64,000 nt of DNA from contig JAIYAZ010000068.1 of NCBI GenBank assembly GCA_027488755.1, forward strand, positions 1-64,000. The letters are read 5' to 3'. Each line of letters opens with the position of its first letter. Position 1 is the first letter of the stretch. Position numbers and translations under genes: made by a program. This document shows, piece after piece, positions 1 to 64,000 of the stretch. The DNA is from Verrucomicrobiaceae bacterium. GTDB taxonomy: Bacteria; Verrucomicrobiota; Verrucomicrobiia; Chthoniobacterales; JAATET01. Below the pieces are notes generated by a model. It worked only from the letters and a program-made list of their open reading frames with translations, had not been told where the DNA came from and ran no database searches.

Positions 1-754
1 CGTAGGAGGAGTCGTTCGTGGTGAACTTGCCGTCGATGACGCCGCGCTTGCCGAGCTGGAGGGTGGGTTTACGGCTCGGGGAGGGCGAGGCACTGGGCGA
101 CGGCGACGGGCTGGGCGACGGGCTGGGCGACTCAAAGGGCGTCGGGCTCGGGAACGGGGTCGGCGACGGGCTGGGCGTTGGTGACGGGCTCGGCGTGGGC
201 GACGGGCTCGGGGTAGGCGACGGGCTCGGGGTAGGCGACGGGCTCGGGGTAGGCGACGGGCTCGGAGTAGGTGACGGGCTCGGCGTAGGTGACGGGCTCG
301 GGGTAGGCGACGGGCTCGGGGTAGGCGACGGGCTCGGGGTAGGCGACGGGCTCGGGGTAGGCGACGGGCTTGGAGTGGGCGACGGGCTCGGAGTCGGCGA
401 GGGCGAGGGGAACCCTTCCTCATCGAACGAGAAGGTGGCGGTCAGGGCCGTGTTGGCGTTGAGGGCGAAGCTGATTTGGGTCGCAGTGGTGCCGGAAACG
501 CCGTTTACCTGCCATCCCGTGAAGAAGTAACCCGGGTTGGCGACCGCGGTGAAGGTCATGTTGGTTCCCGCGGCGTAGACTCCCGGGGTGACGCTCGTGT
601 TGATCTTCCCCGAGCCGCCGGGCGAAACCGAGTAGCTCAGGGTGTATTCCTGGGTCGGGGCGGCGTGGGCGGTGAAAGTCGCCAGGCCGAACGCGAGGCC
701 GGCGAGAAGGAAAAAACGGGGCGCGCGAAGCGTCCGAAAGAGACGGGAATTCAT
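1..754 (-). CDS. Secreted surface protein, InlB-like repeat plus Ser/Pro/Thr tail (3' end outside window)
   Basis: The reading frame starts at an ATG at 754 and stays open to the left edge (251 codons visible), so the C-terminus is missing. Residues 1-31 form a signal peptide (basic start, then [14 protein letters not shown], cleavage near AHA). Residues about 35-105 look like a single bacterial surface repeat of the InlB-B / Flg_new type ([33 protein letters not shown]). A long tail of PSPTPS units follows, encoded by the 18-bp tandem repeat at 165-398. After it the sequence becomes mixed again ([13 protein letters not shown]), so a further domain begins just before the edge. It is probably an extracellular or outer-surface protein whose tail acts as a flexible spacer. 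The exact function is unknown. The gene is divergent from the porin gene. Confidence 0.8.
165..398. repeat. 13 tandem copies of an 18-bp unit encoding a Ser/Pro/Thr linker
   Basis: The unit GACGGGCTCGGGGTAGGC recurs with an exact 18-bp period (GACGGG at 165, 183 and on to 381). On the minus strand it reads PSPTPS in the frame of the surface protein. Several neighbouring units are identical, so copy number may vary by slippage. The plus-strand Gly/Val/Asp reading is only its shadow. Confidence 0.9.
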
Positions 755-766
755 GGTTGGCCGAAG

Positions 767-796
767 CGTATAAGTCGAAAAGCAACGGGGGCGCAA
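767..796 (-). promoter_or_regulatory. Possible sigma70-type promoter of the surface-protein gene
   Basis: On the minus strand TTGCGC (796-791) is followed after 17 bases by TTATAC (773-768), 14 bases before the ATG at 754. Spacing is ideal but the -35 box is only a partial match. Confidence 0.3.
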
Positions 797-899
797 CCTT
801 TGATTTCCCGCCACGGGGGCGGGTTGGCGGGAGGGGCGTGGGCGCGCTTGCCAAGGGGCCCATGGACCGGGCATGATCGCGGGCGTTCGCCCTCCTCCC

Positions 900-2303
900 A
901 TGAACGTATCTCCTGCCCTGGTGCTGGCCGGCTTGCTCGGCATTTCCTCGATTTCCCCCCTGAGCGCCGCGGACTCGCGGTTTTGGGATTATTACAATCC
1001 GAAGCCGTCGAATTACATCGGGTCCCGCGAGTGGTGGGAGGGCGAGACCTTGAGCGGGGATTGGTGGGGCATTCGCAACATGCTCGACCAGGAGAACGGC
1101 GTGGAATTTTCGTTCACCTACACGAACAACATCGCGGGCAATCCGGTGGGCGGGAAGCAGCAGAGCATGACGTATTGCGACAACGTCGGCTTCGGCGTGT
1201 CGGTGGACCTGGAGAAGCTCGTCGGTTGGACGGGCGGGATGATCACGGTGAGCGGGCTGAATCGCGCGGGGCAGAGCCTGTCGGAGATCGCGATTGGCAA
1301 TCAGTTTACCGTGCAGCAAGTCTACGGCGGGCAGACGGCAATGTATTACGCGCTGGCCTTCGAGCAGCGGCTGCTGGACGACAAGATCGGGATCAAGGTC
1401 GGGCGGTTTTCGACGGGCGATGATTTTGCGAGCTCGCCGATTTACTGGCTCTACATGAACAACGGCATCGACGGGAATCCCCAGGCGCTGCCGGTGAACA
1501 CGCAATTCTCCGCGTATCCGTGGGCGGTGTGGGCGGCGCGCGTGAAGGTGCAGCCGACGCCGGAGCTGAGCGCGATGTTTGGCGCGTATCAGGTGTCGAA
1601 CCGCGTGTTCAACCGCGCCTACAACGGCGTGGACTGGAGCATTCGCCCGGACGACGGCGTGCTGCTCATCAGTCAGTTCGGCTGGACGCCGGAGTTTTTC
1701 AAGCGAGACGTGCCCGCCGCGGAGCCGGCCGGGAAACCGGCGGCGGCACCCGACGGCAAGACGGAGGCGAAGAGCTTCAAGCAGCCGGTGGAGATGGTGC
1801 GCAAGGGGCTGCCGGGCCATTACTGGTTCGGGTTTTACTACTCGCCGTGGCAGTTTGCGCAGTTTGGCACGACGGACACGGCGACGAATTCTTACGGCTT
1901 TTACTGGCATGCGGACCAGATGGTGTTCCAGGAGGCGCCGGGGTCGGATCAGGGCCTCACAATCTGGAGCGCGGTGGTGCTTTCGCCGCAGCAGAACATC
2001 GCGAAGCTGCCGTTCCAGGTGAACGGCGGCCTGGCCTACAAGGGGCTGATCCCCACGCGCGACAACGACCAGACGGTCTTTGGCGTGGTTTACGGTCAGT
2101 TCAGCGACGACTACGCGGCGGCGACCGAGGCGACCGGCGGCGGTTCGCCCGAATACGAACTTGTCTTCGAGTGGGGCTACCGCGTGCAGTTCAACCAGTG
2201 GCTCTACGTTCAGCCGAATCTCCAATACGTGATCAACCCCGGCGGCGCGCACAACATTCCGAATGCCCTCGTGCTGGGCGCGCAGTGCAGCGTGACGTTT
2301 TAG
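900..2303 (+). CDS. OprB-family carbohydrate porin
   Basis: A 467-residue outer-membrane protein. The ATG at 900 gives a clean signal peptide ([11 protein letters not shown]-like core, cleavage near LSA-AD); an ATG at 873 would add nine non-conserved residues. The body alternates amphipathic strands rich in aromatic and Gly residues and ends in VTF with a terminal Phe, as beta-barrel proteins do. The early [18 protein letters not shown] segment is typical of OprB, where the family begins with a conserved Trp/Gly-rich stretch. OprB porins pass sugars across the outer membrane. A Pro/Ala/Lys-rich loop lies near residues 280-310. It sits upstream of a sialate-esterase-like gene on the same strand, which fits a role in glycan uptake, but the substrate cannot be read from the sequence. 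Confidence 0.85.
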
Positions 2304-2376
2304 GGTTCCCGTTCCTGGTTCGTTGTTCTTGGTTCTTCGTTCGCAATCGCCCGATTCGGCGGTCATAGACCGCCGC
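2304..2376. repeat. Heptamer array (GTTCNNN) next to a GGCGGTC palindrome
   Basis: GTTC recurs every 7 bases from 2311 to 2342 (GTTCCTG, GTTCGTT, GTTCTTG, GTTCTTC, GTTCGCA). At 2357-2376 the palindrome GGCGGTCATAGACCGCC follows, ending in GCTCC. The palindrome core matches the element found inside ispG at 31057-31112. The whole gap between the porin and the next gene is made of these repeats. Confidence 0.75.
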
Positions 2377-2384
2377 TCCAGTTT

Positions 2385-3902
2385 ATGAAAACCCCCGCCC
2401 TCCTCGTCGTTCTGTTGCTCTCCGCTCTGCCCGTTTGGGCGGAGGTGGTGCCGAATCCGCTCTTTTCCGATCACGCCGTGCTCCAGCAGGGGCGGCCGAT
2501 TCCCGTGTGGGGAACGGCGCGGGCGGGGGAAAAGGTCACCGTGGAGTTTGCCGGTCAGCGCGTGGCGACCACGGCCGGGGCGGACGGGCGCTGGCAGGTG
2601 AAGCTGGCCCCGCTGAAGGCGGGTGGGCCGCATGAGTTGACGATCCGCGGCGACAATGTCGTGACGATCGCGGACGTGCTGGTCGGTGAGGTTTGGGTGG
2701 CCAGCGGGCAGTCGAACATGGAGCGGCAGCTTGGGCTGCGGCCGCCGCAGTTGCCGATCGAGAATTGGGAGCAGGAGGCGGCGGCGGCGACGTTTGACGC
2801 GATCCGGCAGTTCCGCGTCGAGCCCGGCATGGAGAACGAGCCGCGCAGCGCGGTGAAGGGATCGTGGCTCGTGTGCTCGCCCGCGACGGCGAAGGATTTT
2901 TCGGCGGTCGGGTTTTTCTTTGCGCGGGACCTCTACCGCAAACTCGGCGTGCCCGTCGGGCTCCTGTTCTCGTCGGTGGGCGGCACGAAGGCCCAGGCGT
3001 GGATGAGCCGCGCCACGCTGGAGGCCTCGCCCGCGCTGCGGGAGGTTTTTGCCGAGCAGGCGAAGGCCGAGGCCGACTATCCGGCGGCGCTGGCGAAGTA
3101 TCAGACCGAGGAGGCGGCGCTGCTGGCCAAGTGGCAGGCGGAGAGCGACGCCGCGACGAAGGAGGGCAAGCCCGCGCCGCGCAAACCCGGCCCGCCGCGT
3201 GATCCCCGCACGGGCACGAGCCGGCCGACCGTGCTTTACAACGCGATGATCGCGCCGCTCATTCCCTACGGCATTCGCGGGGTGATCTGGTATCAGGGCG
3301 AATCCGACTGCGGGAACCCCGCGCGTTACCGGCTGCTGTTTCCCGCGCTCATCACGAGCTGGCGGCAGGCCTGGGGGGAGGGGGATTTCCCGTTCCTCTT
3401 CGTTCAGCTCGCCCCCTACCGCAGCAACAATCCCGAGCTGCGCGAGGCGCAGTTCCTCACCGGACGCACCGTGCCCGGCACGGCGATGGTCGTTACCACG
3501 GACGTGGGCGACGCGAACGACATTCACCCCACGCGGAAGGGCCCCGTCGGCGTCCGCCTCGCGCTGGCCGCCCGCGCCCTTGCCTACGGCGAGAAGGCGC
3601 TGGCTTATTCGGGCCCGGCCTTCACCTCGGTGCGGGTCGAGGGCGATCACGTGACGGTTGCGTTTGATCACGCCGCCGGCCTCGCCGCCAAGGATGGCCC
3701 GCTCACGGGTTTTGAACTCGCCGGGGCGGACGGGAAGTTTGTCCCGGCCGAGGCGAAGATCGTCGGCGAGACCGTCGTCGTCACCGCGCCCGCGGTGCCG
3801 GCACCGGCGGCCGTGCGTTACGCCTGGGCGAACGTCCCGACCGGCAACCTTGTGAACGCCGCCGGCCTGCCTGCTTCGCCCTTCCGCAGCAACTCGCCGT
3901 AG
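2385..3902 (+). CDS. Sialate O-acetylesterase-like SGNH hydrolase, secreted
   Basis: 505 residues with a signal peptide at 1-19 (LLVVLLLSALPVWA). It carries the SASA-family hallmarks: an N-terminal beta domain (NPLFSDHAVLQQGRPIPVWG), the nucleophile motif SGQSNM with Ser near residue 110, the IRGVIWYQGESDCGNP block near 300, and a C-terminal Asp/His pair in DVGDANDIHPTRKG near 373-382. Proteins of this family remove O-acetyl groups from sialic acids or other glycans in the periplasm. A Lys/Ala-rich helical insert at about residues 218-270 is not part of the core fold. A second, longer family member lies in the fucose region at 47557-49560. The specific ester substrate is not known. Confidence 0.85.
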   Translation: MKTPALLVVLLLSALPVWAEVVPNPLFSDHAVLQQGRPIPVWGTARAGEKVTVEFAGQRVATTAGADGRWQVKLAPLKAGGPHELTIRGDNVVTIADVLVGEVWVASGQSNMERQLGLRPPQLPIENWEQEAAAATFDAIRQFRVEPGMENEPRSAVKGSWLVCSPATAKDFSAVGFFFARDLYRKLGVPVGLLFSSVGGTKAQAWMSRATLEASPALREVFAEQAKAEADYPAALAKYQTEEAALLAKWQAESDAATKEGKPAPRKPGPPRDPRTGTSRPTVLYNAMIAPLIPYGIRGVIWYQGESDCGNPARYRLLFPALITSWRQAWGEGDFPFLFVQLAPYRSNNPELREAQFLTGRTVPGTAMVVTTDVGDANDIHPTRKGPVGVRLALAARALAYGEKALAYSGPAFTSVRVEGDHVTVAFDHAAGLAAKDGPLTGFELAGADGKFVPAEAKIVGETVVVTAPAVPAPAAVRYAWANVPTGNLVNAAGLPASPFRSNSP

Positions 3903-3956
3903 CGGGTCCGTGCGGCGGCTTGAATGCGCGGGCTGCGCGTGGCAGCCTGCGGGCAG

Positions 3957-4952
3957 ATGGCGCGCCTTCTGATTTTTCTCCTCGCCCTGCCCGCGCTGCT
4001 GCGGGCGGCGGACTGGCCGGTCACTTCCGTCGACGGCCGCGACTACGTGCCGCTGGCCAGCGTGGCCACGTTCTACGGCATGGGGGCGCCGGCGCGCAGC
4101 GGGGCGAAGATTTTTGCGGCCAGCGGCGGGGGCAAATCGCTCCAGGTGGAGGTCGACAGCCGCGAGGCGATCATCGACGGCGTGCGGCACTGGCTCTCCT
4201 TTCCCGCGCGGCTGGCGAACGGCGCGCCGGCCGTCTCCACCGTGGATCTCCGGCGCACCATCGACCCCGCGCTGCGTCCCGACAAGGTCGCCGGCCTGCG
4301 CCCGGTGCGGACCGTCGTGCTCGACGCGGGCCACGGCGGCCACGACAACGGCGCGCGTTCCCCCTACGGCTCGGAAAAGGAATTCACCCTCGATACCGTG
4401 CGCCGGCTGCGCAAAAAACTTGAGGCCGCCGGCCTGCGCGTCGTCGTCACCCGCAATTCCGACACGTTCATCGAACTCGAAAACCGCCCCCGCGTCGCCA
4501 ACCGCATTCCCGGCGCGATCTTCGTGAGCATCCATTACAATTCCGCGGATTGGAAACCCGCCGCGAACGGCCTGGAAACCTACGCCATCTCGCCGCTCGG
4601 CGCGCCGCCCAGCGGGCAGGATGTCGTGATGGCGCGGGACCGCGAGACCGAGGCCGGCCATGCCCTCGAGCCGGTGAACTTCACGCTCGCGAACACCGTG
4701 CACCACGCCCTCATGGGCCGCCTGCCCAACGCCGACCGCGGCGTGAAGCGCGCCCGCTTTGTCGTGCTCAAGGACGCCGCCGTGCCCGCCATCCTCATCG
4801 AGGGCGGCTTCCTCACGAACCCCACCGAGGCCCGCCGCGTCGCCGACCCCAAGTGGCGCGAGGCCTACGCCGCCGCCATCGCCGCCGGCATCCTCGAATA
4901 CAAACGCCTCGCCGAGCAGGGCGTGAAGCCCCGGGAAAAGGCGGATTGGTAA
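3957..4952 (+). CDS. N-acetylmuramoyl-L-alanine amidase (Amidase_3), secreted
   Basis: 331 residues from the ATG at 3957, which starts a good signal peptide (LLIFLLALPALLRA); an upstream ATG at 3924 would mask it. Residues about 25-110 resemble a copper-amine-oxidase-N-like or AMIN-type accessory domain (VDGRDYVPLASVATFYG). The catalytic zinc amidase domain follows, with DAGHGGHDNG near 122, SEKEFTLD carrying the zinc-ligand Glu, SIHYNSADW with the second His, and the catalytic Glu in ILIEGGFLTNP near 281. This enzyme cleaves the bond between MurNAc and the stem peptide and usually acts in cell separation or wall recycling. Confidence 0.9.
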   Translation: MARLLIFLLALPALLRAADWPVTSVDGRDYVPLASVATFYGMGAPARSGAKIFAASGGGKSLQVEVDSREAIIDGVRHWLSFPARLANGAPAVSTVDLRRTIDPALRPDKVAGLRPVRTVVLDAGHGGHDNGARSPYGSEKEFTLDTVRRLRKKLEAAGLRVVVTRNSDTFIELENRPRVANRIPGAIFVSIHYNSADWKPAANGLETYAISPLGAPPSGQDVVMARDRETEAGHALEPVNFTLANTVHHALMGRLPNADRGVKRARFVVLKDAAVPAILIEGGFLTNPTEARRVADPKWREAYAAAIAAGILEYKRLAEQGVKPREKADW

Positions 4953-4957
4953 GGGGG

Positions 4958-4992
4958 GTTGATAGTTAAGGGTTGAGGGTTGATAGGTGATG
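4958..4992. repeat. Heptamer array, GTTGATR type (5 units)
   Basis: GTTGATA, GTTAAGG, GTTGAGG, GTTGATA and GGTGATG follow one another without gaps. It belongs to the same family as the arrays at 9395, 10096 and 10158. Confidence 0.8.
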
Positions 4993-5070
4993 GGCGAGGG
5001 AAGCCCCATCTTTTCGCTTGAAATCCCCGCGCGGCGACGGTATGTAGAGAATTATCCACCCGAGCGACAC

Positions 5071-5907
5071 ATGAATCCCTCCCCCCTCCTCCCCCGCCGC
5101 GTCTTCCCGGTTTTTCTTCTGTTGGCCGGCCTTTCGCTGGCCCGGGCGACCTCTCTGGTCACCGTGGCCGAGAACCCGAATGACTTCACCTCCTCCCTCG
5201 GCGGGACGAGTCTTTACTCGTTCGACAACCTTAAACTCGGCCTGAACAAGAACGTGAGCTGGGACAAGGTGGGCACGTTCGATCAGCTCTACGTGCAGGC
5301 CTACAATCAATACGGCGGCGCGCCGGACGCGGAGTTTCCCGGCGGCAGCCCGTATTCCACGCAATCGCGCAACGTCGGCGTGGTCGCGACGACGCTCACG
5401 TTGAACACGCCGAGTTCCTACTTCGGGTTCTACTGGTCGGCGGGCGACGCCTACAACAAGCTGCAATTTTTCAACGGCAGCTCGCTGGTGGCCGAGTTCA
5501 CCACGGCTTCGCTGATGAAAGAGCTGCCGAAGACCTATTACGGCAATCCGCTGAACCGCCGGCAAAACGCGGGCGAGCCCTACGCGTTCATCAATTTTTA
5601 CGGCGACGCCTCGACGACGTGGAATCGGATCGTGCTCACGAACAATGGCACCTCCGGCTTCGAGTCGGACAACTACACGTCCCGCATCGCGGCGTGGACC
5701 GCCAAGCTGGACGGGGCCATCACCGGCCGGCCGGTGCTGGAGGTCAATGGTTCGACGGTCACCACGGTGGCCGCGCTCAGCCCAAAGTGGGCGTATGAGC
5801 CCAATGCCCCCGGCGCGCCGGCGCCGCCGCTGCTCGCCGTCGTGGCCTTCGGCCTCGTGCTGGGGTTGCGGGCGATTCGCGACCGCAAGGCGAACCGGCA
5901 AGGGTAG
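5071..5907 (+). CDS. Secreted protein with PEP-CTERM-like sorting tail, probable exosortase substrate
   Basis: 278 residues. Residues 1-26 form a signal peptide (VFPVFLLLAGLSLARA). The middle (YFGFYWSAGDAYNKLQFFNG, YAFINFYGDASTTWNRI) resembles the beta-sandwich core of many PEP-CTERM proteins, which often carry a choice-of-anchor module. The last 30 residues have the tripartite sorting layout: a Pro-rich motif PGAPAPP, a hydrophobic helix LLAVVAFGLVLGLRAI, and a basic end RDRKANR. This is a variant of the usual VPEP motif. The exosortase gene starts 36 bases downstream, so the two are probably co-transcribed and form a dedicated pair. What the mature protein does outside the cell is unknown. 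Confidence 0.8.
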   Translation: MNPSPLLPRRVFPVFLLLAGLSLARATSLVTVAENPNDFTSSLGGTSLYSFDNLKLGLNKNVSWDKVGTFDQLYVQAYNQYGGAPDAEFPGGSPYSTQSRNVGVVATTLTLNTPSSYFGFYWSAGDAYNKLQFFNGSSLVAEFTTASLMKELPKTYYGNPLNRRQNAGEPYAFINFYGDASTTWNRIVLTNNGTSGFESDNYTSRIAAWTAKLDGAITGRPVLEVNGSTVTTVAALSPKWAYEPNAPGAPAPPLLAVVAFGLVLGLRAIRDRKANRQG

Positions 5908-5943
5908 TCATTTCCTCCCGGGTTGCGGCCCGGGCTTCGCCGC

Positions 5944-7407
5944 ATGAATCCGAGCCCGCCCCGTTCGCCGCGCGCGGGTGCCGGGGCGGTGCTGCTCCGC
6001 ACGGTGCTGCCGATCCTGCTCGTGACCGGGCTGACCCGGTTGTCGGCGGCGCAGGATTTTTTCTCCGGGGTGTCGCGGCCGATCGTGCTCGGGCTGCTTG
6101 GCTTGCTGGGCGTGCCGGGCGAGGACCTCGGGCACACGATCCGCGTCGGGCGGCTGGAGGTGCCGTGGACGGGGGATTGCGCGGGATTAAATCTCCTGCT
6201 GCTGCTGCTCGCGGTGGCGATCTGGGTGAACCGCCGGGAACCGCTCGGCTGGCGCTACGCGGCCCGCGTGCTGCTCATGGTGCCGGCGGCCGTCGTTGCC
6301 AACGTCGCGCGGATCTTCACGCTGCTGGCCTACCGGGAGTGGAACTACCCGGGGATCGAGAGCCCGCAGCTGCATTACTTCTTCGGCCTGGCGTGGCTGG
6401 TGCCCTTTGCGGTGCTGGCGATGCCGGGCGGACCGCGGCCGCTGGCGGCGCGGGTGTTTGAGCTGCTGCACGTGGCGGCGATCATCGCGCTGCTGGCTCC
6501 GCTTACGGACGGCCCGGGCGGGATCAGCCTCGCGGTCGCGGTCGTGCTGGGCCTGGCCCATTGCCGGCTGCCGGCGCGCGTCTCGCCCGCGCGGGCCGTT
6601 CTGCTCGGGGTCTGGCTGGTGGCGGCCGGCGGCATTGCGCTTACGGGCATGGAGTCGTTCTGGCTGCCGTGGCTGCTGGTGTGCCCGTTGCTGGCGGATC
6701 CGCGCTGGGTTTTCCGCCCGGCCGGGGCGGTGCTCACGCTGGCCGCGCATCCGCTGTTTGCGATGATCCCGGGGGCAGAATGGATCACGTGGGCGGCGGT
6801 CGCCGCGGCTCTGTGGGGGGATTTCCGGCGGCCGGTCGTCTCGGGGTCCGCGCCGGCGGAGGGCGGGGAGTTTTCGCGGGGTCCGGGGGGGCGGGTTTTG
6901 CTCGGGGCGTGTGCCGCGTTGTTTGTGCTGCCGTTCCTCGCCTCGACGCTCATCGCGGGCAAGGAGGAGACGTGGTCGCTTCCCGTCGACGCGGACCGGA
7001 AATCCGTCCCGGGCAATGGTTACGCCCTGCGCCTGCCGGGACAGCCGGAGCAGCTTGGGCTGCTTTGGTATCCGGCCCGGGGGACCGAGCGGCACCATTC
7101 GGTGACCGCGTGCCTGAAGTATCGCGGCATCTCGCTGGCGCCACTGGCCGGGGCGACCGGGGTTTTCACCGACGGCACGCACCTGGTGCGGGAGTATTTT
7201 TTGCAGAACGGCCGGCTGATTTCCACGCACCTCGACTACGTGCTGGCCACGCTGGGGCCGCGCACCTCGGCAGGCGTGCACCTGATCTTTATGACGCCGA
7301 AGGACGCGATGAGCGTGGAGGAATTTCAGGCGGCCTCGGCCCGGACGGCGGCGGAGCTTTTCGCCGAGATCACGCGGGAGAAGGCGGCGGCGGACCCGGC
7401 GCGCTGA
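5944..7407 (+). CDS. Exosortase with EpsI-like C-terminal region
   Basis: 487 residues, starting at the ATG at 5944 (a TTG at 5923 lacks support). The N-terminal half is a multi-pass membrane domain with the three exosortase catalytic residues: Cys79 in TGDCAGLN, Arg123 in VANVARIF, and His144 in SPQLHYFFGL. Two further hydrophobic blocks follow (about 155-285), then a last membrane helix near 310-330. The C-terminal 150 residues (TACLKYRGISLAPL, LVREYFLQNGRLI) resemble the periplasmic EpsI-type domain that accompanies or is fused to exosortases. The enzyme is predicted to cleave the C-terminal tail of the preceding gene's product and pass it to a surface anchor. I do not assign a named Xrt subtype. 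Confidence 0.85.
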   Translation: MNPSPPRSPRAGAGAVLLRTVLPILLVTGLTRLSAAQDFFSGVSRPIVLGLLGLLGVPGEDLGHTIRVGRLEVPWTGDCAGLNLLLLLLAVAIWVNRREPLGWRYAARVLLMVPAAVVANVARIFTLLAYREWNYPGIESPQLHYFFGLAWLVPFAVLAMPGGPRPLAARVFELLHVAAIIALLAPLTDGPGGISLAVAVVLGLAHCRLPARVSPARAVLLGVWLVAAGGIALTGMESFWLPWLLVCPLLADPRWVFRPAGAVLTLAAHPLFAMIPGAEWITWAAVAAALWGDFRRPVVSGSAPAEGGEFSRGPGGRVLLGACAALFVLPFLASTLIAGKEETWSLPVDADRKSVPGNGYALRLPGQPEQLGLLWYPARGTERHHSVTACLKYRGISLAPLAGATGVFTDGTHLVREYFLQNGRLISTHLDYVLATLGPRTSAGVHLIFMTPKDAMSVEEFQAASARTAAELFAEITREKAAADPAR

Positions 7408-7417
7408 GGTCGGGGGA

Positions 7418-7747
7418 TCAGTGCGCGGAGGTTTTTGAGAACACGTTCAGCACGACCACGCCGGCGATGATGAGGCTGATGCCGAGGACGGCCGCGGCGT
7501 CGAGGGCCTGGCGGTAGACCGCCCAGCCGACGAGGGCGACGAGCGCGGTGCCCGCGCCGGACCAGATCGCGTAGGCCACGCCGACGGGGATCGTTTTCAG
7601 CACGTGCGAGAGGCCGTAGAACGCCGCGCCGTAGCCGAGGATGACGACGACGGAGGGCCAGAATTTCGTGAAGCCGGCGGAGGCTTTCAGGCAGGAGGTG
7701 GCGATGACCTCGGCGAGGATGGTGAGGGCGAGGATGAGGTAGGGCAC
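7418..7747 (-). CDS. Small multidrug resistance (SMR/EmrE-type) transporter
   Basis: 109 residues with four membrane helices and a GTG start at 7747. The membrane-embedded Glu essential for proton/drug exchange is present in LAEVIATSCLK (Glu13, equal to Glu14 of EmrE). VAYAIWSGAGTALV and the last helix also match the family. It probably works as an antiparallel dimer exporting cationic compounds or guanidinium. It is convergent with the exosortase gene, only 10 bases away. Confidence 0.9.
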   Translation of the reverse strand: MPYLILALTILAEVIATSCLKASAGFTKFWPSVVVILGYGAAFYGLSHVLKTIPVGVAYAIWSGAGTALVALVGWAVYRQALDAAAVLGISLIIAGVVVLNVFSKTSAH

Positions 7748-7807
7748 GCCCCGTTGCTCGCCGAGCGGGCGCGGCTTGGCAAGCGCGGGATGGTGGCGGG
7801 GCCGTCG

Positions 7808-9067
7808 CTAACGGAGCGGGCCGGGGAGGGCTTTTTCGGTGAGGGCGATGCCCTGCGCGGCGACCTCGTCGCGGGCGCGGGGGCTGGCGGTGCCGGTGAG
7901 GTAGATGTGGCGGCCGGTGATTTTCTGGTCGGGGATGGTGCCGTTTTTGAAGGCCGTGACGAACTGGGCCGCGCCGGGGGTCCAACTGGCGTGGTCCCAT
8001 TCAATCGGGGCGATGAGGGTGCCGTCCTTCGCGAGGGCGAGGGGGATGCCCTGGTGGGCGGAGAGGAGGGCGAGGGGCTGGCGGTCGTGAATGTGCGCGA
8101 GGAGCTGAGCGCTGCGGAGGTAGGAATTCGCGTCGGATTCGTCGGTGGAGTCGGCGGCGAGGCGGATGAAGGTTTCGCGGCCGAGGGTCTGGTGGATGCG
8201 CTCCATCGCGTCGACGATGAGGGTCTGGTGCGTGGGGGAGAGGGCGGGGTTGTTGAGGAAGCGGTTCGCGTCCTCGCGGCTGACGCCCATGCCGAGGAGT
8301 TTTTTGAGGTTCTCGCGGCGGAGGTCGTTCGGGCTGAGGTCGCGCAGGGCCTGGAGGGCGGAGCCGCTGGCGTTCACGCCGGTGATGGCGAGGCCGGCCG
8401 CGCCGCCGATGGGCATGAGGGCGCCGGCGAAGGTCATTTTGCCCGCGTAGGAGGCCCAGGCGACGCTGTCGAGCTCGTGCTGGAGCACTTCGTTGGTCGA
8501 GTAGGGATCGACGCCGAGCTCGGCGGCGAGCTTCCGTTTGACCTCGGAGAGGCCGATGAGGTCCTTGAGGGCGTTGTCCTCGTAGTCGGAGGTGGGGCGT
8601 TGGCTGGCGATTTCCTTGGCGGTCTGGCCGGCGCGGTTGAGCATTTTCCAGACGCCCTTGGGCACGCCGCTCACGGTGTCCACGGGGTGCGCGACGAGGT
8701 TGCCGGCGAGTTCGAGCGGGCTTTTGGCGGCGGCCTTGAGGGCTTCCTTGTAGCGTTCGGTTTTGGAGAGGGCGCGGAGCTGGGCGATGGCGGCGATTTC
8801 GCGCAGGCGGATGACGAGCTGGGTGTTGCCGGTGGCGTGGAAGGTGCCGAAATCGGAGGAGATGATGTAGCGATTCTGGCCGCCGAGGGGGCGGGCCTGA
8901 GGGAAGAGCGAGAAGTTCGGGCCCTGGGTGAACTCGGGCCGGAGGATGACGGTGGTCTCCAGCGTGGGCGGGGTTTCAAAGGCCGGCGTGGGCGAGGCGG
9001 CGGGCGTCTGGGCGGAGAGCAGCCCGGGCAGGGCGAGGAGGAGGGCGAGGGCCGCGCGAGGGATCAT
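7808..9067 (-). CDS. Secreted protein of unknown function
   Basis: 419 residues. The ATG at 9067 opens a clear signal peptide (AALALLLALPGLLSAQ); the longer frame upstream is non-coding and overlaps the neighbouring glycosyltransferase gene. After a short Pro/Thr linker come VILRPEFTQGPNFSLFP and a long, mostly helical region with repeated Ala/Leu/Lys blocks, including a Gly/Ala-rich segment (MPIGGAAGLAITGVNASGSA) that could insert in a membrane. I recognise no catalytic motif. It follows three sugar-transfer genes on the same strand, with an 11-base gap from the nearest one, so a role in the envelope is possible but unproven. Confidence 0.7.
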   Translation of the reverse strand: MIPRAALALLLALPGLLSAQTPAASPTPAFETPPTLETTVILRPEFTQGPNFSLFPQARPLGGQNRYIISSDFGTFHATGNTQLVIRLREIAAIAQLRALSKTERYKEALKAAAKSPLELAGNLVAHPVDTVSGVPKGVWKMLNRAGQTAKEIASQRPTSDYEDNALKDLIGLSEVKRKLAAELGVDPYSTNEVLQHELDSVAWASYAGKMTFAGALMPIGGAAGLAITGVNASGSALQALRDLSPNDLRRENLKKLLGMGVSREDANRFLNNPALSPTHQTLIVDAMERIHQTLGRETFIRLAADSTDESDANSYLRSAQLLAHIHDRQPLALLSAHQGIPLALAKDGTLIAPIEWDHASWTPGAAQFVTAFKNGTIPDQKITGRHIYLTGTASPRARDEVAAQGIALTEKALPGPLR

Positions 9068-9077
9068 GCGCGCCACG

Positions 9078-10094
9078 TTAGGGGCCCGCGCGGCGCGGGG
9101 CGAGATTTTCGGGTAGGGCGGCGAGGACGGCGGCGGCGGGGATGCGGTCCATCGGGGCCTGGGGGTAGGCGGGGCGGAGGTCGGGTTCGCCGCAGGCGGT
9201 GACGAGGCGGGAGGTGGTGCGGCGGGGGCGCCAGTGGAAGGGGTTCGTGGGGCCGAAGAGGGCGACGACCGGGACACCGAGGGCGTCGGCAAAATGGACG
9301 GGCGCGGAGTCCACGGCGGCGACAAACTGGGCACGTTCCAGCACGGCGGCGGTGCCGAGGAGGCTGAGCTTGCCGGCGAGGATCGCGGGCAAGGGTTGAT
9401 GGTTGAGGGTTGAGAGTTGATGGGTGATCGCAGCGAGGTGGGCGCGTTCGGCGGGGTCGTTGGAACCGGTGAGGACGACGGGGAGGCCGCGCTCTCGCTG
9501 GACGTGGCGGATGACTTCGGCCCAGCGTTCGGGGAGCCAGTATTTTTCGGCGCGGGCGGTGCCGGGATGCACCACGACGAAGGGGCCGGTGATGCCGGCG
9601 GCGGCGAGGGCGGCGTCGGCTTCGGCGCGGGCCGCGGGCGGGAGGTGGAGCGTGGGCGGGAGGCCTTCGACGGTGAGGCCGAGGGGGCGGAGGAGGTCGA
9701 GGTGGTGGTCGACGGTGTGGCGGTCGCGGACGGAGGATTCGACGAATTCGGTGTAGAGCGCGCGGCGGAGGGGTTTTGTCGCGAAGCGCTGCCAGGTGAG
9801 GCGGCGGGGGGCGCGGGAGAGCGCGGTGGCGAGGGCGGAGCGGTCGTTGCCGGTGAGGTCGAGGGTGACGTCGAAGCGGCGGGTGGCGAGGGGGAGCCAG
9901 AGGTTTTGGCCGCGGAGGAGGATGGCGTCCGCGTCGAGGGCGGGAGCGAGGGCGGCGGTGGCGCGGTCGAGGGCGAGGGTGAGGTGGACGCTAGGAATGC
10001 CGGCGCGCAGGGCGGCGAGGACGGGCGTGGTGAGGATCGCGTCGCCGATGCGCTTGAGCTGGATGATCAGGACCCGGGGGGGCTGATCAGGCAG
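9078..10094 (-). CDS. Glycosyltransferase family 9 (heptosyltransferase-like), start codon uncertain
   Basis: About 338 residues. The N-terminus PRVLIIQLKRIGDAILTTPV and the C-terminal half (FVVVHPGTARAEKYWLPERW, VDSAPVHFADALGVPVVALFGPTNPFHW) are classic GT9, the family that adds heptose to lipid A core using ADP-heptose. No ATG, GTG or TTG lies in frame before the conserved start; the upstream in-frame stop is at about 10180. A CTG at 10094 gives a short plausible N-terminus and is my working start. The only other CTG, at 10070, is inside the conserved strand. Residues encoded by 9395-9429 (ITHQLSTLNHQP) come from a heptamer array and look like an in-frame insertion. Confidence 0.75.
   Translation of the reverse strand: MPDQPPRVLIIQLKRIGDAILTTPVLAALRAGIPSVHLTLALDRATAALAPALDADAILLRGQNLWLPLATRRFDVTLDLTGNDRSALATALSRAPRRLTWQRFATKPLRRALYTEFVESSVRDRHTVDHHLDLLRPLGLTVEGLPPTLHLPPAARAEADAALAAAGITGPFVVVHPGTARAEKYWLPERWAEVIRHVQRERGLPVVLTGSNDPAERAHLAAITHQLSTLNHQPLPAILAGKLSLLGTAAVLERAQFVAAVDSAPVHFADALGVPVVALFGPTNPFHWRPRRTTSRLVTACGEPDLRPAYPQAPMDRIPAAAVLAALPENLAPRRAGP
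9395..9429. repeat. Heptamer array, GTTGATG type, inside the GT9 gene
   Basis: GTTGATG, GTTGAGG, GTTGAGA, GTTGATG, GGTGATC: five 7-bp units, translated on the minus strand as part of the GT9 protein without a frameshift or stop. Confidence 0.85.
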
Positions 10095-10095
10095 G

Positions 10096-10185
10096 GTTGA
10101 TGGTTGAGAGTTGATGGTTGATGGGAGGGTTGCTGCTGCGCGGGAATTTTTGGCCGCTCAACCTTCAACTCTCAACTCTCAACTG
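10096..10185. repeat. Two heptamer arrays in opposite orientation between glycosyltransferase genes
   Basis: 10096-10123 holds GTTGATG, GTTGAGA, GTTGATG, GTTGATG. 10158-10185 holds TCAACCT, TCAACTC, TCAACTC, TCAACTG. GTTGAGAGTTGA (10103-10114) is the exact reverse complement of 10165-10176, so transcripts could form a long hairpin just before the GT9 start. Confidence 0.85.
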
Positions 10186-10188
10186 GCC

Positions 10189-11361
10189 TCACGTGGCGCG
10201 CAGCGCCACGTCGTAGGCCTGGAGGAGGCGTTGGCGGAAGTGGTCCCAGGTGAAGTTGTCCTCCACGCGGCGGCGGCCGGCGGCGCCGAGGCGGGCGCAG
10301 AGGTCGCGGTCGGCGTGGAGTTGCCGGATGGCGGCGGCGAGGGCGTCGGGGTCGTTTGGCGGAATGACGAGGCCGGTTTCGCCGTGGACGACGACGTCGC
10401 CGGATTCGCGGGTGGTGATCTGGGGAAGGCCGCAGGCGGAGGCTTCGTAGGTAGCCTTGGCGCTGCCTTCACATTCGCTGGGGAAGATGTGGACGGCGGC
10501 GCGGCGAAGTTCGGCGGGGACGTCCTGGACGAAGCCGCGGACGGTGACGTTGGCGGGGGCGTCGGCGAGGAGGGGGGCGATGTCGCGGCCGGGCGAGCCG
10601 ACGAGGACGAGCTCGGCGTCGGGGAGGGCGAGGCCTTTCCAGACGTCGAGGAGGTGGTGGACGCCCTTTCGTCGGCTGAGGGAGCCGACGAAGATGGCGC
10701 GGAAGGTTTCCGGCGGGGCGGGGGCGGGGGTGAAGGTGGTGACGTCCACGCCGCGGGAGGTGAGGAAGAGTTTTTCCGCGGGAAGGCCGGCGATGAGGAA
10801 GGTCTCCCTGGCTTTTTCGGAGAGGACGAGGAGGAGGGTGGCGCGGGCGTATTCCTCCATGACGCGCTGGCGGGTGGTGAGGAGGCGGTTGAGGAGGCGG
10901 CGGGGGAGCGGGGCGGTGTCGCGCTGGATTTCGCTCCAGGTTTTGTCCTTCTTCACCTTGCCCTTGTTGCGGTGCCAGGTGGGGATTTCGAGCACGCTGG
11001 GGATGCGGAGGCGCTCCGCGGTGCGGAGGCTGGCGAGGGCGTCGCCGGACCAGGTGTGGAGGAGGTCGTAGCGGCCGGTGGCGAGCTGGCGGGCGGCGGC
11101 GTGGTCGAGGGCGAGGCGCTTGGCGCCGACGTAGTAGTCGCGAGGGAGGAGGGAGAGGAGTTTGACGGGGTGGAGGGAGAGGAGCTGGATTTTGGATTTT
11201 GGAATTTGGATTTTGGATTGGTAGGCGATGGCGCGGCCGAGGAAGTGGCCGTCGAGGGCGGCGCGGAGGGATTCGGCGGCGACGCGGTCGAGCCCGGTGC
11301 CGCCGAGGCCGGCGGCGATGGCATAGAGGAGGGAGCGGGGCTGGCGAAGCGGGGTAGTCAC
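10189..11361 (-). CDS. Glycosyltransferase family 4
   Basis: 390 residues with a GTG start at 11361. The C-terminal nucleotide-sugar domain is typical GT4/GT-B: FRAIFVGSLSRRKGVHHLL, AELVLVGSPG, and the donor-binding EX7E region VHIFPSECEGSAKATYEASACGLPQITT. The N-terminal half is less conserved. Residues about 47-60 (YQSKIQIPKSKIQ) are translated from the GGATTTT heptamer array at 11187-11221 and look like an insertion in the acceptor domain. With the GT9 enzyme downstream and another GT4 upstream it probably works in lipopolysaccharide core or exopolysaccharide assembly. The sugar and the acceptor cannot be told. Confidence 0.85.
   Translation of the reverse strand: MTTPLRQPRSLLYAIAAGLGGTGLDRVAAESLRAALDGHFLGRAIAYQSKIQIPKSKIQLLSLHPVKLLSLLPRDYYVGAKRLALDHAAARQLATGRYDLLHTWSGDALASLRTAERLRIPSVLEIPTWHRNKGKVKKDKTWSEIQRDTAPLPRRLLNRLLTTRQRVMEEYARATLLLVLSEKARETFLIAGLPAEKLFLTSRGVDVTTFTPAPAPPETFRAIFVGSLSRRKGVHHLLDVWKGLALPDAELVLVGSPGRDIAPLLADAPANVTVRGFVQDVPAELRRAAVHIFPSECEGSAKATYEASACGLPQITTRESGDVVVHGETGLVIPPNDPDALAAAIRQLHADRDLCARLGAAGRRRVEDNFTWDHFRQRLLQAYDVALRAT
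11187..11221. repeat. Heptamer array, GGATTTT type, inside the GT4 gene
   Basis: GGATTTT, GGATTTT, GGAATTT, GGATTTT, GGATTGG: five 7-bp units read in frame as QSKIQIPKSKIQ. The same unit recurs at 15226-15253. Confidence 0.9.
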
Positions 11362-11419
11362 GCGGCGAAGGGCGGAATTCTACGGCGCTTTGGCGAAAAG
11401 CGCCCTAGGATTTTGCGCG

Positions 11420-12478
11420 ATGAAGATCGGTTTTGTGCGGCGCGGGTATTCGGCCACGGGCGGGGCGGAGGCGTATTTGCGCCGGCTCGCGGCGGGGGTG
11501 GCGGAGGCGGGGCACGAGCCGGTGTTGATCGGTTCGGGGGAGTGGCCGGAGGCGGCGTGGCCGGGGGAGTTCGTGGTGCGGGTGGACGGTTCGTCGCCGG
11601 CGCGGTTTGCCGCCGGGGTGGAGCGGGCGGCGGAGGGGTGCGAGGTGACGTTCAGCCTGGAGCGGATCGGGCGGTGCGACGTGTTTCGCGCGGGGGATGG
11701 GGTGCACGCGGCTTGGCTGGACCGGCGGGCGGCGTTTGAGCCGGCGTGGCGGCGGTGGGCGCGGGGGTTCAACCGCAAGCACCGGGAGCTGCTGGCGCTG
11801 GAGGCGGCGGTGTTTTCGCCGGAGCGGACGGGGCGGGTGATTGCGAATTCGCGGATGGTGCGGGATGAGATCGTGGCGCGCTACGGGTATCCGGCGGAGC
11901 GGATCGACGTGATTCCCAACGGCTATGATGCGCCGGAGCCGACGCCGGGGGCGCTGGAGGCGCGGCGGGCGGAGCTGGGGATCGCGCCCGGGGCTTATGT
12001 GGCGTTGTTTGCCGGGAGCGGCTGGGAGCGGAAGGGGCTGCGCACGGCGGTGGAGGCGGTGCGGGGGCGCGACGTGACGCTGCTGGTGGCGGGGCGTGGC
12101 ACGTGGCGCGGGGCGCGGCCGGCGAACGTGCGGTGGCTGGGGCCGCGGGCGGATTTGACGGGGGATTTCGCGGCGGCGGATGTGTTTGTGCTGCCGACGA
12201 TTTACGATCCGTTTTCCAACGCGTGCCTGGAGGCGCTGGCGGCGGGGCTGCCCGTGGTGACGACGTCGGCGAACGGATGCGCGGAGATTCTTTCGCCGGG
12301 CGTGCATGGCTCGGTGGGGGAGCCGGGGGATGCGCGGGCGGTGGCGGAGGCGCTGGAGTTCTGGCGCGGGCGGGCGGCGGCGGCGCGGGAGGGATGCCGC
12401 GCGCGGGCGGCGGAGTTTTCCGTGGCGGAGAACGTGCGGCGGTCGCTGGAGGCGATCAGCCGGGCAGGAGCACGCTGA
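11420..12478 (+). CDS. Glycosyltransferase family 4 (WaaG-like)
   Basis: 352 residues from the ATG at 11420 (MKIGFVRRGYSATGGAEAYL); an in-frame ATG at 11390 adds residues without family support. The N-terminal Gly-rich loop (GGAEAYLRRLAAGV) binds the acceptor side, VIANSRMVRDEI and IDVIPNGYD are GT4 landmarks, and VFVLPTIYDPFSNACLEALAAGLPVVTT is the donor-sugar EX7E motif. The overall pattern, including the VFRAGDGVHAAWLDRR block, is close to LPS core glucosyltransferases of the WaaG group. It is divergent from the other GT4 gene, so the two are probably controlled from the 58-bp gap. Its last 23 bases overlap the convergent HAD gene. Confidence 0.85.
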   Translation: MKIGFVRRGYSATGGAEAYLRRLAAGVAEAGHEPVLIGSGEWPEAAWPGEFVVRVDGSSPARFAAGVERAAEGCEVTFSLERIGRCDVFRAGDGVHAAWLDRRAAFEPAWRRWARGFNRKHRELLALEAAVFSPERTGRVIANSRMVRDEIVARYGYPAERIDVIPNGYDAPEPTPGALEARRAELGIAPGAYVALFAGSGWERKGLRTAVEAVRGRDVTLLVAGRGTWRGARPANVRWLGPRADLTGDFAAADVFVLPTIYDPFSNACLEALAAGLPVVTTSANGCAEILSPGVHGSVGEPGDARAVAEALEFWRGRAAAAREGCRARAAEFSVAENVRRSLEAISRAGAR

Positions 12479-13139
12479 GAACGGCGTCGGTGTCGCCGAG
12501 GTCGGTGAAGAGGTGGTCGGGGGCGTGGGCGCGGAGTTCCTCCGCGGAGTAGATGCCGGTGGCGATGGCGACGGTTTTCGCGCCGAAGACGCGGCCGCAC
12601 TCGATGTCGCGCGGGGTGTCGCCGATCACGAAGATGCGCTCGGGGGGGAATTCCACGCCGTGTTCGTCGAGGGCGCGGGCGCGGGCGACGGGGCCGAGTT
12701 CGTTGCGGTCGTGGTGGTCGTCGGCGAAGGCGCCGAAGGCGAAATAGTGCCAGACGTCGTAGTGGGAGAGTTTGATCTCGGCGCCGCGGCGGAGGTTGCC
12801 GGTGAGGAGGGCGAGGACGCAGTTGGGGTGGCCGTGGAGGCGCTCGAGGAGCGGGAGGATGCCGGGGAGGACGCGACCCTGGTGGCGTGGCATGTGGCCG
12901 GGGAGCAGGGAGAGGTAGGTGTCGAGGAGGGCGGTGACGTTTTCCGCGGTGACGGGGAGGCCGTGCTTCTCGAGGAGGAGGCGGGCGATCTTCGCGTCGG
13001 TGGCGCCGGCGAGGGTGATGCCGGAGAGGTCTTCGGTGACGCCGAAGCGCTGGGCCATGGCGTCCTTGAGCGCCCACTCGCCGGCCCCGCCGGAGACGAT
13101 GAGGGTGCCGTCGATGTCGAAGAGGAGGAGGTGGCGCAC
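12456..13139 (-). CDS. HAD-superfamily hydrolase (phosphoglycolate-phosphatase-like)
   Basis: 227 residues with a GTG start at 13139. All HAD motifs are visible: motif I LLFDIDGTLIVSGG (nucleophile and acid Asp), motif II LALLTGN, the Lys/Arg region RNELGPVARARAL, and motif III/IV IFVIGDTPRDIECG. The helical cap between residues 18 and 90 places it with Gph-like enzymes that remove phosphate from small organic esters. The substrate is not determined. It lies downstream of infC across a 116-bp repeat-filled gap. Confidence 0.85.
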   Translation of the reverse strand: MRHLLLFDIDGTLIVSGGAGEWALKDAMAQRFGVTEDLSGITLAGATDAKIARLLLEKHGLPVTAENVTALLDTYLSLLPGHMPRHQGRVLPGILPLLERLHGHPNCVLALLTGNLRRGAEIKLSHYDVWHYFAFGAFADDHHDRNELGPVARARALDEHGVEFPPERIFVIGDTPRDIECGRVFGAKTVAIATGIYSAEELRAHAPDHLFTDLGDTDAVLSVLLPG

Positions 13140-13152
13140 GGGGAGGGACTTG

Positions 13153-13252
13153 GGTCTCAGGTCCAGGGTCTAAGCTCTAAGGTCTAAGGTTGGACTGTGT
13201 TTTCGGGCCCGGCTTTGGACCCGAGGCCTGAGACTTTAGACCCGAGGCCAGG
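13153..13252. repeat. Inverted pair of GGTCTAA-type heptamer arrays downstream of infC
   Basis: 13153-13194 holds GGTCTCA, GGTCCAG, GGTCTAA, GCTCTAA, GGTCTAA, GGTTGGA. From about 13211 to 13252 the same kind of units run on the other strand (GGCCTCG, GGTCTAA, AGTCTCA, GGCCTCG, GGTCCAA). The arrays face each other around 13195-13210 and could pair in RNA, so they may end or protect the infC transcript. No U-run follows. Confidence 0.75.
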
Positions 13253-13255
13253 TGA

Positions 13256-13873
13256 TTAATCCTCGTCGTCCTCGTCCTCGACGTCCTCGACGTATTCCTC
13301 GTCGGGCGCGGTGAAGCGGCGTTTGCGCTTGTTGGCGGGGAGGGGGCTGAGGGTCATGCCGAGGGAACGGCCGGCCATTTTCGGCTCCATGTCCACGTGG
13401 GCCATGGTGGCGAGGTCCTGCTTGACGCGTTCGAGGACGGCGCGGCCGATTTCCTGGTGGGCCATTTCGCGGCCGCGGAACTGGAGGCCGACCTTGAGCT
13501 TGTTGCCCTTGTCGAGGAACTCCTCGGCGTGGCGGATCTTGGTGAGGTAGTCGTGCTCGCTGATGTTGGCGCGGAATTTGACTTCCTTGACCTTGCTGAC
13601 GACGTGCTTGCGCTCCTTTTCCTGCTTGGCGAGTTCGTAGCGGTATTTGCCGTAGTCGACGATGCGGCAGACGGGCGGGGTGGCGTTGGGGGCGACTTCG
13701 ACGAGGTTGAGGCCGTATTCGCGGGCTTTGCGAATGGCGTCGTCGGTGCGCATGACCCCGAGCTGGGCGCCGGTGGCAGCGAGGACGACGCGAACCTCGC
13801 GAGCGCGGATGCGTTCATCGATGCGGTGTTCGGGTTCGCGGAGTTCGCGGCGGAAGGGAGGGCGCGGTTTTAT
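13256..13873 (-). CDS. infC: Translation initiation factor IF-3, non-canonical start codon
   Basis: IF-3 of about 205 residues. The N-terminal domain begins RRELREPEHRIDERIRAREVRVV and continues with TGAQLGVMRTDDAIRKA; the internal ATG at 13753 would delete more than a third of this domain. Between the upstream in-frame stop (13892-13894) and the conserved region there is no ATG, GTG or TTG. The only plausible starts are ATA at 13873 (used here) and ATT at 13879. Rare AUU-type starts are the known basis of IF-3 autoregulation in enterobacteria. The C-terminal domain (VKEVKFRANISEHDYLTKI, MAHQEIGRAVLERV) is intact. A very acidic tail (EEYVEDVEDEDDED) extends it. The usual rpmI-rplT neighbours do not follow. 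Confidence 0.88.
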   Translation of the reverse strand: MKPRPPFRRELREPEHRIDERIRAREVRVVLAATGAQLGVMRTDDAIRKAREYGLNLVEVAPNATPPVCRIVDYGKYRYELAKQEKERKHVVSKVKEVKFRANISEHDYLTKIRHAEEFLDKGNKLKVGLQFRGREMAHQEIGRAVLERVKQDLATMAHVDMEPKMAGRSLGMTLSPLPANKRKRRFTAPDEEYVEDVEDEDDED

Positions 13874-13879
13874 GGGAAT

Positions 13880-14111
13880 GAGGGCAGGGGTTTAGTGGGC
13901 ATCAAGAAAAGGGACGAACGGGGGCAGGGGCCGACGGACGTTCCGCGCAGGCAATCGTTACTCATGAACGGCATGAGTCAGCGGGTGCGGGTGGAAGCAG
14001 GCATGGTCAATCGGCGGGTGCGTCGCATCGGACGCGGGTGCGAACTTGCAAAAGCCACCCCGGGCGTGCAAGTGGAAAATTTTTCCGAAGTGGTAACGGA
14101 GCGGGGGTTCC
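13880..14111. other. Gap between chromate transporter and infC, probable infC leader
   Basis: No gene is visible. A 7-bp inverted repeat ACTCATG-AACGG-CATGAGT lies at 13960-13978, and CTTGCA/TGCAAG flank 14044-14071. Either could be a leader hairpin or a binding site. No convincing -35/-10 pair was found. Confidence 0.3.
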
Positions 14112-14642
14112 TCACTGGAGGAGGAGGCATCCGGCGACGCCGGCGGCGAGGATGAGGATGGCGGGGTTGATCTTTTTGCCGAAGTAGATGGCGATGAAAA
14201 CGACGGCGGCAAAGGCGAGGCAGATCTGGCTTTTTTCGCCGACGATGGCGGTGCGGGCGATGGCGAGGGTGCCGGCGAGCATGAGGCCGATGACGATGGG
14301 GGCCATGCCGCGCTGGATGGCGAGGCGCCAGGGGGAGCCTTCGAAGTGATCCCAGACGCGGGAGGTGGCGATCGCGATGGCGCAGGCGGGGAGGAAGAAG
14401 GCGGCAAAGGCGATGAGGGCGCCGCTGAGGCCGGCGACGTGGTAGCCGATGACGATGACCATGAGCATGTTCGGCCCGGGGGCGAGCTGGCCGATGGCGT
14501 AGATGTCACGGAACTGGGCGTCGGTGAGCCATTGCTCGGTGCCGACGGTGAGGGATTTCATCTCGGGCAGGACGGCGGTGCCGCCGCCGATGGCGAGGAT
14601 GGAAAGGAGGGCGAAGACGCCGAGGAGGTGGAGCTCTTTCAT
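14112..14642 (-). CDS. Chromate transporter-family protein, second half
   Basis: 176 residues, five or six membrane helices. Family hallmarks are GGGTAVLPEM near residue 20 and QLAPGPNMLMVIVIGYHVAG near 52-71, the latter being the signature of CHR proteins. Its start overlaps the stop of the preceding gene by four bases (ATGA), so the two are translationally coupled. Split CHR proteins of this size work as pairs of homologous halves with opposite topology. In other bacteria they export chromate, with sulfate as a possible competitor. Chromate as the real substrate here is not shown. Confidence 0.85.
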   Translation of the reverse strand: MKELHLLGVFALLSILAIGGGTAVLPEMKSLTVGTEQWLTDAQFRDIYAIGQLAPGPNMLMVIVIGYHVAGLSGALIAFAAFFLPACAIAIATSRVWDHFEGSPWRLAIQRGMAPIVIGLMLAGTLAIARTAIVGEKSQICLAFAAVVFIAIYFGKKINPAILILAAGVAGCLLLQ

Positions 14643-15259
14643 GGGAGCTTGGAGCTTGGAGCTGGGAGATCGGCTGGCGGTTGCTTGGAGGGGGGGCGGG
14701 GGCGGTAGAGGAAGACGGCGAGGGGGCCGACGGTGAGGAGCACGTAGAGGAGGGGGACGTGGAGGAAGCTGACGAGGAGGAGGGTGAGGGCGACGAGGGC
14801 GACGTCGAGGCGTTCCTCGAGTTGCTTGTGGCCGATCTGGAGGGTGACGGCGAGGAGGAGGCCGACCGAGGCGGCGCCGACGCCCTTGAGCGCGGAGTTG
14901 ATGAGGGGGTCGCCGGAGTGGGCGGCGTAGAAGAATCCGAGCGTGAAGACGATGAGGGCGCCGGGAAGCGTCATGCCGAGGAAGCCGGCGGCGGCGCCGG
15001 GGAGGCCGCGGAGGCGGTCGCCGACGATGACGCTCATGTTCGTGGCGTTGAGGCCGGGGAGGGCCTGGGAGATTTCCAGCGCGGCGAGGAAGCCTTCGTC
15101 GTCGAGCCAGCCTTTTTTGGTGACGAGGGCGGCGCGGAGGTAGGCGACGACGCCGCCGCCGAAGCTGGTGGCACCGATGACGAGAAAAGTGAGGAAGATT
15201 TCGCGCAGCGAAATCCGCTCATTGGGGATTTTGGATTTTGGATTTTGGATTTGGTCCAT
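14639..15259 (-). CDS. Chromate transporter-family protein, first half, with repeat-derived termini
   Basis: 206 residues, membrane protein of the CHR family: FGGGVVAYLRAALV, LEISQALPGLNATNMSVIVGDRL and SALKGVGAASVGLLLA match the first-half subunits. Its N-terminus (DQIQNPKSKIPN) is read from the GGATTTT array at 15226-15253, directly after the ATG at 15259. Its C-terminus (PAPSSKLP) and stop codon are read from the GGAGCTT array at 14644-14671. The conserved core lies between. The stop overlaps the start of the partner gene. Whether the repeat-derived ends are translated is inferred from the lack of another start. Confidence 0.85.
   Translation of the reverse strand: MDQIQNPKSKIPNERISLREIFLTFLVIGATSFGGGVVAYLRAALVTKKGWLDDEGFLAALEISQALPGLNATNMSVIVGDRLRGLPGAAAGFLGMTLPGALIVFTLGFFYAAHSGDPLINSALKGVGAASVGLLLAVTLQIGHKQLEERLDVALVALTLLLVSFLHVPLLYVLLTVGPLAVFLYRPRPPSKQPPADLPAPSSKLP
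14644..14671. repeat. Heptamer array, GGAGCTT type
   Basis: GGAGCTT, GGAGCTT, GGAGCTG, GGAGATC. It encodes the last residues of the upstream chromate transporter half and abuts the ATG of the downstream half. Confidence 0.8.
15226..15253. repeat. Heptamer array, GGATTTT type, at the start of a chromate transporter gene
   Basis: GGATTTT three times then GGATTTG, same unit as at 11187-11221. The array begins a few bases inside the ATG at 15259 (minus strand). Confidence 0.9.
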
Positions 15260-15292
15260 GGCGTTGGGGCGGGCGGCCCAAGGGCGGCTGCG

Positions 15293-16156
15293 CTACTCGT
15301 GCGTTGGCGCGTCGGTGCGGCCGATGCCGTAGACCATGGCGGTTTTGGTGGTGGCGAGCTGGACCCATTCGGGGGCGTGGGTTTGCACGGCGCGGAAGAA
15401 TTTTTCGGAGCGTTCGCGGGCCTTGCCGTGGAGTTCGTCGAGGCGGTGGAATTTGGCCTGGAAGGCGAATTCGCCGACGAGCGAGGTTTCCGAGGCGCGG
15501 TTGCGCCAGATGGCGATGGTGGCCTTGGCTTCGAGGCCGTGGCCGAAGTCGAAGTGGCCGGGGTCGACCTGGACCTCCTCGACGGCGACGTTGTTGACGA
15601 GGTCGATCTTGGTTTTGGGCGAGACGTCGATTTTGGCCATCGCGGGGAAGACCTTGCTGACGTCTTCGAGGCCCTGGTTGAGGACGATGTTGGGGGTGGT
15701 GAGGACGCAGTTGTGCGAGTAGAGGCTGCGCATGCCGCCGAGTTCGTTTTTGAGCGGGAGGAGCTCCTCCTTGAACTTGATCTCGGCCTTGCCTTCGAGG
15801 CGGGGGTGGATGTCCACGGCGGCGGCGGATTCCATGTCGGGGTGGCGGAATTTCACGGTGAGCTCGTGGTCGCGCTCGGGCCAGCCGTCCTTGTAGAAGG
15901 TGCGTTTGCGGAGGATGAAGGCGTTGCGGTAGAGGTCGAATTCGGGCGTGTCGTAGAAGAGGACTTCGCGGATTTTCTGGTGGAAGGCGTGTTCGTTGGT
16001 GGTGACGTCGACGTCGCACTCCTTCGCGATGTGGCGGATCGTGTGCCAGTAATCGTGGAATCGCTCGGGCGCGGTGAAGCACTCGGGGCGGAGGAGGATT
16101 TTATACTCGCGGTAGTGGATGTGGTCGTGGGGGTAGATGTCGTCGGAGGTGTTCAT
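15293..16156 (-). CDS. CYTH/VTC-like domain protein of unknown function
   Basis: 287 residues, no signal peptide or membrane helix. The N-terminal REYKILLRP, then FYDTPEFDLYRNAFILRKRTF and LTVKFRHPD, followed by EIKFKEEL, follow the alternating charged-strand pattern of the triphosphate-tunnel (CYTH) fold, in which Glu, Lys and Arg line a tunnel that binds polyphosphates or organic triphosphates. The usual ExExK is only partly kept, so the activity is uncertain. It lies between the chromate transporter and the SpmAB fusion on the same strand, 20 bases from the latter. Fold assignment is by eye and should be treated as tentative. Confidence 0.6.
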   Translation of the reverse strand: MNTSDDIYPHDHIHYREYKILLRPECFTAPERFHDYWHTIRHIAKECDVDVTTNEHAFHQKIREVLFYDTPEFDLYRNAFILRKRTFYKDGWPERDHELTVKFRHPDMESAAAVDIHPRLEGKAEIKFKEELLPLKNELGGMRSLYSHNCVLTTPNIVLNQGLEDVSKVFPAMAKIDVSPKTKIDLVNNVAVEEVQVDPGHFDFGHGLEAKATIAIWRNRASETSLVGEFAFQAKFHRLDELHGKARERSEKFFRAVQTHAPEWVQLATTKTAMVYGIGRTDAPTHE

Positions 16157-16176
16157 GGGGAATGTAGGGGTGGGGT

Positions 16177-17532
16177 TCAGCCGAACATGAGTCGGCAGAT
16201 GGTGATGGCGGCAACAACGCCGATGGCGTCGGCGACGAGGCCGGCGGGCACGGCGTGGCGGGTGCGGCGGACGGCGACCGAGCCGAAGTAGACGGCGAGG
16301 ACGTAGAAGGTCGTCTCGGTGCTGCCCATGATGCAGGCGGCCATGTGGGCGATGATGCTGTCGGGGCCGCCGATGGAGGGGTCGCGGATAAGTTCGTTAA
16401 AGATGCCGTTGGCCCCGCTGCCGCTGAGCGGGCGCATGAGCACGAGCGGGAGGAGTTCCACGGGAAAGCCGATGGCGGCGAGAGCGGGGCCGAGCGTGCG
16501 GGAGATGAGGTCGATGCCGCCGGCGGCGCGGAACATGCCGATGGCGACGAGAATGGCGACGAGGTAGGGGATGATGCGGACGGCGACGGCAAAGCCTTCC
16601 TTGGCTCCCTCGACGAATTCCTCGTAAACGGGCACGCGTTTGAGCGCGGCGAAGAGCGGGAAGAACGAGAGGATGAAGGGGACGGCGAGGAGCGAGAGGG
16701 CGTTGAGGGCGGCGATGACGGGGGCCTGGCCGGACGAGCGCGAGAAGGTGATCCACGCGAGCCAGGCGAAGAGGCCGAGGAAGGCGGCGAGGATGGGGTA
16801 GCTCCACGTCGGCAGCGGGGCGGCGGCGGGGGTTTCCTCCGTGGCGGGTTCCGCCGCGGGCGTCGCGGCGGTGGGCGCGGGCAGCGGGGGCAGGCGGTAA
16901 CCGGGGGCGCGTTCGAGGAGTTTTACGACGATGATGGCGGCGGTGGTGGAGCAGACGGTTGCGAGGAAGGCGGGGCCGATGATGACGGTGGGATTCGTCG
17001 CGCCGGCGGCGGCGAGGTAGGCGACGGTGGTGGCGGGGATGATTTGGATGGAGCTCGTGTTGATCGCGAGGAAGGTGCACATCGCGTTGGTCGCGGTGCC
17101 GGGGCGGGGATTGAGTTTCTCGAGGTCCTGCATGGCGCGGAGGCCGAGCGGGGTGGCGGCGTTCGCGAGGCCGAGCATGTTGGCGGCCATGTTCATGAGC
17201 ATGGAGCCCATGGCGGGGTGGTTCGCGGGCACGTCGGGGAAGAGGCGCACGAGGAGCGGGCGCAGGGCGCGGGCGAGGATCTGGACGAGGCCGGCTTTTT
17301 CGGCGAGCCGCATGACGCCGAGCCAGAGGGCCATGATGCCGACGAGGGGGAGGGCGAGCTTGAGGACGGCGGTCTCGCAGGCGGTGAAGGCGGCGTCGGT
17401 CACCTGCTTGAGGACCTGGCTGTCGGGGTTCTGGCCGAGTTGCACGGCGCAGAGAGCCATCGAAGCGAGGACCAGACCAAGCCAGATGTAATTCAGCACC
17501 GGATGGTTGTAGAACGCGCGAGCCCGGCGCAT
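16177..17532 (-). CDS. Fused SpmA-SpmB (nucleoside-recognition/Gate) membrane protein
   Basis: 451 residues from the ATG at 17532 (a TTG one codon earlier is possible). Residues about 1-215 match Spm[64 protein letters not shown]. Residues about 255-451 match Spm[29 protein letters not shown] and [34 protein letters not shown] Pro/Ala/Glu-rich linker joins them. In spore formers SpmA and SpmB are separate proteins needed for spore dehydration. In non-sporulating Bacteroidota and Verrucomicrobiota the fused form is found and its role is unknown; transport of small solutes is a guess. It is divergent from hppA. Confidence 0.85.
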
Positions 17533-17580
17533 CAAGGGCGCGGCGGGATTTTTTACATCGGGCCGCGGCGCAGTCTGGAT

Positions 17581-17608
17581 TTGCTTCGCGGGGCGTTTTC
17601 GCTAGCCT
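17581..17608 (+). promoter_or_regulatory. Possible promoter of hppA
   Basis: TTGCTT (17581-17586), a 16-bp spacer, TAGCCT (17603-17608), 40 bases before the hppA ATG. Only a loose sigma70 match. Confidence 0.2.
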
Positions 17609-17648
17609 GCGACCTTCCCCTCACCCCCCCCTTAACATTCCCCTCCCT

Positions 17649-19715
17649 ATGCTGTTTGCCCTCTCCCTTGTGGAAACCGGTATCCCCCTCACGTTGCTCT
17701 GTGCCGGTCTCGGCCTGATCTTCGCGCTGATCCTGATTCGCTCCATCCTGAAAGCCCCGGCGGGCAACGCCAAGATGGCAATGATCGCCGGCGCGGTGCA
17801 GGAGGGCGCGAAGGCCTACCTGAACCGCCAAATTCTCACGATCAGCGCGATTGCGCTGGTCATTATCATCGCGCTGTTTTTCCTCAAGGGCGCGCCGACG
17901 GCCATCGGGTTTTTGATTGGCGCGGTGTGCTCGCTGGCGGCGGGTTACGTGGGCATGCGGATCGCCGTGCTGGCGAACGTGCGCACGGCGCAGGCGGCGA
18001 CCGTCGGGCGTTTCCCGGCGCTGAAGGCGGCGTTCAACGGCGGCGCGGTCACGGGCGTGCTGGTGGTGACGCTGGCGCTGCTGGCGGTGGGCACCTACTT
18101 CCTGCTGGCGCTGCCGCGTCTCGGCGAGTCGGCGACGATCAATAGCCTGGTCGGCCTCGCGCTCGGCTCGAGCCTGATCAGCGTGTTTGCGCGGTTGGGC
18201 GGCGGTATTTACACAAAGGCCGCCGACGTCGGCGCGGACCTCGTGGGCAAGATCGAGCAGAACCTCGAAGAGGATGATCCGCGCAATCCGGCGACGATTG
18301 CGGACAACGTCGGCGACAACGTCGGCGACTGCGCGGGCATGGCGGCGGATGTGTTTGAGACCTACGCGGTGAGTTTGATCGGTGCGGTGCTCATTGGTTT
18401 TCTCACGCTGGGTGAAGTGCCGGCGGCGATCATTTATCCCTTCCTCATCGGCGGCGTGTCGCTGCTGGCCTCGATCGTGGGCATTTTGTTTGTGAACGTG
18501 AACCGCATGAGCCCGACGGCTTCGCTGACCAGCGCGGTGGGCGTGAGCGCGGTGCTCTCGGCCATTGGCTACTGGCCGATCACGCAGGTGATGTTTCCCG
18601 CCGCGGTGGAAGTGGGCGGTCGCGTTTACTCCGCCGGGGGGCTTTACGCGGCGGCCTTGATCGGCCTCGTGCTCACGGGCGCGGTGGTGATGATCACGAA
18701 TTACTACACCTCCACGAAACATTACCCGGTGCAGAAGATCGCGAGGGCCTCGGAGACCGGCCACGCGACGAACATCATCGCCGGCCTCGCGGTGGGCAAC
18801 CACGCGACGGTGCTGCCCGTGATCCTCATCGCGGTCGCGATTCTGGCGAGCTTTCACCTGGCGGGGCTCTACGGCGTGGCCATCGCGGTGATGAGCATGC
18901 TCTCGCTCTCGGGCATCATCATCTCGCTCGATGCGTTTGGTCCGATCACGGACAACGCGGGCGGCATTGCGGTGATGAGCGAAATGCCGAAGCAGACGCG
19001 CGAGATTACCGACGAACTCGATGCCGTGGGCAACACGATGAAGGCCGTGACGAAGGGTTACGCGATAGCCTCGGCCGGCCTGGCGGCGCTGGTTCTCTTT
19101 GGTTCCTACGTCTATGAGCTGCGCGCGCATCTCGGCGAAGCGGCGGCGGCGGTGGCATTTTCGCTGGAGGATCCGCGCGTGATTGTCGGCCTGCTCATTG
19201 GCGGGCTGCTGCCGTTTGCGTTCTCGGCGTTCAGCATGGATGCGGTCGGCAAGGCCGCCGGCGCGGTGGTGCGCGAGGTGCGCCGGCAGATCGCGGCGAA
19301 GCCGGGGATTTTGACCGGGCAGGACGTGCCGGAATACGGGACCTGCGTGGACATCGTGACGAAGGCGGCGCTGCGCGAGATGATCATTCCCGCGCTGCTG
19401 CCGCTGGTGGTGGTGATCGCCGTGGCGGCGATTCCCGCGCTCGGAGCCGTGGCGCTGGGCGGTGTGCTCGTCGGCACGATTGTGACCGGGTTGTTCCAGG
19501 CCATCGCGATGACTTCGAGCGGCGGCGCGTGGGACAACGCGAAGAAGTTCATCGAGGAAGGCAACTTCGGCGGCAAGGGCTCGCCGGCCCATGCGGCGGC
19601 GGTGACGGGCGATACGGTGGGCGATCCCTACAAGGACACGTCCGGCCCGGCGATCAACCCGATGATCAAGGTTACGAACATCGTCGCGATTCTGATTATC
19701 CCGCTGTTCTTCTGA
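17649..19715 (+). CDS. hppA: Membrane proton-translocating pyrophosphatase (K+-independent type)
   Basis: 688 residues with about 16 membrane helices, the usual length. The pyrophosphate-binding signatures are all present: [20 protein letters not shown], the Asp-rich [21 protein letters not shown], and late [22 protein letters not shown]. It couples hydrolysis of pyrophosphate to ion pumping across the inner membrane. The residue that distinguishes subfamilies is Lys ([13 protein letters not shown], about residue 465), where K+-dependent enzymes carry Ala, so the enzyme should be the K+-independent H+ pump. No Shine-Dalgarno is visible before the ATG. A large inverted repeat follows the stop and could end transcription from both sides. 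Confidence 0.95.
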
Positions 19716-19738
19716 GCGGCGCGCGGTGATTTCGAACG

Positions 19739-19825
19739 AAACAGGATTAACGGGATTTTTGGGATTAACCGGATTTCGGGGAACTTTCCTTCCCGTTAAT
19801 CCGGTTAATCTTTTTCATCCTGTTT
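19739..19825. repeat. Imperfect inverted repeat (GATTAACC/ACAGGAT family) between convergent genes
   Basis: GATTAACCGGATT (19763-19775) is perfectly repeated inverted at 19798-19810. AAACAGGAT (19739-19747) is repeated inverted at 19817-19825. Internal units GGATTAAC, GGGATTTTT and GGGATTAACC look degenerate. The right arm encodes the last residues and stop codon of the pseudouridine synthase. It can fold into a long hairpin and probably acts as a bidirectional terminator. Confidence 0.75.
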
Positions 19826-20542
19826 GGTTCGGCGGGCGGGCGGTTTTCGTTCCGCGGCTTTGCGGAGGGACGCGACTTCTTCGCGGTCGAGCGGGCGCCA
19901 ATAGCCGGGTTTGAGCCGGGGGTCGGTGAGCGGGCCGATGCGGACGCGGACGAGTTTTTCGACGCGGTAGCCGACGCGCCAGAGCATTTCGCGAATCTGA
20001 CGCTTGAGGCCCTGGCGGAGGATGATGCTGAGTTTCGTCGGCGCGAGGACGTGCATGGCTTCCATGCGGGCGCGGCCGGTCTCGAGGGTGAGGCCGCGGA
20101 GGAGGCGCGGGATTTGTTCCGGGTCGAACGGCTTGTCGATCACGACCTCATATTCCTTGTCGATCTGGTGCGAGGGGTGCGCGAGCTTCTCGGCGAAGTC
20201 GCCGTCGTTCGTGAGGAGGATGAGCCCGGAGCTTTCCTTGTCGAGGCGGCCGACGTGGAAGAGGCGGCCGCGCTGGGCGGGCACGAGGTCGAAGATCGTT
20301 TTGCGGCCGAGTTCGTCCTCGCGGGTGCAGACGTAGCCGGCGGGTTTGTTGAGCAGGAGGTAGACTGGGGTCTGGGCGCGGACGATTTTCCGGCCGACGC
20401 GGACGATGTCCTCGGGACCGACCTGGGTGGCGAGGTCGGTGACGACGGCGTTGTTGATCAGAACGCGGCCGCTGCGCACGAGTTCCTCGCAGGCGCGGCG
20501 GGAGCCGAGGCCGGTGGAGGCGAGGAAGCGGTTGATGCGCAT
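19805..20542 (-). CDS. rRNA pseudouridine synthase, RsuA/RluB family
   Basis: 245 residues. An S4 RNA-binding domain (RINRFLASTGLGSRRACEELV...GRVLIN) is followed by the catalytic domain with LNKPAGYVCT, GRLDKESSGLILLTNDGD holding the catalytic Asp, KEYEVVID, and the C-terminal motif QGLKRQIREMLWRVGY. It isomerises one uridine in rRNA; the position is not predictable, although the RQIREM form is typical of RsuA/RluB/E/F. The last seven residues (TKQDEKD) and the stop are read from the inverted repeat at 19739-19825, an apparent late extension or replacement of the original tail. Confidence 0.9.
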   Translation of the reverse strand: MRINRFLASTGLGSRRACEELVRSGRVLINNAVVTDLATQVGPEDIVRVGRKIVRAQTPVYLLLNKPAGYVCTREDELGRKTIFDLVPAQRGRLFHVGRLDKESSGLILLTNDGDFAEKLAHPSHQIDKEYEVVIDKPFDPEQIPRLLRGLTLETGRARMEAMHVLAPTKLSIILRQGLKRQIREMLWRVGYRVEKLVRVRIGPLTDPRLKPGYWRPLDREEVASLRKAAERKPPARRTKQDEKD

Positions 20543-20550
20543 GGCGGGAG

Positions 20551-20580
20551 AACGGAAAGGCCCGCTTGCGGCGGGCCTGT
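20551..20580 (-). terminator. Rho-independent terminator downstream of the small basic protein gene
   Basis: AGGCCCGC (20558-20565) pairs with GCGGGCCT (20571-20578) around a 5-base loop. On the minus strand the stem is followed by TTTCCGTT. It lies 33 bases after the stop of the small gene. Confidence 0.6.
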
Positions 20581-20612
20581 TCGCGGGGTGAAACTGAAGA
20601 AGAGGCGTCGGC

Positions 20613-20768
20613 CTATTCTTCGGGCTTGGTCTTCGGCAGGCCGATGACGCTCTGGCCGGGCTTGAACTGCCCGCGCTTTTTCATCAACTCGACGCGCTCG
20701 AAGCGCTTGAGGACGCTGCGCTTCGCCGTGATGGCGCTGCTGCCTTTGAGACTGGGATGCTGGCTCAT
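20613..20768 (-). CDS. Small basic protein of the Chlamydia/Verrucomicrobia type
   Basis: 51 residues: MSQHPSLKGSS, then AKRSVLKRFERVELMKKRG, then FKPGQSVIGLPKTK. The pattern (SQHPSL, RSVLKRxERVxxL, GLPKTK) is that of the conserved short basic protein found throughout Chlamydiae, Verrucomicrobia and related phyla, where it is thought to associate with the ribosome. Eleven of the 51 residues are Lys or Arg. It has its own terminator and is flanked by non-coding DNA on both sides, as expected for a strongly and separately expressed gene. It is one of the best lineage markers in the window. Confidence 0.85.
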   Translation of the reverse strand: MSQHPSLKGSSAITAKRSVLKRFERVELMKKRGQFKPGQSVIGLPKTKPEE

Positions 20769-20839
20769 AACAATAAAAATTAGTCGGGCAGGATGCCGCG
20801 GGCCGGGCGTTCGTGCAAGGGCAAAAACGGCCCGGGGGA

Positions 20840-22348
20840 TCAGAAGCGGGGGACGGGATTGAGGACGTAGCGGCGCCAGTCGTCGATGCCGCGGGCGCGC
20901 GAACTGGGGGCGGTGCGGGCGTAGAAGTCGCGGATCATGAGGCCGGAGGTGGAGTAGGCGGGCTTGACGGCGGGGTTGTTGAGGAAGGCGACCGCGGCAT
21001 CCTGATCGGGGCCGTCGGAGAAGCCGACGCCGTGGCCGACGCGGGGGTAGACGTAGTTGGTGGCGTTGGAGAGGCCGCGGGCGATGGTGGCGCCGCCGGT
21101 TACGGGGGTCTGGGCGTCCATTTTCCCGTTGAGGAGAAGGGTGGGCACGCTGCTGGTGGGCAGGGTGCGGGTGGTGCCGGGGGCGTAGGGGACGTCCCAG
21201 ATGACGACGAGTTGGGCGAGCTGGATGAGGAGGGGCGTGCGGGTGGTGCGGAGGGTGGGTTCGGGCACGGCGCGGGTGCCGCGGGAGGTGGCGCCGATGT
21301 AGCCGGGGGCGGCGAAGTCGGTGCCGAGCACGGAGAGATACATGCCGAAGGGGTTGTCCTGCGGATAGCGTTTGTAGGGCGCGAAGAAGCGGCGGACTAG
21401 GGAGGTGTATTTTTTCTGCTCCATCTCGGAGACGAGGAGCGGGATGTAGCGGAGGGTGCGGGTGTTTTGGAGGAGTTCGGTGACGGTGCTGATGAATTCG
21501 TCGCCGTCGATGGTGACGCCTTTCAGGCGGCCGGTGTCGGAGTTCGGCAGGCGGAGTTTGACGGGGGTTTGGTTGAGGGCGCGGACGAGGGCGTAGAAGC
21601 GGGTTTTGAGGCGGGGGAAGGCTTTGCGACCGAGAGGCGAGCGTTCGACATCCTTGAAGAGGGCGTCGAGTCCCTGGGCCTCGATGCGGAGGGAGGTGGG
21701 CAGGAAGGGGTCGGTGGCGGGGGAGTTGCCGGTCATGACCACGGCGCGGAGGCTGGAGGGAAAGCGGCGGAGCATTTCCTGGGCGACGAAGGTGCCGTAG
21801 GAGCTGGCGAAGAGGTTGATCTGGTTGTAGCCGAGGGCGACGCGGGCGGCCTCGTAGTCGGCGGCGACTTCGGTGGTGGTGTAGGCCGAGACGTCGGTGC
21901 CGAGGGTGTTTTGGAAGAAGGCTTTGTTCGCACTGGTGAACTGGCCAAGGGTGAAGCCGTCCTTGCGCATGTAGAGGCAGGGCAGGGAGAAGCCGGCGCC
22001 GCGGGGGTCGACGTAGACGATGTCGCGCTTTTCGTTGAGGACGTCGAAGATGCCGAAGCCGCCGCTGGAGAAGGTGGCCGAGCCGCCCGGGCCACCGACG
22101 ATGTAAAAGACGGGGTCGGGCTCGGGGGTGCTGCTGCGCGCCTTGGAGATGATGACGGCGAGCTTGATCTGGCGGGTGTTGGCGGAGTTGGAGCGGCTTT
22201 CGGGGACGGTGATGTAGCCGAACTGCGTGCGGGCGGAATTGCTGAGCGTCTTGAGCGGGGCGGGCTTCGCGGCGGGGGTGAACTGGGCCCGCGCGGCGGA
22301 CCCGAGGGTCAGCGTGAGAGCAAAAAGAAGGAGGGCGGCGGGCTTCAT
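20840..22348 (-). CDS. Secreted alpha/beta hydrolase (tripeptidyl/prolyl aminopeptidase-like)
   Basis: 502 residues from the ATG at 22348, which opens a signal peptide (AALLLFALTLTLGSAARA). The oxyanion loop YIVGGPGGSATF, the strand DIVYVDPRGAGFS, the nucleophile elbow ASSYGTFVAQ (Ser near 180) and the late TLLLNGKMDAQTPVTGG and YPRVGHGVG (acid Asp and catalytic His) give a full triad. GGPGG and the TAP-like C-terminal part place it with proline iminopeptidase / tripeptidyl aminopeptidase relatives. It probably removes residues from peptides in the periplasm; an esterase role cannot be excluded. Confidence 0.8.
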   Translation of the reverse strand: MKPAALLLFALTLTLGSAARAQFTPAAKPAPLKTLSNSARTQFGYITVPESRSNSANTRQIKLAVIISKARSSTPEPDPVFYIVGGPGGSATFSSGGFGIFDVLNEKRDIVYVDPRGAGFSLPCLYMRKDGFTLGQFTSANKAFFQNTLGTDVSAYTTTEVAADYEAARVALGYNQINLFASSYGTFVAQEMLRRFPSSLRAVVMTGNSPATDPFLPTSLRIEAQGLDALFKDVERSPLGRKAFPRLKTRFYALVRALNQTPVKLRLPNSDTGRLKGVTIDGDEFISTVTELLQNTRTLRYIPLLVSEMEQKKYTSLVRRFFAPYKRYPQDNPFGMYLSVLGTDFAAPGYIGATSRGTRAVPEPTLRTTRTPLLIQLAQLVVIWDVPYAPGTTRTLPTSSVPTLLLNGKMDAQTPVTGGATIARGLSNATNYVYPRVGHGVGFSDGPDQDAAVAFLNNPAVKPAYSTSGLMIRDFYARTAPSSRARGIDDWRRYVLNPVPRF

Positions 22349-22435
22349 GGAAAACGGGGAACCTCGTCGCACATCCGGGGTAACGCAAGCGAAGGGTTGG
22401 GGCGAGTTGGAGCGGGTTGCGTGCCAGCGGGGCGG

Positions 22436-22861
22436 TTAAACGGGGTGATCGAGGGCGGCGAGGAGGGTTTCCCAGGCGAGGGTGGCGCATTTGACGCGCT
22501 GGGGGTAGCGGTGGACGGTGCCGAGGGCGGCGAGGCGGGGCCGGTCGGCCACGGCGGGCGCGGCCTCCCCGCTGACGGCGAGGCGGCGGAAGTCCTCGGC
22601 GAGGGCGCGGGCTTCGGGGGCGCGGAGTCCGGTGGTTTCGCAGGTGAGGATCGAGGCGGAGGCGGTGCAGATGGCGCAGCCGCTGCCCTGGAAGTGGACG
22701 GCGCGGAGGGTGTCGCCTTCGCGGGTGAGTTCGATGGTGATCTCGTCGCCGCAGAGCGCGTTGACGCCTTCGGCGCGGTGGGTGGCCCCGGGGAGCGGGC
22801 TTAAATTCTTGGGCCGGCGCGAGTGCTGGAGCAGGACTTCCTGGTAGAGTTCCTCGTTCAT
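22436..22861 (-). CDS. sufU: Iron-sulfur cluster assembly protein SufU
   Basis: 141 residues, NifU N-terminal family. The first metal-binding Cys is in NALCGDEI (with the SufU-type Asp), the second in GSGCAICTAS and the last in RVKCATLAWETL. SufU takes sulfur from SufS and binds zinc in the Firmicutes type; it may act as a sulfur-transfer partner or scaffold. The start ATG at 22861 overlaps the sufS stop (ATGA), so the genes are coupled. No sufBCD genes are in this window. Confidence 0.9.
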   Translation of the reverse strand: MNEELYQEVLLQHSRRPKNLSPLPGATHRAEGVNALCGDEITIELTREGDTLRAVHFQGSGCAICTASASILTCETTGLRAPEARALAEDFRRLAVSGEAAPAVADRPRLAALGTVHRYPQRVKCATLAWETLLAALDHPV

Positions 22862-24099
22862 GCGCGGCGGAAGAAGGCGAGGGCGGCCTGCACGGCGGCG
22901 AGGCCGCGGATGACTTCGTCGCCGGTGTTGTAGAGGTAGAAGCTCATGCGGCAGGAGGAGGGGGCGCCGAGTTTGCGCATGAGGGGTTGGGCGCAGTGGT
23001 GGCCGGCGCGCACGGCGACGCCGCGTTCGTCGCAGGCGAAGGCGATGTCGTGCGCGTGGACGTCCTCGACGTGGAAGGTCACGAGCCCGGCGCGGCGGCC
23101 TTCGGGGCCGAACACCCGCACGCCAGGAATCACCCGGAGCCCGGCGGCGGCTTGCTCCGCGAGGGCATCCGCATGCGCGGCGATGCGTGGGAGGTCGAGG
23201 GTGTCGAGGTAATCGAGGGCGGCGTGCAGGCCGGCGGCTTCGATGATGGCCGGGGTTCCGGCCTCGAAGCGGCCGGGGGCGTCGCGGTAGGTGGCGCCGG
23301 TGTAGGTGACGCGTTCGACCATGTCGCCGCCGTAGAGCCAGGGCGGGGTGGCGGCGAGGGCCTCGGCGCGGCCGATGAGGAGACCGATGCCGGAGGGGCC
23401 GGCGAATTTGTGCGCGGAGCAGGCGAAGAAGTCGCAGCCGAGGGCGGTGACGTCCACGGGCAGGTGGCCCGCGCTTTGGGCGCCGTCGACGACGGTGGTG
23501 ACCCCGATTTCGCGGGCCAGCGCGCACCATTCGGCGACGGGGTTGGTGACGCCGAGGGTGTTGGAGACGTGGGCGAAGGCGAAGACGCGGGGGCGGGCGG
23601 CGAGCAGGCGGCGGGCGGCTTCCGGGTCGAGGCCGGCGCCGTTGGGCAGGATGGGGACGTATTCGACGCGGGCGCCCTTGCGGCGGGCGAGTTCCAGCCA
23701 GGGCACGAGGTTCGCGTGATGTTCGAGCTCGGTGAGCAGGATGGTGTCCCCGGCCTGCACGTGGGCTTCGCCCCAGGCGCCGGCCACGATGTTGAGGGCC
23801 TCGGTGGTGCCGCGGGTGAAGACGACATCCTCGGGCCGGGCCGCGCCGAAGAAAGCCGCCGCGCGGACGCGGGCGGCCTCGTAGAGCTCGGAGGCACGCT
23901 GGCTCAGGAGGTGGATGCCGCGGTGGACGTTCGCGTATTCGTGCGCGGCGACCTCGGCCATGCGGGCAATGACGGCGCGGGGTTTCTGCGTGCTGGCGCC
24001 ATTGTCGAGGTAGGCGACGGGTTGACCGGCGATCTCGACCTCCAGAAACGGAAAGTCGGCGCGAATGCGCTCGAGGTCGGGCAGAAGTTCGGAACTCAT
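22858..24099 (-). CDS. sufS: Cysteine desulfurase SufS
   Basis: 413 residues from the ATG at 24099 (MSSELLPDLERIRADFPFL). It is a group II cysteine desulfurase: AYLDNGASTQKPRAVI, ANVHRGIH, FTRGTTEALNIVA, the PLP-binding Lys in SAHKFAGPSGIG, and the catalytic Cys in RAGHHCAQPLM with the short loop of the SufS type. It releases sulfur from cysteine and hands the persulfide to SufU, whose gene follows with a 4-bp overlap. This supplies Fe-S proteins such as IspG encoded further along. Confidence 0.93.
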   Translation of the reverse strand: MSSELLPDLERIRADFPFLEVEIAGQPVAYLDNGASTQKPRAVIARMAEVAAHEYANVHRGIHLLSQRASELYEAARVRAAAFFGAARPEDVVFTRGTTEALNIVAGAWGEAHVQAGDTILLTELEHHANLVPWLELARRKGARVEYVPILPNGAGLDPEAARRLLAARPRVFAFAHVSNTLGVTNPVAEWCALAREIGVTTVVDGAQSAGHLPVDVTALGCDFFACSAHKFAGPSGIGLLIGRAEALAATPPWLYGGDMVERVTYTGATYRDAPGRFEAGTPAIIEAAGLHAALDYLDTLDLPRIAAHADALAEQAAAGLRVIPGVRVFGPEGRRAGLVTFHVEDVHAHDIAFACDERGVAVRAGHHCAQPLMRKLGAPSSCRMSFYLYNTGDEVIRGLAAVQAALAFFRRA

Positions 24100-24151
24100 C
24101 GAAGACCGAAAGTCTCGCACGCGGCGCGGCGCATTTCCAGTCCGCGGGGAA

Positions 24152-25480
24152 TCAGGGCGCGCCGCGGGAGAAGCGGGGGCGGCGGTCGGCGAGGGCGTCG
24201 TAGATCGGGGCGTTGCCGAGGAGGGTCGGCACGAGGTAGGCGCCGAGGCAGGTGGCGAGCAGGGGGAAGAACAGGTGGAACGAACCGGTCATCTCCAGGC
24301 AGAGGGCGATGCCGGTCATGGGCGCGCGGACGGTGGCCGTGAAGAAGGCCGCCATTCCGACCACCGCGAAGGGAACCGGGCCCGGCAGCACGCCGGGGGC
24401 GATTGCTTCGGCCACGAGTCCGGTGGCCGCGCCAAAGAGGGCGCCGAGGGTGACCACGGGGGCGAAGAGGCCGCCGGGCGTGCCGGCCGCGTAGGAGAGC
24501 GGGCCGAGGACAAAGCGCATGGCGGCCATGGTGAGGAGCACGCCGAGGCCGGGGGCGGCGAGGAGCACGCGCTGGGTGATGTCGTCGCCCCCGCCCATCC
24601 AGTCGGGAAGGAACCACCCCACGAGCCCGGCGAGGCCGCCGACCGTGGCGGCGCGCAGGGGCGCGGGCACATGGGCGCAACGGTCACCGAGGGCGAGGGT
24701 GGCGAGGATGAGGCGGTTGTAGAGGGCGCCGAGCGCGCCGATCCCCGCGCCGAAGAGGACAAAGACAAACAGTAAACCGATGGCCGGCGGCTGGGGGCTG
24801 AGGAGGTGGTAGTCCTGCTGCGCGCCGAAGAAGGCCCGCTGCACAAAGACCGCGCTCGTGGTCGCCGTGGTCGCGAGGATGAACGACACCGGCGTGACCC
24901 GCCGGAAGACCTCCTCGAGGATGAAGACGGTGCCGCTCACCGGCGCGTTGAAGGCCGAGGCGAGCCCGGCGCCGGCGCCGGCCTCCATGAGCGGCTTCCA
25001 CGCGAGCGACGGAAACCATCGCCCGAGCCGCTCGCCGATGACGGCGCCCATTTGGACCATTGGGCCTTCTCGGCCGAGCACGAGGCCGGAGGAAAGCGCG
25101 AGGAGGCCCCCGAAGAACTTCACCGGCAGCACGTGGCGGTGGCGGGGGACTTCCGTGCCGCGGAGGATGCGTTCCACATACGGCACGCCGCTGCCGGACG
25201 CCGTGGGGGCGAACCGCACGACCAGCCAGGTGGCCAGTCCCGCGAGGGCGGCGGCCACGAGGGTGAACGTGAGCGCGCCGAGGCCCGCGGGCCAGTGCGC
25301 GAGGGCGCCGTGCAGCGCGGTGCGGGCGTCAGCTCCGCGCTGGAGGCAGGTGATGAAGGCCACGCCGACGCAGCCGGTCAACGCCCCGACGAGCGCGGCG
25401 CCGCCGATGAGCGCGAGGGTCGCGCGGAGGTCGCGCGGGAAGTGCTCAAACGGGAGCGCGGAGGAGGTGTCGTGCTTCAT
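24152..25480 (-). CDS. CLC-type chloride channel/transporter
   Basis: 442 residues, about 12 membrane segments. The three ion-pathway signatures are present: GSGVPYVE, GREGPMVQMGA with the gating Glu, and GGLFAPVVTLGA. FILEEVFRR keeps the inner proton-path Glu and APIYDAL near the end could supply the inner Tyr, so it looks like a Cl-/H+ exchanger rather than a channel. It lacks CBS domains. Such exchangers help in acid resistance by moving charge. It stands alone, 53 bases from sufS. Confidence 0.9.
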   Translation of the reverse strand: MKHDTSSALPFEHFPRDLRATLALIGGAALVGALTGCVGVAFITCLQRGADARTALHGALAHWPAGLGALTFTLVAAALAGLATWLVVRFAPTASGSGVPYVERILRGTEVPRHRHVLPVKFFGGLLALSSGLVLGREGPMVQMGAVIGERLGRWFPSLAWKPLMEAGAGAGLASAFNAPVSGTVFILEEVFRRVTPVSFILATTATTSAVFVQRAFFGAQQDYHLLSPQPPAIGLLFVFVLFGAGIGALGALYNRLILATLALGDRCAHVPAPLRAATVGGLAGLVGWFLPDWMGGGDDITQRVLLAAPGLGVLLTMAAMRFVLGPLSYAAGTPGGLFAPVVTLGALFGAATGLVAEAIAPGVLPGPVPFAVVGMAAFFTATVRAPMTGIALCLEMTGSFHLFFPLLATCLGAYLVPTLLGNAPIYDALADRRPRFSRGAP

Positions 25481-25595
25481 GGACGCAGGGGCGCGCCCCG
25501 ATTACATGCGGCGCGAAGCGGGGCGCGACAAGGGGATTATCCCCCGGGGCGTCAAATCCCTTGCCGCGCCGGGCCGGCGGGCTAGAAAGGCGGCG

Positions 25596-25970
25596 ATGAG
25601 TGATTTTCTGGAGTTTTCGCCGGCCTTCGAGGCGGCGGTGGAGCTCGCGGTGGCCGGGCACGTGCGTGATCACCTGCCGCTCGGGATTTACAATCCGCTG
25701 CAGCCCCGGCGCGAGCGGGTGCCGGTGGAGGCCTTTGCGGTGGAGGTGCTGGATTTTGAGGTGGCGGACGACGGGCTGCATGTTCATGCGGGCGGGCCGA
25801 TGACGCTGCGCGCGGCGGGCGGGCCGGTGGAACAGTATCTGCGCGTGACGCTGCGGCTCACCGCGGCGGGCGCGGTGGCGGAGCCGGCCGGGGCGCGGGC
25901 GGTTTATGTCGTCGAGACCGGGCATCCGAACGGCGGCTGCAAGGAAACCGCGGCGCTGGCGAACTGCTGA
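25596..25970 (+). CDS. Conserved-looking hypothetical protein, 124 residues
   Basis: The ATG at 25596 follows an AAAGGCGG ribosome-binding-like stretch. The protein is soluble and acidic, with no signal peptide: FLEFSPAFEAAVELAVAGHV, LGIYNPLQPRRERVPVEAFAVEVLDF, VEQYLRVTLRLT. The C-terminus ends GHPNGGCKETAALANC with two Cys residues. The codon pattern and strand-like alternation look like a real gene. I do not recognise the family. It lies between the divergent CLC gene and lpxA on the same strand as lpxA. Confidence 0.6.
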   Translation: MSDFLEFSPAFEAAVELAVAGHVRDHLPLGIYNPLQPRRERVPVEAFAVEVLDFEVADDGLHVHAGGPMTLRAAGGPVEQYLRVTLRLTAAGAVAEPAGARAVYVVETGHPNGGCKETAALANC

Positions 25971-26059
25971 GCCGGCATTGACAGGAGAGGCATTCGCGTC
26001 GAGGGTCCGACGCCCGGCGGAGGGGGGAATTCTTTTTCGTTGCGCGGGGCGCTCCCGCT

Positions 26060-26857
26060 TTGACCATTCATCCCACCGCCCTTGTTGGCTCCGGCGCCCG
26101 CCTTGGAGATAACGTTCGAATTGGCCCCTTCGCGATCGTCGGTGACGACGTGACGCTGGGCGCAGGTTGCACCGTGCTGGCGCATGCCGTGCTGGAGGGG
26201 CGGGTCACGCTCGGGGCGCGTAATGTCGTCGGCCACGGCGCGGTGATCGGCGCGCCGCCGCAGGACCACGCCTACCACGAGGGCATCCGCAGCGGCGTGG
26301 TGATCGGGGATGACAACACGTTTCGCGAGCATGTGACGATCCACCGCGGGACGGGGGAGGAAACGGCAACGACGGTCGGCGACGGGAATCTGCTGATGGT
26401 CGGCGTCCACCTCGGGCACAATTGCCGCGTGGGCGACCGCAACGTGTTCGCGAACAATTGCCTGCTCGCGGGGTACGTGCAGCTCGGCAGCGACGTGGTG
26501 CTGGGCGGGGGCGCGGTGTTTCACCAGCACCTGCGCGTGGGCGATCTGTGCATGGTTCGCGGCGGCACGGCGTGGAGCAAGGACATCCCGCCCTTCACGG
26601 TCGGGGAGATCATCAATGCCGTGTGCGGGCTGAATGCCGTCGGCATGCGGCGGAAGGGGATCGCGGCCGCGGCGCGGGCCGAGGTGAAGCGGGCCTACCG
26701 GCTGGTGTATCGCAGCGGGCGGAACATTTCGCAGGCGGTCGCGGCGGCGGCGGCCGAGAGTTGGGGGCCGGAGGCGCGGCGGTTCCTGGATTTCATTGCG
26801 GAGACGAGCCGGCGGGGCTTGTGCGCGGGGCGGACGGCGCGGGCCGCGGCGGATTAA
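26060..26857 (+). CDS. lpxA: UDP-N-acetylglucosamine acyltransferase LpxA
   Basis: 265 residues starting at a TTG (26060); no ATG is available nearby. The left-handed beta-helix hexapeptide repeats run from residue 3 to about 175 (IHPTALVGSGARLGDNVRIGPF, VGHGAVIGAPPQDHAY). MVGVHLGHNCRVG and VFANNCLLAGYVQLG carry the catalytic and substrate-binding His region, and the C-terminal helices follow GLNAVGMRRKGI as in LpxA. It makes the first committed step of lipid A synthesis, so the organism has an outer membrane with LPS. The usual lpxD/fabZ/lpxB neighbours are absent. The stop shares TTAA with the convergent gene's stop. Confidence 0.92.
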   Translation: MTIHPTALVGSGARLGDNVRIGPFAIVGDDVTLGAGCTVLAHAVLEGRVTLGARNVVGHGAVIGAPPQDHAYHEGIRSGVVIGDDNTFREHVTIHRGTGEETATTVGDGNLLMVGVHLGHNCRVGDRNVFANNCLLAGYVQLGSDVVLGGGAVFHQHLRVGDLCMVRGGTAWSKDIPPFTVGEIINAVCGLNAVGMRRKGIAAAARAEVKRAYRLVYRSGRNISQAVAAAAAESWGPEARRFLDFIAETSRRGLCAGRTARAAAD

Positions 26858-27924
26858 CGCTCGCGCTGGAGGCGGCGGATCCAGACTTCGTAGGACTCGC
26901 GGGCGTTGAGCGTGCGGAGGTTGCCGCGGCGGTCGATGATCCAGACGGTGGGGATGGCGTTGATGCCGAGGGGGCGGGCGACGGCGTTTTCCCAGCCCTT
27001 CCCGTCGAACTGGACGGGCCAGGGGAGGTCGAAGGTGCGGATGGCTTCGTCGAGCGCGGCGCGGTCGGTGTCGAGGCTGATGACGTAGGTTTTCACGCCG
27101 TCCTGCGGGAGGTTCATCATGGTGCGGCGGAAGTCCTGCATCCAGATGAGGCTGGGCGGGGATTCGGCGGCCCAGAAGACGAGGACGACGACCTGGCCGC
27201 GGAGGGCGGCGAGGTCGACGGTGCGGCCGGCGGTGGTGGTGAACTTCGCGGCGACGGGGCGGTTGAGGGCCTCGAGGCGGCGCATGTCGTCGGCGATGCG
27301 GGCGTTGAGGGCGGGCTCGCGGGAGAGGGCCTGCGCGCTCTGGAGCAGCTCGCGCATGGTGCGGGGGTCGTCGTCGCACTGGGTGGCGGCTTCGACGAGC
27401 AGGCGGGGGGAGCGTTTGTCGTCGGGGAAGCGGGCGGCGTAGTTGCGCGCGGCGGTGACGATGGCTTCGCGCATTTTGTCCGGCGGGCCGGAGAGGGTCT
27501 GCATTTGCAGCGAGATGCGGCGGAAGGCGACGTCGGGCAGGCGGTTGCGGGGGGTGGCGGGGGATTTCTCGAGGGCGTAGAGCTCCTGGAGGGCGGCCTG
27601 GACCTCGGCGGGTTTCTTTTCCATCTCGCCGAGGGCGGCGCGGATGCTGGTGAGGCGGATGCGGGCGTCGAGCGCGCGGGGGTCGTCGGGGTGGGCGGCG
27701 AGGAAGGCGCGCAGGGCCTGGCGCTGGCGTTCGAAGTGGGTGCGGGCGAGGCGGAGGGCTTCGTCGCGGCTGGCGGGGAGGTTGGGCGGGCCTTTGTCGA
27801 ATTCGACGACGACGGCCCAGTCCTCATCGGCGGTGCCCGCGCGGGCCGCGGGGACGAGCGCGGCCAGGCAGAGGATGGCGGCGAGGGTGGGGGCGCAGGC
27901 TCGGGGGAGCGCGCGGGCGATCAT
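26854..27924 (-). CDS. Exported thioredoxin-fold (TlpA-like) protein without CXXC
   Basis: 356 residues. The ATG at 27924 opens a signal peptide (LAAILCLAALVPAARA). Residues 30-215 are a helical, TPR-like region with repeated Asp/Arg/Leu-rich helices. From about 220 the redoxin fold begins: AKFTTTAGRTVDLAALRGQVVVLVFWAA, YVISLDTD, PTVWIIDRRGN. Where TlpA proteins have WCxxC the sequence is WAAESPPSLIW, so both catalytic cysteines are missing. It therefore cannot do normal disulfide exchange and may be a binding or chaperone-type relative. It starts with a 4-bp overlap (ATGA) on the stop of the EEP nuclease gene. Confidence 0.75.
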   Translation of the reverse strand: MIARALPRACAPTLAAILCLAALVPAARAGTADEDWAVVVEFDKGPPNLPASRDEALRLARTHFERQRQALRAFLAAHPDDPRALDARIRLTSIRAALGEMEKKPAEVQAALQELYALEKSPATPRNRLPDVAFRRISLQMQTLSGPPDKMREAIVTAARNYAARFPDDKRSPRLLVEAATQCDDDPRTMRELLQSAQALSREPALNARIADDMRRLEALNRPVAAKFTTTAGRTVDLAALRGQVVVLVFWAAESPPSLIWMQDFRRTMMNLPQDGVKTYVISLDTDRAALDEAIRTFDLPWPVQFDGKGWENAVARPLGINAIPTVWIIDRRGNLRTLNARESYEVWIRRLQRER

Positions 27925-28832
27925 GACGCGGGCGGGGTGATCGTCAGGAAGATGGCCCGGTGGTCGCTGGCTTTGAGCCAGTCGGGCGCGTCGTTGATGC
28001 CGCTTTTGGCGCGGTCGATCTCGGGTAGGAGGGTCGGGCTGGCGAGGAAGAAGTCGATGCGGGCGTATTCGTCGGCGGTGCGCCAGTAGTGGGTCCAACG
28101 CTGGCCGAGGCTGTCCTCGACGGGGATGTCGACGAGGCGGCGGGGCGAGCTGCGGGCGCCCATGAGCTCGCGGAGGGGGTATTCGTTTTTGGTGTCGTTG
28201 AGGTCGCCGAAGACGAGGAGGCGGGTTTTCGGGTCGGCCTTGAAGATGCCGTCGATGTGCTGGCGGACGAACCAGGCTTCCTTGGCGCGGAGGGTCTTTT
28301 CGTCAAACTCCGGCACGGGGCGGCGGGACTTGAGGTGCAGGCCGATGAGGCGGAGTTGGTAGCCGGGGGCGGGCTCGACGGTGACGTCGAGGACGCCGCG
28401 CTGGACGCCCTGCGGCTGGCCGTTGAGGTCGAACGCGATTTTTTTCGAGTTGCGCGCGACGATGGGGAATTGGCTGAGGAGCGCGACGTGGCGGTGGGGG
28501 TCGAGGCCCTCGTGCCATTCCACGTGGGGGTAGTCGAGGCCCTTGGCCTTGAGGCGCCGACGGAGGTCCTCGAGGTCGTCGCGGGAGCCCATTTCGGTGA
28601 CGCCGACGATGGCGGGTTTGTGGCTGGCGATGATGGAGACGACGGCGTCCTTTTCGTCGTCGGGTTTCGGCGCGGCGTCGACGGGGCGGTTGTCGACGAA
28701 GCGGTCGGTGACAAGCCAGTTCGCGACGTTGTAGGCGACGACGGTGAAGGGTTCGGCCGCGCGGAGCGGGAGGGAGAGATGCGCGGCAAACGCGCAGAGG
28801 AGTGCTCCAAGGAGGAGCCGGGGGCGGCGCAT
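27921..28832 (-). CDS. Secreted endonuclease/exonuclease/phosphatase (EEP) family protein
   Basis: 303 residues with signal peptide 1-25. The EEP metal and catalytic positions are seen in order: VVAYNVANW (Asn), VGVTEMGS (Glu), LIGLHLKSRR (His), VFGDLNDTKNEY (Asp and Asn), and ASDHRAIFLTI (Asp-His) at the end. The family cleaves phosphodiester bonds in DNA, nucleotides or phospholipids. The exported form without other domains could be a nuclease or a lipid phosphatase. It is coupled to the TlpA-like gene downstream. Confidence 0.85.
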   Translation of the reverse strand: MRRPRLLLGALLCAFAAHLSLPLRAAEPFTVVAYNVANWLVTDRFVDNRPVDAAPKPDDEKDAVVSIIASHKPAIVGVTEMGSRDDLEDLRRRLKAKGLDYPHVEWHEGLDPHRHVALLSQFPIVARNSKKIAFDLNGQPQGVQRGVLDVTVEPAPGYQLRLIGLHLKSRRPVPEFDEKTLRAKEAWFVRQHIDGIFKADPKTRLLVFGDLNDTKNEYPLRELMGARSSPRRLVDIPVEDSLGQRWTHYWRTADEYARIDFFLASPTLLPEIDRAKSGINDAPDWLKASDHRAIFLTITPPAS

Positions 28833-28844
28833 GGAGCGGGGGAG

Positions 28845-29072
28845 TTAAGCCTTGGGCTCGTCGAGGGGCTTGGCCGGGGTGGCCGGGGCCGCGGGCGCCT
28901 TCGGGTCGGTGGCCTGGGCGGTCTTGTGGATTTCGCTCTCGAATTCTTCGCGGGCCTTGCGGAACTCATTCATGCTCTGGCCGAGGCCGCGGGCGAGTTC
29001 GGGGAGGCGTTTCGCGCCGAAGAGCACGAGGACGATCACGAGGATGAGGAGAATTTCGGGGGCTCCGGGCAT
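28845..29072 (-). CDS. tatA: Twin-arginine translocase subunit TatA/E
   Basis: 75 residues from the ATG at 29072. The single N-terminal helix [31 protein letters not shown] has the FGxxRLPELxxxxG hinge characteristic of TatA, followed by an amphipathic helix ([12 protein letters not shown]) and a Pro/Ala/Lys tail. It forms the pore for folded proteins. The frame is open further upstream but the extra part shows no conservation. It lies 12 bases from the EEP gene on the same strand. tatC is not in the window. Confidence 0.88.
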
Positions 29073-29459
29073 ACTGAAGGCGAAGATCGGGGTGATCACA
29101 TAATGAGGTAACACCCGTTTCCCGGCCCCCGCAAACGAAATCCCGGCCGCGGCGCTGCCCCGTGCGCGGTCGACGGCGCTGGCAATGGGGGCGAGATTGA
29201 CCACGGATGGCACGGATCAACCGGACGGGAGGGATGGCGGCTTGGTAATGGGGAGACTTGGCGGATCGTGGCCCGATCCACTCGCATCGCTCATCCATTT
29301 ACTCCGGTAGGGAGGCGCGGAATAAGCCCAACGAAACAAGGCGGCCAGGGATGAACACGGATTTCCACGGATTGAAAAAAGGTTCCCTGCAAAAAATCGG
29401 TGCCCATCGGTGCCCATCGGTGCCCATCGGTGTCCATCCGTGGCTTCAGCGGTGGTTCC
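29073..29459. repeat. Gene-free stretch of degenerate 10-bp repeats
   Basis: No gene is visible in 387 bp. 29401-29440 has TGCCCATCGG three times then TGTCCATCCG. 29355-29374 has ACACGGATTT and CCACGGATTG. 29199-29230 has CCACGGATGG, CACGGATCAA and decaying copies. All have a 10-bp period and are variants of a CACGGAT-type unit on one strand or the other. The promoter of tatA should lie in the left part. Confidence 0.7.
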
Positions 29460-30212
29460 TTAGTTCAGCCCGATGAGCGCGGGGGCGGGGAGGCCCCAGG
29501 GTTTCCACTTCGCGCGGTATTCGGCGGCGGGGAGGAGGACGTAGGCGGGGTGCTGGTCGGCGCGGAGCCAGCGGATGACGGCGAGGAGGGCGGGCTCGGG
29601 CATGGTGGTGCAGCCGGCGGAGTGTCGGTTCGGGCCGCGCTGGATGTGAAAGAAGATCGCGCTGCCGGCGCCGGGGATGGGGGGCGCGGTGTTGTGGTGG
29701 ATCTCGATCTTCCAGGCGTGGGCGAAGTCGTCCTGCTTCATCTGCTGCTTTTTGAACCAGGGGGGCGGGTTCGCGGGATCGACGCGCACGTATTGGTTGT
29801 AGTGGGGGAGGGCGGGGTCCTCGATCCAGCAATCGGCGGCGGTGACGGTGTGGAACGGGTAGTCGGCCCCGGCCGGGAGGCTGGTCGAGTAGGTGTAGAT
29901 TTTCCCGAGGGTGAAGAGGCCGGCGGGGGCGCGTTTGTCGCCCTCGGTTTTGCGGGGGCCGGGTTCATCCTGCCCGGCGAGGCCGATGCCCCAGGCGAGG
30001 CCGTTTTTGCCGAAGAGGACGCGCTGGGGCGCGGAGACGGCGCGCCAGGATTTGCCGTCGCGCTCAAAGCATTGGATGCGGCCGACGTTCGCGTCCCAGT
30101 CGTCCGCGAGGCCGACGATGAGCTGGCGGCAATCGGCGAGAACGCCTTGCGAGTGGGCGGGGCCGACGAGCGCGGCCGCAAGCGAGAGCAGGCCGACGAG
30201 GAGGCGCCTCAT
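29460..30212 (-). CDS. L,D-transpeptidase (YkuD domain), secreted
   Basis: 250 residues from the ATG at 30212, which opens a signal peptide (LLVGLLSLAAALVGPAHS). The catalytic motif is HSAGCTTMPEP, the HxxGC form of the YkuD fold, with the catalytic Cys followed by the usual Thr/Met. Upstream KIEIHHNTAPP and FFHIQRG supply the conserved His strand. Such enzymes cross-link the cell wall 3-3 or attach proteins to it; some relatives are amidase-like. The Cys near residue 38 might pair outside the active site. Its start overlaps the ispG stop by four bases. Confidence 0.85.
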   Translation of the reverse strand: MRRLLVGLLSLAAALVGPAHSQGVLADCRQLIVGLADDWDANVGRIQCFERDGKSWRAVSAPQRVLFGKNGLAWGIGLAGQDEPGPRKTEGDKRAPAGLFTLGKIYTYSTSLPAGADYPFHTVTAADCWIEDPALPHYNQYVRVDPANPPPWFKKQQMKQDDFAHAWKIEIHHNTAPPIPGAGSAIFFHIQRGPNRHSAGCTTMPEPALLAVIRWLRADQHPAYVLLPAAEYRAKWKPWGLPAPALIGLN

Positions 30213-32004
30213 GCGGTCTGGGGCGCGGGGGCGTCGACCCATTTGCCGTGTTCGCGGATGAGGTCCACGAGGCGGTCGACGGCTTCGGCTTCCGGGATGT
30301 TGAACTTCACGGGCTGCTTGCCGACGTAGAGATTCACTTTGCCGGGGGCGCCGCCGACGTAGCCGAAGTCGGCGTCGGCCATTTCGCCGGGGCCGTTCAC
30401 GATGCAGCCCATGATGGCGATGCGGACGCCTTTGAGGTGGGCGGTGACGGCTTTGATGCGGGCGGTGGTTTCCTGGAGGTTAAACAGGGTGCGGCCGCAG
30501 CTGGGGCAGGCGACGTAGTCGGTCTTGAAGATGCGGGCGCCGGCGGCCTGGAGGGTGTTGTAGGCGAGGCGGAGGGACTGGCCGGGGGCCGCTTCGCCCT
30601 GGACGAGGACGGCGTCGCCGATGCCGTCGCAGAGGAGCGCGCCGAGGTTCGTCGCGGTCTCGAGGAGGGTGGGGAGGAAGTCGCGGCCGGGGCCGGTGGG
30701 CGGGTGGAAAGTGTCCTTGAGGAGGATGGGGTGGCGCGGGTCGAGCTGCGTGGCGAGGTGGCGGTAGGCGCTGATGACGTCGAGGTCGCAGCCGTCGGGG
30801 ATGGTGACGAGGCGCGGGGAGGGCAGGGCGTTCGCGGCGGCGAGGGCATCGGCGTCGCGGGGGTCGATCGCCAGCGGGTCGGCGTGGTCGAGGCGGAGGT
30901 CGGGCTGGAAGTCGCCGAGGCGGTCGAGCTTGTGCGCGAGGGCGGCGTAGGTGGCTTCGCGCACGACGACGCGGACGACTTCGTCGGCGCCGAGGGCGAC
31001 GTCGCCGGAGGTGAGGCGGGCGGTGGGGCGGCGGGAAAAAGAGAAGGGATCGATGCTGTAGCGGCGGTCTGTGACCGCCGGAAGAGTGCGACGGTCATAG
31101 ACCGCCGCTACATGGGCGACGAGGGCTTTGGCCACGGGGATTTCGTGGACGCTGTCTTCGGTGAGCGAGACGCGGATGGTGTCGCCGATGCCGTCGTGGA
31201 GGAGCGAGCCGATGCCGATGGCGCTTTTGATGCGGCCGTCTTCACCATCGCCGGCTTCGGTGACGCCGAGGTGGATGGGGTAGTTCCAATTTTCGCCTTC
31301 TTCCTCGGCGGTGAGGGCGTCGAGTCGCGCCACGAGGAGGCGGTAGGCGGCGATCATGACCTTGGGGTTCGACGCCTTCATGGAGAAGACGAAGGCGTGG
31401 TAGTCCTGCTCGCGGGCGAGGCGGGCGAACTCGAGCGCGCTTTCGACCATGCCGAGCGGGGTGTCGCCGTAGCGGTTCATGATGCGGTCGCTGAGCGAGC
31501 CGTGGTTGGTGCCGATGCGCATGGCGACGCCGCGGGCTTTGCACTCGGCGACGAGCGGGGCGAAGCGGTCGCGGATGCGGGCGATCTCGGCGTGGTATTC
31601 CGCGTCGGAGTATTCGCGGGTGGCGAATTTTTTCGAGTCGGCGTAGTTGCCGGGGTTGATGCGGACTTTGTCGACCCACTTGACGGCTTCAAGGGCGGCT
31701 TCGGGTTTGAAGTGGATGTCGGCGACGAGGGGGACGTCGCAGCCGGCGGCGCGGAGGCCGTCGCGGATGGCTTCGAGGTTCCGCGCGTCCTTTACGGTGG
31801 GCGCGGTGATGCGGACGATTTCACAACCGACGGCGGCGAGGTCGAGGGTCTGCTGAATGCACGCGGCGGTGTCCATCGTGTCGCAGGTGATCATGGACTG
31901 CACGCGGATGGGGTTGTCGCCGCCGATGCCGATGTCGCGCACGCGGACTTCGCGGGTGCGGCGCCGCTCGCGGGCGAACCAGTGGCGGTAGACCGGGGCG
32001 GGGC

Positions 32005-32008
<4 letters not shown>
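30209..32008 (-). CDS. ispG: 4-hydroxy-3-methylbut-2-en-1-yl diphosphate synthase IspG (long form)
   Basis: 599 residues, the three-domain form with an extra middle domain known from plants, Chlamydiae and Bacteroidota. The TIM-barrel starts RVRDIGIGGDNPIRVQSM and continues PLVADIHFKP, KVRINPGNYAD and FSMKASNP. The iron-sulfur domain has YVACPSCGRT and the third Cys in MGCIVNGPGEM with the catalytic Glu in the NGPGE part. It makes HMBPP in the MEP isoprenoid pathway. At about residues 300-318 the peptide AAVYDRRTLPAVTDRRYS is read from the palindromic element at 31057-31112, between conserved blocks. It overlaps rseP upstream and the transpeptidase gene downstream, ATGA at both ends. Confidence 0.93.
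31057..31112. repeat. 56-bp palindromic element inside ispG
   Basis: TGTAGCGGCGGTCT (31057-31070) and AGACCGCCGCTACA (31099-31112) are perfect 14-bp inverted ends. Inside, GGCGGTCTGTGACCGCC (31063-31079) is another palindrome. The element is read through in the ispG frame. The GGCGGTCATAGACCGCC core recurs at 2357-2376. Confidence 0.85.
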
Positions 32009-33645
<1,637 letters not shown>

Positions 33646-33781
33646 GCGGCGGGCGTGAACGGGAACGATGGCAGGGGGCCGGGCAAAATCAACTGCCGGT
33701 TGCACGGCGTTAATCTTCTGGCGCCGAACTGTTTTGCGCATATCTTAGCGCGGAGTTCCCCCCAACTTTTCAAGATCCCCC

Positions 33782-36700
33782 ATGAACGCGCTTTTGAGCC
33801 GGCGGCTTCCCCGGGCCGCCCTCCCGGTGTGCCTCGGCCTGGCGGCCCTGGCAACCGCCCCCGCTGCGACGAACAGCGCGTGGACCGGCGCGGCGGGCAG
33901 TGACTTTGAGGCGGCGGGCAGCTGGAGCGCGCTGCCGCAGGACGTGCTGGGCGACGCCGTCAGCGGGAGCGTGGCGGTGTTTGGGAATCCCGTGACGGCC
34001 AATCTCCCGCAGCTCACGCGCAGCCGGAGCCTGTATGGGATGAGTTTTTCGGCTCCCGCCGGCGGTTGGACGCTCGGCGCGGCGCAGAATGACCTCGTTC
34101 TCACGCTCGGCGCGGGCGGCGTGACCACCGCGGGACAGACCTCCGGCGTGAACACGATCGCGCCCGCGCTTTCCGTCGGGGCCAACCAGACGTGGCAGGT
34201 GGGGGCGGGCGGGACCTTGCGCCTCACCGGGAATCTTTCGTTCGCCACGCCCGCCGCGCTCACCGTGGGCTCTACGACGAACAACGGCACCCTCGTCCTG
34301 AACCCCGCCGCCGGAAACATCACGGTCGCCACCACCTTCAGCGGCACCCTCCTCAACGTCGCCGCCGGCACGCTCGAGCTCGGCACCGCGGACGGCAACG
34401 GCACCACCGGCACGCACTCGATCAGCAACGCCGCCACCGCCCAGGGCAATACGGCGCTGCGCATCGCCAGCGCGGGCCTTGTGCGCGTGCTCTCCGGCAC
34501 GTGGAATTTCAGCGACGGCGGTGCCAACAGCTCCAGCGGCTTTGCCGGCCGGCTCCAGGTCTCCGGCGGCACGGTCACCTTTGGCGGCCTGCGCTACGTC
34601 GCCGCCGGCGCGGTGATCGCCGTGGATGGCGGCACGCTCAAGGTGCGCGGCACCGGCTTCAGCGTCGTCAACGGCGGTTACCTCGGCATCGGCGGAGCGG
34701 GCTCCGGCACGGCCACGCTCAACCTCAGCGAAGGCCTCGTTGACCTTGCGAAATCCGCCACCGTCCACACGCTCGCGAGCACAAACGCCTCCGGCCTCGT
34801 GAACCAGACCGGCGGCCGCCTCCAGGTCGGCCTCACCGCCGCCGGCAACAACTCGATGGCCGACCTCAACATCGGCTCCACCACCGCCGGCCGCATCGGC
34901 GCCTACACGCTCGCCGGCGGTGAGCTCGTTGTCGCGGGTGAGATTCGCGGTGCAGCGGCCACCGGGGGCGGGCTGAGCAATTTCAACTTCCTCGGCGGCA
35001 ACCTCACCGCCGGCACCTTCACCGCGACCAACCTCGGCTCGAGCGTGAACGCCACCGCCACCTCGAACCAGACCGCCAGCTCCACGAACCTCGGCACGCT
35101 GGTGAACCGCGGCGGCACTCTCGCCCCCGGCGGACTCGGCACCGCCGGGCGGCTCGCCCTCACCGGCAACTACACGGCCACCGCCGGCGCCCTCGCCGTC
35201 GACATCGGCGGCGCGACCGCCGCCACCGCGTTCCAAACCGGCGGCTACGACCTCGTCGCCGTCACGGGCAACGTCACGCTCGGCGGCAACCTCACGGTCT
35301 CCCTCGTCGGCGGCTACGCCCCGGCCAACTCCGCGAACTTCACCGTGCTCACCGCGGGCAACGTCACCGGCTCCTTCGCGAACGTCGCCAGCGGCGCGCG
35401 CCTCGACGTGGCGGGCGGCCTTGGCTCGTTCCTCGTCACCGTCGGCGCCACGAACGTGCGCCTCTCCCAATACATTCCGCCGCCGGTTCCCGTCATCACC
35501 GGCCAGCCACAGTCGGTGGTCGTCCCGCCCGGGCTCGGCGTCCGCTTCAGCGTCACCGCCACCGGCGCGCAGAGCTACCAGTGGCGCAAGGGCGGGCAGC
35601 CGCTCGACGGCCAGACCGCGGCCACGCTCAGCCTGCCCGCCGTCACCGCGGCCGACGCCGGCTCCTACGATTGCGTGCTCACGAACGCCGCCGGCAACGT
35701 CACCACCATGCCGGCCTCGCTTGCCGTCCTCGCCAACCTCACGCCCCTGCCGGCCATCCCCGCCGCGAATGCCGGCAACCCGCACTTCGCGACCATGTTC
35801 AACGAAGCGAAACCCGGGAACACCGTCGATCTCCCCAACGTCAACTCGGCCGACGAAATCCTCGCCACCGCCCTCGCCTACATCCATCCCTCCAGCCCCT
35901 TCCTGGGCCGGCAGGATTACGCCGACCGCCTCAAGTTCCTCATCGACCAGCTCTCCGCCACCTGGGCCTCCGGCACCGTTGACGACATGTCGCTCGGCTT
36001 CCAGGTCTGCTACGGCTACTACGTTCTCAAGACCTACCGCCCCGACCAGATCACCGCCGAGCAGCAGGCGCTCTGGGAAACCAACATCCGCGTCTACGCC
36101 GAGGCCGTCCTCCGCAACTCCGACCTCTTCGTGAGCCACTACGTCGGCGCGCTCTGGCTCAACGGCGACATCCGCAAGGCCCTCGGTGCCTACTTCGGCT
36201 TCCTCGCCCTCGGCGACGTCGCCCGCGCCAACATCGCCGCCGGCCTGCTTGAGGAGGTCATCCCCCGCGCGGTGTTGCCTGACGGCGGCACCCGTTACGT
36301 CGGCTACCAGAACGAAAACTTCACCTACCACGCCGCCTCGCTCGAATACATGGCCTGGTGGTATGTGCTTACCGGTTCGGTGAAAATGCGCGCCGCGCTC
36401 GAGGCCACGAAAAACTACGTCCCGCTCACCACGCACCCCCTGGGCAAGGGCTTTGGCGACTACACGACCTCCCCCGCGTGGAAGGCCTACTACAACACGG
36501 GTGTCCTCACCACGGCCGCCCTCATCAAGGCCTACGTCACCGGCGACGGCTTCAACTTCCGCATCGGCCAGGGCGCGCAGGACCCCTTGCTCGCCTTCCT
36601 CTACACGCCCGGCCTCACCGCCAAAACCCTGCCCGACAACTTCCTCCTCTACGACCGCAACACCTGCGGCCCCCGCGGCCGCTTCGGCACCTGGGGCGTC

Positions 36701-39217
36701 GTCGGCAGCGCGCGCGACGTCAGTGACCCCGGCCCGGAACTCCGCGAAAGCTACCCGCCGATCATGGACGGCATGAACACCTTCGCCGGCGCTTACGTGC
36801 TCAACGGCAACGCCTCCGCCACCACCTACCCCATCAACGCCGCCTTCCACGGCGCCGCCCCCGCCATCAAGACCACGAACACCGCCACCGCCGAGGACTG
36901 GATGCGCGGCGATGACTGGAACTTCTGCACCGGCCTCGACACCCACAACGCCGTCACGAAAAGTCGCGCCGTCCACGGTATCTCCACCCGCTACGACGTG
37001 AGCGACCGCCGCTTCGTCGCCACGAAATGGCAGGCCAACCAGCAGTGGGTCTTCACCGCCGAGCGCGTCATCGGGCTCTCCGAGATCCAGTCCAAATCCG
37101 CCGACCAGCTCTACGGCCTCATCCAGCGCATCGCCCTCGTCTCCGGTCGCCGCTTCGTCAGCGGCACCAAGAAAGTTCTCGCCAGCACGGGCACCGACCA
37201 ATGGAGCTACGGCAACCTCAACGTCAAGGTCCACGGCCGCACCTACACCGGCCCCGTGAACACTTTCGAATTCGGCATTTGGAACGGCGTTGGCGACACC
37301 TTCTCGACCATGATCGAGCTGCACGACGCCGCCAGCTCCACCAACCAGACCACCACGACCAGCTACCCCGCCGGCACCACCCGCTCCGCGCTCATCGAGA
37401 CCACCCCCGCCGGCACCGCCTTCTCCGGCAACGCCACCGCCCTCACCGGCCTGCCCACCGGCCTCCGCGGCTTCGAGTTTTCGGAAACCACCCGCAAGGT
37501 CCGCTTCGTCGCGAACATCACCGCCGCCCCCGTCGCCTACTCCGCCAACCTGACCACGCCCTACGCGCGGTGCCGCGTCCTCCGGAGCTGGGACGAGACC
37601 GCCCTCGTCGCGCCCGCCGTCGCCGCCGGCCTCGCCCCCATCGCGGAGACCATTCCCGCCTTCGGCCATATCCTCATCCTCACCAGCAACGTCAACGACG
37701 ACCACCAGCTCGGCTACCGCAGCTACGCCACGGTGTTCGACGCCGCCGGCGTGACCGACACCACCCCGCCCACGCTCACCGTGCCCGCGGACTTCACCGT
37801 CACCGCGTCCGGCCCGTCCGGCGCTGCCGTCAGCTTCAACGCCACCGCCACCGACGCCGTCGACGGCACGCTCATGCCCGTTTGCGCGCCCGCCTCCGGC
37901 TCCTTCCTCCCCATCGGCACCACCACGGTGAACGCCACCGCCATGGACGCCTCCGGCAACGTCGCCCGCCGCAGCTTCACCGTCACCGTCGAGACCCCTG
38001 CCACCCCGCGCCCCGCCATCGCCTACCGCTTCGATGTCCCGCCCGCGCCCGGCTACGCGCGCCTGCCCGACGGCACCGGCCAGACCATCGGCACGCTCGA
38101 CACGGCGAACTCCCCGGGCTCCCTCACCACCTCACCGCTCCCCGTCGCCGTGACCGGCCCGCGCAGCTACTCCGGCGCGGCCTACGACTTCAGCAGCGCG
38201 AACTCCACCGCCTACCTCACCATCGCCGGCCCCGCCGTCGGGCAAATCGGCAACCTCGCGCAGAGCACCGGTTTCAGCACCGCGTTCTGGGTGAAGGACA
38301 CCTACGACGCCAGCCGCCTCTCCACCCGCCTCTTCGGCTTCACCAGCACCTTCGAGGCCTCCGTCACCTCCGCCTCCGGCGTCGGCCGCATCCTCTTTGA
38401 ATTCGGCAACACCGGGCAGTTCACCGTTGCCACCCCGACCACCAATGGCGGCGTCTTCAACGGCCAGTGGCATCACGTCGCCCTCTCGGTCGACTTCGCC
38501 ACCGCGACCAACAACGTGCGGCTCTACGTCGACGGCGCGCTCGTCAGCACGACCTCCGCGAACGTCACCACGTCCTTCAACGTCACCGCGCCCAGCAGCA
38601 CGTTCCTGCCGTTCTTCTTCCTCGGGGCGAATTCCTCCGGCGGCACGCCCTACCGCGGGCAGATCGCCGAGTTTCTCGTCTACCCCGCCGCCATCTCCGC
38701 CGCGCGCGTCAGCCAGCTTTACGCCGGCGGGGCCGACCTCACCGCCCCCACGCTCAATGCGCCCGGCAACCTCACCGCTACCGCGCCCGACGCCACCGGC
38801 GCCGTCGTTCCCTTCACCGTCACGGCGACGGATGCCGCCGATGGCCCGCTCACGCCCACGGCCAGCCCCGCATCCGGCAGCAAATTCCCCGTCGGCGTAA
38901 GCGTGGTGAACGCCACCGCCACCGACGCCAGCGGCAACGTCGGCCGCGCCCGCTTCACCGTGACCGTCGCGCCTCCGCTCGGTAGCGGAGAGTTTCTCGC
39001 GCCGCGCAGTGAGATCTCCGGTGCGGATCTCGTTCTTTCCGTGCCAGCCACCGTGAACACCCGCACCTACCAGCTCCAGAAATGCACCGACCTCGCCGCG
39101 GGCGTCTGGCAGGACATCGGCGCGCCGCGCGTGGGGGACGGTCAGGCCATCCAGTTCACAGTGCCGTTTGAGGGCGGTTCCCCTCGCGTCTTCTATCGCC
39201 TCAAGCTCGGGCCGTAG
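33782..39217 (+). CDS. Giant multidomain secreted protein (beta-helix, Ig, lyase-like, HYR, LamG)
   Basis: 1811 residues. Signal peptide 1-30. Residues about 30-565 are Gly/Thr/Asn-rich beta-helical repeats of the autotransporter-associated type (GTLVLNPAAGNITV, GGTLAPGGLGTAGRLAL). About 568-650 is an Ig-like domain (YQWRKGGQPLDG, DAGSYDCVLTN). About 655-1310 looks like a helical toroid followed by a beta-sandwich, as in polysaccharide lyases (KAYYNTGVLTTAALIKAY, EDWMRGDDWNF); no family is certain. HYR domains lie at about 1330-1400 and 1650-1725 (VNATATDASGNVGRARFTV), a LamG/concanavalin-like domain at about 1410-1640 (GQWHHVALSVDFATATNNVRL), and a C-terminal module (YQLQKCTDLAAGVW, FYRLKLG). 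No barrel, PEP-CTERM tail or anchor is seen. It probably binds and degrades a polysaccharide outside the cell. Confidence 0.8.
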   Translation: MNALLSRRLPRAALPVCLGLAALATAPAATNSAWTGAAGSDFEAAGSWSALPQDVLGDAVSGSVAVFGNPVTANLPQLTRSRSLYGMSFSAPAGGWTLGAAQNDLVLTLGAGGVTTAGQTSGVNTIAPALSVGANQTWQVGAGGTLRLTGNLSFATPAALTVGSTTNNGTLVLNPAAGNITVATTFSGTLLNVAAGTLELGTADGNGTTGTHSISNAATAQGNTALRIASAGLVRVLSGTWNFSDGGANSSSGFAGRLQVSGGTVTFGGLRYVAAGAVIAVDGGTLKVRGTGFSVVNGGYLGIGGAGSGTATLNLSEGLVDLAKSATVHTLASTNASGLVNQTGGRLQVGLTAAGNNSMADLNIGSTTAGRIGAYTLAGGELVVAGEIRGAAATGGGLSNFNFLGGNLTAGTFTATNLGSSVNATATSNQTASSTNLGTLVNRGGTLAPGGLGTAGRLALTGNYTATAGALAVDIGGATAATAFQTGGYDLVAVTGNVTLGGNLTVSLVGGYAPANSANFTVLTAGNVTGSFANVASGARLDVAGGLGSFLVTVGATNVRLSQYIPPPVPVITGQPQSVVVPPGLGVRFSVTATGAQSYQWRKGGQPLDGQTAATLSLPAVTAADAGSYDCVLTNAAGNVTTMPASLAVLANLTPLPAIPAANAGNPHFATMFNEAKPGNTVDLPNVNSADEILATALAYIHPSSPFLGRQDYADRLKFLIDQLSATWASGTVDDMSLGFQVCYGYYVLKTYRPDQITAEQQALWETNIRVYAEAVLRNSDLFVSHYVGALWLNGDIRKALGAYFGFLALGDVARANIAAGLLEEVIPRAVLPDGGTRYVGYQNENFTYHAASLEYMAWWYVLTGSVKMRAALEATKNYVPLTTHPLGKGFGDYTTSPAWKAYYNTGVLTTAALIKAYVTGDGFNFRIGQGAQDPLLAFLYTPGLTAKTLPDNFLLYDRNTCGPRGRFGTWGVVGSARDVSDPGPELRESYPPIMDGMNTFAGAYVLNGNASATTYPINAAFHGAAPAIKTTNTATAEDWMRGDDWNFCTGLDTHNAVTKSRAVHGISTRYDVSDRRFVATKWQANQQWVFTAERVIGLSEIQSKSADQLYGLIQRIALVSGRRFVSGTKKVLASTGTDQWSYGNLNVKVHGRTYTGPVNTFEFGIWNGVGDTFSTMIELHDAASSTNQTTTTSYPAGTTRSALIETTPAGTAFSGNATALTGLPTGLRGFEFSETTRKVRFVANITAAPVAYSANLTTPYARCRVLRSWDETALVAPAVAAGLAPIAETIPAFGHILILTSNVNDDHQLGYRSYATVFDAAGVTDTTPPTLTVPADFTVTASGPSGAAVSFNATATDAVDGTLMPVCAPASGSFLPIGTTTVNATAMDASGNVARRSFTVTVETPATPRPAIAYRFDVPPAPGYARLPDGTGQTIGTLDTANSPGSLTTSPLPVAVTGPRSYSGAAYDFSSANSTAYLTIAGPAVGQIGNLAQSTGFSTAFWVKDTYDASRLSTRLFGFTSTFEASVTSASGVGRILFEFGNTGQFTVATPTTNGGVFNGQWHHVALSVDFATATNNVRLYVDGALVSTTSANVTTSFNVTAPSSTFLPFFFLGANSSGGTPYRGQIAEFLVYPAAISAARVSQLYAGGADLTAPTLNAPGNLTATAPDATGAVVPFTVTATDAADGPLTPTASPASGSKFPVGVSVVNATATDASGNVGRARFTVTVAPPLGSGEFLAPRSEISGADLVLSVPATVNTRTYQLQKCTDLAAGVWQDIGAPRVGDGQAIQFTVPFEGGSPRVFYRLKLGP

Positions 39218-39262
39218 GGCGCTCGACGCCTCAGGCCACGTCGCGTCAATGATCCGGCAGGA

Positions 39263-39715
39263 TCAATCCAGGTGCATGACCGACTCGAGCGGGAGCCATT
39301 GCTGGCCCTCCGGTGTGCCCGGGAGAATCTGCTGACACGCGTCGGTGATCGGCCACCATTTATCCCGGGTGGTGGGATCGGCGGCGATCGAGGCAAAGTC
39401 CCGCTTGGGATCGCGCCCGATATACTCGAAGGTGCTGACGAGATACCGCCGGCCACCGAGAGTGACGATGTAGATGTTGAAGTTGCGCAGGTTTGCCCGG
39501 CGGATGGCGGCCTTCACTTCGGGCCACACGTTGGCGTGGAGTCGCCGGTATTCGGCCTCTTTTTCCGGACGCAACGCCACCATGGAGCAGTAGTTGCGGA
39601 CCGGTTCGGTGGTTTTGGCGGGATCGGGATTGGTGGGTCCGTGCACGGCTGGCGACGGGGATCGGGTCGCGCATCCGACGAGGGCAAGGAGGATCAACAG
39701 AGCCGCGGTTTTCAT
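39263..39715 (-). CDS. L-rhamnose/L-fucose mutarotase-like lipoprotein
   Basis: 150 residues. Residues 41-150 match the RhaM-type mutarotase fold: CSMVALRPEKEAEYRRLHANVWPEV, NFNIYIVTLGGRRYLVSTFEY, and the end LESVMHLD, close to the family's LEEVFHLD. The His and Tyr of the active site are present. Unusually, it starts with a lipoprotein signal (LLILLALVGCA), so the protein should be anchored in the periplasm rather than be cytoplasmic. In this operon it presumably interconverts fucose anomers before uptake. It is the last gene of the fucose cluster, three bases after the symporter stop. Confidence 0.82.
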   Translation of the reverse strand: MKTAALLILLALVGCATRSPSPAVHGPTNPDPAKTTEPVRNYCSMVALRPEKEAEYRRLHANVWPEVKAAIRRANLRNFNIYIVTLGGRRYLVSTFEYIGRDPKRDFASIAADPTTRDKWWPITDACQQILPGTPEGQQWLPLESVMHLD

Positions 39716-39718
39716 AAA

Positions 39719-41371
39719 TCAGCGAAAAATGACGTAGAGCACGACGAACGCGAGCGTCACCGCGGCGGCCAGCACCCGGTAGTCGGCGAGTCCCGGCCAG
39801 CCGGCGCCGCGCACGCAATCAAGCGGTCGGACCCAGTGCAGGCGTTGCGGATCCTCGTCCGGCTGCTTTGGCCGCAGGATCGTAAGCCCGACCTGGAGCG
39901 CGACGCAGGCCACGAACATGTAGAAGGCCATGAGCATGAACGGCGTTTTGTAAAACAGCGGCGGAATCCAGCCGGTGGCCTCCGGTTGCCAGACATGCAG
40001 CGTCTTGAGGGTGTAAACAACCACCCCGAGCAGCGAGCCGAGCCACATGGTCCACTTGGCGCTTTGGGCGGATGCGGCCGGCCAGAAAATCCCGAGCAGA
40101 AACACGCAGGTAATCGGTGGCGCGAGGTGGGCGATGATGTCGTTGATTCCCGCAAAAATGCTCTGGTAGCGGTCGAGCAGGGGAACGAGGGCGATGCCCA
40201 GCGCGAACGAAGCGAGGGAGGCCGCCCGGCCGATCCAGACGAGGCGCACTTCGGGCGTGGCGGGCGCGAAGCGCTTCCATAAATCGTAGCTGAAAAGCGT
40301 GGCGGTGGAGTTCGCGGCGCTCGCGAGATTTCCCATCAACGCAGCCATGAGGGCCGCGGCCATGACTCCGAACAAACCAGGCGGGAGCAGGCTGTGGATC
40401 ATGATGCCATACACTTCTTTGCTGTCGGAAACGACCACGCCCGGCAGGCGCTGCTGCTGGAGAATCGCGTAGAACAGCAACCCCGGCAGCACAAAGATGA
40501 AGAGCGGGAGGATCTTGATTGCCGCGCAAAACAACGCGCCGGAGCGGGCGTGATTCTCGTCCTTCGCGCCGAGCACCCGCTGCACGATGGTCTGGTCCGC
40601 GCACCAATACCAGATGCCAAGCACCGGATAACCGAGGAAGATCGCGAACCACGGAAAATCCGGCTCCACGGCGGGAGACTTCAGCAGCGAGAGTTTTTCA
40701 AGTTCGCCGTGGGCGTGGAGCGTCGTCACCAGCCCGGACCATCCGCCGGCGAGATGCCAGGCAAACGCGGTGATGAGGATCGCGCCGAGGAGCATGACGA
40801 TCGCCTGCACCATTTCGGTGAGCACCACGGCGGCCAATCCGCCGAAGACCGTGTAGATCGCGGTGAGGCTGCACATCAGCAGGATGCACGTCCATTTCTC
40901 GATGCCGAAGACGGCGTGCAGGACCACCCAACCGGTGACCAGCGGGAACGCGATGTGAAAGATAATCGCGGCGAACATCGAGACGACCGCCAGCCAATCC
41001 CGGCATTCGCGGCAGTAGCGGCGTTCCAGAAAATCCGGGAGGGTGGCGACCTTTGAGCGGAGGTAGAAGGGCACGAACACCAGCGCGAGAAGCACGAGGG
41101 TGAACCCGGCCATCCATTCAAAATTGCCCATCAGCAATCCGTGATCGAAGCCTGCCTGGGCGAGGCTGACGAGGTGAACGCAGGAGATGTTCGTGGCGAA
41201 AAGGGCCAGGCCGATCTCCGGCCACCGCAGCGAGTTCGAGGCGAGGAAGTAGCCGCTCGCCGCCTGCTGCCGGCGGCGTTGGCGGAAGCCCGCAAACACG
41301 CCGAGGCCGACGATGAGGACGAGGTAGGCGCCGATGACGAGCCAGTCGATGATTTGAATGCGGGAGGACAT
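39719..41371 (-). CDS. Sodium/solute symporter (SSS family), probable fucose uptake
   Basis: 550 residues with about 14 membrane helices. The SSS/SGLT signature elements are clear: GYFLASNSLRWPEIGLALFATNIS, TVFGGLAAVVLTEMVQAIVM, GYPVLGIWYWCADQTIVQRVLGAKDENHARSG and the AALMAALMGNLASAANSTATLFSYDLW block that forms the Na+ site. The closeness to SGLT-type sugar transporters fits sugar uptake. Its place between the FAH hydrolase gene (11 bases away) and the mutarotase gene makes L-fucose, or a fucosylated sugar, the best guess. Confidence 0.88.
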   Translation of the reverse strand: MSSRIQIIDWLVIGAYLVLIVGLGVFAGFRQRRRQQAASGYFLASNSLRWPEIGLALFATNISCVHLVSLAQAGFDHGLLMGNFEWMAGFTLVLLALVFVPFYLRSKVATLPDFLERRYCRECRDWLAVVSMFAAIIFHIAFPLVTGWVVLHAVFGIEKWTCILLMCSLTAIYTVFGGLAAVVLTEMVQAIVMLLGAILITAFAWHLAGGWSGLVTTLHAHGELEKLSLLKSPAVEPDFPWFAIFLGYPVLGIWYWCADQTIVQRVLGAKDENHARSGALFCAAIKILPLFIFVLPGLLFYAILQQQRLPGVVVSDSKEVYGIMIHSLLPPGLFGVMAAALMAALMGNLASAANSTATLFSYDLWKRFAPATPEVRLVWIGRAASLASFALGIALVPLLDRYQSIFAGINDIIAHLAPPITCVFLLGIFWPAASAQSAKWTMWLGSLLGVVVYTLKTLHVWQPEATGWIPPLFYKTPFMLMAFYMFVACVALQVGLTILRPKQPDEDPQRLHWVRPLDCVRGAGWPGLADYRVLAAAVTLAFVVLYVIFR

Positions 41372-41382
41372 GGCGGCGAGGA

Positions 41383-42237
41383 TCAGAAGGTGGCGTGGGC
41401 GACCTGTCGCTGCGTTCCGAGGCCGTCGATGCCCAGTTCCACGAGGTCACCCGGCTGCAAATACTGCGGCGGCTTGAAGCCGAGGCCGACCCCGGCGGGC
41501 GTGCCGGTCGAGATCACGTCGCCGGGCAGCAGGGTCATGAAGTGGCTGACGTAATGAATGAGGTGCGGGAGTCGAAAGATGAGGTTGGCGGTGGTGCCGT
41601 TCTGTTTTTCGACGCCATTCACGCGAAGCCAGAGGCGGAGTTTGTGCGGATCGGCAATCTCGTCGGGGGTCGCCAGCCAAGGGCCAAGCGGGGCAAAGGT
41701 GTCGGCGCTTTTGCCCTTCACCCATTGGCCGCCGCGTTCCAACTGCCAGGCCCGTTCGCTGTAATCGTTGTGGAGCACGTAACCGGCAATGTGATTCATC
41801 GCGTCCGCCTCGGTAACGCGACGCGCGACGCGGCCGATGACGACCGCGAGTTCCACCTCCCAGTCGGTTTTCTGCGAGTCGGGTGGGATGTGCAGACCGT
41901 CATTCGGGCCGGTGATTGCGGTGGTGGCCTTGAAAAAGATCACCGGCTCCGACGGCGGAGTCATCCCGGATTCCTCGGCGTGGTCGCGGTAATTCAACCC
42001 GATGCAGATGATTTTGCTCGGCCGGCCGATCGGGCAGCCGAGGCGCACATCGTCCGGAAGCGTCGGAGCGGAGGAGCCGGCGTCCTCCAACCAGGCGTGA
42101 AGACGATTCACGCCGTCCGAGGCGAAGAAGGTCTCGTCGTAATTAGGAAAGGCGACCGAAACATCAAGGCGACGTCCGTCGGAGAGGATGACGCCGCATT
42201 TTTCAAGACCGGGGGAGCCGTGGCGAATGAGTTTCAT
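41383..42237 (-). CDS. Fumarylacetoacetate hydrolase-family protein, probable 2,4-diketo-3-deoxy-L-fuconate hydrolase
   Basis: 284 residues, FAH C-terminal fold. IICIGLNYRDHAEESG, PVIFFKATTAITGPND, the metal-binding Glu pair in DWEVELAVVIGR and Asp in VLHNDYSERAWQ, and GDVISTGTPAGVGLGF are all present. Members of this family cleave 2,4-diketo-3-deoxy-fuconate to pyruvate and lactate in the non-phosphorylative L-fucose pathway; others hydrolyse acylpyruvates. The neighbours (fuconate dehydratase, two SDRs, fucosidase) favour the fuconate route. It is separated from the SDR by only five bases. Confidence 0.85.
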   Translation of the reverse strand: MKLIRHGSPGLEKCGVILSDGRRLDVSVAFPNYDETFFASDGVNRLHAWLEDAGSSAPTLPDDVRLGCPIGRPSKIICIGLNYRDHAEESGMTPPSEPVIFFKATTAITGPNDGLHIPPDSQKTDWEVELAVVIGRVARRVTEADAMNHIAGYVLHNDYSERAWQLERGGQWVKGKSADTFAPLGPWLATPDEIADPHKLRLWLRVNGVEKQNGTTANLIFRLPHLIHYVSHFMTLLPGDVISTGTPAGVGLGFKPPQYLQPGDLVELGIDGLGTQRQVAHATF

Positions 42238-42242
42238 AAATT

Positions 42243-43016
42243 TCAGCGGAGCAGGGTGAAGCCGCCATCAAGGTCGTAAGCCGCTCCGGTGATGAAGGCG
42301 GCTTCGTCGGAGCAGAGGAAGGCGGCGAGACGGGCGACCTCCTCGGGTTCACCCATGCGGCCGATGGGCTGGGCGGCGGAGAGCTTTGCAAACATCTCCT
42401 TCTCGCGCCCCGGATAGTTTTTCGCGAGGAAGCCGTCCACGAACGGCGTGTGGATGCGGGCGGGGCAAATGCAGTTGCAGCGAATGTTCCGGCCGACGAA
42501 GTCGCGCGCCACGGAAAGCGTCATGGCGAGGACCGCGCCCTTGGTCATGCTGTAGGCGAAGCGGTCGGGGATGCCGACCTTCGAGGCGATTGAAGCCATG
42601 TTGAGGATGACGCCGCCTCCGGCCTCCACCATGCGCGCAATCCCGAGGTGCAGGCAGTGATAAACGCCGCGCACGTTCACTGCGTAGAGGCGGTCCATGT
42701 CCTCCGGCGAGGTTTCCAGCACGCTGCCGACGTGGGCGATGCCGGCGTTGTTGACGAGCACGTCGATCGGGCCGAGATCCGCAAAGGCGGCGCGCATGGA
42801 TGCCGTGTCGGCCACGTCCGCCGCCACCACGGATGCACGGCCGCCGGCCCCGCGGATGCGATCGGCGGTTTCCGCGGCGGCTTCCGGGCGAATTTCGAGA
42901 ATGGTGACGGTCGCGCCCTCCGCGGCGAGCCGCAGGGCGATCGCCTGGCCAATGCCGGAGCCGCCTCCGGTGACGAGGGCGTGGCGGTTTTGAAAGCGTG
43001 GCGGTAGGGGAATCAT
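42243..43016 (-). CDS. SDR dehydrogenase, probable 2-keto-3-deoxy-L-fuconate dehydrogenase
   Basis: 257 residues, classical short-chain dehydrogenase: cofactor motif TGGGSGIG, acidic residue ending strand 2 (ILEIRPE), NNAG, catalytic Ser in NMASIAS and YSMTK. ADVADT and the acidic Glu after strand 2 favour NAD+. It sits between the fuconate dehydratase and the diketo-fuconate hydrolase, just where the oxidation of 2-keto-3-deoxy-L-fuconate is needed. The assignment rests on context; sequence alone only gives SDR. Confidence 0.82.
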   Translation of the reverse strand: MIPLPPRFQNRHALVTGGGSGIGQAIALRLAAEGATVTILEIRPEAAAETADRIRGAGGRASVVAADVADTASMRAAFADLGPIDVLVNNAGIAHVGSVLETSPEDMDRLYAVNVRGVYHCLHLGIARMVEAGGGVILNMASIASKVGIPDRFAYSMTKGAVLAMTLSVARDFVGRNIRCNCICPARIHTPFVDGFLAKNYPGREKEMFAKLSAAQPIGRMGEPEEVARLAAFLCSDEAAFITGAAYDLDGGFTLLR

Positions 43017-43023
43017 GGCGGGT

Positions 43024-44247
43024 TCAGGGTTTCAGGTCGCAGCCCGCGCCGGGCTCCTGCGGGGCATGATAAACGCCATCGGAGACCTGCGCGGGATGCA
43101 CGAAGTGGCTGCGCAGGTGGGGGATGCATTCGAGGAAGAGGGCCGGAAGGTCGATGCCGATGTGGTTAAACAGCACGAGGTGCTGGTGGAGTTGCCCCAT
43201 GTCGCCCACGTGGGGAACGACGGGCACGCCGAACTTTCGGCAGAGCAGGCTCACGGCGAGGAATTCGCTCACGCCGGCCACGCGCACGGCATCGACCTGG
43301 ATGAAGCCCGCGCACCCGGTTTGGAGGTAGTTTTTGAAGACGACGCGGTTGGGAACGTGTTCGCCGAGGGCGAGGCGCACCGGGGCGATGGCGGCGGCGA
43401 GGGTGCGGTGGGCGAGGATGTCGTCGGGGTGGGTCGGCTCCTCGATCCAGAAGGGGTGGATTTCGGCCAATCGTCCGCAGACATCGAGCGCCTGCGGCAG
43501 GGTCCATTGCTGGTTCGCATCGACCATCACGCGGGCATCCGGACCGGCGACTTCGCGCACGATGCGCGCCCGCCGCACGTCGCGGTCGGCATCGGGCGAG
43601 CCGACTTTGAGTTTCATGGCGGTGAATCCGGCGTCGAGCGCCCGGCGGCAGTTTTCCCGCACCTGCGCGTCGTCGTAATTGAACCAGCCGACCGAGGTGT
43701 CGTAACCGGGGTAGCCGGCGGCCAGCACGGGCTCGCGGACGGCGCGGGTGGCGGCGGCAGTGGTGAGAAGATCGACGGCCTGATTCGCGGTCAGTTCATC
43801 CTCAAGGTAGGAGAGGTCGAGGGTGGCGACGATCTGCGCGGGCGTGAGGTCAAGCAGGAGCCGCCACAGCGGGACGCCGCGGCGCTTTGCCCAGAGGTCC
43901 CAGCAGGCGTTTGTCACGGAGGCGAGCGCGAGTTGGACGATGCCCTTGTGCGGGCCGAGCCAGCGGAACTGCTGTTCGTCGGCCATGGCGCGCTGGCGGG
44001 CGCCGAAGTCCGCCATGATCTCCTCGATATCGAGGCCGATAAGTCGTTGCGCGTAGAATCGCGCGGCCTCGCCGACGAGTTGATTACCCTCCCCGAGCGT
44101 GAAGGCCAGGCCGGAGCCCGTCATGCCGGAGTCGTCGTGCAGCAGGGTGACGGCGTAGGAGTAGACGGGATCCTTGTGGATGGCGTCGCTGCCGTGGCCG
44201 GAGCCGATGGGGTAGCGGGCGTCCCGCGTGGTGGCGCGCGTGATCAC
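43024..44247 (-). CDS. L-fuconate dehydratase (enolase superfamily)
   Basis: 407 residues. The N-terminal capping domain reads DARYPIGSGHGSDAIHKDPVYSYAVT, distinctive of L-fuconate dehydratases. In the barrel, the base MKLKVGS (KxK), metal ligands DANQQW, EEPTHPDD and GEH, and the His of VPHVGDMGQLHQH are all present. It removes water from L-fuconate to give 2-keto-3-deoxy-L-fuconate. It overlaps the fucosidase stop by four bases and is followed by the SDR dehydrogenase after seven bases, so it is tightly coupled in the operon. Confidence 0.92.
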   Translation of the reverse strand: MITRATTRDARYPIGSGHGSDAIHKDPVYSYAVTLLHDDSGMTGSGLAFTLGEGNQLVGEAARFYAQRLIGLDIEEIMADFGARQRAMADEQQFRWLGPHKGIVQLALASVTNACWDLWAKRRGVPLWRLLLDLTPAQIVATLDLSYLEDELTANQAVDLLTTAAATRAVREPVLAAGYPGYDTSVGWFNYDDAQVRENCRRALDAGFTAMKLKVGSPDADRDVRRARIVREVAGPDARVMVDANQQWTLPQALDVCGRLAEIHPFWIEEPTHPDDILAHRTLAAAIAPVRLALGEHVPNRVVFKNYLQTGCAGFIQVDAVRVAGVSEFLAVSLLCRKFGVPVVPHVGDMGQLHQHLVLFNHIGIDLPALFLECIPHLRSHFVHPAQVSDGVYHAPQEPGAGCDLKP

Positions 44248-45947
44248 GGTTTCGCTTCCAGGAGGTGAATTTCCGCGATGGACGGACCATCGGTGGCCTC
44301 AAGGATGTTCAGCCGGAAGCGGCGGGCGGTGACGGCGGGGAAGCTCCGTTCAAAGGACCCCACCGTGCCTCCGAGGCTCTCCCCGGTGAGGATGGTTTTC
44401 CATTGGCCGTTGTCGTCGAACTCCAGGGCGAAGCGCTTGACGCGGGAGGCGGTTGCCTCCTCGATCTTCACGCCGTCCACGGTATGCGGGGCCGCAAAGT
44501 CAATCTGCAGCCAGGCCTGGGTGGTCCCGGCGTCGGTGGCCCAGCGCGTGGAGGTGTCTTCGTCGACGGCGAATTCCGGCGCGTAATTGGCGGATTTCCC
44601 AAACACATTCGACGCGGTTGCGGAGTGGGTCAGCACGGGTTTGATGGGGGGGATGGCCATGGCGTCGCCCTTGAGCACCAGCTTGACGATGGTGTCGATC
44701 GGCGACTGGTCGGGGGGCGCGACCTTGACGACGAGTTTGTCGCTCCGGTTTTGCACGTCGACCCGACCGCCGGTGAGCAGGCTGGATTCGGCGATCTCGG
44801 CGCCGAGGGGCGGGAGTTCGAACGTGTCGCCCTTCCACTTGAGCAGGTGAAGGTAGATGACGTTCCCGCGGCGCGTGGCGGCGTAACGGCGCGTTGGCTC
44901 GTAGGGGCCCCCGCGCGTGCCGTAGATTGTTTCCCCGTAGCTCGCGAGCCACGCGCCCATTTCCTTGAGCCGGTCAACCTGGCGCGCTTCGATCTCGCCG
45001 GTCGGTTCGGGGCCGACGTTGAAGAGGAGATTGCCGTCCCCCCCGGCCGTGCCGATGAGGGTGTGCAGGCATTCCTTGAGCGATTTCAGCTTATCATTCG
45101 GCTTCCACGCCCATTGGTGGCAGATGGTCATGCAGGTCTCCCAGGGGCGCTCCATGTTGAAGCCGCCGATGCGCTGTTCCGGCGTGTCGTAGTCGCCGGG
45201 GGCGCCGGTGCGGTTGTTGACGAGAATGTCGGGCTGAATCGAGCGGGCGAGGTTGATCACGCTCTGCCCGCGCTGGCGATCAAACCGCTGCGGCACGTCG
45301 AACCAGAGGGTGCAAAGCGGGCCGTAGTTTGTGAGCAATTCCGTGATCTGTGCCTTGAGGTAGTCGGTGTAGCGATCCAGGTCGGAGGTTTCGCGGGGTA
45401 TCTTTCCGCCGGGGCTCGTGACGGGAAAATCGGGATGGTGCCAGTCGCACGTCGAGTAATACGCCCCAAAGGCGATGCCCTGTTTTTTGCACGCGTCGGC
45501 CAGCTCGCGGGTCACGTCGCGTTTAAACGGCGTGTGCATGATGTCGTAATCGGTCTGCTTCGTGTCCCAGAGGCAGAATCCGTCGTGGTGCTTGGTGGTG
45601 AGCACGATGTATTTCATGCCCGCCTCCTTGGCGACCGCCACCCATTCGTCCGCGTTGAACTTCTCCGGATTGAAGGTCCGGTGAAGGGCATCGTATTCCT
45701 CGATCGGAATATTTTTGCCGCGTGACCAGCTGATTTCCTCCCCCTTCTGGCTGATTGGCCCCCAGTGGATGAACATGCCGAAGCGGTCGTCGCGCCAGCG
45801 CTCAACGGCGGATTCCTGCACCGGCACCGGGACAATCGGCGTGGGGCTGGGGGACTGGGCCAGAGCCGAGCTGGAGACCAGGGTCATGAGCGCCAGAGCG
45901 GCGCGCAGGGTGGGGGAAGGGAACCGGGGCGGGATGCGGGGGGACAT
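44244..45947 (-). CDS. Alpha-L-fucosidase (GH29) with discoidin-like C-terminus, secreted
   Basis: 567 residues, signal peptide 1-30 (LRAALALMTLVSSSALA). GH29 hallmarks: RFGMFIHWGPIS, YIVLTTKHHDGFCLWDT, and the catalytic nucleophile Asp in CTLWFDVPQRF. After the barrel and a beta-sandwich (GNVIYLHLLKW), residues about 430-567 form an F5/8-type discoidin domain (WATDAGTTQAWLQIDFAAPHTVDGVKI) likely to bind glycan. It frees L-fucose from fucosylated glycans in the periplasm or outside. It is the second gene of the operon. Confidence 0.93.
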   Translation of the reverse strand: MSPRIPPRFPSPTLRAALALMTLVSSSALAQSPSPTPIVPVPVQESAVERWRDDRFGMFIHWGPISQKGEEISWSRGKNIPIEEYDALHRTFNPEKFNADEWVAVAKEAGMKYIVLTTKHHDGFCLWDTKQTDYDIMHTPFKRDVTRELADACKKQGIAFGAYYSTCDWHHPDFPVTSPGGKIPRETSDLDRYTDYLKAQITELLTNYGPLCTLWFDVPQRFDRQRGQSVINLARSIQPDILVNNRTGAPGDYDTPEQRIGGFNMERPWETCMTICHQWAWKPNDKLKSLKECLHTLIGTAGGDGNLLFNVGPEPTGEIEARQVDRLKEMGAWLASYGETIYGTRGGPYEPTRRYAATRRGNVIYLHLLKWKGDTFELPPLGAEIAESSLLTGGRVDVQNRSDKLVVKVAPPDQSPIDTIVKLVLKGDAMAIPPIKPVLTHSATASNVFGKSANYAPEFAVDEDTSTRWATDAGTTQAWLQIDFAAPHTVDGVKIEEATASRVKRFALEFDDNGQWKTILTGESLGGTVGSFERSFPAVTARRFRLNILEATDGPSIAEIHLLEAKP

Positions 45948-45974
45948 GGGTGCAGGGGGATGGGGGGAACAGCT

Positions 45975-46742
45975 TCAGGACGGGCGGCGATAGCCGATTT
46001 CCGCGCCACCGCTGACGTGCATGATGTGGCCGGTGATAAAGCGGGCGCGGTCCGACAATAGGAAAACGCAGGCGTCCGCGATCACGTCGCCCTCCGGGCA
46101 ATAACCGAGCGGATGAATCTCATCGAGATAGCGGCTGACGCCTTGAGGATCGGGTTGCTCGGCGGCCCAGGTCCGCAGCATCGGAGTCCAGGTCCCGGCG
46201 GGACAGACGGCATTGACCCGGACGCCGAACTTGGCGTAGTCGAGCGCCATGGATTTCGTGAGGGTGTTCATCCCTCCCTTGGTCGCGGTGTAAGCGGCGT
46301 GGATTTCCTGGCCGATCACGCCGACGAGACTGGAGGTGTTCAAGATGCAGCCGCGGCTGGCTTTGAGCGCCTCAATGCCATGGCGGGTTGTGTGCAGGAC
46401 GCTCTTCAGGTTGATGGCGAAGAGCGCTTCCCATTCTTCATCCGAGGTCTCGTGCAGGGGTTTGCTGGGAGAGGCAATTCCGGCGTTGTTGTGAACTGCA
46501 TCGAGACGGCCGTAGCGGATGAGCGTCTGCTCGATGGCTTCCTTCACCTGGTCGTCCCTGGACACATCGCAGGAGAACCCGAGGTGATCAGGACCCAATT
46601 CCTCCGCCCGCCGCCGCGATTCGTCGCCATTTCGGGCAACGATCACCACTTTGGCTCCCTCCTTGGCGTAGACGCGGGCGCAGTCCCATCCGATGCCGGT
46701 CGAGCCACCGGTGAGAAAAATAACCTTATTCGGGAGGAGCAT
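45975..46742 (-). CDS. SDR dehydrogenase, probable L-fucose 1-dehydrogenase
   Basis: 255 residues from the ATG at 46742; upstream in-frame starts fall in the operator. Cofactor motif TGGSTGIG, VARNGDE after strand 2, CDVSRDD, NNAGIA, catalytic Ser in NTSSLVG and YTATKGG. First gene of the operon, directly behind the palindrome that the divergent regulator probably binds. In non-phosphorylative fucose routes a dehydrogenase of this kind oxidises fucose to its lactone. It could instead act on another intermediate; the two SDR roles might be swapped. Confidence 0.82.
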   Translation of the reverse strand: MLLPNKVIFLTGGSTGIGWDCARVYAKEGAKVVIVARNGDESRRRAEELGPDHLGFSCDVSRDDQVKEAIEQTLIRYGRLDAVHNNAGIASPSKPLHETSDEEWEALFAINLKSVLHTTRHGIEALKASRGCILNTSSLVGVIGQEIHAAYTATKGGMNTLTKSMALDYAKFGVRVNAVCPAGTWTPMLRTWAAEQPDPQGVSRYLDEIHPLGYCPEGDVIADACVFLLSDRARFITGHIMHVSGGAEIGYRRPS

Positions 46743-46759
46743 AAGTTGTATGACAACTT
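46743..46759. promoter_or_regulatory. Probable operator for the GntR/FCD regulator
   Basis: AAGTTGT-ATG-ACAACTT is a perfect 7-bp inverted repeat directly before the SDR start codon and 44 bases before the regulator ATG. TTGT-N3-ACAA is the kind of core bound by FadR/FCD-type GntR repressors. TTGACT (46766-46771) and TTGACG (minus strand, 46784-46779) may be -35 boxes facing each way. Confidence 0.65.
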
Positions 46760-46803
46760 TGGGAGTTGACTTGGCTGTCGTCAAGGCTGGTTATCGCAGA
46801 TTC

Positions 46804-47538
46804 ATGCCCCACCCAACCGCCGTTCGCAGTTCAATGACGAGCCGTGCGCTTCCGGTCATCGGTGCCCTGGAGTCCCAGATTCGAAGTAACCGGTATCAGC
46901 CCGGTGACTGTCTCCCTTCGGAGAAAGAGATTGGCCGGGAGTTCCAGGTTAGTCGCACCGTGGTGAGGGAGGCTCTGCAGGTTTTGAAAGCCCGCGGGGT
47001 TCTCGAAGGGCGGCGCGGCAGTGGAACTTATGTCGCGGAATCAAGGAACGGATCGGTGCGGGAGTCGCTGACTTGGTATGCGGAACTTCAACGGGATGCG
47101 CCCCGGTTTCTTGAGATGATGGACCTGCGAATTCTGGTGGAGACATTCTGCGTTCGTAAGCTGGCCGAGGAGGGTGGGTCCCTTCGGGAGGTCCAGAAAC
47201 ACTTGCTCAAGATGGAGCGAAACACGACCGACCTGGCGCGCTTCGCGGATGCCGACATCGCTTTTCATCTCGCAATCATCAAGGCTTCGCGGCACTCGCT
47301 CTTCTTCGAGGTGGCGCAGGCGGTGCTTCCCGTGCTTGGACGGAATTTCGCGCGGCGGACGCACGACAATCCGGGCATGGCGCGGCGGATTCTTAACGAA
47401 CACCGGCAGATTTTTCACCACCTGGAAACGAATCACCCGGTATCGGCGGAGTCCAGAATGAGGGCGCATCTGGAGCGCTCGCGGCGCAATCTTGTAAAGC
47501 GGCTGGATGAGTCGCGTCCGGCGGGAACGCGGTCATGA
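46804..47538 (+). CDS. GntR-family (FCD/FadR) transcription regulator
   Basis: 244 residues. The winged-helix DNA-binding domain is at about 17-80 (IRSNRYQPGDCLPSEKEIGREFQVSRTVVREALQVLKARGVLEGRRGSGTYV), and the C-terminal FCD ligand domain follows with metal-binding His in ADADIAFHLAIIKAS and NEHRQIFHHLE. The ATG at 46804 is used; an ATG at 46834 would leave a more usual leader behind a possible TTGACT promoter and still keep the whole domain. It is transcribed away from the fucose operon across the palindrome at 46743-46759. It probably represses the operon until a fucose metabolite binds. The local base composition is visibly less GC-rich than the flanks. Confidence 0.88.
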   Translation: MPHPTAVRSSMTSRALPVIGALESQIRSNRYQPGDCLPSEKEIGREFQVSRTVVREALQVLKARGVLEGRRGSGTYVAESRNGSVRESLTWYAELQRDAPRFLEMMDLRILVETFCVRKLAEEGGSLREVQKHLLKMERNTTDLARFADADIAFHLAIIKASRHSLFFEVAQAVLPVLGRNFARRTHDNPGMARRILNEHRQIFHHLETNHPVSAESRMRAHLERSRRNLVKRLDESRPAGTRS

Positions 47539-47556
47539 ATGGGTCGGAGAAGGGGC

Positions 47557-49560
47557 TTACTTGCGGTTGGAGCTGGAGACCGGCCAGTCGTCGGTGCGGA
47601 AGGGGGCGGCGGGCAGGCCGGTGGCATCCGTCAGGTTCGCCTCCACGGGATCGTTGATGAAGGCGTAGCGGGCCGCAACGGGGGCCGGCACTTCCCGGCT
47701 CGTGAGGACGACGGAAGTCCCGTCGATCTCGGCCACCGCCGGGAAAAATTTCTGGTCCGCCCCGGCCAGTTGAAAGCCCCCGGGCTTCGCGGTCCCGTCG
47801 CGGGTCCGCAGCGTTCCGGTGGATTCGAAGGTCACGCGATACGCGGAGCCCTGCGGCTCGGATTTCGTCCGCACCGGACCCCGCCAGGCGATGTCCCGAC
47901 CGTAGACGTTCGCGAGCGCGACGCGGGCGAGACGCGCCCCGACGTCGCGTTTGTTGGCGGGATGCACGTTGCCGCTTTCGCCCAGATCGTAGGCGACCGA
48001 GAGAAAGACCCCGGGAATCCGCGCGGCCGTCAACGCCTGCGCTTCGCGGAGCTCGGCCCACCCCGTGGTCTGCGCCCCGCCGGCCGCCCAGTTCGGAAGC
48101 TGCTGGATGAGAAACGGCAGGTTCGGCTGGCCCCAGCGGGCGCGCCAATCCTTGATGAGCGTCGGGAGCAGCGCGCGGTAGGCCACGCCGCGACTGCCGT
48201 CGGCCTCGCCCTGATACCACAGCACGCCCTTCAACGGAGCGGGCGTGAGCGGATGGATCATCCCGCCATACAGACCGGAGGACGTTCCGCTCAGGCTGCT
48301 GCCCGGCGGGATTTTCGGCATACTTTTGAGATCCTCGGCCGCAAGCGGGGAAAACTCGCGCTCAATGAAAACGCGCCACTCGTCGTTTAGGCCCGTGGGT
48401 TGAAAGTGAATCAGGCCCGAGTCACGAACGCTCTTTCCGCTGGGCGCGGTGTCGCCCGTGCTCGTTCGATACCGGAACGCGATGACGTTGTGCCCGGCGG
48501 TGACCAGGTCGCCCGGGACGGTGAAGTTTTGGTAGCCGGAATAGAAGCCCGGCGGTTTGCGGGAGTTGGCAAAAACCGGAGTGCCGTTGAAATAGACCCG
48601 CAGGTCCTGCTCGGAGATGGATCCGAGATCGAGACGCACGGGCTTGCCGGCGAGTTCCGCGGGAACCTCCAGGTCCTTCCGCAGCCAGGCGACTCCGCCG
48701 TTGGGCAGGCCCGCCTGCCGCCACTTCATGCCGGGTTTGAAAACCGGCCAGGCCGAGACGTCGGTGGCGGGCTGCGCCGGGGCGAGGTCGGCCGGCCCCG
48801 CGTCCTCGCGGCCGGTCCGTTTCTCCCAGGCGGCAAGGTCCCCGGGAAAGGCTTCCGCGCGCGGACCGAAGGCCTTGAAATCGGCGATCTGGCGGTCGGC
48901 ACTCTCCTTGAGCGCAGGATCGGCCGCGAGGGCGTCGTAGGAAATCCAGGGATTGATCGAAGTTCCGCCCCAGGCCGCCAGCACCAGACCGATCGGCACC
49001 CCGAGCTCCCGGTGGAGGTCGCGGGCAAAATAAAAACCGACCGCCGTAAACGGCCCGACCCGCGCGGCCGTGGCCGGAGCCCAGCTCACCTGCGCGTCGC
49101 GAAGCGGTTCGAGACTGCCCTCGCGCTTGACGAGGCCTTGCCGGATGGCGGGGAAATTCGCCGCGGCGAGGTCCGCGCCGTATTTCGGGTGCGTTTTCAG
49201 GGAATCCAGCGCGAACGCCATGTTCGACTGCCCGGAGCACAACCAGAGATCGCCCACCAGGACGTCGCGAACCGTGGCCGTCCCATTTCCCTCCACCACG
49301 AGGTCCCGCGATTCCGCCGAGGCCGGGAGCGGCGCGAGCTTCGCGAGCCAGCGACCGTCCGCGCCGGTCGTGGTGGAAACCCTTTGTCCGGCGAAGGACA
49401 CCGTGAGTTCTTCGCCGGGGGCGGCGGTGCCCCAGACGGAAACGGGCAGATCGCGTTGCAGCAGCATTCCATCGCCGAAAAATCCGTTCAGCTTCGGAGC
49501 GGCCTGGGCGGCGCTGAGGGTGGCGAGGAAGGCGAGAGCAGGAAGAAGGGGAATTTTCAT
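47557..49560 (-). CDS. Sialate O-acetylesterase-like SGNH hydrolase, secreted, long form
   Basis: 667 residues from the ATG at 49560 with signal peptide 1-20 (LLPALAFLATLSAAQA). GQSNMAFAL holds the nucleophile Ser near residue 103. ASGTS-like blocks continue with GVLWYQGEADGSRG, and LGESGNVHPANK carries the acid/His pair. Between residues about 290 and 400 there is an inserted jelly-roll (WRQAGLPNGGVAWLRKDLEVP, LDLGSISEQDLRVYFNG) as in other long SASA proteins. It is convergent with the regulator gene, 18 bases apart, and probably removes acetyl groups from the glycans attacked by the fucosidase. It is about 160 residues longer than the copy at 2385-3902. Confidence 0.88.
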   Translation of the reverse strand: MKIPLLPALAFLATLSAAQAAPKLNGFFGDGMLLQRDLPVSVWGTAAPGEELTVSFAGQRVSTTTGADGRWLAKLAPLPASAESRDLVVEGNGTATVRDVLVGDLWLCSGQSNMAFALDSLKTHPKYGADLAAANFPAIRQGLVKREGSLEPLRDAQVSWAPATAARVGPFTAVGFYFARDLHRELGVPIGLVLAAWGGTSINPWISYDALAADPALKESADRQIADFKAFGPRAEAFPGDLAAWEKRTGREDAGPADLAPAQPATDVSAWPVFKPGMKWRQAGLPNGGVAWLRKDLEVPAELAGKPVRLDLGSISEQDLRVYFNGTPVFANSRKPPGFYSGYQNFTVPGDLVTAGHNVIAFRYRTSTGDTAPSGKSVRDSGLIHFQPTGLNDEWRVFIEREFSPLAAEDLKSMPKIPPGSSLSGTSSGLYGGMIHPLTPAPLKGVLWYQGEADGSRGVAYRALLPTLIKDWRARWGQPNLPFLIQQLPNWAAGGAQTTGWAELREAQALTAARIPGVFLSVAYDLGESGNVHPANKRDVGARLARVALANVYGRDIAWRGPVRTKSEPQGSAYRVTFESTGTLRTRDGTAKPGGFQLAGADQKFFPAVAEIDGTSVVLTSREVPAPVAARYAFINDPVEANLTDATGLPAAPFRTDDWPVSSSNRK

Positions 49561-49708
49561 GGCCGGGGGGATGACGGCGCGATCGGGGGGATCGCGCGAA
49601 GCATACCCGGGCAAGGCGGAAAAGCGATCCTGTTCGCGCCGCCCGGGGGCGAGGCAACTTGCGCCGTTGCCTCGGCGGCCCGGATTCATGGACCTTGGGG
49701 GGGAAAAA

Positions 49709-49790
49709 TGCTCGAGGAGGGACTTGAACCCACACTCCTTGCGGAACCAGATCCTAAGTCTGGCGCGTCTGCCAATTTCGCCACTCGAGC
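49709..49790 (-). tRNA. tRNA-Leu (UAG anticodon)
   Basis: 82 bases. Acceptor stem GCTCGAG/CTCGAGC, anticodon stem CCAGA/TCTGG around the loop CTTAGGA with anticodon TAG, long variable arm (TCC GCAA GGA) as in class II tRNAs, T-loop TTCAAGT. One T-T mismatch lies in the T-stem. The CCA end is not encoded; a run of T follows and may serve as terminator. Confidence 0.92.
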
Positions 49791-49933
49791 GGAAAATCGT
49801 TTTCCGGTTCAGCCGGATCGCGATTCGTCAAACTCATTGCCCCGGCCCGGAGCCGCAAGCGCAAAGTCGGCGTTCCCAACCAGTTTAGCCTGTCAAAATC
49901 ACCGGGGATGGTGAACACATTTGCCGGTAAACC

Positions 49934-52900
49934 ATGGCGTCTCGCGGCTTCAGACATTCCGAAGTGTGCCGTTGGTCCTGGCGGGTCGAGGGGGATCAGG
50001 TGGAATGGTCGGAGTCCCTCTACCGGCTTTTTGGCCTCGACCCCGCTTTGCCCGCGCCTTCCTGGTCGGAGCAGGCGGCGATCTACACGCCGGAGAGCTA
50101 CCGGCTGCTGTCGGAGGCGGTCGGGCGGTGTTTGGAGACCGGCGATGGCTACCACCTGCGGGTGGAGGGCATTCATTGCGACGGCGCGCGGCTTGACCTC
50201 GAGGCCACGGGAAACGTGGTTCGCTCGGAAAGCGGCGCGGTGGTGGGGATTGCCGGGGTGCTGGTTGATCTGCGGAAGGAGCTGAGCGAGGAGGAGCGGT
50301 TCCGCGCGGTGGCGGATTACAGTCCGGATTGGGAGAGCTGGTTCAGTCCCGAGGGGCAGTATCTGTGGGTGAGCTCGGCGGTCGAACCGATGACCGGCTA
50401 CACGCGCGACGAAATTCTCGCGATTACCGATTTCCTCGGGGTGCTGATCGCCCCGGACCATTACGATTTTGTCCGCGCCCACTTCATCGACGCGCTGCAG
50501 GGCCGGAGCGGGAACGACGTCGAGTTCAAATGCGTGCGCAAGGACGGCAGTCAATTCTGGGTTTCCGGCTCCTGGCAGATGATCTTTGACGCCCAGGGCA
50601 AGCCGCTCGGGGTTCGCACGAGCAAACGCGACATCTCGCGCCGCAAATCGCTCGAGGAGCAGTTTGCGGAAAAGAACCGGCTGCTCTCCACGGCGGGTCG
50701 CATTGCCAGGGTCGCCAGCTGGGTGATCGACGCCGGGAAGCATGAAATGATTTTCTCGGATGAAGCCCGGGCGATGTTTCAGCTGGAGACCGGCTCTCCC
50801 CGCTGCATGCAGGAAGTCCTCCGGCTTTTCGTTCCCTCTTCCGGCGATCAGGAGAAAATTTCCGCCGCCTTGCACGCCGCCCTCACGCAGGGGGCGGCAT
50901 GGGATCTGGAGATTCCGTTGGTCACCGCGCGCGGACGGCAATTTTGGGGGCGCATGGTGGGCGAGCCCGCGGTGGTCGAAGGAAGCATCGTGCGGATCGA
51001 GGGCATTTTTCAGGACATCTCCGACAAGCACGAGAGCTTGGAGGAGTTGCTGAAGTTCCGGCAGCTGATCGACGGCCTTGGCGACTACATTTACTTCAAG
51101 GACAACCAGCGCCGCTTCGAACTCGTCAACGCCCACATCCTTCGCCTCAACGGGTTCACCTCCCAGGCGCAGATCGCCGGGAAAACCGACTACGATTTTG
51201 AAGACCCGAAGACCGCCGATCATCACCGTCGGGAGGAGGAGGAAATCCTGCGAACCGGCAAGCCGTTGGTCATCCATGAGGAGACGCAGCAGCTCAAGGG
51301 GGATGAGGTGCGCTGGTTTTCCACCACGAAAATCCCCCGCCGAAATTCGCGGGGCGAAATCGTCGGGCTCATGGGATTGTCCCGCGACATCACCGATCTC
51401 AAGCGTCGCGAATTCGTGCTCGAGGAAAAAAACCGCGAACTGAAGCGCCTGCATCAAAGCGAGAACATCCAGCGCTTGATCGCGGCAAACCTCGCCGGCG
51501 GCATCGGGATCTGGGAGTGGAATCTCCAGACGAACGAACTGATCTGCAACGCCCAGACCTACCGTCTCTACGGGGTGCCGGAGGGATCATTCACCAACGT
51601 CGAGGAGTGGCTCAAACTGCTGGCCGCTCCGGACCGGGAGCGGATGGTCACCGAGCTGAACCTGCTCGTCGGTGGCGCGAAAAGCCAGATCGACGCCGAG
51701 TTCTGGATCTACTGGCCGGACGGGTCCCGGCATTGTCTGCGGGCCCTCGGCTTCAAGCAGGTCAACGACGACGGCCAGGACGAGCGGATGGTCGGCACGC
51801 TCTGGGACATGACCCGGGAAAAAGCCGCCCGGGAGGAAATCGAAGTCGCGGCCGAAATGGCCCGCCAGGCCAGCGAGGCGAAGAGCAACTTTCTCGCGAA
51901 CATCAGCCACGAGATTCGCACCCCGCTCAATGCCATCATCGGCATGTCCGATCTGCTGCTCCAAAACCCCGCCGACGAAGTCGCCCCGGAAATGCTCCAC
52001 ACCATCCAGCAGAGCGGAAACATGCTGCTCTCGCTCATCTCCGGCGTGCTCGACCTGGCCAAGATCGAGGCGGATACGATGACCCTCCACGACGAGCCCT
52101 TTGACCTTGGGGATTGTCTGGAGCAGGCCCGGAACATCACCAGCGGCGCCGCCCGGCTCAAGGGCATCGATCTGCGCGCGGAATTCACCCCGGACTTTCC
52201 CGGCCGCCTGCAGGGCGATCGCGAGCGGCTCATGCAGATCGTGGTGAACCTGCTCAACAACGCGATCAAGTTCACCCCGTCCGGAACCGTTACGCTTTCC
52301 GGTTCCCTGCGGGGCGGTCGCGTGTCCATCGAGGTGCGGGATACCGGCATCGGAATCGCCCCCGAGGATCAGAAAAAGCTCTTCCAGAATTTCACGCAGA
52401 TCGACCCCTCCGCCGCCCGCATCCAGGCCGGAGCGGGCCTGGGGCTTGCCCTCAGCAAAAAGCTCGCCGGACTCATGGGCGGCACCATCGAGTTGGAATC
52501 CACCCCCGGCGTGGGGTCCACGTTCCGGGTTCTCCTTCCCCTCTCCACCCCGTCCACCGCCTCAGCCCGGGCGGGCGAACCGGTGGCCACCGTTGATGAC
52601 GGGCGGCTTCCTCCGCTGAACATTCTCATCGTCGAGGACAATCCGGTGAATCTCCGCGTCGTCACGCTCCTCGTCGAGCGCCTCGGAATGCGGGCCCGCC
52701 GGGCCACGAACGGGCGGGAGGCCCTCGAAATCCTGACCGCGGAGACCTTCGACGCGGTCCTCATGGACATCCAGATGCCGGAAATGGACGGCGTCGAGGT
52801 CACCCGCCGGATCTGCGAGCGCTACTCCCCGGAGGAACGACCCCGCATCATCGCGCTCACGGCCAACGCCACCGTCGCCGACCGCCGGAAATGCCTGGAA

Positions 52901-53029
52901 GCGGGGATGGATGATTTTTTGACGAAGCCGATCAAGACCGAGCAACTCGCCGCCGCCCTGCGCCAGGTCGTCCTCAGCCCCGGGTGGGCGTCGCGGCGGC
53001 CAATTTCGCCGTCCGGACCGCGGATTTGA
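49934..53029 (+). CDS. Hybrid sensor histidine kinase with five PAS domains and receiver
   Basis: 1031 residues, no membrane helix or signal peptide, so a soluble sensor. PAS-type modules run at about 10-115, 120-245, 255-370, 375-500 and 520-640 (for example [50 protein letters not shown]). HisKA has [18 protein letters not shown] with His near 659. HATPase has [22 protein letters not shown] and [12 protein letters not shown]. The C-terminal receiver has [12 protein letters not shown], phospho-Asp near 945 in [13 protein letters not shown] and a Lys in FLTKPIK. No output regulator gene is next to it, so the partner and signal are unknown. Confidence 0.93.
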
Positions 53030-53065
53030 TTCGTCACGCCGGGGAGCCGCGGGGAAAACGGAATC

Positions 53066-53872
53066 ATGCCGGAACTCGCCGAAGTTGACCTCGCCCGCCG
53101 CCTCTGGGACGCCGGGCTCAACGCCAAAGTCCTCGAAGTCATCCTCCCCAAGCCCGCCTGCCGCATCTTCCGCGGGACGGACGTGGCCGCCCTCGTCCCC
53201 GGCCTCACGGGCCAACCGCTCGTCTCCTCCGAAGCGAGCGGCAAGCAAATGGTCTTCCGCTTCGGCGCGAAGGCCGACCGCTGGCTCGGCATCCATCTCG
53301 GCATGGAGGGCGACCTCCGCGTGGAGCCACCGGATTTTGAGCGCCGCAAGCACGACTACCTCGTGCTGCGGCAGGCGAAGCGCGCCCTGGTCTTTCACGA
53401 CACCCGGCTCTTTGGGCGCGTGCTTTTTCACCACGGCCCCGGCGTGCCCGATTGGTGGGCGAAACTGCCGCCGTCAATTTTTTCGGAGGCCTTCACGCGC
53501 GAGGCCGTGGCGGACTTCCTCGCCCGGCGCAAACGCACCGCGCTCAAACCCCTGCTCCTCATGCAGGAACGCTTTCCCGGCGTGGGAAACTGGATGGCCG
53601 ACGAGATTCTCTGGCGCGCCCGCCTGCACCCCGCGCGCCTCGCCGGGGAACTTCGCGCGGCGGAGGTCACCCGTTTCCACGCCACCGTGGCCGAGGTCTG
53701 CCGCCTCGCGATCGAGAAGATCGACGCGCAGTGGCAATACCCCGACGACTGGCTCTTCATGCACCGCTGGGAAAAGGGCGGCCACTGTCCGCGCTGCGGC
53801 GTCGAACTTGATCGCGCCACGCTCGGCGGACGCACGACGGCCTGGTGCCCGAAGTGCCAGCCGGCGAGTTGA
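53066..53872 (+). CDS. Fpg/Nei-family DNA glycosylase
   Basis: 268 residues. The N-terminal PELAEVDLARRL keeps the catalytic Pro and Glu of the family, with Ala in place of the usual second Pro (PELPEV). ASGKQMVFRF holds the conserved Lys, GIHLGMEGDLRV follows the usual strand, and the H2TH region is GVGNWMADEILWRARLHP. The C-terminal zinc finger is CPRCGVEL...GGRTTAWCPKC with four Cys. It removes oxidised bases and cuts the strand by beta-elimination. Whether it is a true 8-oxoG enzyme (MutM) or a relative with another lesion range cannot be told. Confidence 0.88.
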   Translation: MPELAEVDLARRLWDAGLNAKVLEVILPKPACRIFRGTDVAALVPGLTGQPLVSSEASGKQMVFRFGAKADRWLGIHLGMEGDLRVEPPDFERRKHDYLVLRQAKRALVFHDTRLFGRVLFHHGPGVPDWWAKLPPSIFSEAFTREAVADFLARRKRTALKPLLLMQERFPGVGNWMADEILWRARLHPARLAGELRAAEVTRFHATVAEVCRLAIEKIDAQWQYPDDWLFMHRWEKGGHCPRCGVELDRATLGGRTTAWCPKCQPAS

Positions 53873-53910
53873 GGATTGAGACTTCGCCCGCCACCCGCCA
53901 TGGTGCGGGT

Positions 53911-54402
53911 ATGAAATTTCTCCCCGGCCTGGCCGCGTTGGCGGTGTTGGTTCTCTCCGGCTGCGCTTCGACGAATGCGCCGCTGCCCTCCGCCACCCCG
54001 AAATACCTCCAGACGCTCTCCGACAAACAGGTGACGCCCGCCACCTTCGCCCGTATTCAGGGCGGCCGCGTGCTCACCTACGGCGACGTGCTGGAGCTCG
54101 TGAAGCGCGAGATTCCCGGGGACGAGATCGTCGCCTACCTGCGCAGCACCAAGGCGCCCTACAACTACACCCAGCCGCAGATCGACGGGCTCCTCGCCGC
54201 GGGGGCCGACAGCACGCTCATCAACTACGTGGGCCGCTCGGAGGGCGACTTCCTCATCGACGCGCAGAACGAGCCGCAGCAGGCCGCGCTGCGTCGCCAG
54301 GCGAAGTTCGACAAGCAGGTCTGGCAGGATCCCTACTTCACCGACCCGGGTTACTGGGGGGCGGCTCCGTTCCCCTACATGTTCCCGGGCGGCTGGTATT
54401 AG
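53911..54402 (+). CDS. Lipoprotein of unknown function
   Basis: 163 residues from the ATG at 53911. The lipobox LVLSGCAS predicts a lipid-anchored protein. The middle (LTYGDVLELVKREIPGDEIVAYLRSTKAPYNYTQPQIDGLLAAG) is a compact helical segment that resembles small domains seen in other envelope lipoproteins of this phylum. The C-terminus is rich in aromatic residues and Pro (YWGAAPFPYMFPGGWY). No enzymatic motif. The start lies 38 bases after the glycosylase stop, so they may share a transcript. Confidence 0.75.
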   Translation: MKFLPGLAALAVLVLSGCASTNAPLPSATPKYLQTLSDKQVTPATFARIQGGRVLTYGDVLELVKREIPGDEIVAYLRSTKAPYNYTQPQIDGLLAAGADSTLINYVGRSEGDFLIDAQNEPQQAALRRQAKFDKQVWQDPYFTDPGYWGAAPFPYMFPGGWY

Positions 54403-55526
54403 GTCAGGCCGAGCGCGCCAGCCGCCGGCCGCGCGTGGCGATAGCCCGCGAGGGGTGCGGCGTCGAGCCCGCGGGTGAGGGCGAGGTATTTGAACTGCGT
54501 GCCCATCGTCTCCGGGTGTAGCAGCGTTTTGAACGCGCGCAGATCGGCTTCGCGCGTAGGTGAGGCCGGCGCCTGCTCCATGGCGAGCAGCAGCGGCGTC
54601 GCGGCGCCGACGAGGAAGTGGTATTGGTCCGCGAACCCGGCCACGGTGAGTCCGGCGGAGGCCCCCGCCCCGGCCAGCGCGGTGAAGTCCACGTGCGCGG
54701 TGAGGTCCTTTTCGCCGGGATCAACGAGCGGATCGTCGTCCCGCCGGTGGCCCCGGTAGCAGGAGAGCGTGCCGTTGCTCCGCCACGGGGCGTAAAGGTC
54801 GGCCCGCGGAAAACCGTAGTCGACGATGAGCATGAGCCCGCGGGTGAGCCGCGCGGCCACGTCGCGAACCCACGCGTCGGCCCCGGGGCGGATTTCCACG
54901 AGCGTGTCGGCGGGCGCGTCGGCGGGCAGAATGTCGGGGGCATCCGGCGCGGGCTGGTCGTCCAAGCGCAGGCCGGTGTCGTCGGCGGTCACGTGGCGTT
55001 CGAGCCAGCCGTCGGCCGTGCGGCGGAACAGGCGCACGGGCAGGGCGTCGGCGTATTCGTTCGTGAAATGCACGCCGGTGAAGGCGGGCAGCGCGGCGAG
55101 GTCGGGCACCCAGTCCACCCGGCTTGCGTGGGCGGCGAGCGTGTTGCGCTGGGCCGCCTGGAGCGGCGCGAACGGCTCGATCAGCACGGCGCGCGTCGCG
55201 GTGGCGCAGGCGGGGTGGTCCGTAGCGAGGGCATCCAGCACGTCGGCGGCGAGGCGGCCGTCGTTCGCGCCCTGCTCGGCGAAGGTGAAATCCGCGGGCC
55301 GGTCGAGGCGTTCCCAGATCTCGGCGCATTGCGCGGCGATGACGCGGCCGAACATCCGGCCCACGCTCACGTTCGTGTAGAAATCGCCGCCGCGGCCGAT
55401 GCGCGCTCGGCCCGAACCATAGTAACCCTCCGCGGGGTCAAACAGGGCCCGCGCCATGTAGGCGTCGAAGCGGAGGGGGCCGTGGGCGGAGATTTCGGCG
55501 CGGAGCCGCGCGGCGAGGGCGTTCAC
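54399..55526 (-). CDS. SAM-dependent methyltransferase, MidA/NDUFAF7-like
   Basis: 375 residues, GTG start at 55526 overlapping the upstream stop by four bases. It shows the MidA/COG1565 pattern: GPLRFDAYMARALFDPAEGYYG, RIGRGGDFYTNVSVGRMFG, FAEQGANDGRLAADVL (SAM-binding, though the usual GxG is EQGAND), VHFTNEYADALPVR, and LIVDYGFPRADLY. In mitochondria this family methylates an arginine of complex I. In bacteria it may modify a similar protein, unknown here. It is convergent with the lipoprotein gene. Confidence 0.85.
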   Translation of the reverse strand: MNALAARLRAEISAHGPLRFDAYMARALFDPAEGYYGSGRARIGRGGDFYTNVSVGRMFGRVIAAQCAEIWERLDRPADFTFAEQGANDGRLAADVLDALATDHPACATATRAVLIEPFAPLQAAQRNTLAAHASRVDWVPDLAALPAFTGVHFTNEYADALPVRLFRRTADGWLERHVTADDTGLRLDDQPAPDAPDILPADAPADTLVEIRPGADAWVRDVAARLTRGLMLIVDYGFPRADLYAPWRSNGTLSCYRGHRRDDDPLVDPGEKDLTAHVDFTALAGAGASAGLTVAGFADQYHFLVGAATPLLLAMEQAPASPTREADLRAFKTLLHPETMGTQFKYLALTRGLDAAPLAGYRHARPAAGALGLT

Positions 55527-57040
55527 TCGCTGGTGATCTCGCGGGCCCAGACGTTCACCGTGCCGTCGCTGCCGCGTTCGACGCGGGTGATGAGGAACGG
55601 GCGGTTCGCGTCGCGCGCGAGCGTCGTGCCCTCGCCCGGCGGCGGCTTCGAGGTCGGGAATTCGACGATGATGCGCATGTCCTTCGCGCCATCGGTCTTG
55701 CGGAGGACGGCGCGGCTCTGGCTGCTCGCGCTTACGAGAAAGTCGCCCTCGAGGTAAACGCGCTCGCCGCCGAGGCCGGTGCCGGCAAGCTGCGGAGCGT
55801 CCTGCACGCCCACGAGGCGGCCCTGCGGCATCTGGCCGGGTTGGTAGGTCGCCCATTTGCCGCTCGTGGTGGTGGCCACGGCCGGGGCGGGCGTGTTGGT
55901 GCCGGCGAGGAAGGGCTTGAGCGGAACCTCGGTGCCGACGGTGGGCGCGTTTGCGACGACGGGCGGGGGCGTGGCGCCGTTGACCGGGATGGCGCGGGCG
56001 ACGGTCGGTTCGCCGCCCGGCGCGGCCACGGGCACGGCGGGCGCCACGGGAATGGCGGCGGGCGCGGTGGGCGGGACAGGTCCGGCGTTCACCGGTTGGG
56101 CGCGGGCGACGGTGGGTTCGGGGGTTGCCCCGGCGGTGGTGGTGGCGGGCCGCACGGGCATCAGCTCATTGACGGGCGCCGGCGCGGCGGTCGTGCCGCC
56201 GGGGTTCGCGAGGCGGCGGCGGTAGCTGGCGTAGCGCTGGTCGGCCTCGGCGACCTTGAGCTTCGAGAGCACGGGCAGGCCGGCCTCGACGTTGAGCGTG
56301 GCGGGCGGCTGGAGGGAGAAGCCGCCGGGGCCCTGCGTGGCGCTGTAGTCGGGATACTGGATCGGTATGGTCGTGAACTTCAGGCGGCCGTCGGCGAGCT
56401 TTTCGACGTGGATGACGGGCGAGAGGTCGAGGCTGCGGCGCACGGGGATGTCGAGGCCGGTGAGCAGGCTGCGGTGGAGCGTGGGGACGGTGCGCTCGTC
56501 GGCGGTGAAGACGTGCTCGACGAGCACCTGCGGGACTTCGGCGTCCTGCGCGAGGGCGACGACGCCGGCCGGGAAGAAATCGTTTTTCGTGAGCTGGTAG
56601 GAGTCGAGGATGTTGAAACGGCCGACGACGTAGGGGATGGAGCCGGAGGTCGCGTCGTAGTTGCGAATGTAGGCGCGCAGGAGCCGGGCGCTTTCCTCCT
56701 TGAGCTGGCGCGGGCTCATCTGCCCGTAGCGGGCGAGGAGCTTTTTCGCGTCGAGGAATTCGCCGCGCGGGGCTTGCGTTTCGGTGAAGCGTTTGGGGGC
56801 CTCGAGTTTTTTGAACTTGTGGAGGACGCTGTAGCCAAGCGGTTCCTCGGGGTGGCCGAACACGTAGAGCGTGCCCATCCAGCAGAGGGCGACGAGGCCG
56901 ATGAGCAGGAGAATGAAAACGGACCAGCCGAAGAGGCCGCCGTCGCCCGAGCGGGTGCGGGGTTCGCGGTCGCTGAAGCCGTCGCGGGTGGCGCGGCGGC
57001 GGCCGGTCGCGGAGCGGGAGCGTGGGAAAAGGTCGGCCAT
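55523..57040 (-). CDS. Single-pass membrane protein with Pro/Ala-rich linker, function unknown
   Basis: 505 residues. One membrane helix at about 39-60 (SVFILLLIGLVALCWMGTLYV) after a basic N-terminus, so the bulk is periplasmic. Residues 70-270 form a folded region (AYIRNYDATSGSIPYVVGRFNILDSYQLT). About 285-400 is a low-complexity stretch in which TVARAxPVN recurs, then a C-terminal beta domain (VYLEGDFLVSASSQSRAVLR, NVWAREITSE). No known motif. It lies between a HesB gene and the MidA-like gene with overlapping ends. It might be an envelope regulatory or assembly protein, but nothing proves it. Confidence 0.72.
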   Translation of the reverse strand: MADLFPRSRSATGRRRATRDGFSDREPRTRSGDGGLFGWSVFILLLIGLVALCWMGTLYVFGHPEEPLGYSVLHKFKKLEAPKRFTETQAPRGEFLDAKKLLARYGQMSPRQLKEESARLLRAYIRNYDATSGSIPYVVGRFNILDSYQLTKNDFFPAGVVALAQDAEVPQVLVEHVFTADERTVPTLHRSLLTGLDIPVRRSLDLSPVIHVEKLADGRLKFTTIPIQYPDYSATQGPGGFSLQPPATLNVEAGLPVLSKLKVAEADQRYASYRRRLANPGGTTAAPAPVNELMPVRPATTTAGATPEPTVARAQPVNAGPVPPTAPAAIPVAPAVPVAAPGGEPTVARAIPVNGATPPPVVANAPTVGTEVPLKPFLAGTNTPAPAVATTTSGKWATYQPGQMPQGRLVGVQDAPQLAGTGLGGERVYLEGDFLVSASSQSRAVLRKTDGAKDMRIIVEFPTSKPPPGEGTTLARDANRPFLITRVERGSDGTVNVWAREITSE

Positions 57041-57378
57041 CAGGGCGTGGTGGGGGCGGGCTCGAAGGAGGTGCCGCAGCCGCAGCTGCGCACGGCGCGC
57101 GGGTTGATGATGCGGAAGCCCGCGCCGGCGAGGTCGTCCTTGTAGTCGAGGGTGCAGTCCTCGAGATGCTCGCGGGCCGCGGCGTCGACAAACACGCGGG
57201 CGCCGTGGGCTTCGTGCACGTCGTCGCCGGACTGCTGGGCGCCAACTTCCATGCCATATTGCAACCCGGCGCAACCGCCGCGCTCGACCGAAAGCCGGAG
57301 CGCCTGGGTGTCGGCGAGGCCCCGCTCAGCCGCCAGGCTTCGCAGTTGTTCCGCCGCGCTTTCGGTAATATGAAGCAT
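57040..57378 (-). CDS. HesB/IscA/ErpA-family iron-sulfur carrier
   Basis: 112 residues, the usual length. The three conserved Cys are in RGGCAGLQYG and SCGCGTSF. LRLSVERGGCAG and the DPxS-like VFVDAAAREHL region match A-type carriers, which transfer Fe-S clusters to target proteins such as IspG. The stop codon shares one base with the start of the next gene (TGATG). It is divergent from mutL. Confidence 0.9.
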   Translation of the reverse strand: MLHITESAAEQLRSLAAERGLADTQALRLSVERGGCAGLQYGMEVGAQQSGDDVHEAHGARVFVDAAAREHLEDCTLDYKDDLAGAGFRIINPRAVRSCGCGTSFEPAPTTP

Positions 57379-57478
57379 AGCGGAGTTTTATGGGTGGTCT
57401 GGCACGAAGTCAAATGATGCGAGCGGCGGCGACCGGAATCCGGGCCGCCTTTCGCCGTGCGGCCAACCCCCGGGCCTG

Positions 57479-59266
57479 ATGGGAACGATCCGCCGATTAC
57501 CCGAGGAGGTGGCCAGTCAGGTGGCGGCCGGGGAGGTCGTGGAGCGGCCGGCCTCCGTCGTGAAGGAACTCGTGGAAAACAGCCTCGACGCCGGAGCGAC
57601 CCGCGTGGACGTGGAATACCACCGCGGCGGGGACAAATTTCTGGCCGTCACGGACGACGGCGCGGGCATGGACCGAGAGGACGCCCTGCTTTGCCTCGAG
57701 CGGCATGCGACCAGCAAAATCCGCACGGGGCGGGACCTCGCGACCGTCGGGACGTTCGGGTTTCGCGGCGAGGCCGTGCCCAGCATTGCGAGCGTCTCGC
57801 GCTTTCGCCTCGTGACGCGGCCCCATGACGCCGAGGCCGGCACCGAGGTGCTGGTCAACGGCGGGCACCTGGAGACCGTGCGCGACAGCGGCGAGGCCCC
57901 CGGCACGCGCATTGAGGTGCGGGCGCTCTTTTTCAACCTGCCGGCGCGCCGCAAGTTCCTGCGCGGCGAGCGGACGGAGGCCGCGCACATCGACCACCAT
58001 TTCGAGGTCCTCGCGCTGGCGCATCCGGAGCGGCGGTTTTCCCTCACGCGGGACGGCCGTCCGGTGCACCGCCTCGGGCCGGCGGAGGATCTTGCGACGC
58101 GGGTCCGCGACCTGCTCGGCGCGGAGTTTGCGGCCGGCCTCTTCCCGCTGGAACCGGTCACGCACAACGGGCTCACGCTCCGCGGTCTGCTGGCCCGGCC
58201 GGGGCATGCGCGGGGCGACCGCGCGGGCCAGTATGTGTTCGTGAACGGCCGTGCCGTGCAGAGCCCGGCCATCTGGCAGCCGCTGCGCGAGGCCTACGGC
58301 ACCGGGCTGCCCCGGGGGATGAATCCGCCTGCGGTGCTGTTTGTCGAGATCGACCCGGGCTGGGTCGATTGCAACGTCCATCCCGCCAAGCGCGAGGTGC
58401 GCTTTCGCGACGGGATCGCGGTGCGCGAGGCGGTCCAGACCCTTGTGGGCCGCGCGCTGGCGGAGCGGCGGCCGCAGGCGGCGCCCGTGCCGGTGCGGGT
58501 GTTTACGGAACTGGCCGGGCGCGACGTGGCCCCGACCGCGCCCCCGGTCGTCGCGCCCCGCCAACCGGATGTCGCGCGGATGGCTGCGCCGGAGGGCGAC
58601 GGCGCCCTGCTGGCCCGGCTGGCCGCCGCGCCGCCGCCGGCCGCGCCCGAGCCGGAGCTCGCGTTGCCGGAGGAACCGCCCGCCGCGGAGCCGCGCCTGC
58701 GCTTCATTGGCACGCTGGGCGGGCGGCACGTGCTGTTTGAGGACGAGGCCGGCCTCGTGCTGCTCGACGCCCGCGCGGCCCGGGAGCGACTCTTGTTTGA
58801 GCAACTGCTGCGGCGCATCGACCGGCGCGAATCCATTTCCCAGCGGCTGCTGCTGCCGGCGGTTGTGGAGCTGGCGCCGCGCGATCTGGCCTGGGTGCTG
58901 GAGCATGCCCGGGTGCTGGCCGGCGCGGGATTTCTCGTCGAGGGATTCGGCGCGGGCGCGGTGAAGGTGGATGGCGTGCCGCCGTTTCTGGCCGGTGGCG
59001 AGCCTCGGGAGCTGCTGCTGCGTATTGCCGAGGACTGCCGCGCGGGCGGGCTGCGGGCTGGCCCGCGCGCGCTCGAGGAAGCCATTGCCCGGTCGGTGAG
59101 TCGCGCGGTGCCGTCCGATCCGCCGCCGGCGGACCCCGCGGCGGCGGCGGCCCTTCTCGACGAGCTCATGGCCTGCGAGCTGCCCTACGCCTGCCCGGCG
59201 GGCAAGCCGACGATGATCCATTTCGCGCACTCCGAGCTGGCCCGGAAGTTCGGCCGCGCGGGCTAG
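57479..59266 (+). CDS. mutL: DNA mismatch repair protein MutL, endonuclease motif altered
   Basis: 595 residues. GHKL ATPase domain: IRRLPEEVASQVAAGEVVERPASVVKELVENSLDAG, DDGAGM, RHATSKI, GFRGEA, and PARRKFL. A Pro/Ala-rich linker separates the C-terminal dimerisation domain. In MutL proteins with endonuclease activity this domain has DQHAxxERxxxE and CPHGRP. Here the equivalents are DARAARERLLFE and CPAGKP, so both metal-ligand His positions are gone. The nicking function is therefore probably lost and strand discrimination must work otherwise. Confidence 0.9.
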   Translation: MGTIRRLPEEVASQVAAGEVVERPASVVKELVENSLDAGATRVDVEYHRGGDKFLAVTDDGAGMDREDALLCLERHATSKIRTGRDLATVGTFGFRGEAVPSIASVSRFRLVTRPHDAEAGTEVLVNGGHLETVRDSGEAPGTRIEVRALFFNLPARRKFLRGERTEAAHIDHHFEVLALAHPERRFSLTRDGRPVHRLGPAEDLATRVRDLLGAEFAAGLFPLEPVTHNGLTLRGLLARPGHARGDRAGQYVFVNGRAVQSPAIWQPLREAYGTGLPRGMNPPAVLFVEIDPGWVDCNVHPAKREVRFRDGIAVREAVQTLVGRALAERRPQAAPVPVRVFTELAGRDVAPTAPPVVAPRQPDVARMAAPEGDGALLARLAAAPPPAAPEPELALPEEPPAAEPRLRFIGTLGGRHVLFEDEAGLVLLDARAARERLLFEQLLRRIDRRESISQRLLLPAVVELAPRDLAWVLEHARVLAGAGFLVEGFGAGAVKVDGVPPFLAGGEPRELLLRIAEDCRAGGLRAGPRALEEAIARSVSRAVPSDPPPADPAAAAALLDELMACELPYACPAGKPTMIHFAHSELARKFGRAG

Positions 59267-59637
59267 AGCCGGTCGGAGACCACCTCGTCGCCGGGGTCAA
59301 AGCGCGGGGTGGTGAGGATCGCGAGGCGGTTCGGCGTGCTGGCGCGGATGATCTGGTGATGAACCCCGCGGGGGATGACGGCGAGTTCGTTGGCGCCAAG
59401 CAGGATGGTTTGCGGGGCCGGGTCGGCGGCGGCGGGATCGAGGGTCCGCAGTTCGAGGGAACCGTCGAGGACGAAGTAGATTTCCTCGAACGTGGCGTGC
59501 CAGTGCGGAATCGTGACGCCGATGTCGATGGCGATGGCGACGTTGGGTGAACATTCCCCGCCGCGGAGAATTTCGCGGATCTCGCCGCAGGTGGGGGACG
59601 ATTTGACGAAGTGGTCGGCGAGATGCTTGAGGATCAC
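59263..59637 (-). CDS. Cupin-domain protein
   Basis: 124 residues from a GTG at 59637; no ATG is in frame near the domain. Cupin motif 1 is IPHWHATFEEIYFVLDGSLEL, with two His and a Glu as metal ligands; motif 2 is ELAVIPRGVHHQI. A single small cupin of this kind may be an isomerase, dioxygenase or binding protein. It converges on mutL with a 4-bp overlap and is divergent from the GNAT gene. Function not known. Confidence 0.78.
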   Translation of the reverse strand: MILKHLADHFVKSSPTCGEIREILRGGECSPNVAIAIDIGVTIPHWHATFEEIYFVLDGSLELRTLDPAAADPAPQTILLGANELAVIPRGVHHQIIRASTPNRLAILTTPRFDPGDEVVSDRL

Positions 59638-59707
59638 GACCTCAAGGTAGCACGGCGGGGTGCAGCGGGAAATTGCCCCCGGGCGGCTTTTCTGAAATAA
59701 CCGCCCC

Positions 59708-60169
59708 ATGCACGAGAGCATCCGCATCGAGCCGGCCACGCTGGACGATCTCCCCCTGCTCGTTGATCTGCTCGAAGACCTCTTTTCGATGGAGGCCGAC
59801 TTCGTGCCGAATCGCGAGAAACAGGAGCGCGGGTTGCGTCTCATTCTGGAGCAGCCTTCGCGCGGGCGGATTTTTGTCCTGCGCAACGACCATCGCGTGA
59901 TCGGCATGATCAATCTGCTCATCACGATCAGCACGGCGGAGGGCGGCTTTGTGCTGCTCATGGAGGACGTGGTCGTGCACCGCGACCATCGCGGGCAGGG
60001 CTACGGCTCGGCGCTGCTGGAGCATGCGATCAAGTTTGCGCGCGAGAAAAACTTCCTGCGCATCACGCTCCTCACCGACCGCGACAACCAGGCCTCGAAG
60101 CGGTTTTACCTTTCGCGCGGTTTCGTCGAGAGCGGCATGGTGCCGCTGCGCATGCTTTTCCGGGACTGA
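59708..60169 (+). CDS. GNAT-family N-acetyltransferase
   Basis: 153 residues. Acetyl-CoA site HRDHRGQGYGSALLEHA with the R/Q-x-x-G-x-G/A motif, preceded by LLMEDVVV, and a C-terminal FYLSRGFVESG that forms the last strand. The acceptor is unknown. The stop TGA is immediately followed by the ATG of larB, so it heads the plus-strand operon larB-nucleotidyltransferase-kinase-glgE. Confidence 0.88.
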   Translation: MHESIRIEPATLDDLPLLVDLLEDLFSMEADFVPNREKQERGLRLILEQPSRGRIFVLRNDHRVIGMINLLITISTAEGGFVLLMEDVVVHRDHRGQGYGSALLEHAIKFAREKNFLRITLLTDRDNQASKRFYLSRGFVESGMVPLRMLFRD

Positions 60170-60852
<683 letters not shown>

Positions 60853-60856
<4 letters not shown>

Positions 60857-61761
60857 GCGTGCGGGTTGCCTTCGTGCCCGGAGCGGGCCTGGGAAAACGC
60901 CTTCGCCCGCTCACCGAGGAGCGGCCGAAGCCGCTGGTGCCCGTGCGCAACCGGCCGCTGATCACCTACGTGTTCGACGCGTTGCTGGCGGTGGGCATCG
61001 AGCGCATCGTGGTGAACACGCACCATTGCCCGAAGGTTTACGCCGAGCTTTTCCCTGACGCGATCTACCGCGGCTGCCCGCTGACGTTTGTCCACGAGCC
61101 TGTGCTGCTGGAGACGGCCGGCGGGCTCGAAAATGCCCGGGCGTTTTTCGGCCCGGGGCCGGTGCTTGTGCACAACGGCGATCTGCTCGCGAACCTGAAC
61201 CTCGCCGGGCTGTTGGAAACGCATGCCCGCGAGGGACGCGAGGTCACCGCGCTCCTGCGCAGCGCGGGCGGGCCGCTGCACGTCTTGTTTGACCGCCGGA
61301 TGGGGCGGATCCGGGACATCCGCGACGCGCTCGGGGCCGAGGGCGGCATCGATACGCTCTTTGCGGGCGCCTACGTGGTCGAGCCGGCGTTCCTCGACCG
61401 GATCCCGCCGCGGACGGTGATCTCGGTGATTCCCCTCTTCCTCGACATGCTCAAAAACGGCGTGTCGATCGCCGGGCGGCTGGACGATTCCGGCGACTGG
61501 GCCGACCTCGGCGACCGCGGCTCCTACCTCGCGGCGCACGCCGGCGGCTGGGTGATCGACCCCGCGGCCGACGTCGCGCCGGATGCGCAATTGCTCGGCT
61601 TCGGCGCGGTGGGCGCGGGCGCGAAGGTCGGCGCGGGCGCAGTGCTCGCGGACACCGTGGTTTGGCCGGGCGCAGAAATCGCTTCCGGCGCCCGTTTGCG
61701 CGGCTGTATCGTGCGCGACCGGCGGGTGGCCCAAGGGGAGCACGCCGACACCGACTTCTAG
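60853..61761 (+). CDS. Sugar-phosphate nucleotidyltransferase (MurU-like)
   Basis: 302 residues, GTG start. The signature GAGLGKRLRPLTEERPKPLVPVRNRPLI is that of sugar-1-phosphate nucleotidyltransferases, though the first Ala of the usual AAG is Pro (VPGAG). Catalytic Asp region VLVHNGDLLAN and LETAGGLENA follow. The C-terminal 60 residues form a short left-handed beta-helix (GAKVGAGAVLADTVVWPGAEIASGARL). MurU links MurNAc-1-P to UDP in wall recycling; the kinase that follows at a 1-base gap is AmgK-like, which supports that reading, but GlmU- or RmlA-like roles are possible. Confidence 0.82.
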
Positions 61762-61762
61762 G

Positions 61763-62755
61763 ATGCTTTCCGACGCCGTTATCGCCCAGACCCGCGCCCG
61801 TTTTCCCGACCTCGCGGACGAGGATTTCCACGTGAGTCTGGTGGACAAGGGGGGCTCCGGCCGGAAGTTTTACCGCATTCAGGCCACCGGTGGTCCGTCG
61901 ATGATCGCGGTGAAATACCAGCCCGACAAGGAGGAGAACCGTCACTACGCGGACATCGCCGACTACCTCGACCGCTCGACGGTGAACGTGCCGCACATTT
62001 TTCTCCACGACCACGACGAGGGCCTCATCTGGATGCAGGATCTCGGCGCGAAGGATCTCTGGAGCTTTCGCAATGAGCCGTGGGCGGTGCGCGGTCCACT
62101 CTACGAGCGCGCGCTGCGGCAGGTGTTCCTGCTGCACACGAGCGCGACCGAGCAGTGGGATGGCGTGCATCCGCGCTTTGAGATCGAGTTCAACGAGCAG
62201 CTTTATCTCTGGGAGCAAAACTACTTTCTCGAGCATTGCCTGGGCGGTGTTTTCGGGCTGGGCGCGGAGGAGGCGGCGGCAGCCATTGATGCGCCGGGTC
62301 TGCGCACGCTCGCCACGCGCCTTGCCGCCGAACCGCGCGTGCTGGTGCACCGGGATTTTCAATCCCAGAACGTGATGATTCATGGCGGGGAGGCGTGGTT
62401 GATTGATTTCCAGGGCATGCGGCCCGGCCTGGCCCAATACGACCTCGCCTCGCTGCTTTACGATCCCTACGTCACGCTCACCGACGCCGAGCGCGGGGAG
62501 ATGCTGGCGTTCTACAAGGGGCTCCTCGCCGGTCGCGGCGCGCCCGCCGGCCCGGGGTTTGAGGAAACCTTTCACCTCTGTGCCGCGCAGCGCCTGATGC
62601 AGGCGCTCGGGGCCTATGGCTTTCTCGGCCTCAAGCGCGAGAAGCCCGAGTTTTTGCGCCACATTCCCGCGGCGCGTCAGTCGCTTCGCGAAGTCGCCGG
62701 CCGCGTGGATGGCCTCGGCGGCGTCGCCCAACTTCTCGCCACCCTCCCCGCATGA
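61763..62755 (+). CDS. Aminoglycoside-phosphotransferase-fold kinase, AmgK-like
   Basis: 330 residues from the ATG at 61763. DKGGSGRKFYRI is the Gly-rich loop, VHRDFQSQNVMI the catalytic loop with Asp, and LIDFQGMRPGLAQYDLASLLYDPY the metal site. This is COG3178, whose studied member AmgK phosphorylates MurNAc/GlcNAc at C1 so that MurU can activate it. The nucleotidyltransferase just before it fits that pair. Because glgE starts inside its stop (ATGA), maltokinase was considered, but Mak proteins are longer and lack this pattern. Confidence 0.82.
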   Translation: MLSDAVIAQTRARFPDLADEDFHVSLVDKGGSGRKFYRIQATGGPSMIAVKYQPDKEENRHYADIADYLDRSTVNVPHIFLHDHDEGLIWMQDLGAKDLWSFRNEPWAVRGPLYERALRQVFLLHTSATEQWDGVHPRFEIEFNEQLYLWEQNYFLEHCLGGVFGLGAEEAAAAIDAPGLRTLATRLAAEPRVLVHRDFQSQNVMIHGGEAWLIDFQGMRPGLAQYDLASLLYDPYVTLTDAERGEMLAFYKGLLAGRGAPAGPGFEETFHLCAAQRLMQALGAYGFLGLKREKPEFLRHIPAARQSLREVAGRVDGLGGVAQLLATLPA

Positions 62756-64000
62756 ATCCCGGCACCGCCACCGTCGTCATCGAAGCCATCACGCCCCAGA
62801 TCGAAGGCGGGCGTTATCCGATCAAGCGCGCCGAGGGCGAGGATGTGGTCGTCGAGGCCGATATCTTCAAGGACGGGCACGACCTGGTTTCCGCCGTGTT
62901 GAAGTGGCGGCGCTTGGGGGATGCCGCCTGGCACGAGACGCCGATGGCGCCGATTCCCAACGGCAACGACCGCTGGCGCGCCACGCTCACCGTGAGCGGC
63001 ACCGGCGCCTACGAATACACGATCGAGGCCTGGGGCGACGCCTTCCTTTCGTGGCGGGACGAGGTGGTGAAAAAGGTCGACGGCGGCCTTCTGGAACTCA
63101 CCAGCGAAGCCCTCGAGGGCGCGCGGCTTTTGCGCGCCACCGCGGGACGCATCGCCGACACGGCAGATGCCGCCGCGTTGAAAAACTTTGCCGCCGGCCT
63201 CGAAGGCGCCGATCCCGCAACGCTCAAGGCCCTCGCGCTTGATCCCCTGCTGGAGGCCCTCGCCCGCACCTACGCCGATCGTTCGCTCGCCACGACCTAC
63301 GCGCCGGCCCTGCGCATCTGGGTGGATCGCCGCGCGGCCGCCTTCGCCGCGTGGTATGAATTTTTCCCCCGCAGTGCGGGCGGGCATCCCGACCGGGGAT
63401 CGACGTTTCGCGAATGCCTCCCGCGCATCGACGACGCCCGCGCCATGGGCTTCGACGTCATTTATTTCCCGCCCGTCCACCCGATTGGCGAGACCAAGCG
63501 CAAAGGCCGTAACAACGCGGTGACCTGCGAGCCCGGCGAGCCCGGCGTGCCTTACGCCATCGGCAATTTTCGGCAGGGCGTAAACGGTGGCGGCCACATG
63601 GATGTCGCCCCCGAGCTCGGGACGCTGGCGGATTTCGACTGGCTCGTGGACGAGATTCACGCCCGCGGCATGGAGGTCGCGCTCGACTTCGCGATCAACT
63701 GCTCGCCCGACCATCCCTACGTCCGCGACCATCCCGATTGGTTCTTCGCCCGGCCGGACGGCACGATCAAATACGCCGAGAACCCGCCGAAGAAATACGA
63801 GGACGTCTACCCGCTGAACTACCACTGCGCGGACTGGCGCAACCTCTGGAACGAGCTGCGCGACGTCCTGCTTTTCTGGGCCGAACGCCGCGTGCGCATC
63901 TTCCGTGTGGACAATCCCCACACGAAACCCGTGGCGTTCTGGGAATGGGTGATCGCCGAGGTGCAGGCGAAATTCCCCGACGTCATCTTTCTCAGCGAGG
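62752..64000 (+). CDS. glgE: Alpha-1,4-glucan:maltose-1-phosphate maltosyltransferase GlgE (3' end outside window)
   Basis: 416 codons visible. The N-terminal beta-sandwich (RYPIKRAEGEDVVVEADIFKDGHD) and following helical part lead to the GH13_3 catalytic domain: AWYEFFPRSAGG, GFDVIYFPPVHPIGETKRKGRNN, FAINCSPDHPYV, and the nucleophile Asp in RIFRVDNPHTKP. The acid Glu should be in FLSE, the last residues before the edge. GlgE extends alpha-glucan from maltose-1-phosphate. It overlaps the kinase stop (ATGA). treS/mak and glgB are not visible, but may lie beyond the edge. Confidence 0.93.
   Translation, partial: MNPGTATVVIEAITPQIEGGRYPIKRAEGEDVVVEADIFKDGHDLVSAVLKWRRLGDAAWHETPMAPIPNGNDRWRATLTVSGTGAYEYTIEAWGDAFLSWRDEVVKKVDGGLLELTSEALEGARLLRATAGRIADTADAAALKNFAAGLEGADPATLKALALDPLLEALARTYADRSLATTYAPALRIWVDRRAAAFAAWYEFFPRSAGGHPDRGSTFRECLPRIDDARAMGFDVIYFPPVHPIGETKRKGRNNAVTCEPGEPGVPYAIGNFRQGVNGGGHMDVAPELGTLADFDWLVDEIHARGMEVALDFAINCSPDHPYVRDHPDWFFARPDGTIKYAENPPKKYEDVYPLNYHCADWRNLWNELRDVLLFWAERRVRIFRVDNPHTKPVAFWEWVIAEVQAKFPDVIFLSE

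Follow-up and report, generated by a model that had tools for sequence, protein, structure and literature searches.

A probable dedicated sorting pair of exosortase Z and one PGAP-CTERM protein in a Verrucomicrobiaceae bacterium

An exosortase usually has dozens of clients, for which reason it is difficult to study its specificity or what becomes of the cleaved protein. The locus described here, on a 64,000-nucleotide stretch of a Verrucomicrobiaceae genome (the window), raises the question of whether an exosortase can be devoted to the one tailed protein encoded beside it. The results indicate that the locus is very probably a dedicated sorting pair of exosortase Z (XrtZ) and a PGAP-CTERM protein, the term 'dedicated system' having been defined, exosortases included, in PMC3237569.

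The preliminary description had placed the substrate and exosortase genes 36 bp apart, and the coordinates bore this out. The substrate gene occupies positions 5071-5907 of the forward strand (278 aa; ATG at 5071, with an in-frame GTG at 4987 as an alternative start) and the XrtZ gene positions 5944-7407 of the same strand (487 aa; ATG at 5944 and stop codon ending at 7407, with an in-frame TTG at 5923 as an alternative start). Promoter and terminator scans gave chance-level results only, and searching the DNA for a Pro/Ala-motif pattern was rejected as uninformative in this GC-rich genome, where the pattern matched less often than its reversed control. At 155-404 the window also carries an 18-bp tandem repeat of about 14 copies, in which an open frame encodes a GVGDGL-type repeat.

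The substrate is a secreted surface protein with a signal peptide, an Npun_F0296 family exosortase-dependent surface domain and a PGAP-CTERM tail. The domain, a beta sandwich encoded at 5185-5679 (forward strand), matched NF050191 at 169.7 bits against a cut-off of 29 (E = 5.6e-50 in the NCBIfam search), and the genome scan placed it identically. The tail, encoded at 5803-5880 on the same strand (residues 245-270 of 278), matched NF050189 at 34.9 bits against a cut-off of 25 (E = 1.1e-8) and is laid out as PGAPAPP-helix-RDRKANR, that is, a motif, a hydrophobic helix and a basic end; the C-terminus reads NAPGAPAPPLLAVVAFGLVLGLRAIRDRKANRQG (the end of the protein also being given as PGAPAPPLLAVVAFGLVLGLRAIRDRKANRQG). 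The reading of the Pro/Ala motif as a variant of PEP-CTERM held up, as the PGAP-CTERM profile reported the tail and the PEP-CTERM profile PF07589 did not report it at E ≤ 10 in the genome-wide scan. A Pfam search of the substrate yielded nothing significant, and no relative turned up when solved structures were searched by sequence. Its AlphaFold model (mean pLDDT 82.5) comprises a beta-rich sandwich and a separate C-terminal helix at residues 254-276. A fold search with the substrate returned many carbohydrate-binding modules and beta sandwiches, only at E ≥ 3e-3 and with low TM-scores; these model-based matches hint that the substrate might contact surface polysaccharide or bind sugar, which is a guess. 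In Nostoc, an exosortase mutant had less of the PEP-CTERM proteins from a co-expressed set including Npun_F0296 in its exoproteome, the decreases being mostly not significant after correction (PMC12188702). The Nostoc data lend indirect support to exosortase dependence of the Npun_F0296 domain family.

The enzyme matched the exosortase Z model NF050190 at 594.2 bits against a cut-off of 475 (E = 1.3e-178; profile positions 2-458 of 460). It also passed the cut-off of TIGR04178, which places it in the exosortase/archaeosortase superfamily, and Pfam assigned it to the general exosortase family only (PF09721, over the cut-off). Its full Cys/Arg/His triad, noted in the preliminary description, was confirmed by an alignment of 30 divergent XrtZ sequences, in which the predicted catalytic residues Cys79 (6178-6180, forward strand), Arg123 (6310-6312, forward strand) and His144 (6373-6375, forward strand) are invariant. 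In the AlphaFold model (mean pLDDT 85.1) the exosortase core lies near the N-terminus and is followed by extra membrane helices and then by a soluble domain. This C-terminal domain (about residues 350-483; 6991-7392, forward strand) is folded in the model and has a conserved HHxxxxCxxxRG motif. The C-terminus had been called EpsI-like; a folded domain with an invariant HxxxxC...RG is indeed there, but it matches no EpsI profile. The EpsI C-terminal domain model TIGR02914 was not reported on XrtZ at E ≤ 10, the Pfam EpsI models were likewise unmatched, and hhalign of the domain against the genome's own EpsI-like proteins gave probabilities of 0.4-3.9%, which are not significant. 'EpsI-like' thus describes no more than position and motif, homology not being confirmed by profiles. 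A sequence search of solved structures found no XrtZ relative, and searching by fold with the modelled enzyme returned nothing below E = 0.7, so no solved exosortase backs the model.

In the proposed mechanism, the signal peptide would export the substrate and the C-terminal helix would hold it in the inner membrane. XrtZ, a predicted integral membrane cysteine transpeptidase-like enzyme, would recognise the P-G/A-A-P-x-P-P motif, cleave at it through Cys79, Arg123 and His144, and transfer the beta-sandwich domain to an acceptor, leading to surface display or release. Gene layout, family membership, the invariant triad, the single tail, co-occurrence and co-divergence are observed, and cleavage, transfer, an acceptor and the exclusion of cross-talk are inferred; the explanation as a whole is considered highly likely.

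Whether XrtZ has one client was addressed in the whole genome, a 3.48-Mb draft assembly of 169 contigs that is 99.8% complete. A search for the same tail elsewhere had been set in advance as the attempt to refute dedication. The refutation failed because only one PGAP-CTERM tail in the genome passes the cut-off, namely the one adjoining XrtZ (next best match, E = 0.4), and the proposed one-substrate dedicated system is supported, with one client in the draft assembly. Likewise, as had been claimed, the window contains no second tail of PEP-CTERM type that passes; the best other PF07589 match there lies on the minus strand at 41273-41332 (E = 0.93), within a 550-aa membrane protein. In the genome, at least 26 ordinary PEP-CTERM tails pass the PF07589 cut-off, and two other exosortases are encoded on other contigs, each with an EpsI-like gene close by. 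A PEP-CTERM protein with a DNRLRE domain is encoded just beyond the window (contig G000:C165:65429-65509), and a client of the ordinary PEP-CTERM system is thus encoded on the same contig as the PGAP pair. In all likelihood, XrtZ serves one protein in this genome and the ordinary PEP-CTERM proteins are handled by the two other exosortases; as far as sequence tells, these two might also recognise the PGAP tail.

Among 388 genomes of the phylum, XrtZ over the cut-off was found in five, and PGAP-CTERM was found in the same five and no others. The probability of drawing the same five by chance is about 1.4e-11, or about 1e-7 when the three of them that belong to one genus are counted as one lineage, and the positive side of this co-occurrence is partly circular in that neighbours of XrtZ probably served to build the PGAP-CTERM model. 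The absence of PGAP-CTERM from the 383 genomes without XrtZ lies outside that circularity and is informative. The present genome (G000) and three others (G194, G198 and G215) have one PGAP tail each, and G321 has six. When about 85,000 species genomes were scanned, 32 XrtZ loci were detected, all in Verrucomicrobiota or Lentisphaerota judging by record titles and some in cultured species such as Rubritalea marina DSM 17716 and Lentisphaera marina, and in nearly all loci with enough upstream sequence a protein with a P[GA]AP-x-P tail adjoins XrtZ or lies one gene off. No XrtZ was found on plasmids. In 30 XrtZ genomes of the all-species scan, 18 have one tail, five have two to five, and seven have none over the cut-off, some of these seven having a below-cut-off variant tail beside XrtZ. 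With a duplicate Lentisphaera genome removed and other genomes added to the all-species set, exactly one tail is present in 21 of the 27 XrtZ genomes with detectable tails, and six have 2-6. Dedication is therefore typical but not obligatory. In G321 (loci L087 and L090-L093) there is one XrtZ over the cut-off and four of the six PGAP-CTERM proteins are dispersed, several tails being on unrelated domains, as additional clients may be; this is a dedicated system expanded to six clients. Elsewhere, a gene downstream of XrtZ (L108:7753-8817) encodes a second protein with a Pro/Ala tail (PAAPPAAPLPP-helix-basic), which the PGAP-CTERM model did not detect.

The pair also behaves as a genetic unit. 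Both XrtZ and PGAP-CTERM are absent from all three congeners. In congener G001 the amidase gene that in the window precedes the pair (ending at window position 4951) is followed by about 117 bp and then by sequence matching the window from 9196 onward, and the locus L166 aligned to window positions 975-2303 and 4030-4951 and then to 9196-10063 onward. Since G001 joins both flanks without it, the pair sits in an accessory block (4953-9195, about 4.2 kb) with two more genes, one of them for a transporter of the small multidrug-resistance type. Congener G003 has other sequence at the position of the pair, and the G002 contig stops short of the far flank. The pair is thus a self-contained accessory module, gained or lost as a unit, and nothing but the client and XrtZ itself was consistently conserved when XrtZ neighbourhoods were compared. 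Enzyme and client distances were correlated over 19 pairs (Mantel r = 0.83 for the domain and 0.78 for the tail, p = 1e-4). Upstream of the block, an esterase-like (SASA) gene lies at 2385-3899 between the porin and amidase genes; it is missing there in the three congeners, in which porin and amidase are close together.

These data bear on three other explanations. The PGAP protein might be one more client of the general PEP-CTERM exosortases, with XrtZ redundant or serving other clients. The two further exosortases and the at least 26 PEP-CTERM proteins of the genome would fit this, as would a tail architecture that is alike in outline. However, the PGAP tail is missing from the PF07589 matches at E ≤ 10, PGAP tails occur among the 388 genomes only in those with XrtZ although many others have exosortase-family matches, and the adjacency of enzyme and client is conserved, which together render such a general arrangement very improbable. 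That XrtZ is non-cleaving, and assists the protein encoded next to it as a membrane chaperone or a factor for polysaccharide coupling, appears most improbable: catalysis in the subfamily is predicted from sequence, and the layout with its core near the N-terminus, extra helices and C-terminal domain is unusual, but the triad is invariant in 30 divergent members.

It is less easy to set aside the idea that XrtZ is a small-regulon sorter with one client here by chance, dedication then being lineage noise and not a family property. The six PGAP tails in G321, several of them on unrelated domains, the five in G406 and the three in G391 speak for it. Nevertheless, with one tail in 21 of the 27 genomes and an adjoining client in nearly all, this explanation is considered unlikely. 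The reading of XrtZ and the PGAP-CTERM protein as a dedicated pair is preferred, and the counts support the conclusion that dedication is usual, not obligatory, and is sometimes extended to several substrates.

The XrtZ/PGAP-CTERM system is already curated in NCBIfam, and the locus is an additional member and not a new system. It shows no essential difference from exosortase Z (NF050190) and PGAP-CTERM (NF050189), sharing adjacent genes and the tail motif and passing both cut-offs. Among the papers searched, none was found on XrtZ (as exosortase Z) or PGAP-CTERM, and the family is apparently curated but unpublished. The domain likewise matches the Npun_F0296 family (NF050191), but the Nostoc genome, which has a single exosortase, encodes Npun_F0296 among 35 PEP-CTERM proteins (PMC12188702), whereas the window holds a dedicated pair. 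The canonical PEP-CTERM/exosortase (EpsH) systems share the signal peptide, the motif-helix-basic tail and a Cys/Arg/His enzyme; the window pair differs from them in having a PGAP instead of a PEP motif, one client instead of dozens, and an enzyme in which the exosortase core is close to the N-terminus, with additional helices and a domain fused at the C-terminus. The rhombosortase/GlyGly-CTERM system (PMC3237569) also has one enzyme beside one client in single-client genomes, but rhombosortase belongs to an unrelated protease family, and XrtZ with extra clients still keeps adjacent ones (G321). The present analysis adds evidence for dedication at the whole-genome level together with the exceptions to it, the synteny of the accessory module and a candidate second class.

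The second class came from G194, which encodes an XrtZ (582.9 bits) with an Npun_F0296 client and also a divergent XrtZ-like enzyme (308.7 bits, below the cut-off) with its own adjoining variant-tail client (L085:8370-10747). This different client lies directly upstream of the divergent enzyme and ends in AAPAAPAPSVILGLLLVLSVLVLEGVRKS plus a short further stretch. The family of this client (VNENxSGNES) also stands beside the divergent XrtZ branch at L118, L120, L122, L124 and L127, and between client and enzyme lies a conserved gene of about 350 aa (L118:4937-5998, L120:4661-5998, L122:4637-6031, L124:3507-4550 and L127:4862-6004), with a lipobox-like start in some copies; the copies that were scanned matched nothing in Pfam or NCBIfam. 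The middle gene of L125 is seemingly broken. The divergent branch is grouped in the tree with modest support (83/21), and L121, put in the divergent group before the tree was built, has no visible client. At L117 and L119, XrtZ is paired with a third client domain. There is about an even chance that XrtZ systems are naturally orthogonal enzyme-client pairs of at least two classes, namely class A, with an Npun_F0296 client and XrtZ, and class B, with an unnamed client (VNENxSGNES, tail PxAPxP), usually the intervening gene, and a divergent XrtZ. The two systems of G194 may be naturally orthogonal to each other.

With only two genes and one client, and with both genes gained or lost together, such a module offers a minimal system in which to test cleavage, acceptor and specificity; where one genome has two of them, orthogonality could be tested directly. 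If the two-class reading is true, G194, with one pair of each class, would let sorting specificity be tested inside one cell.
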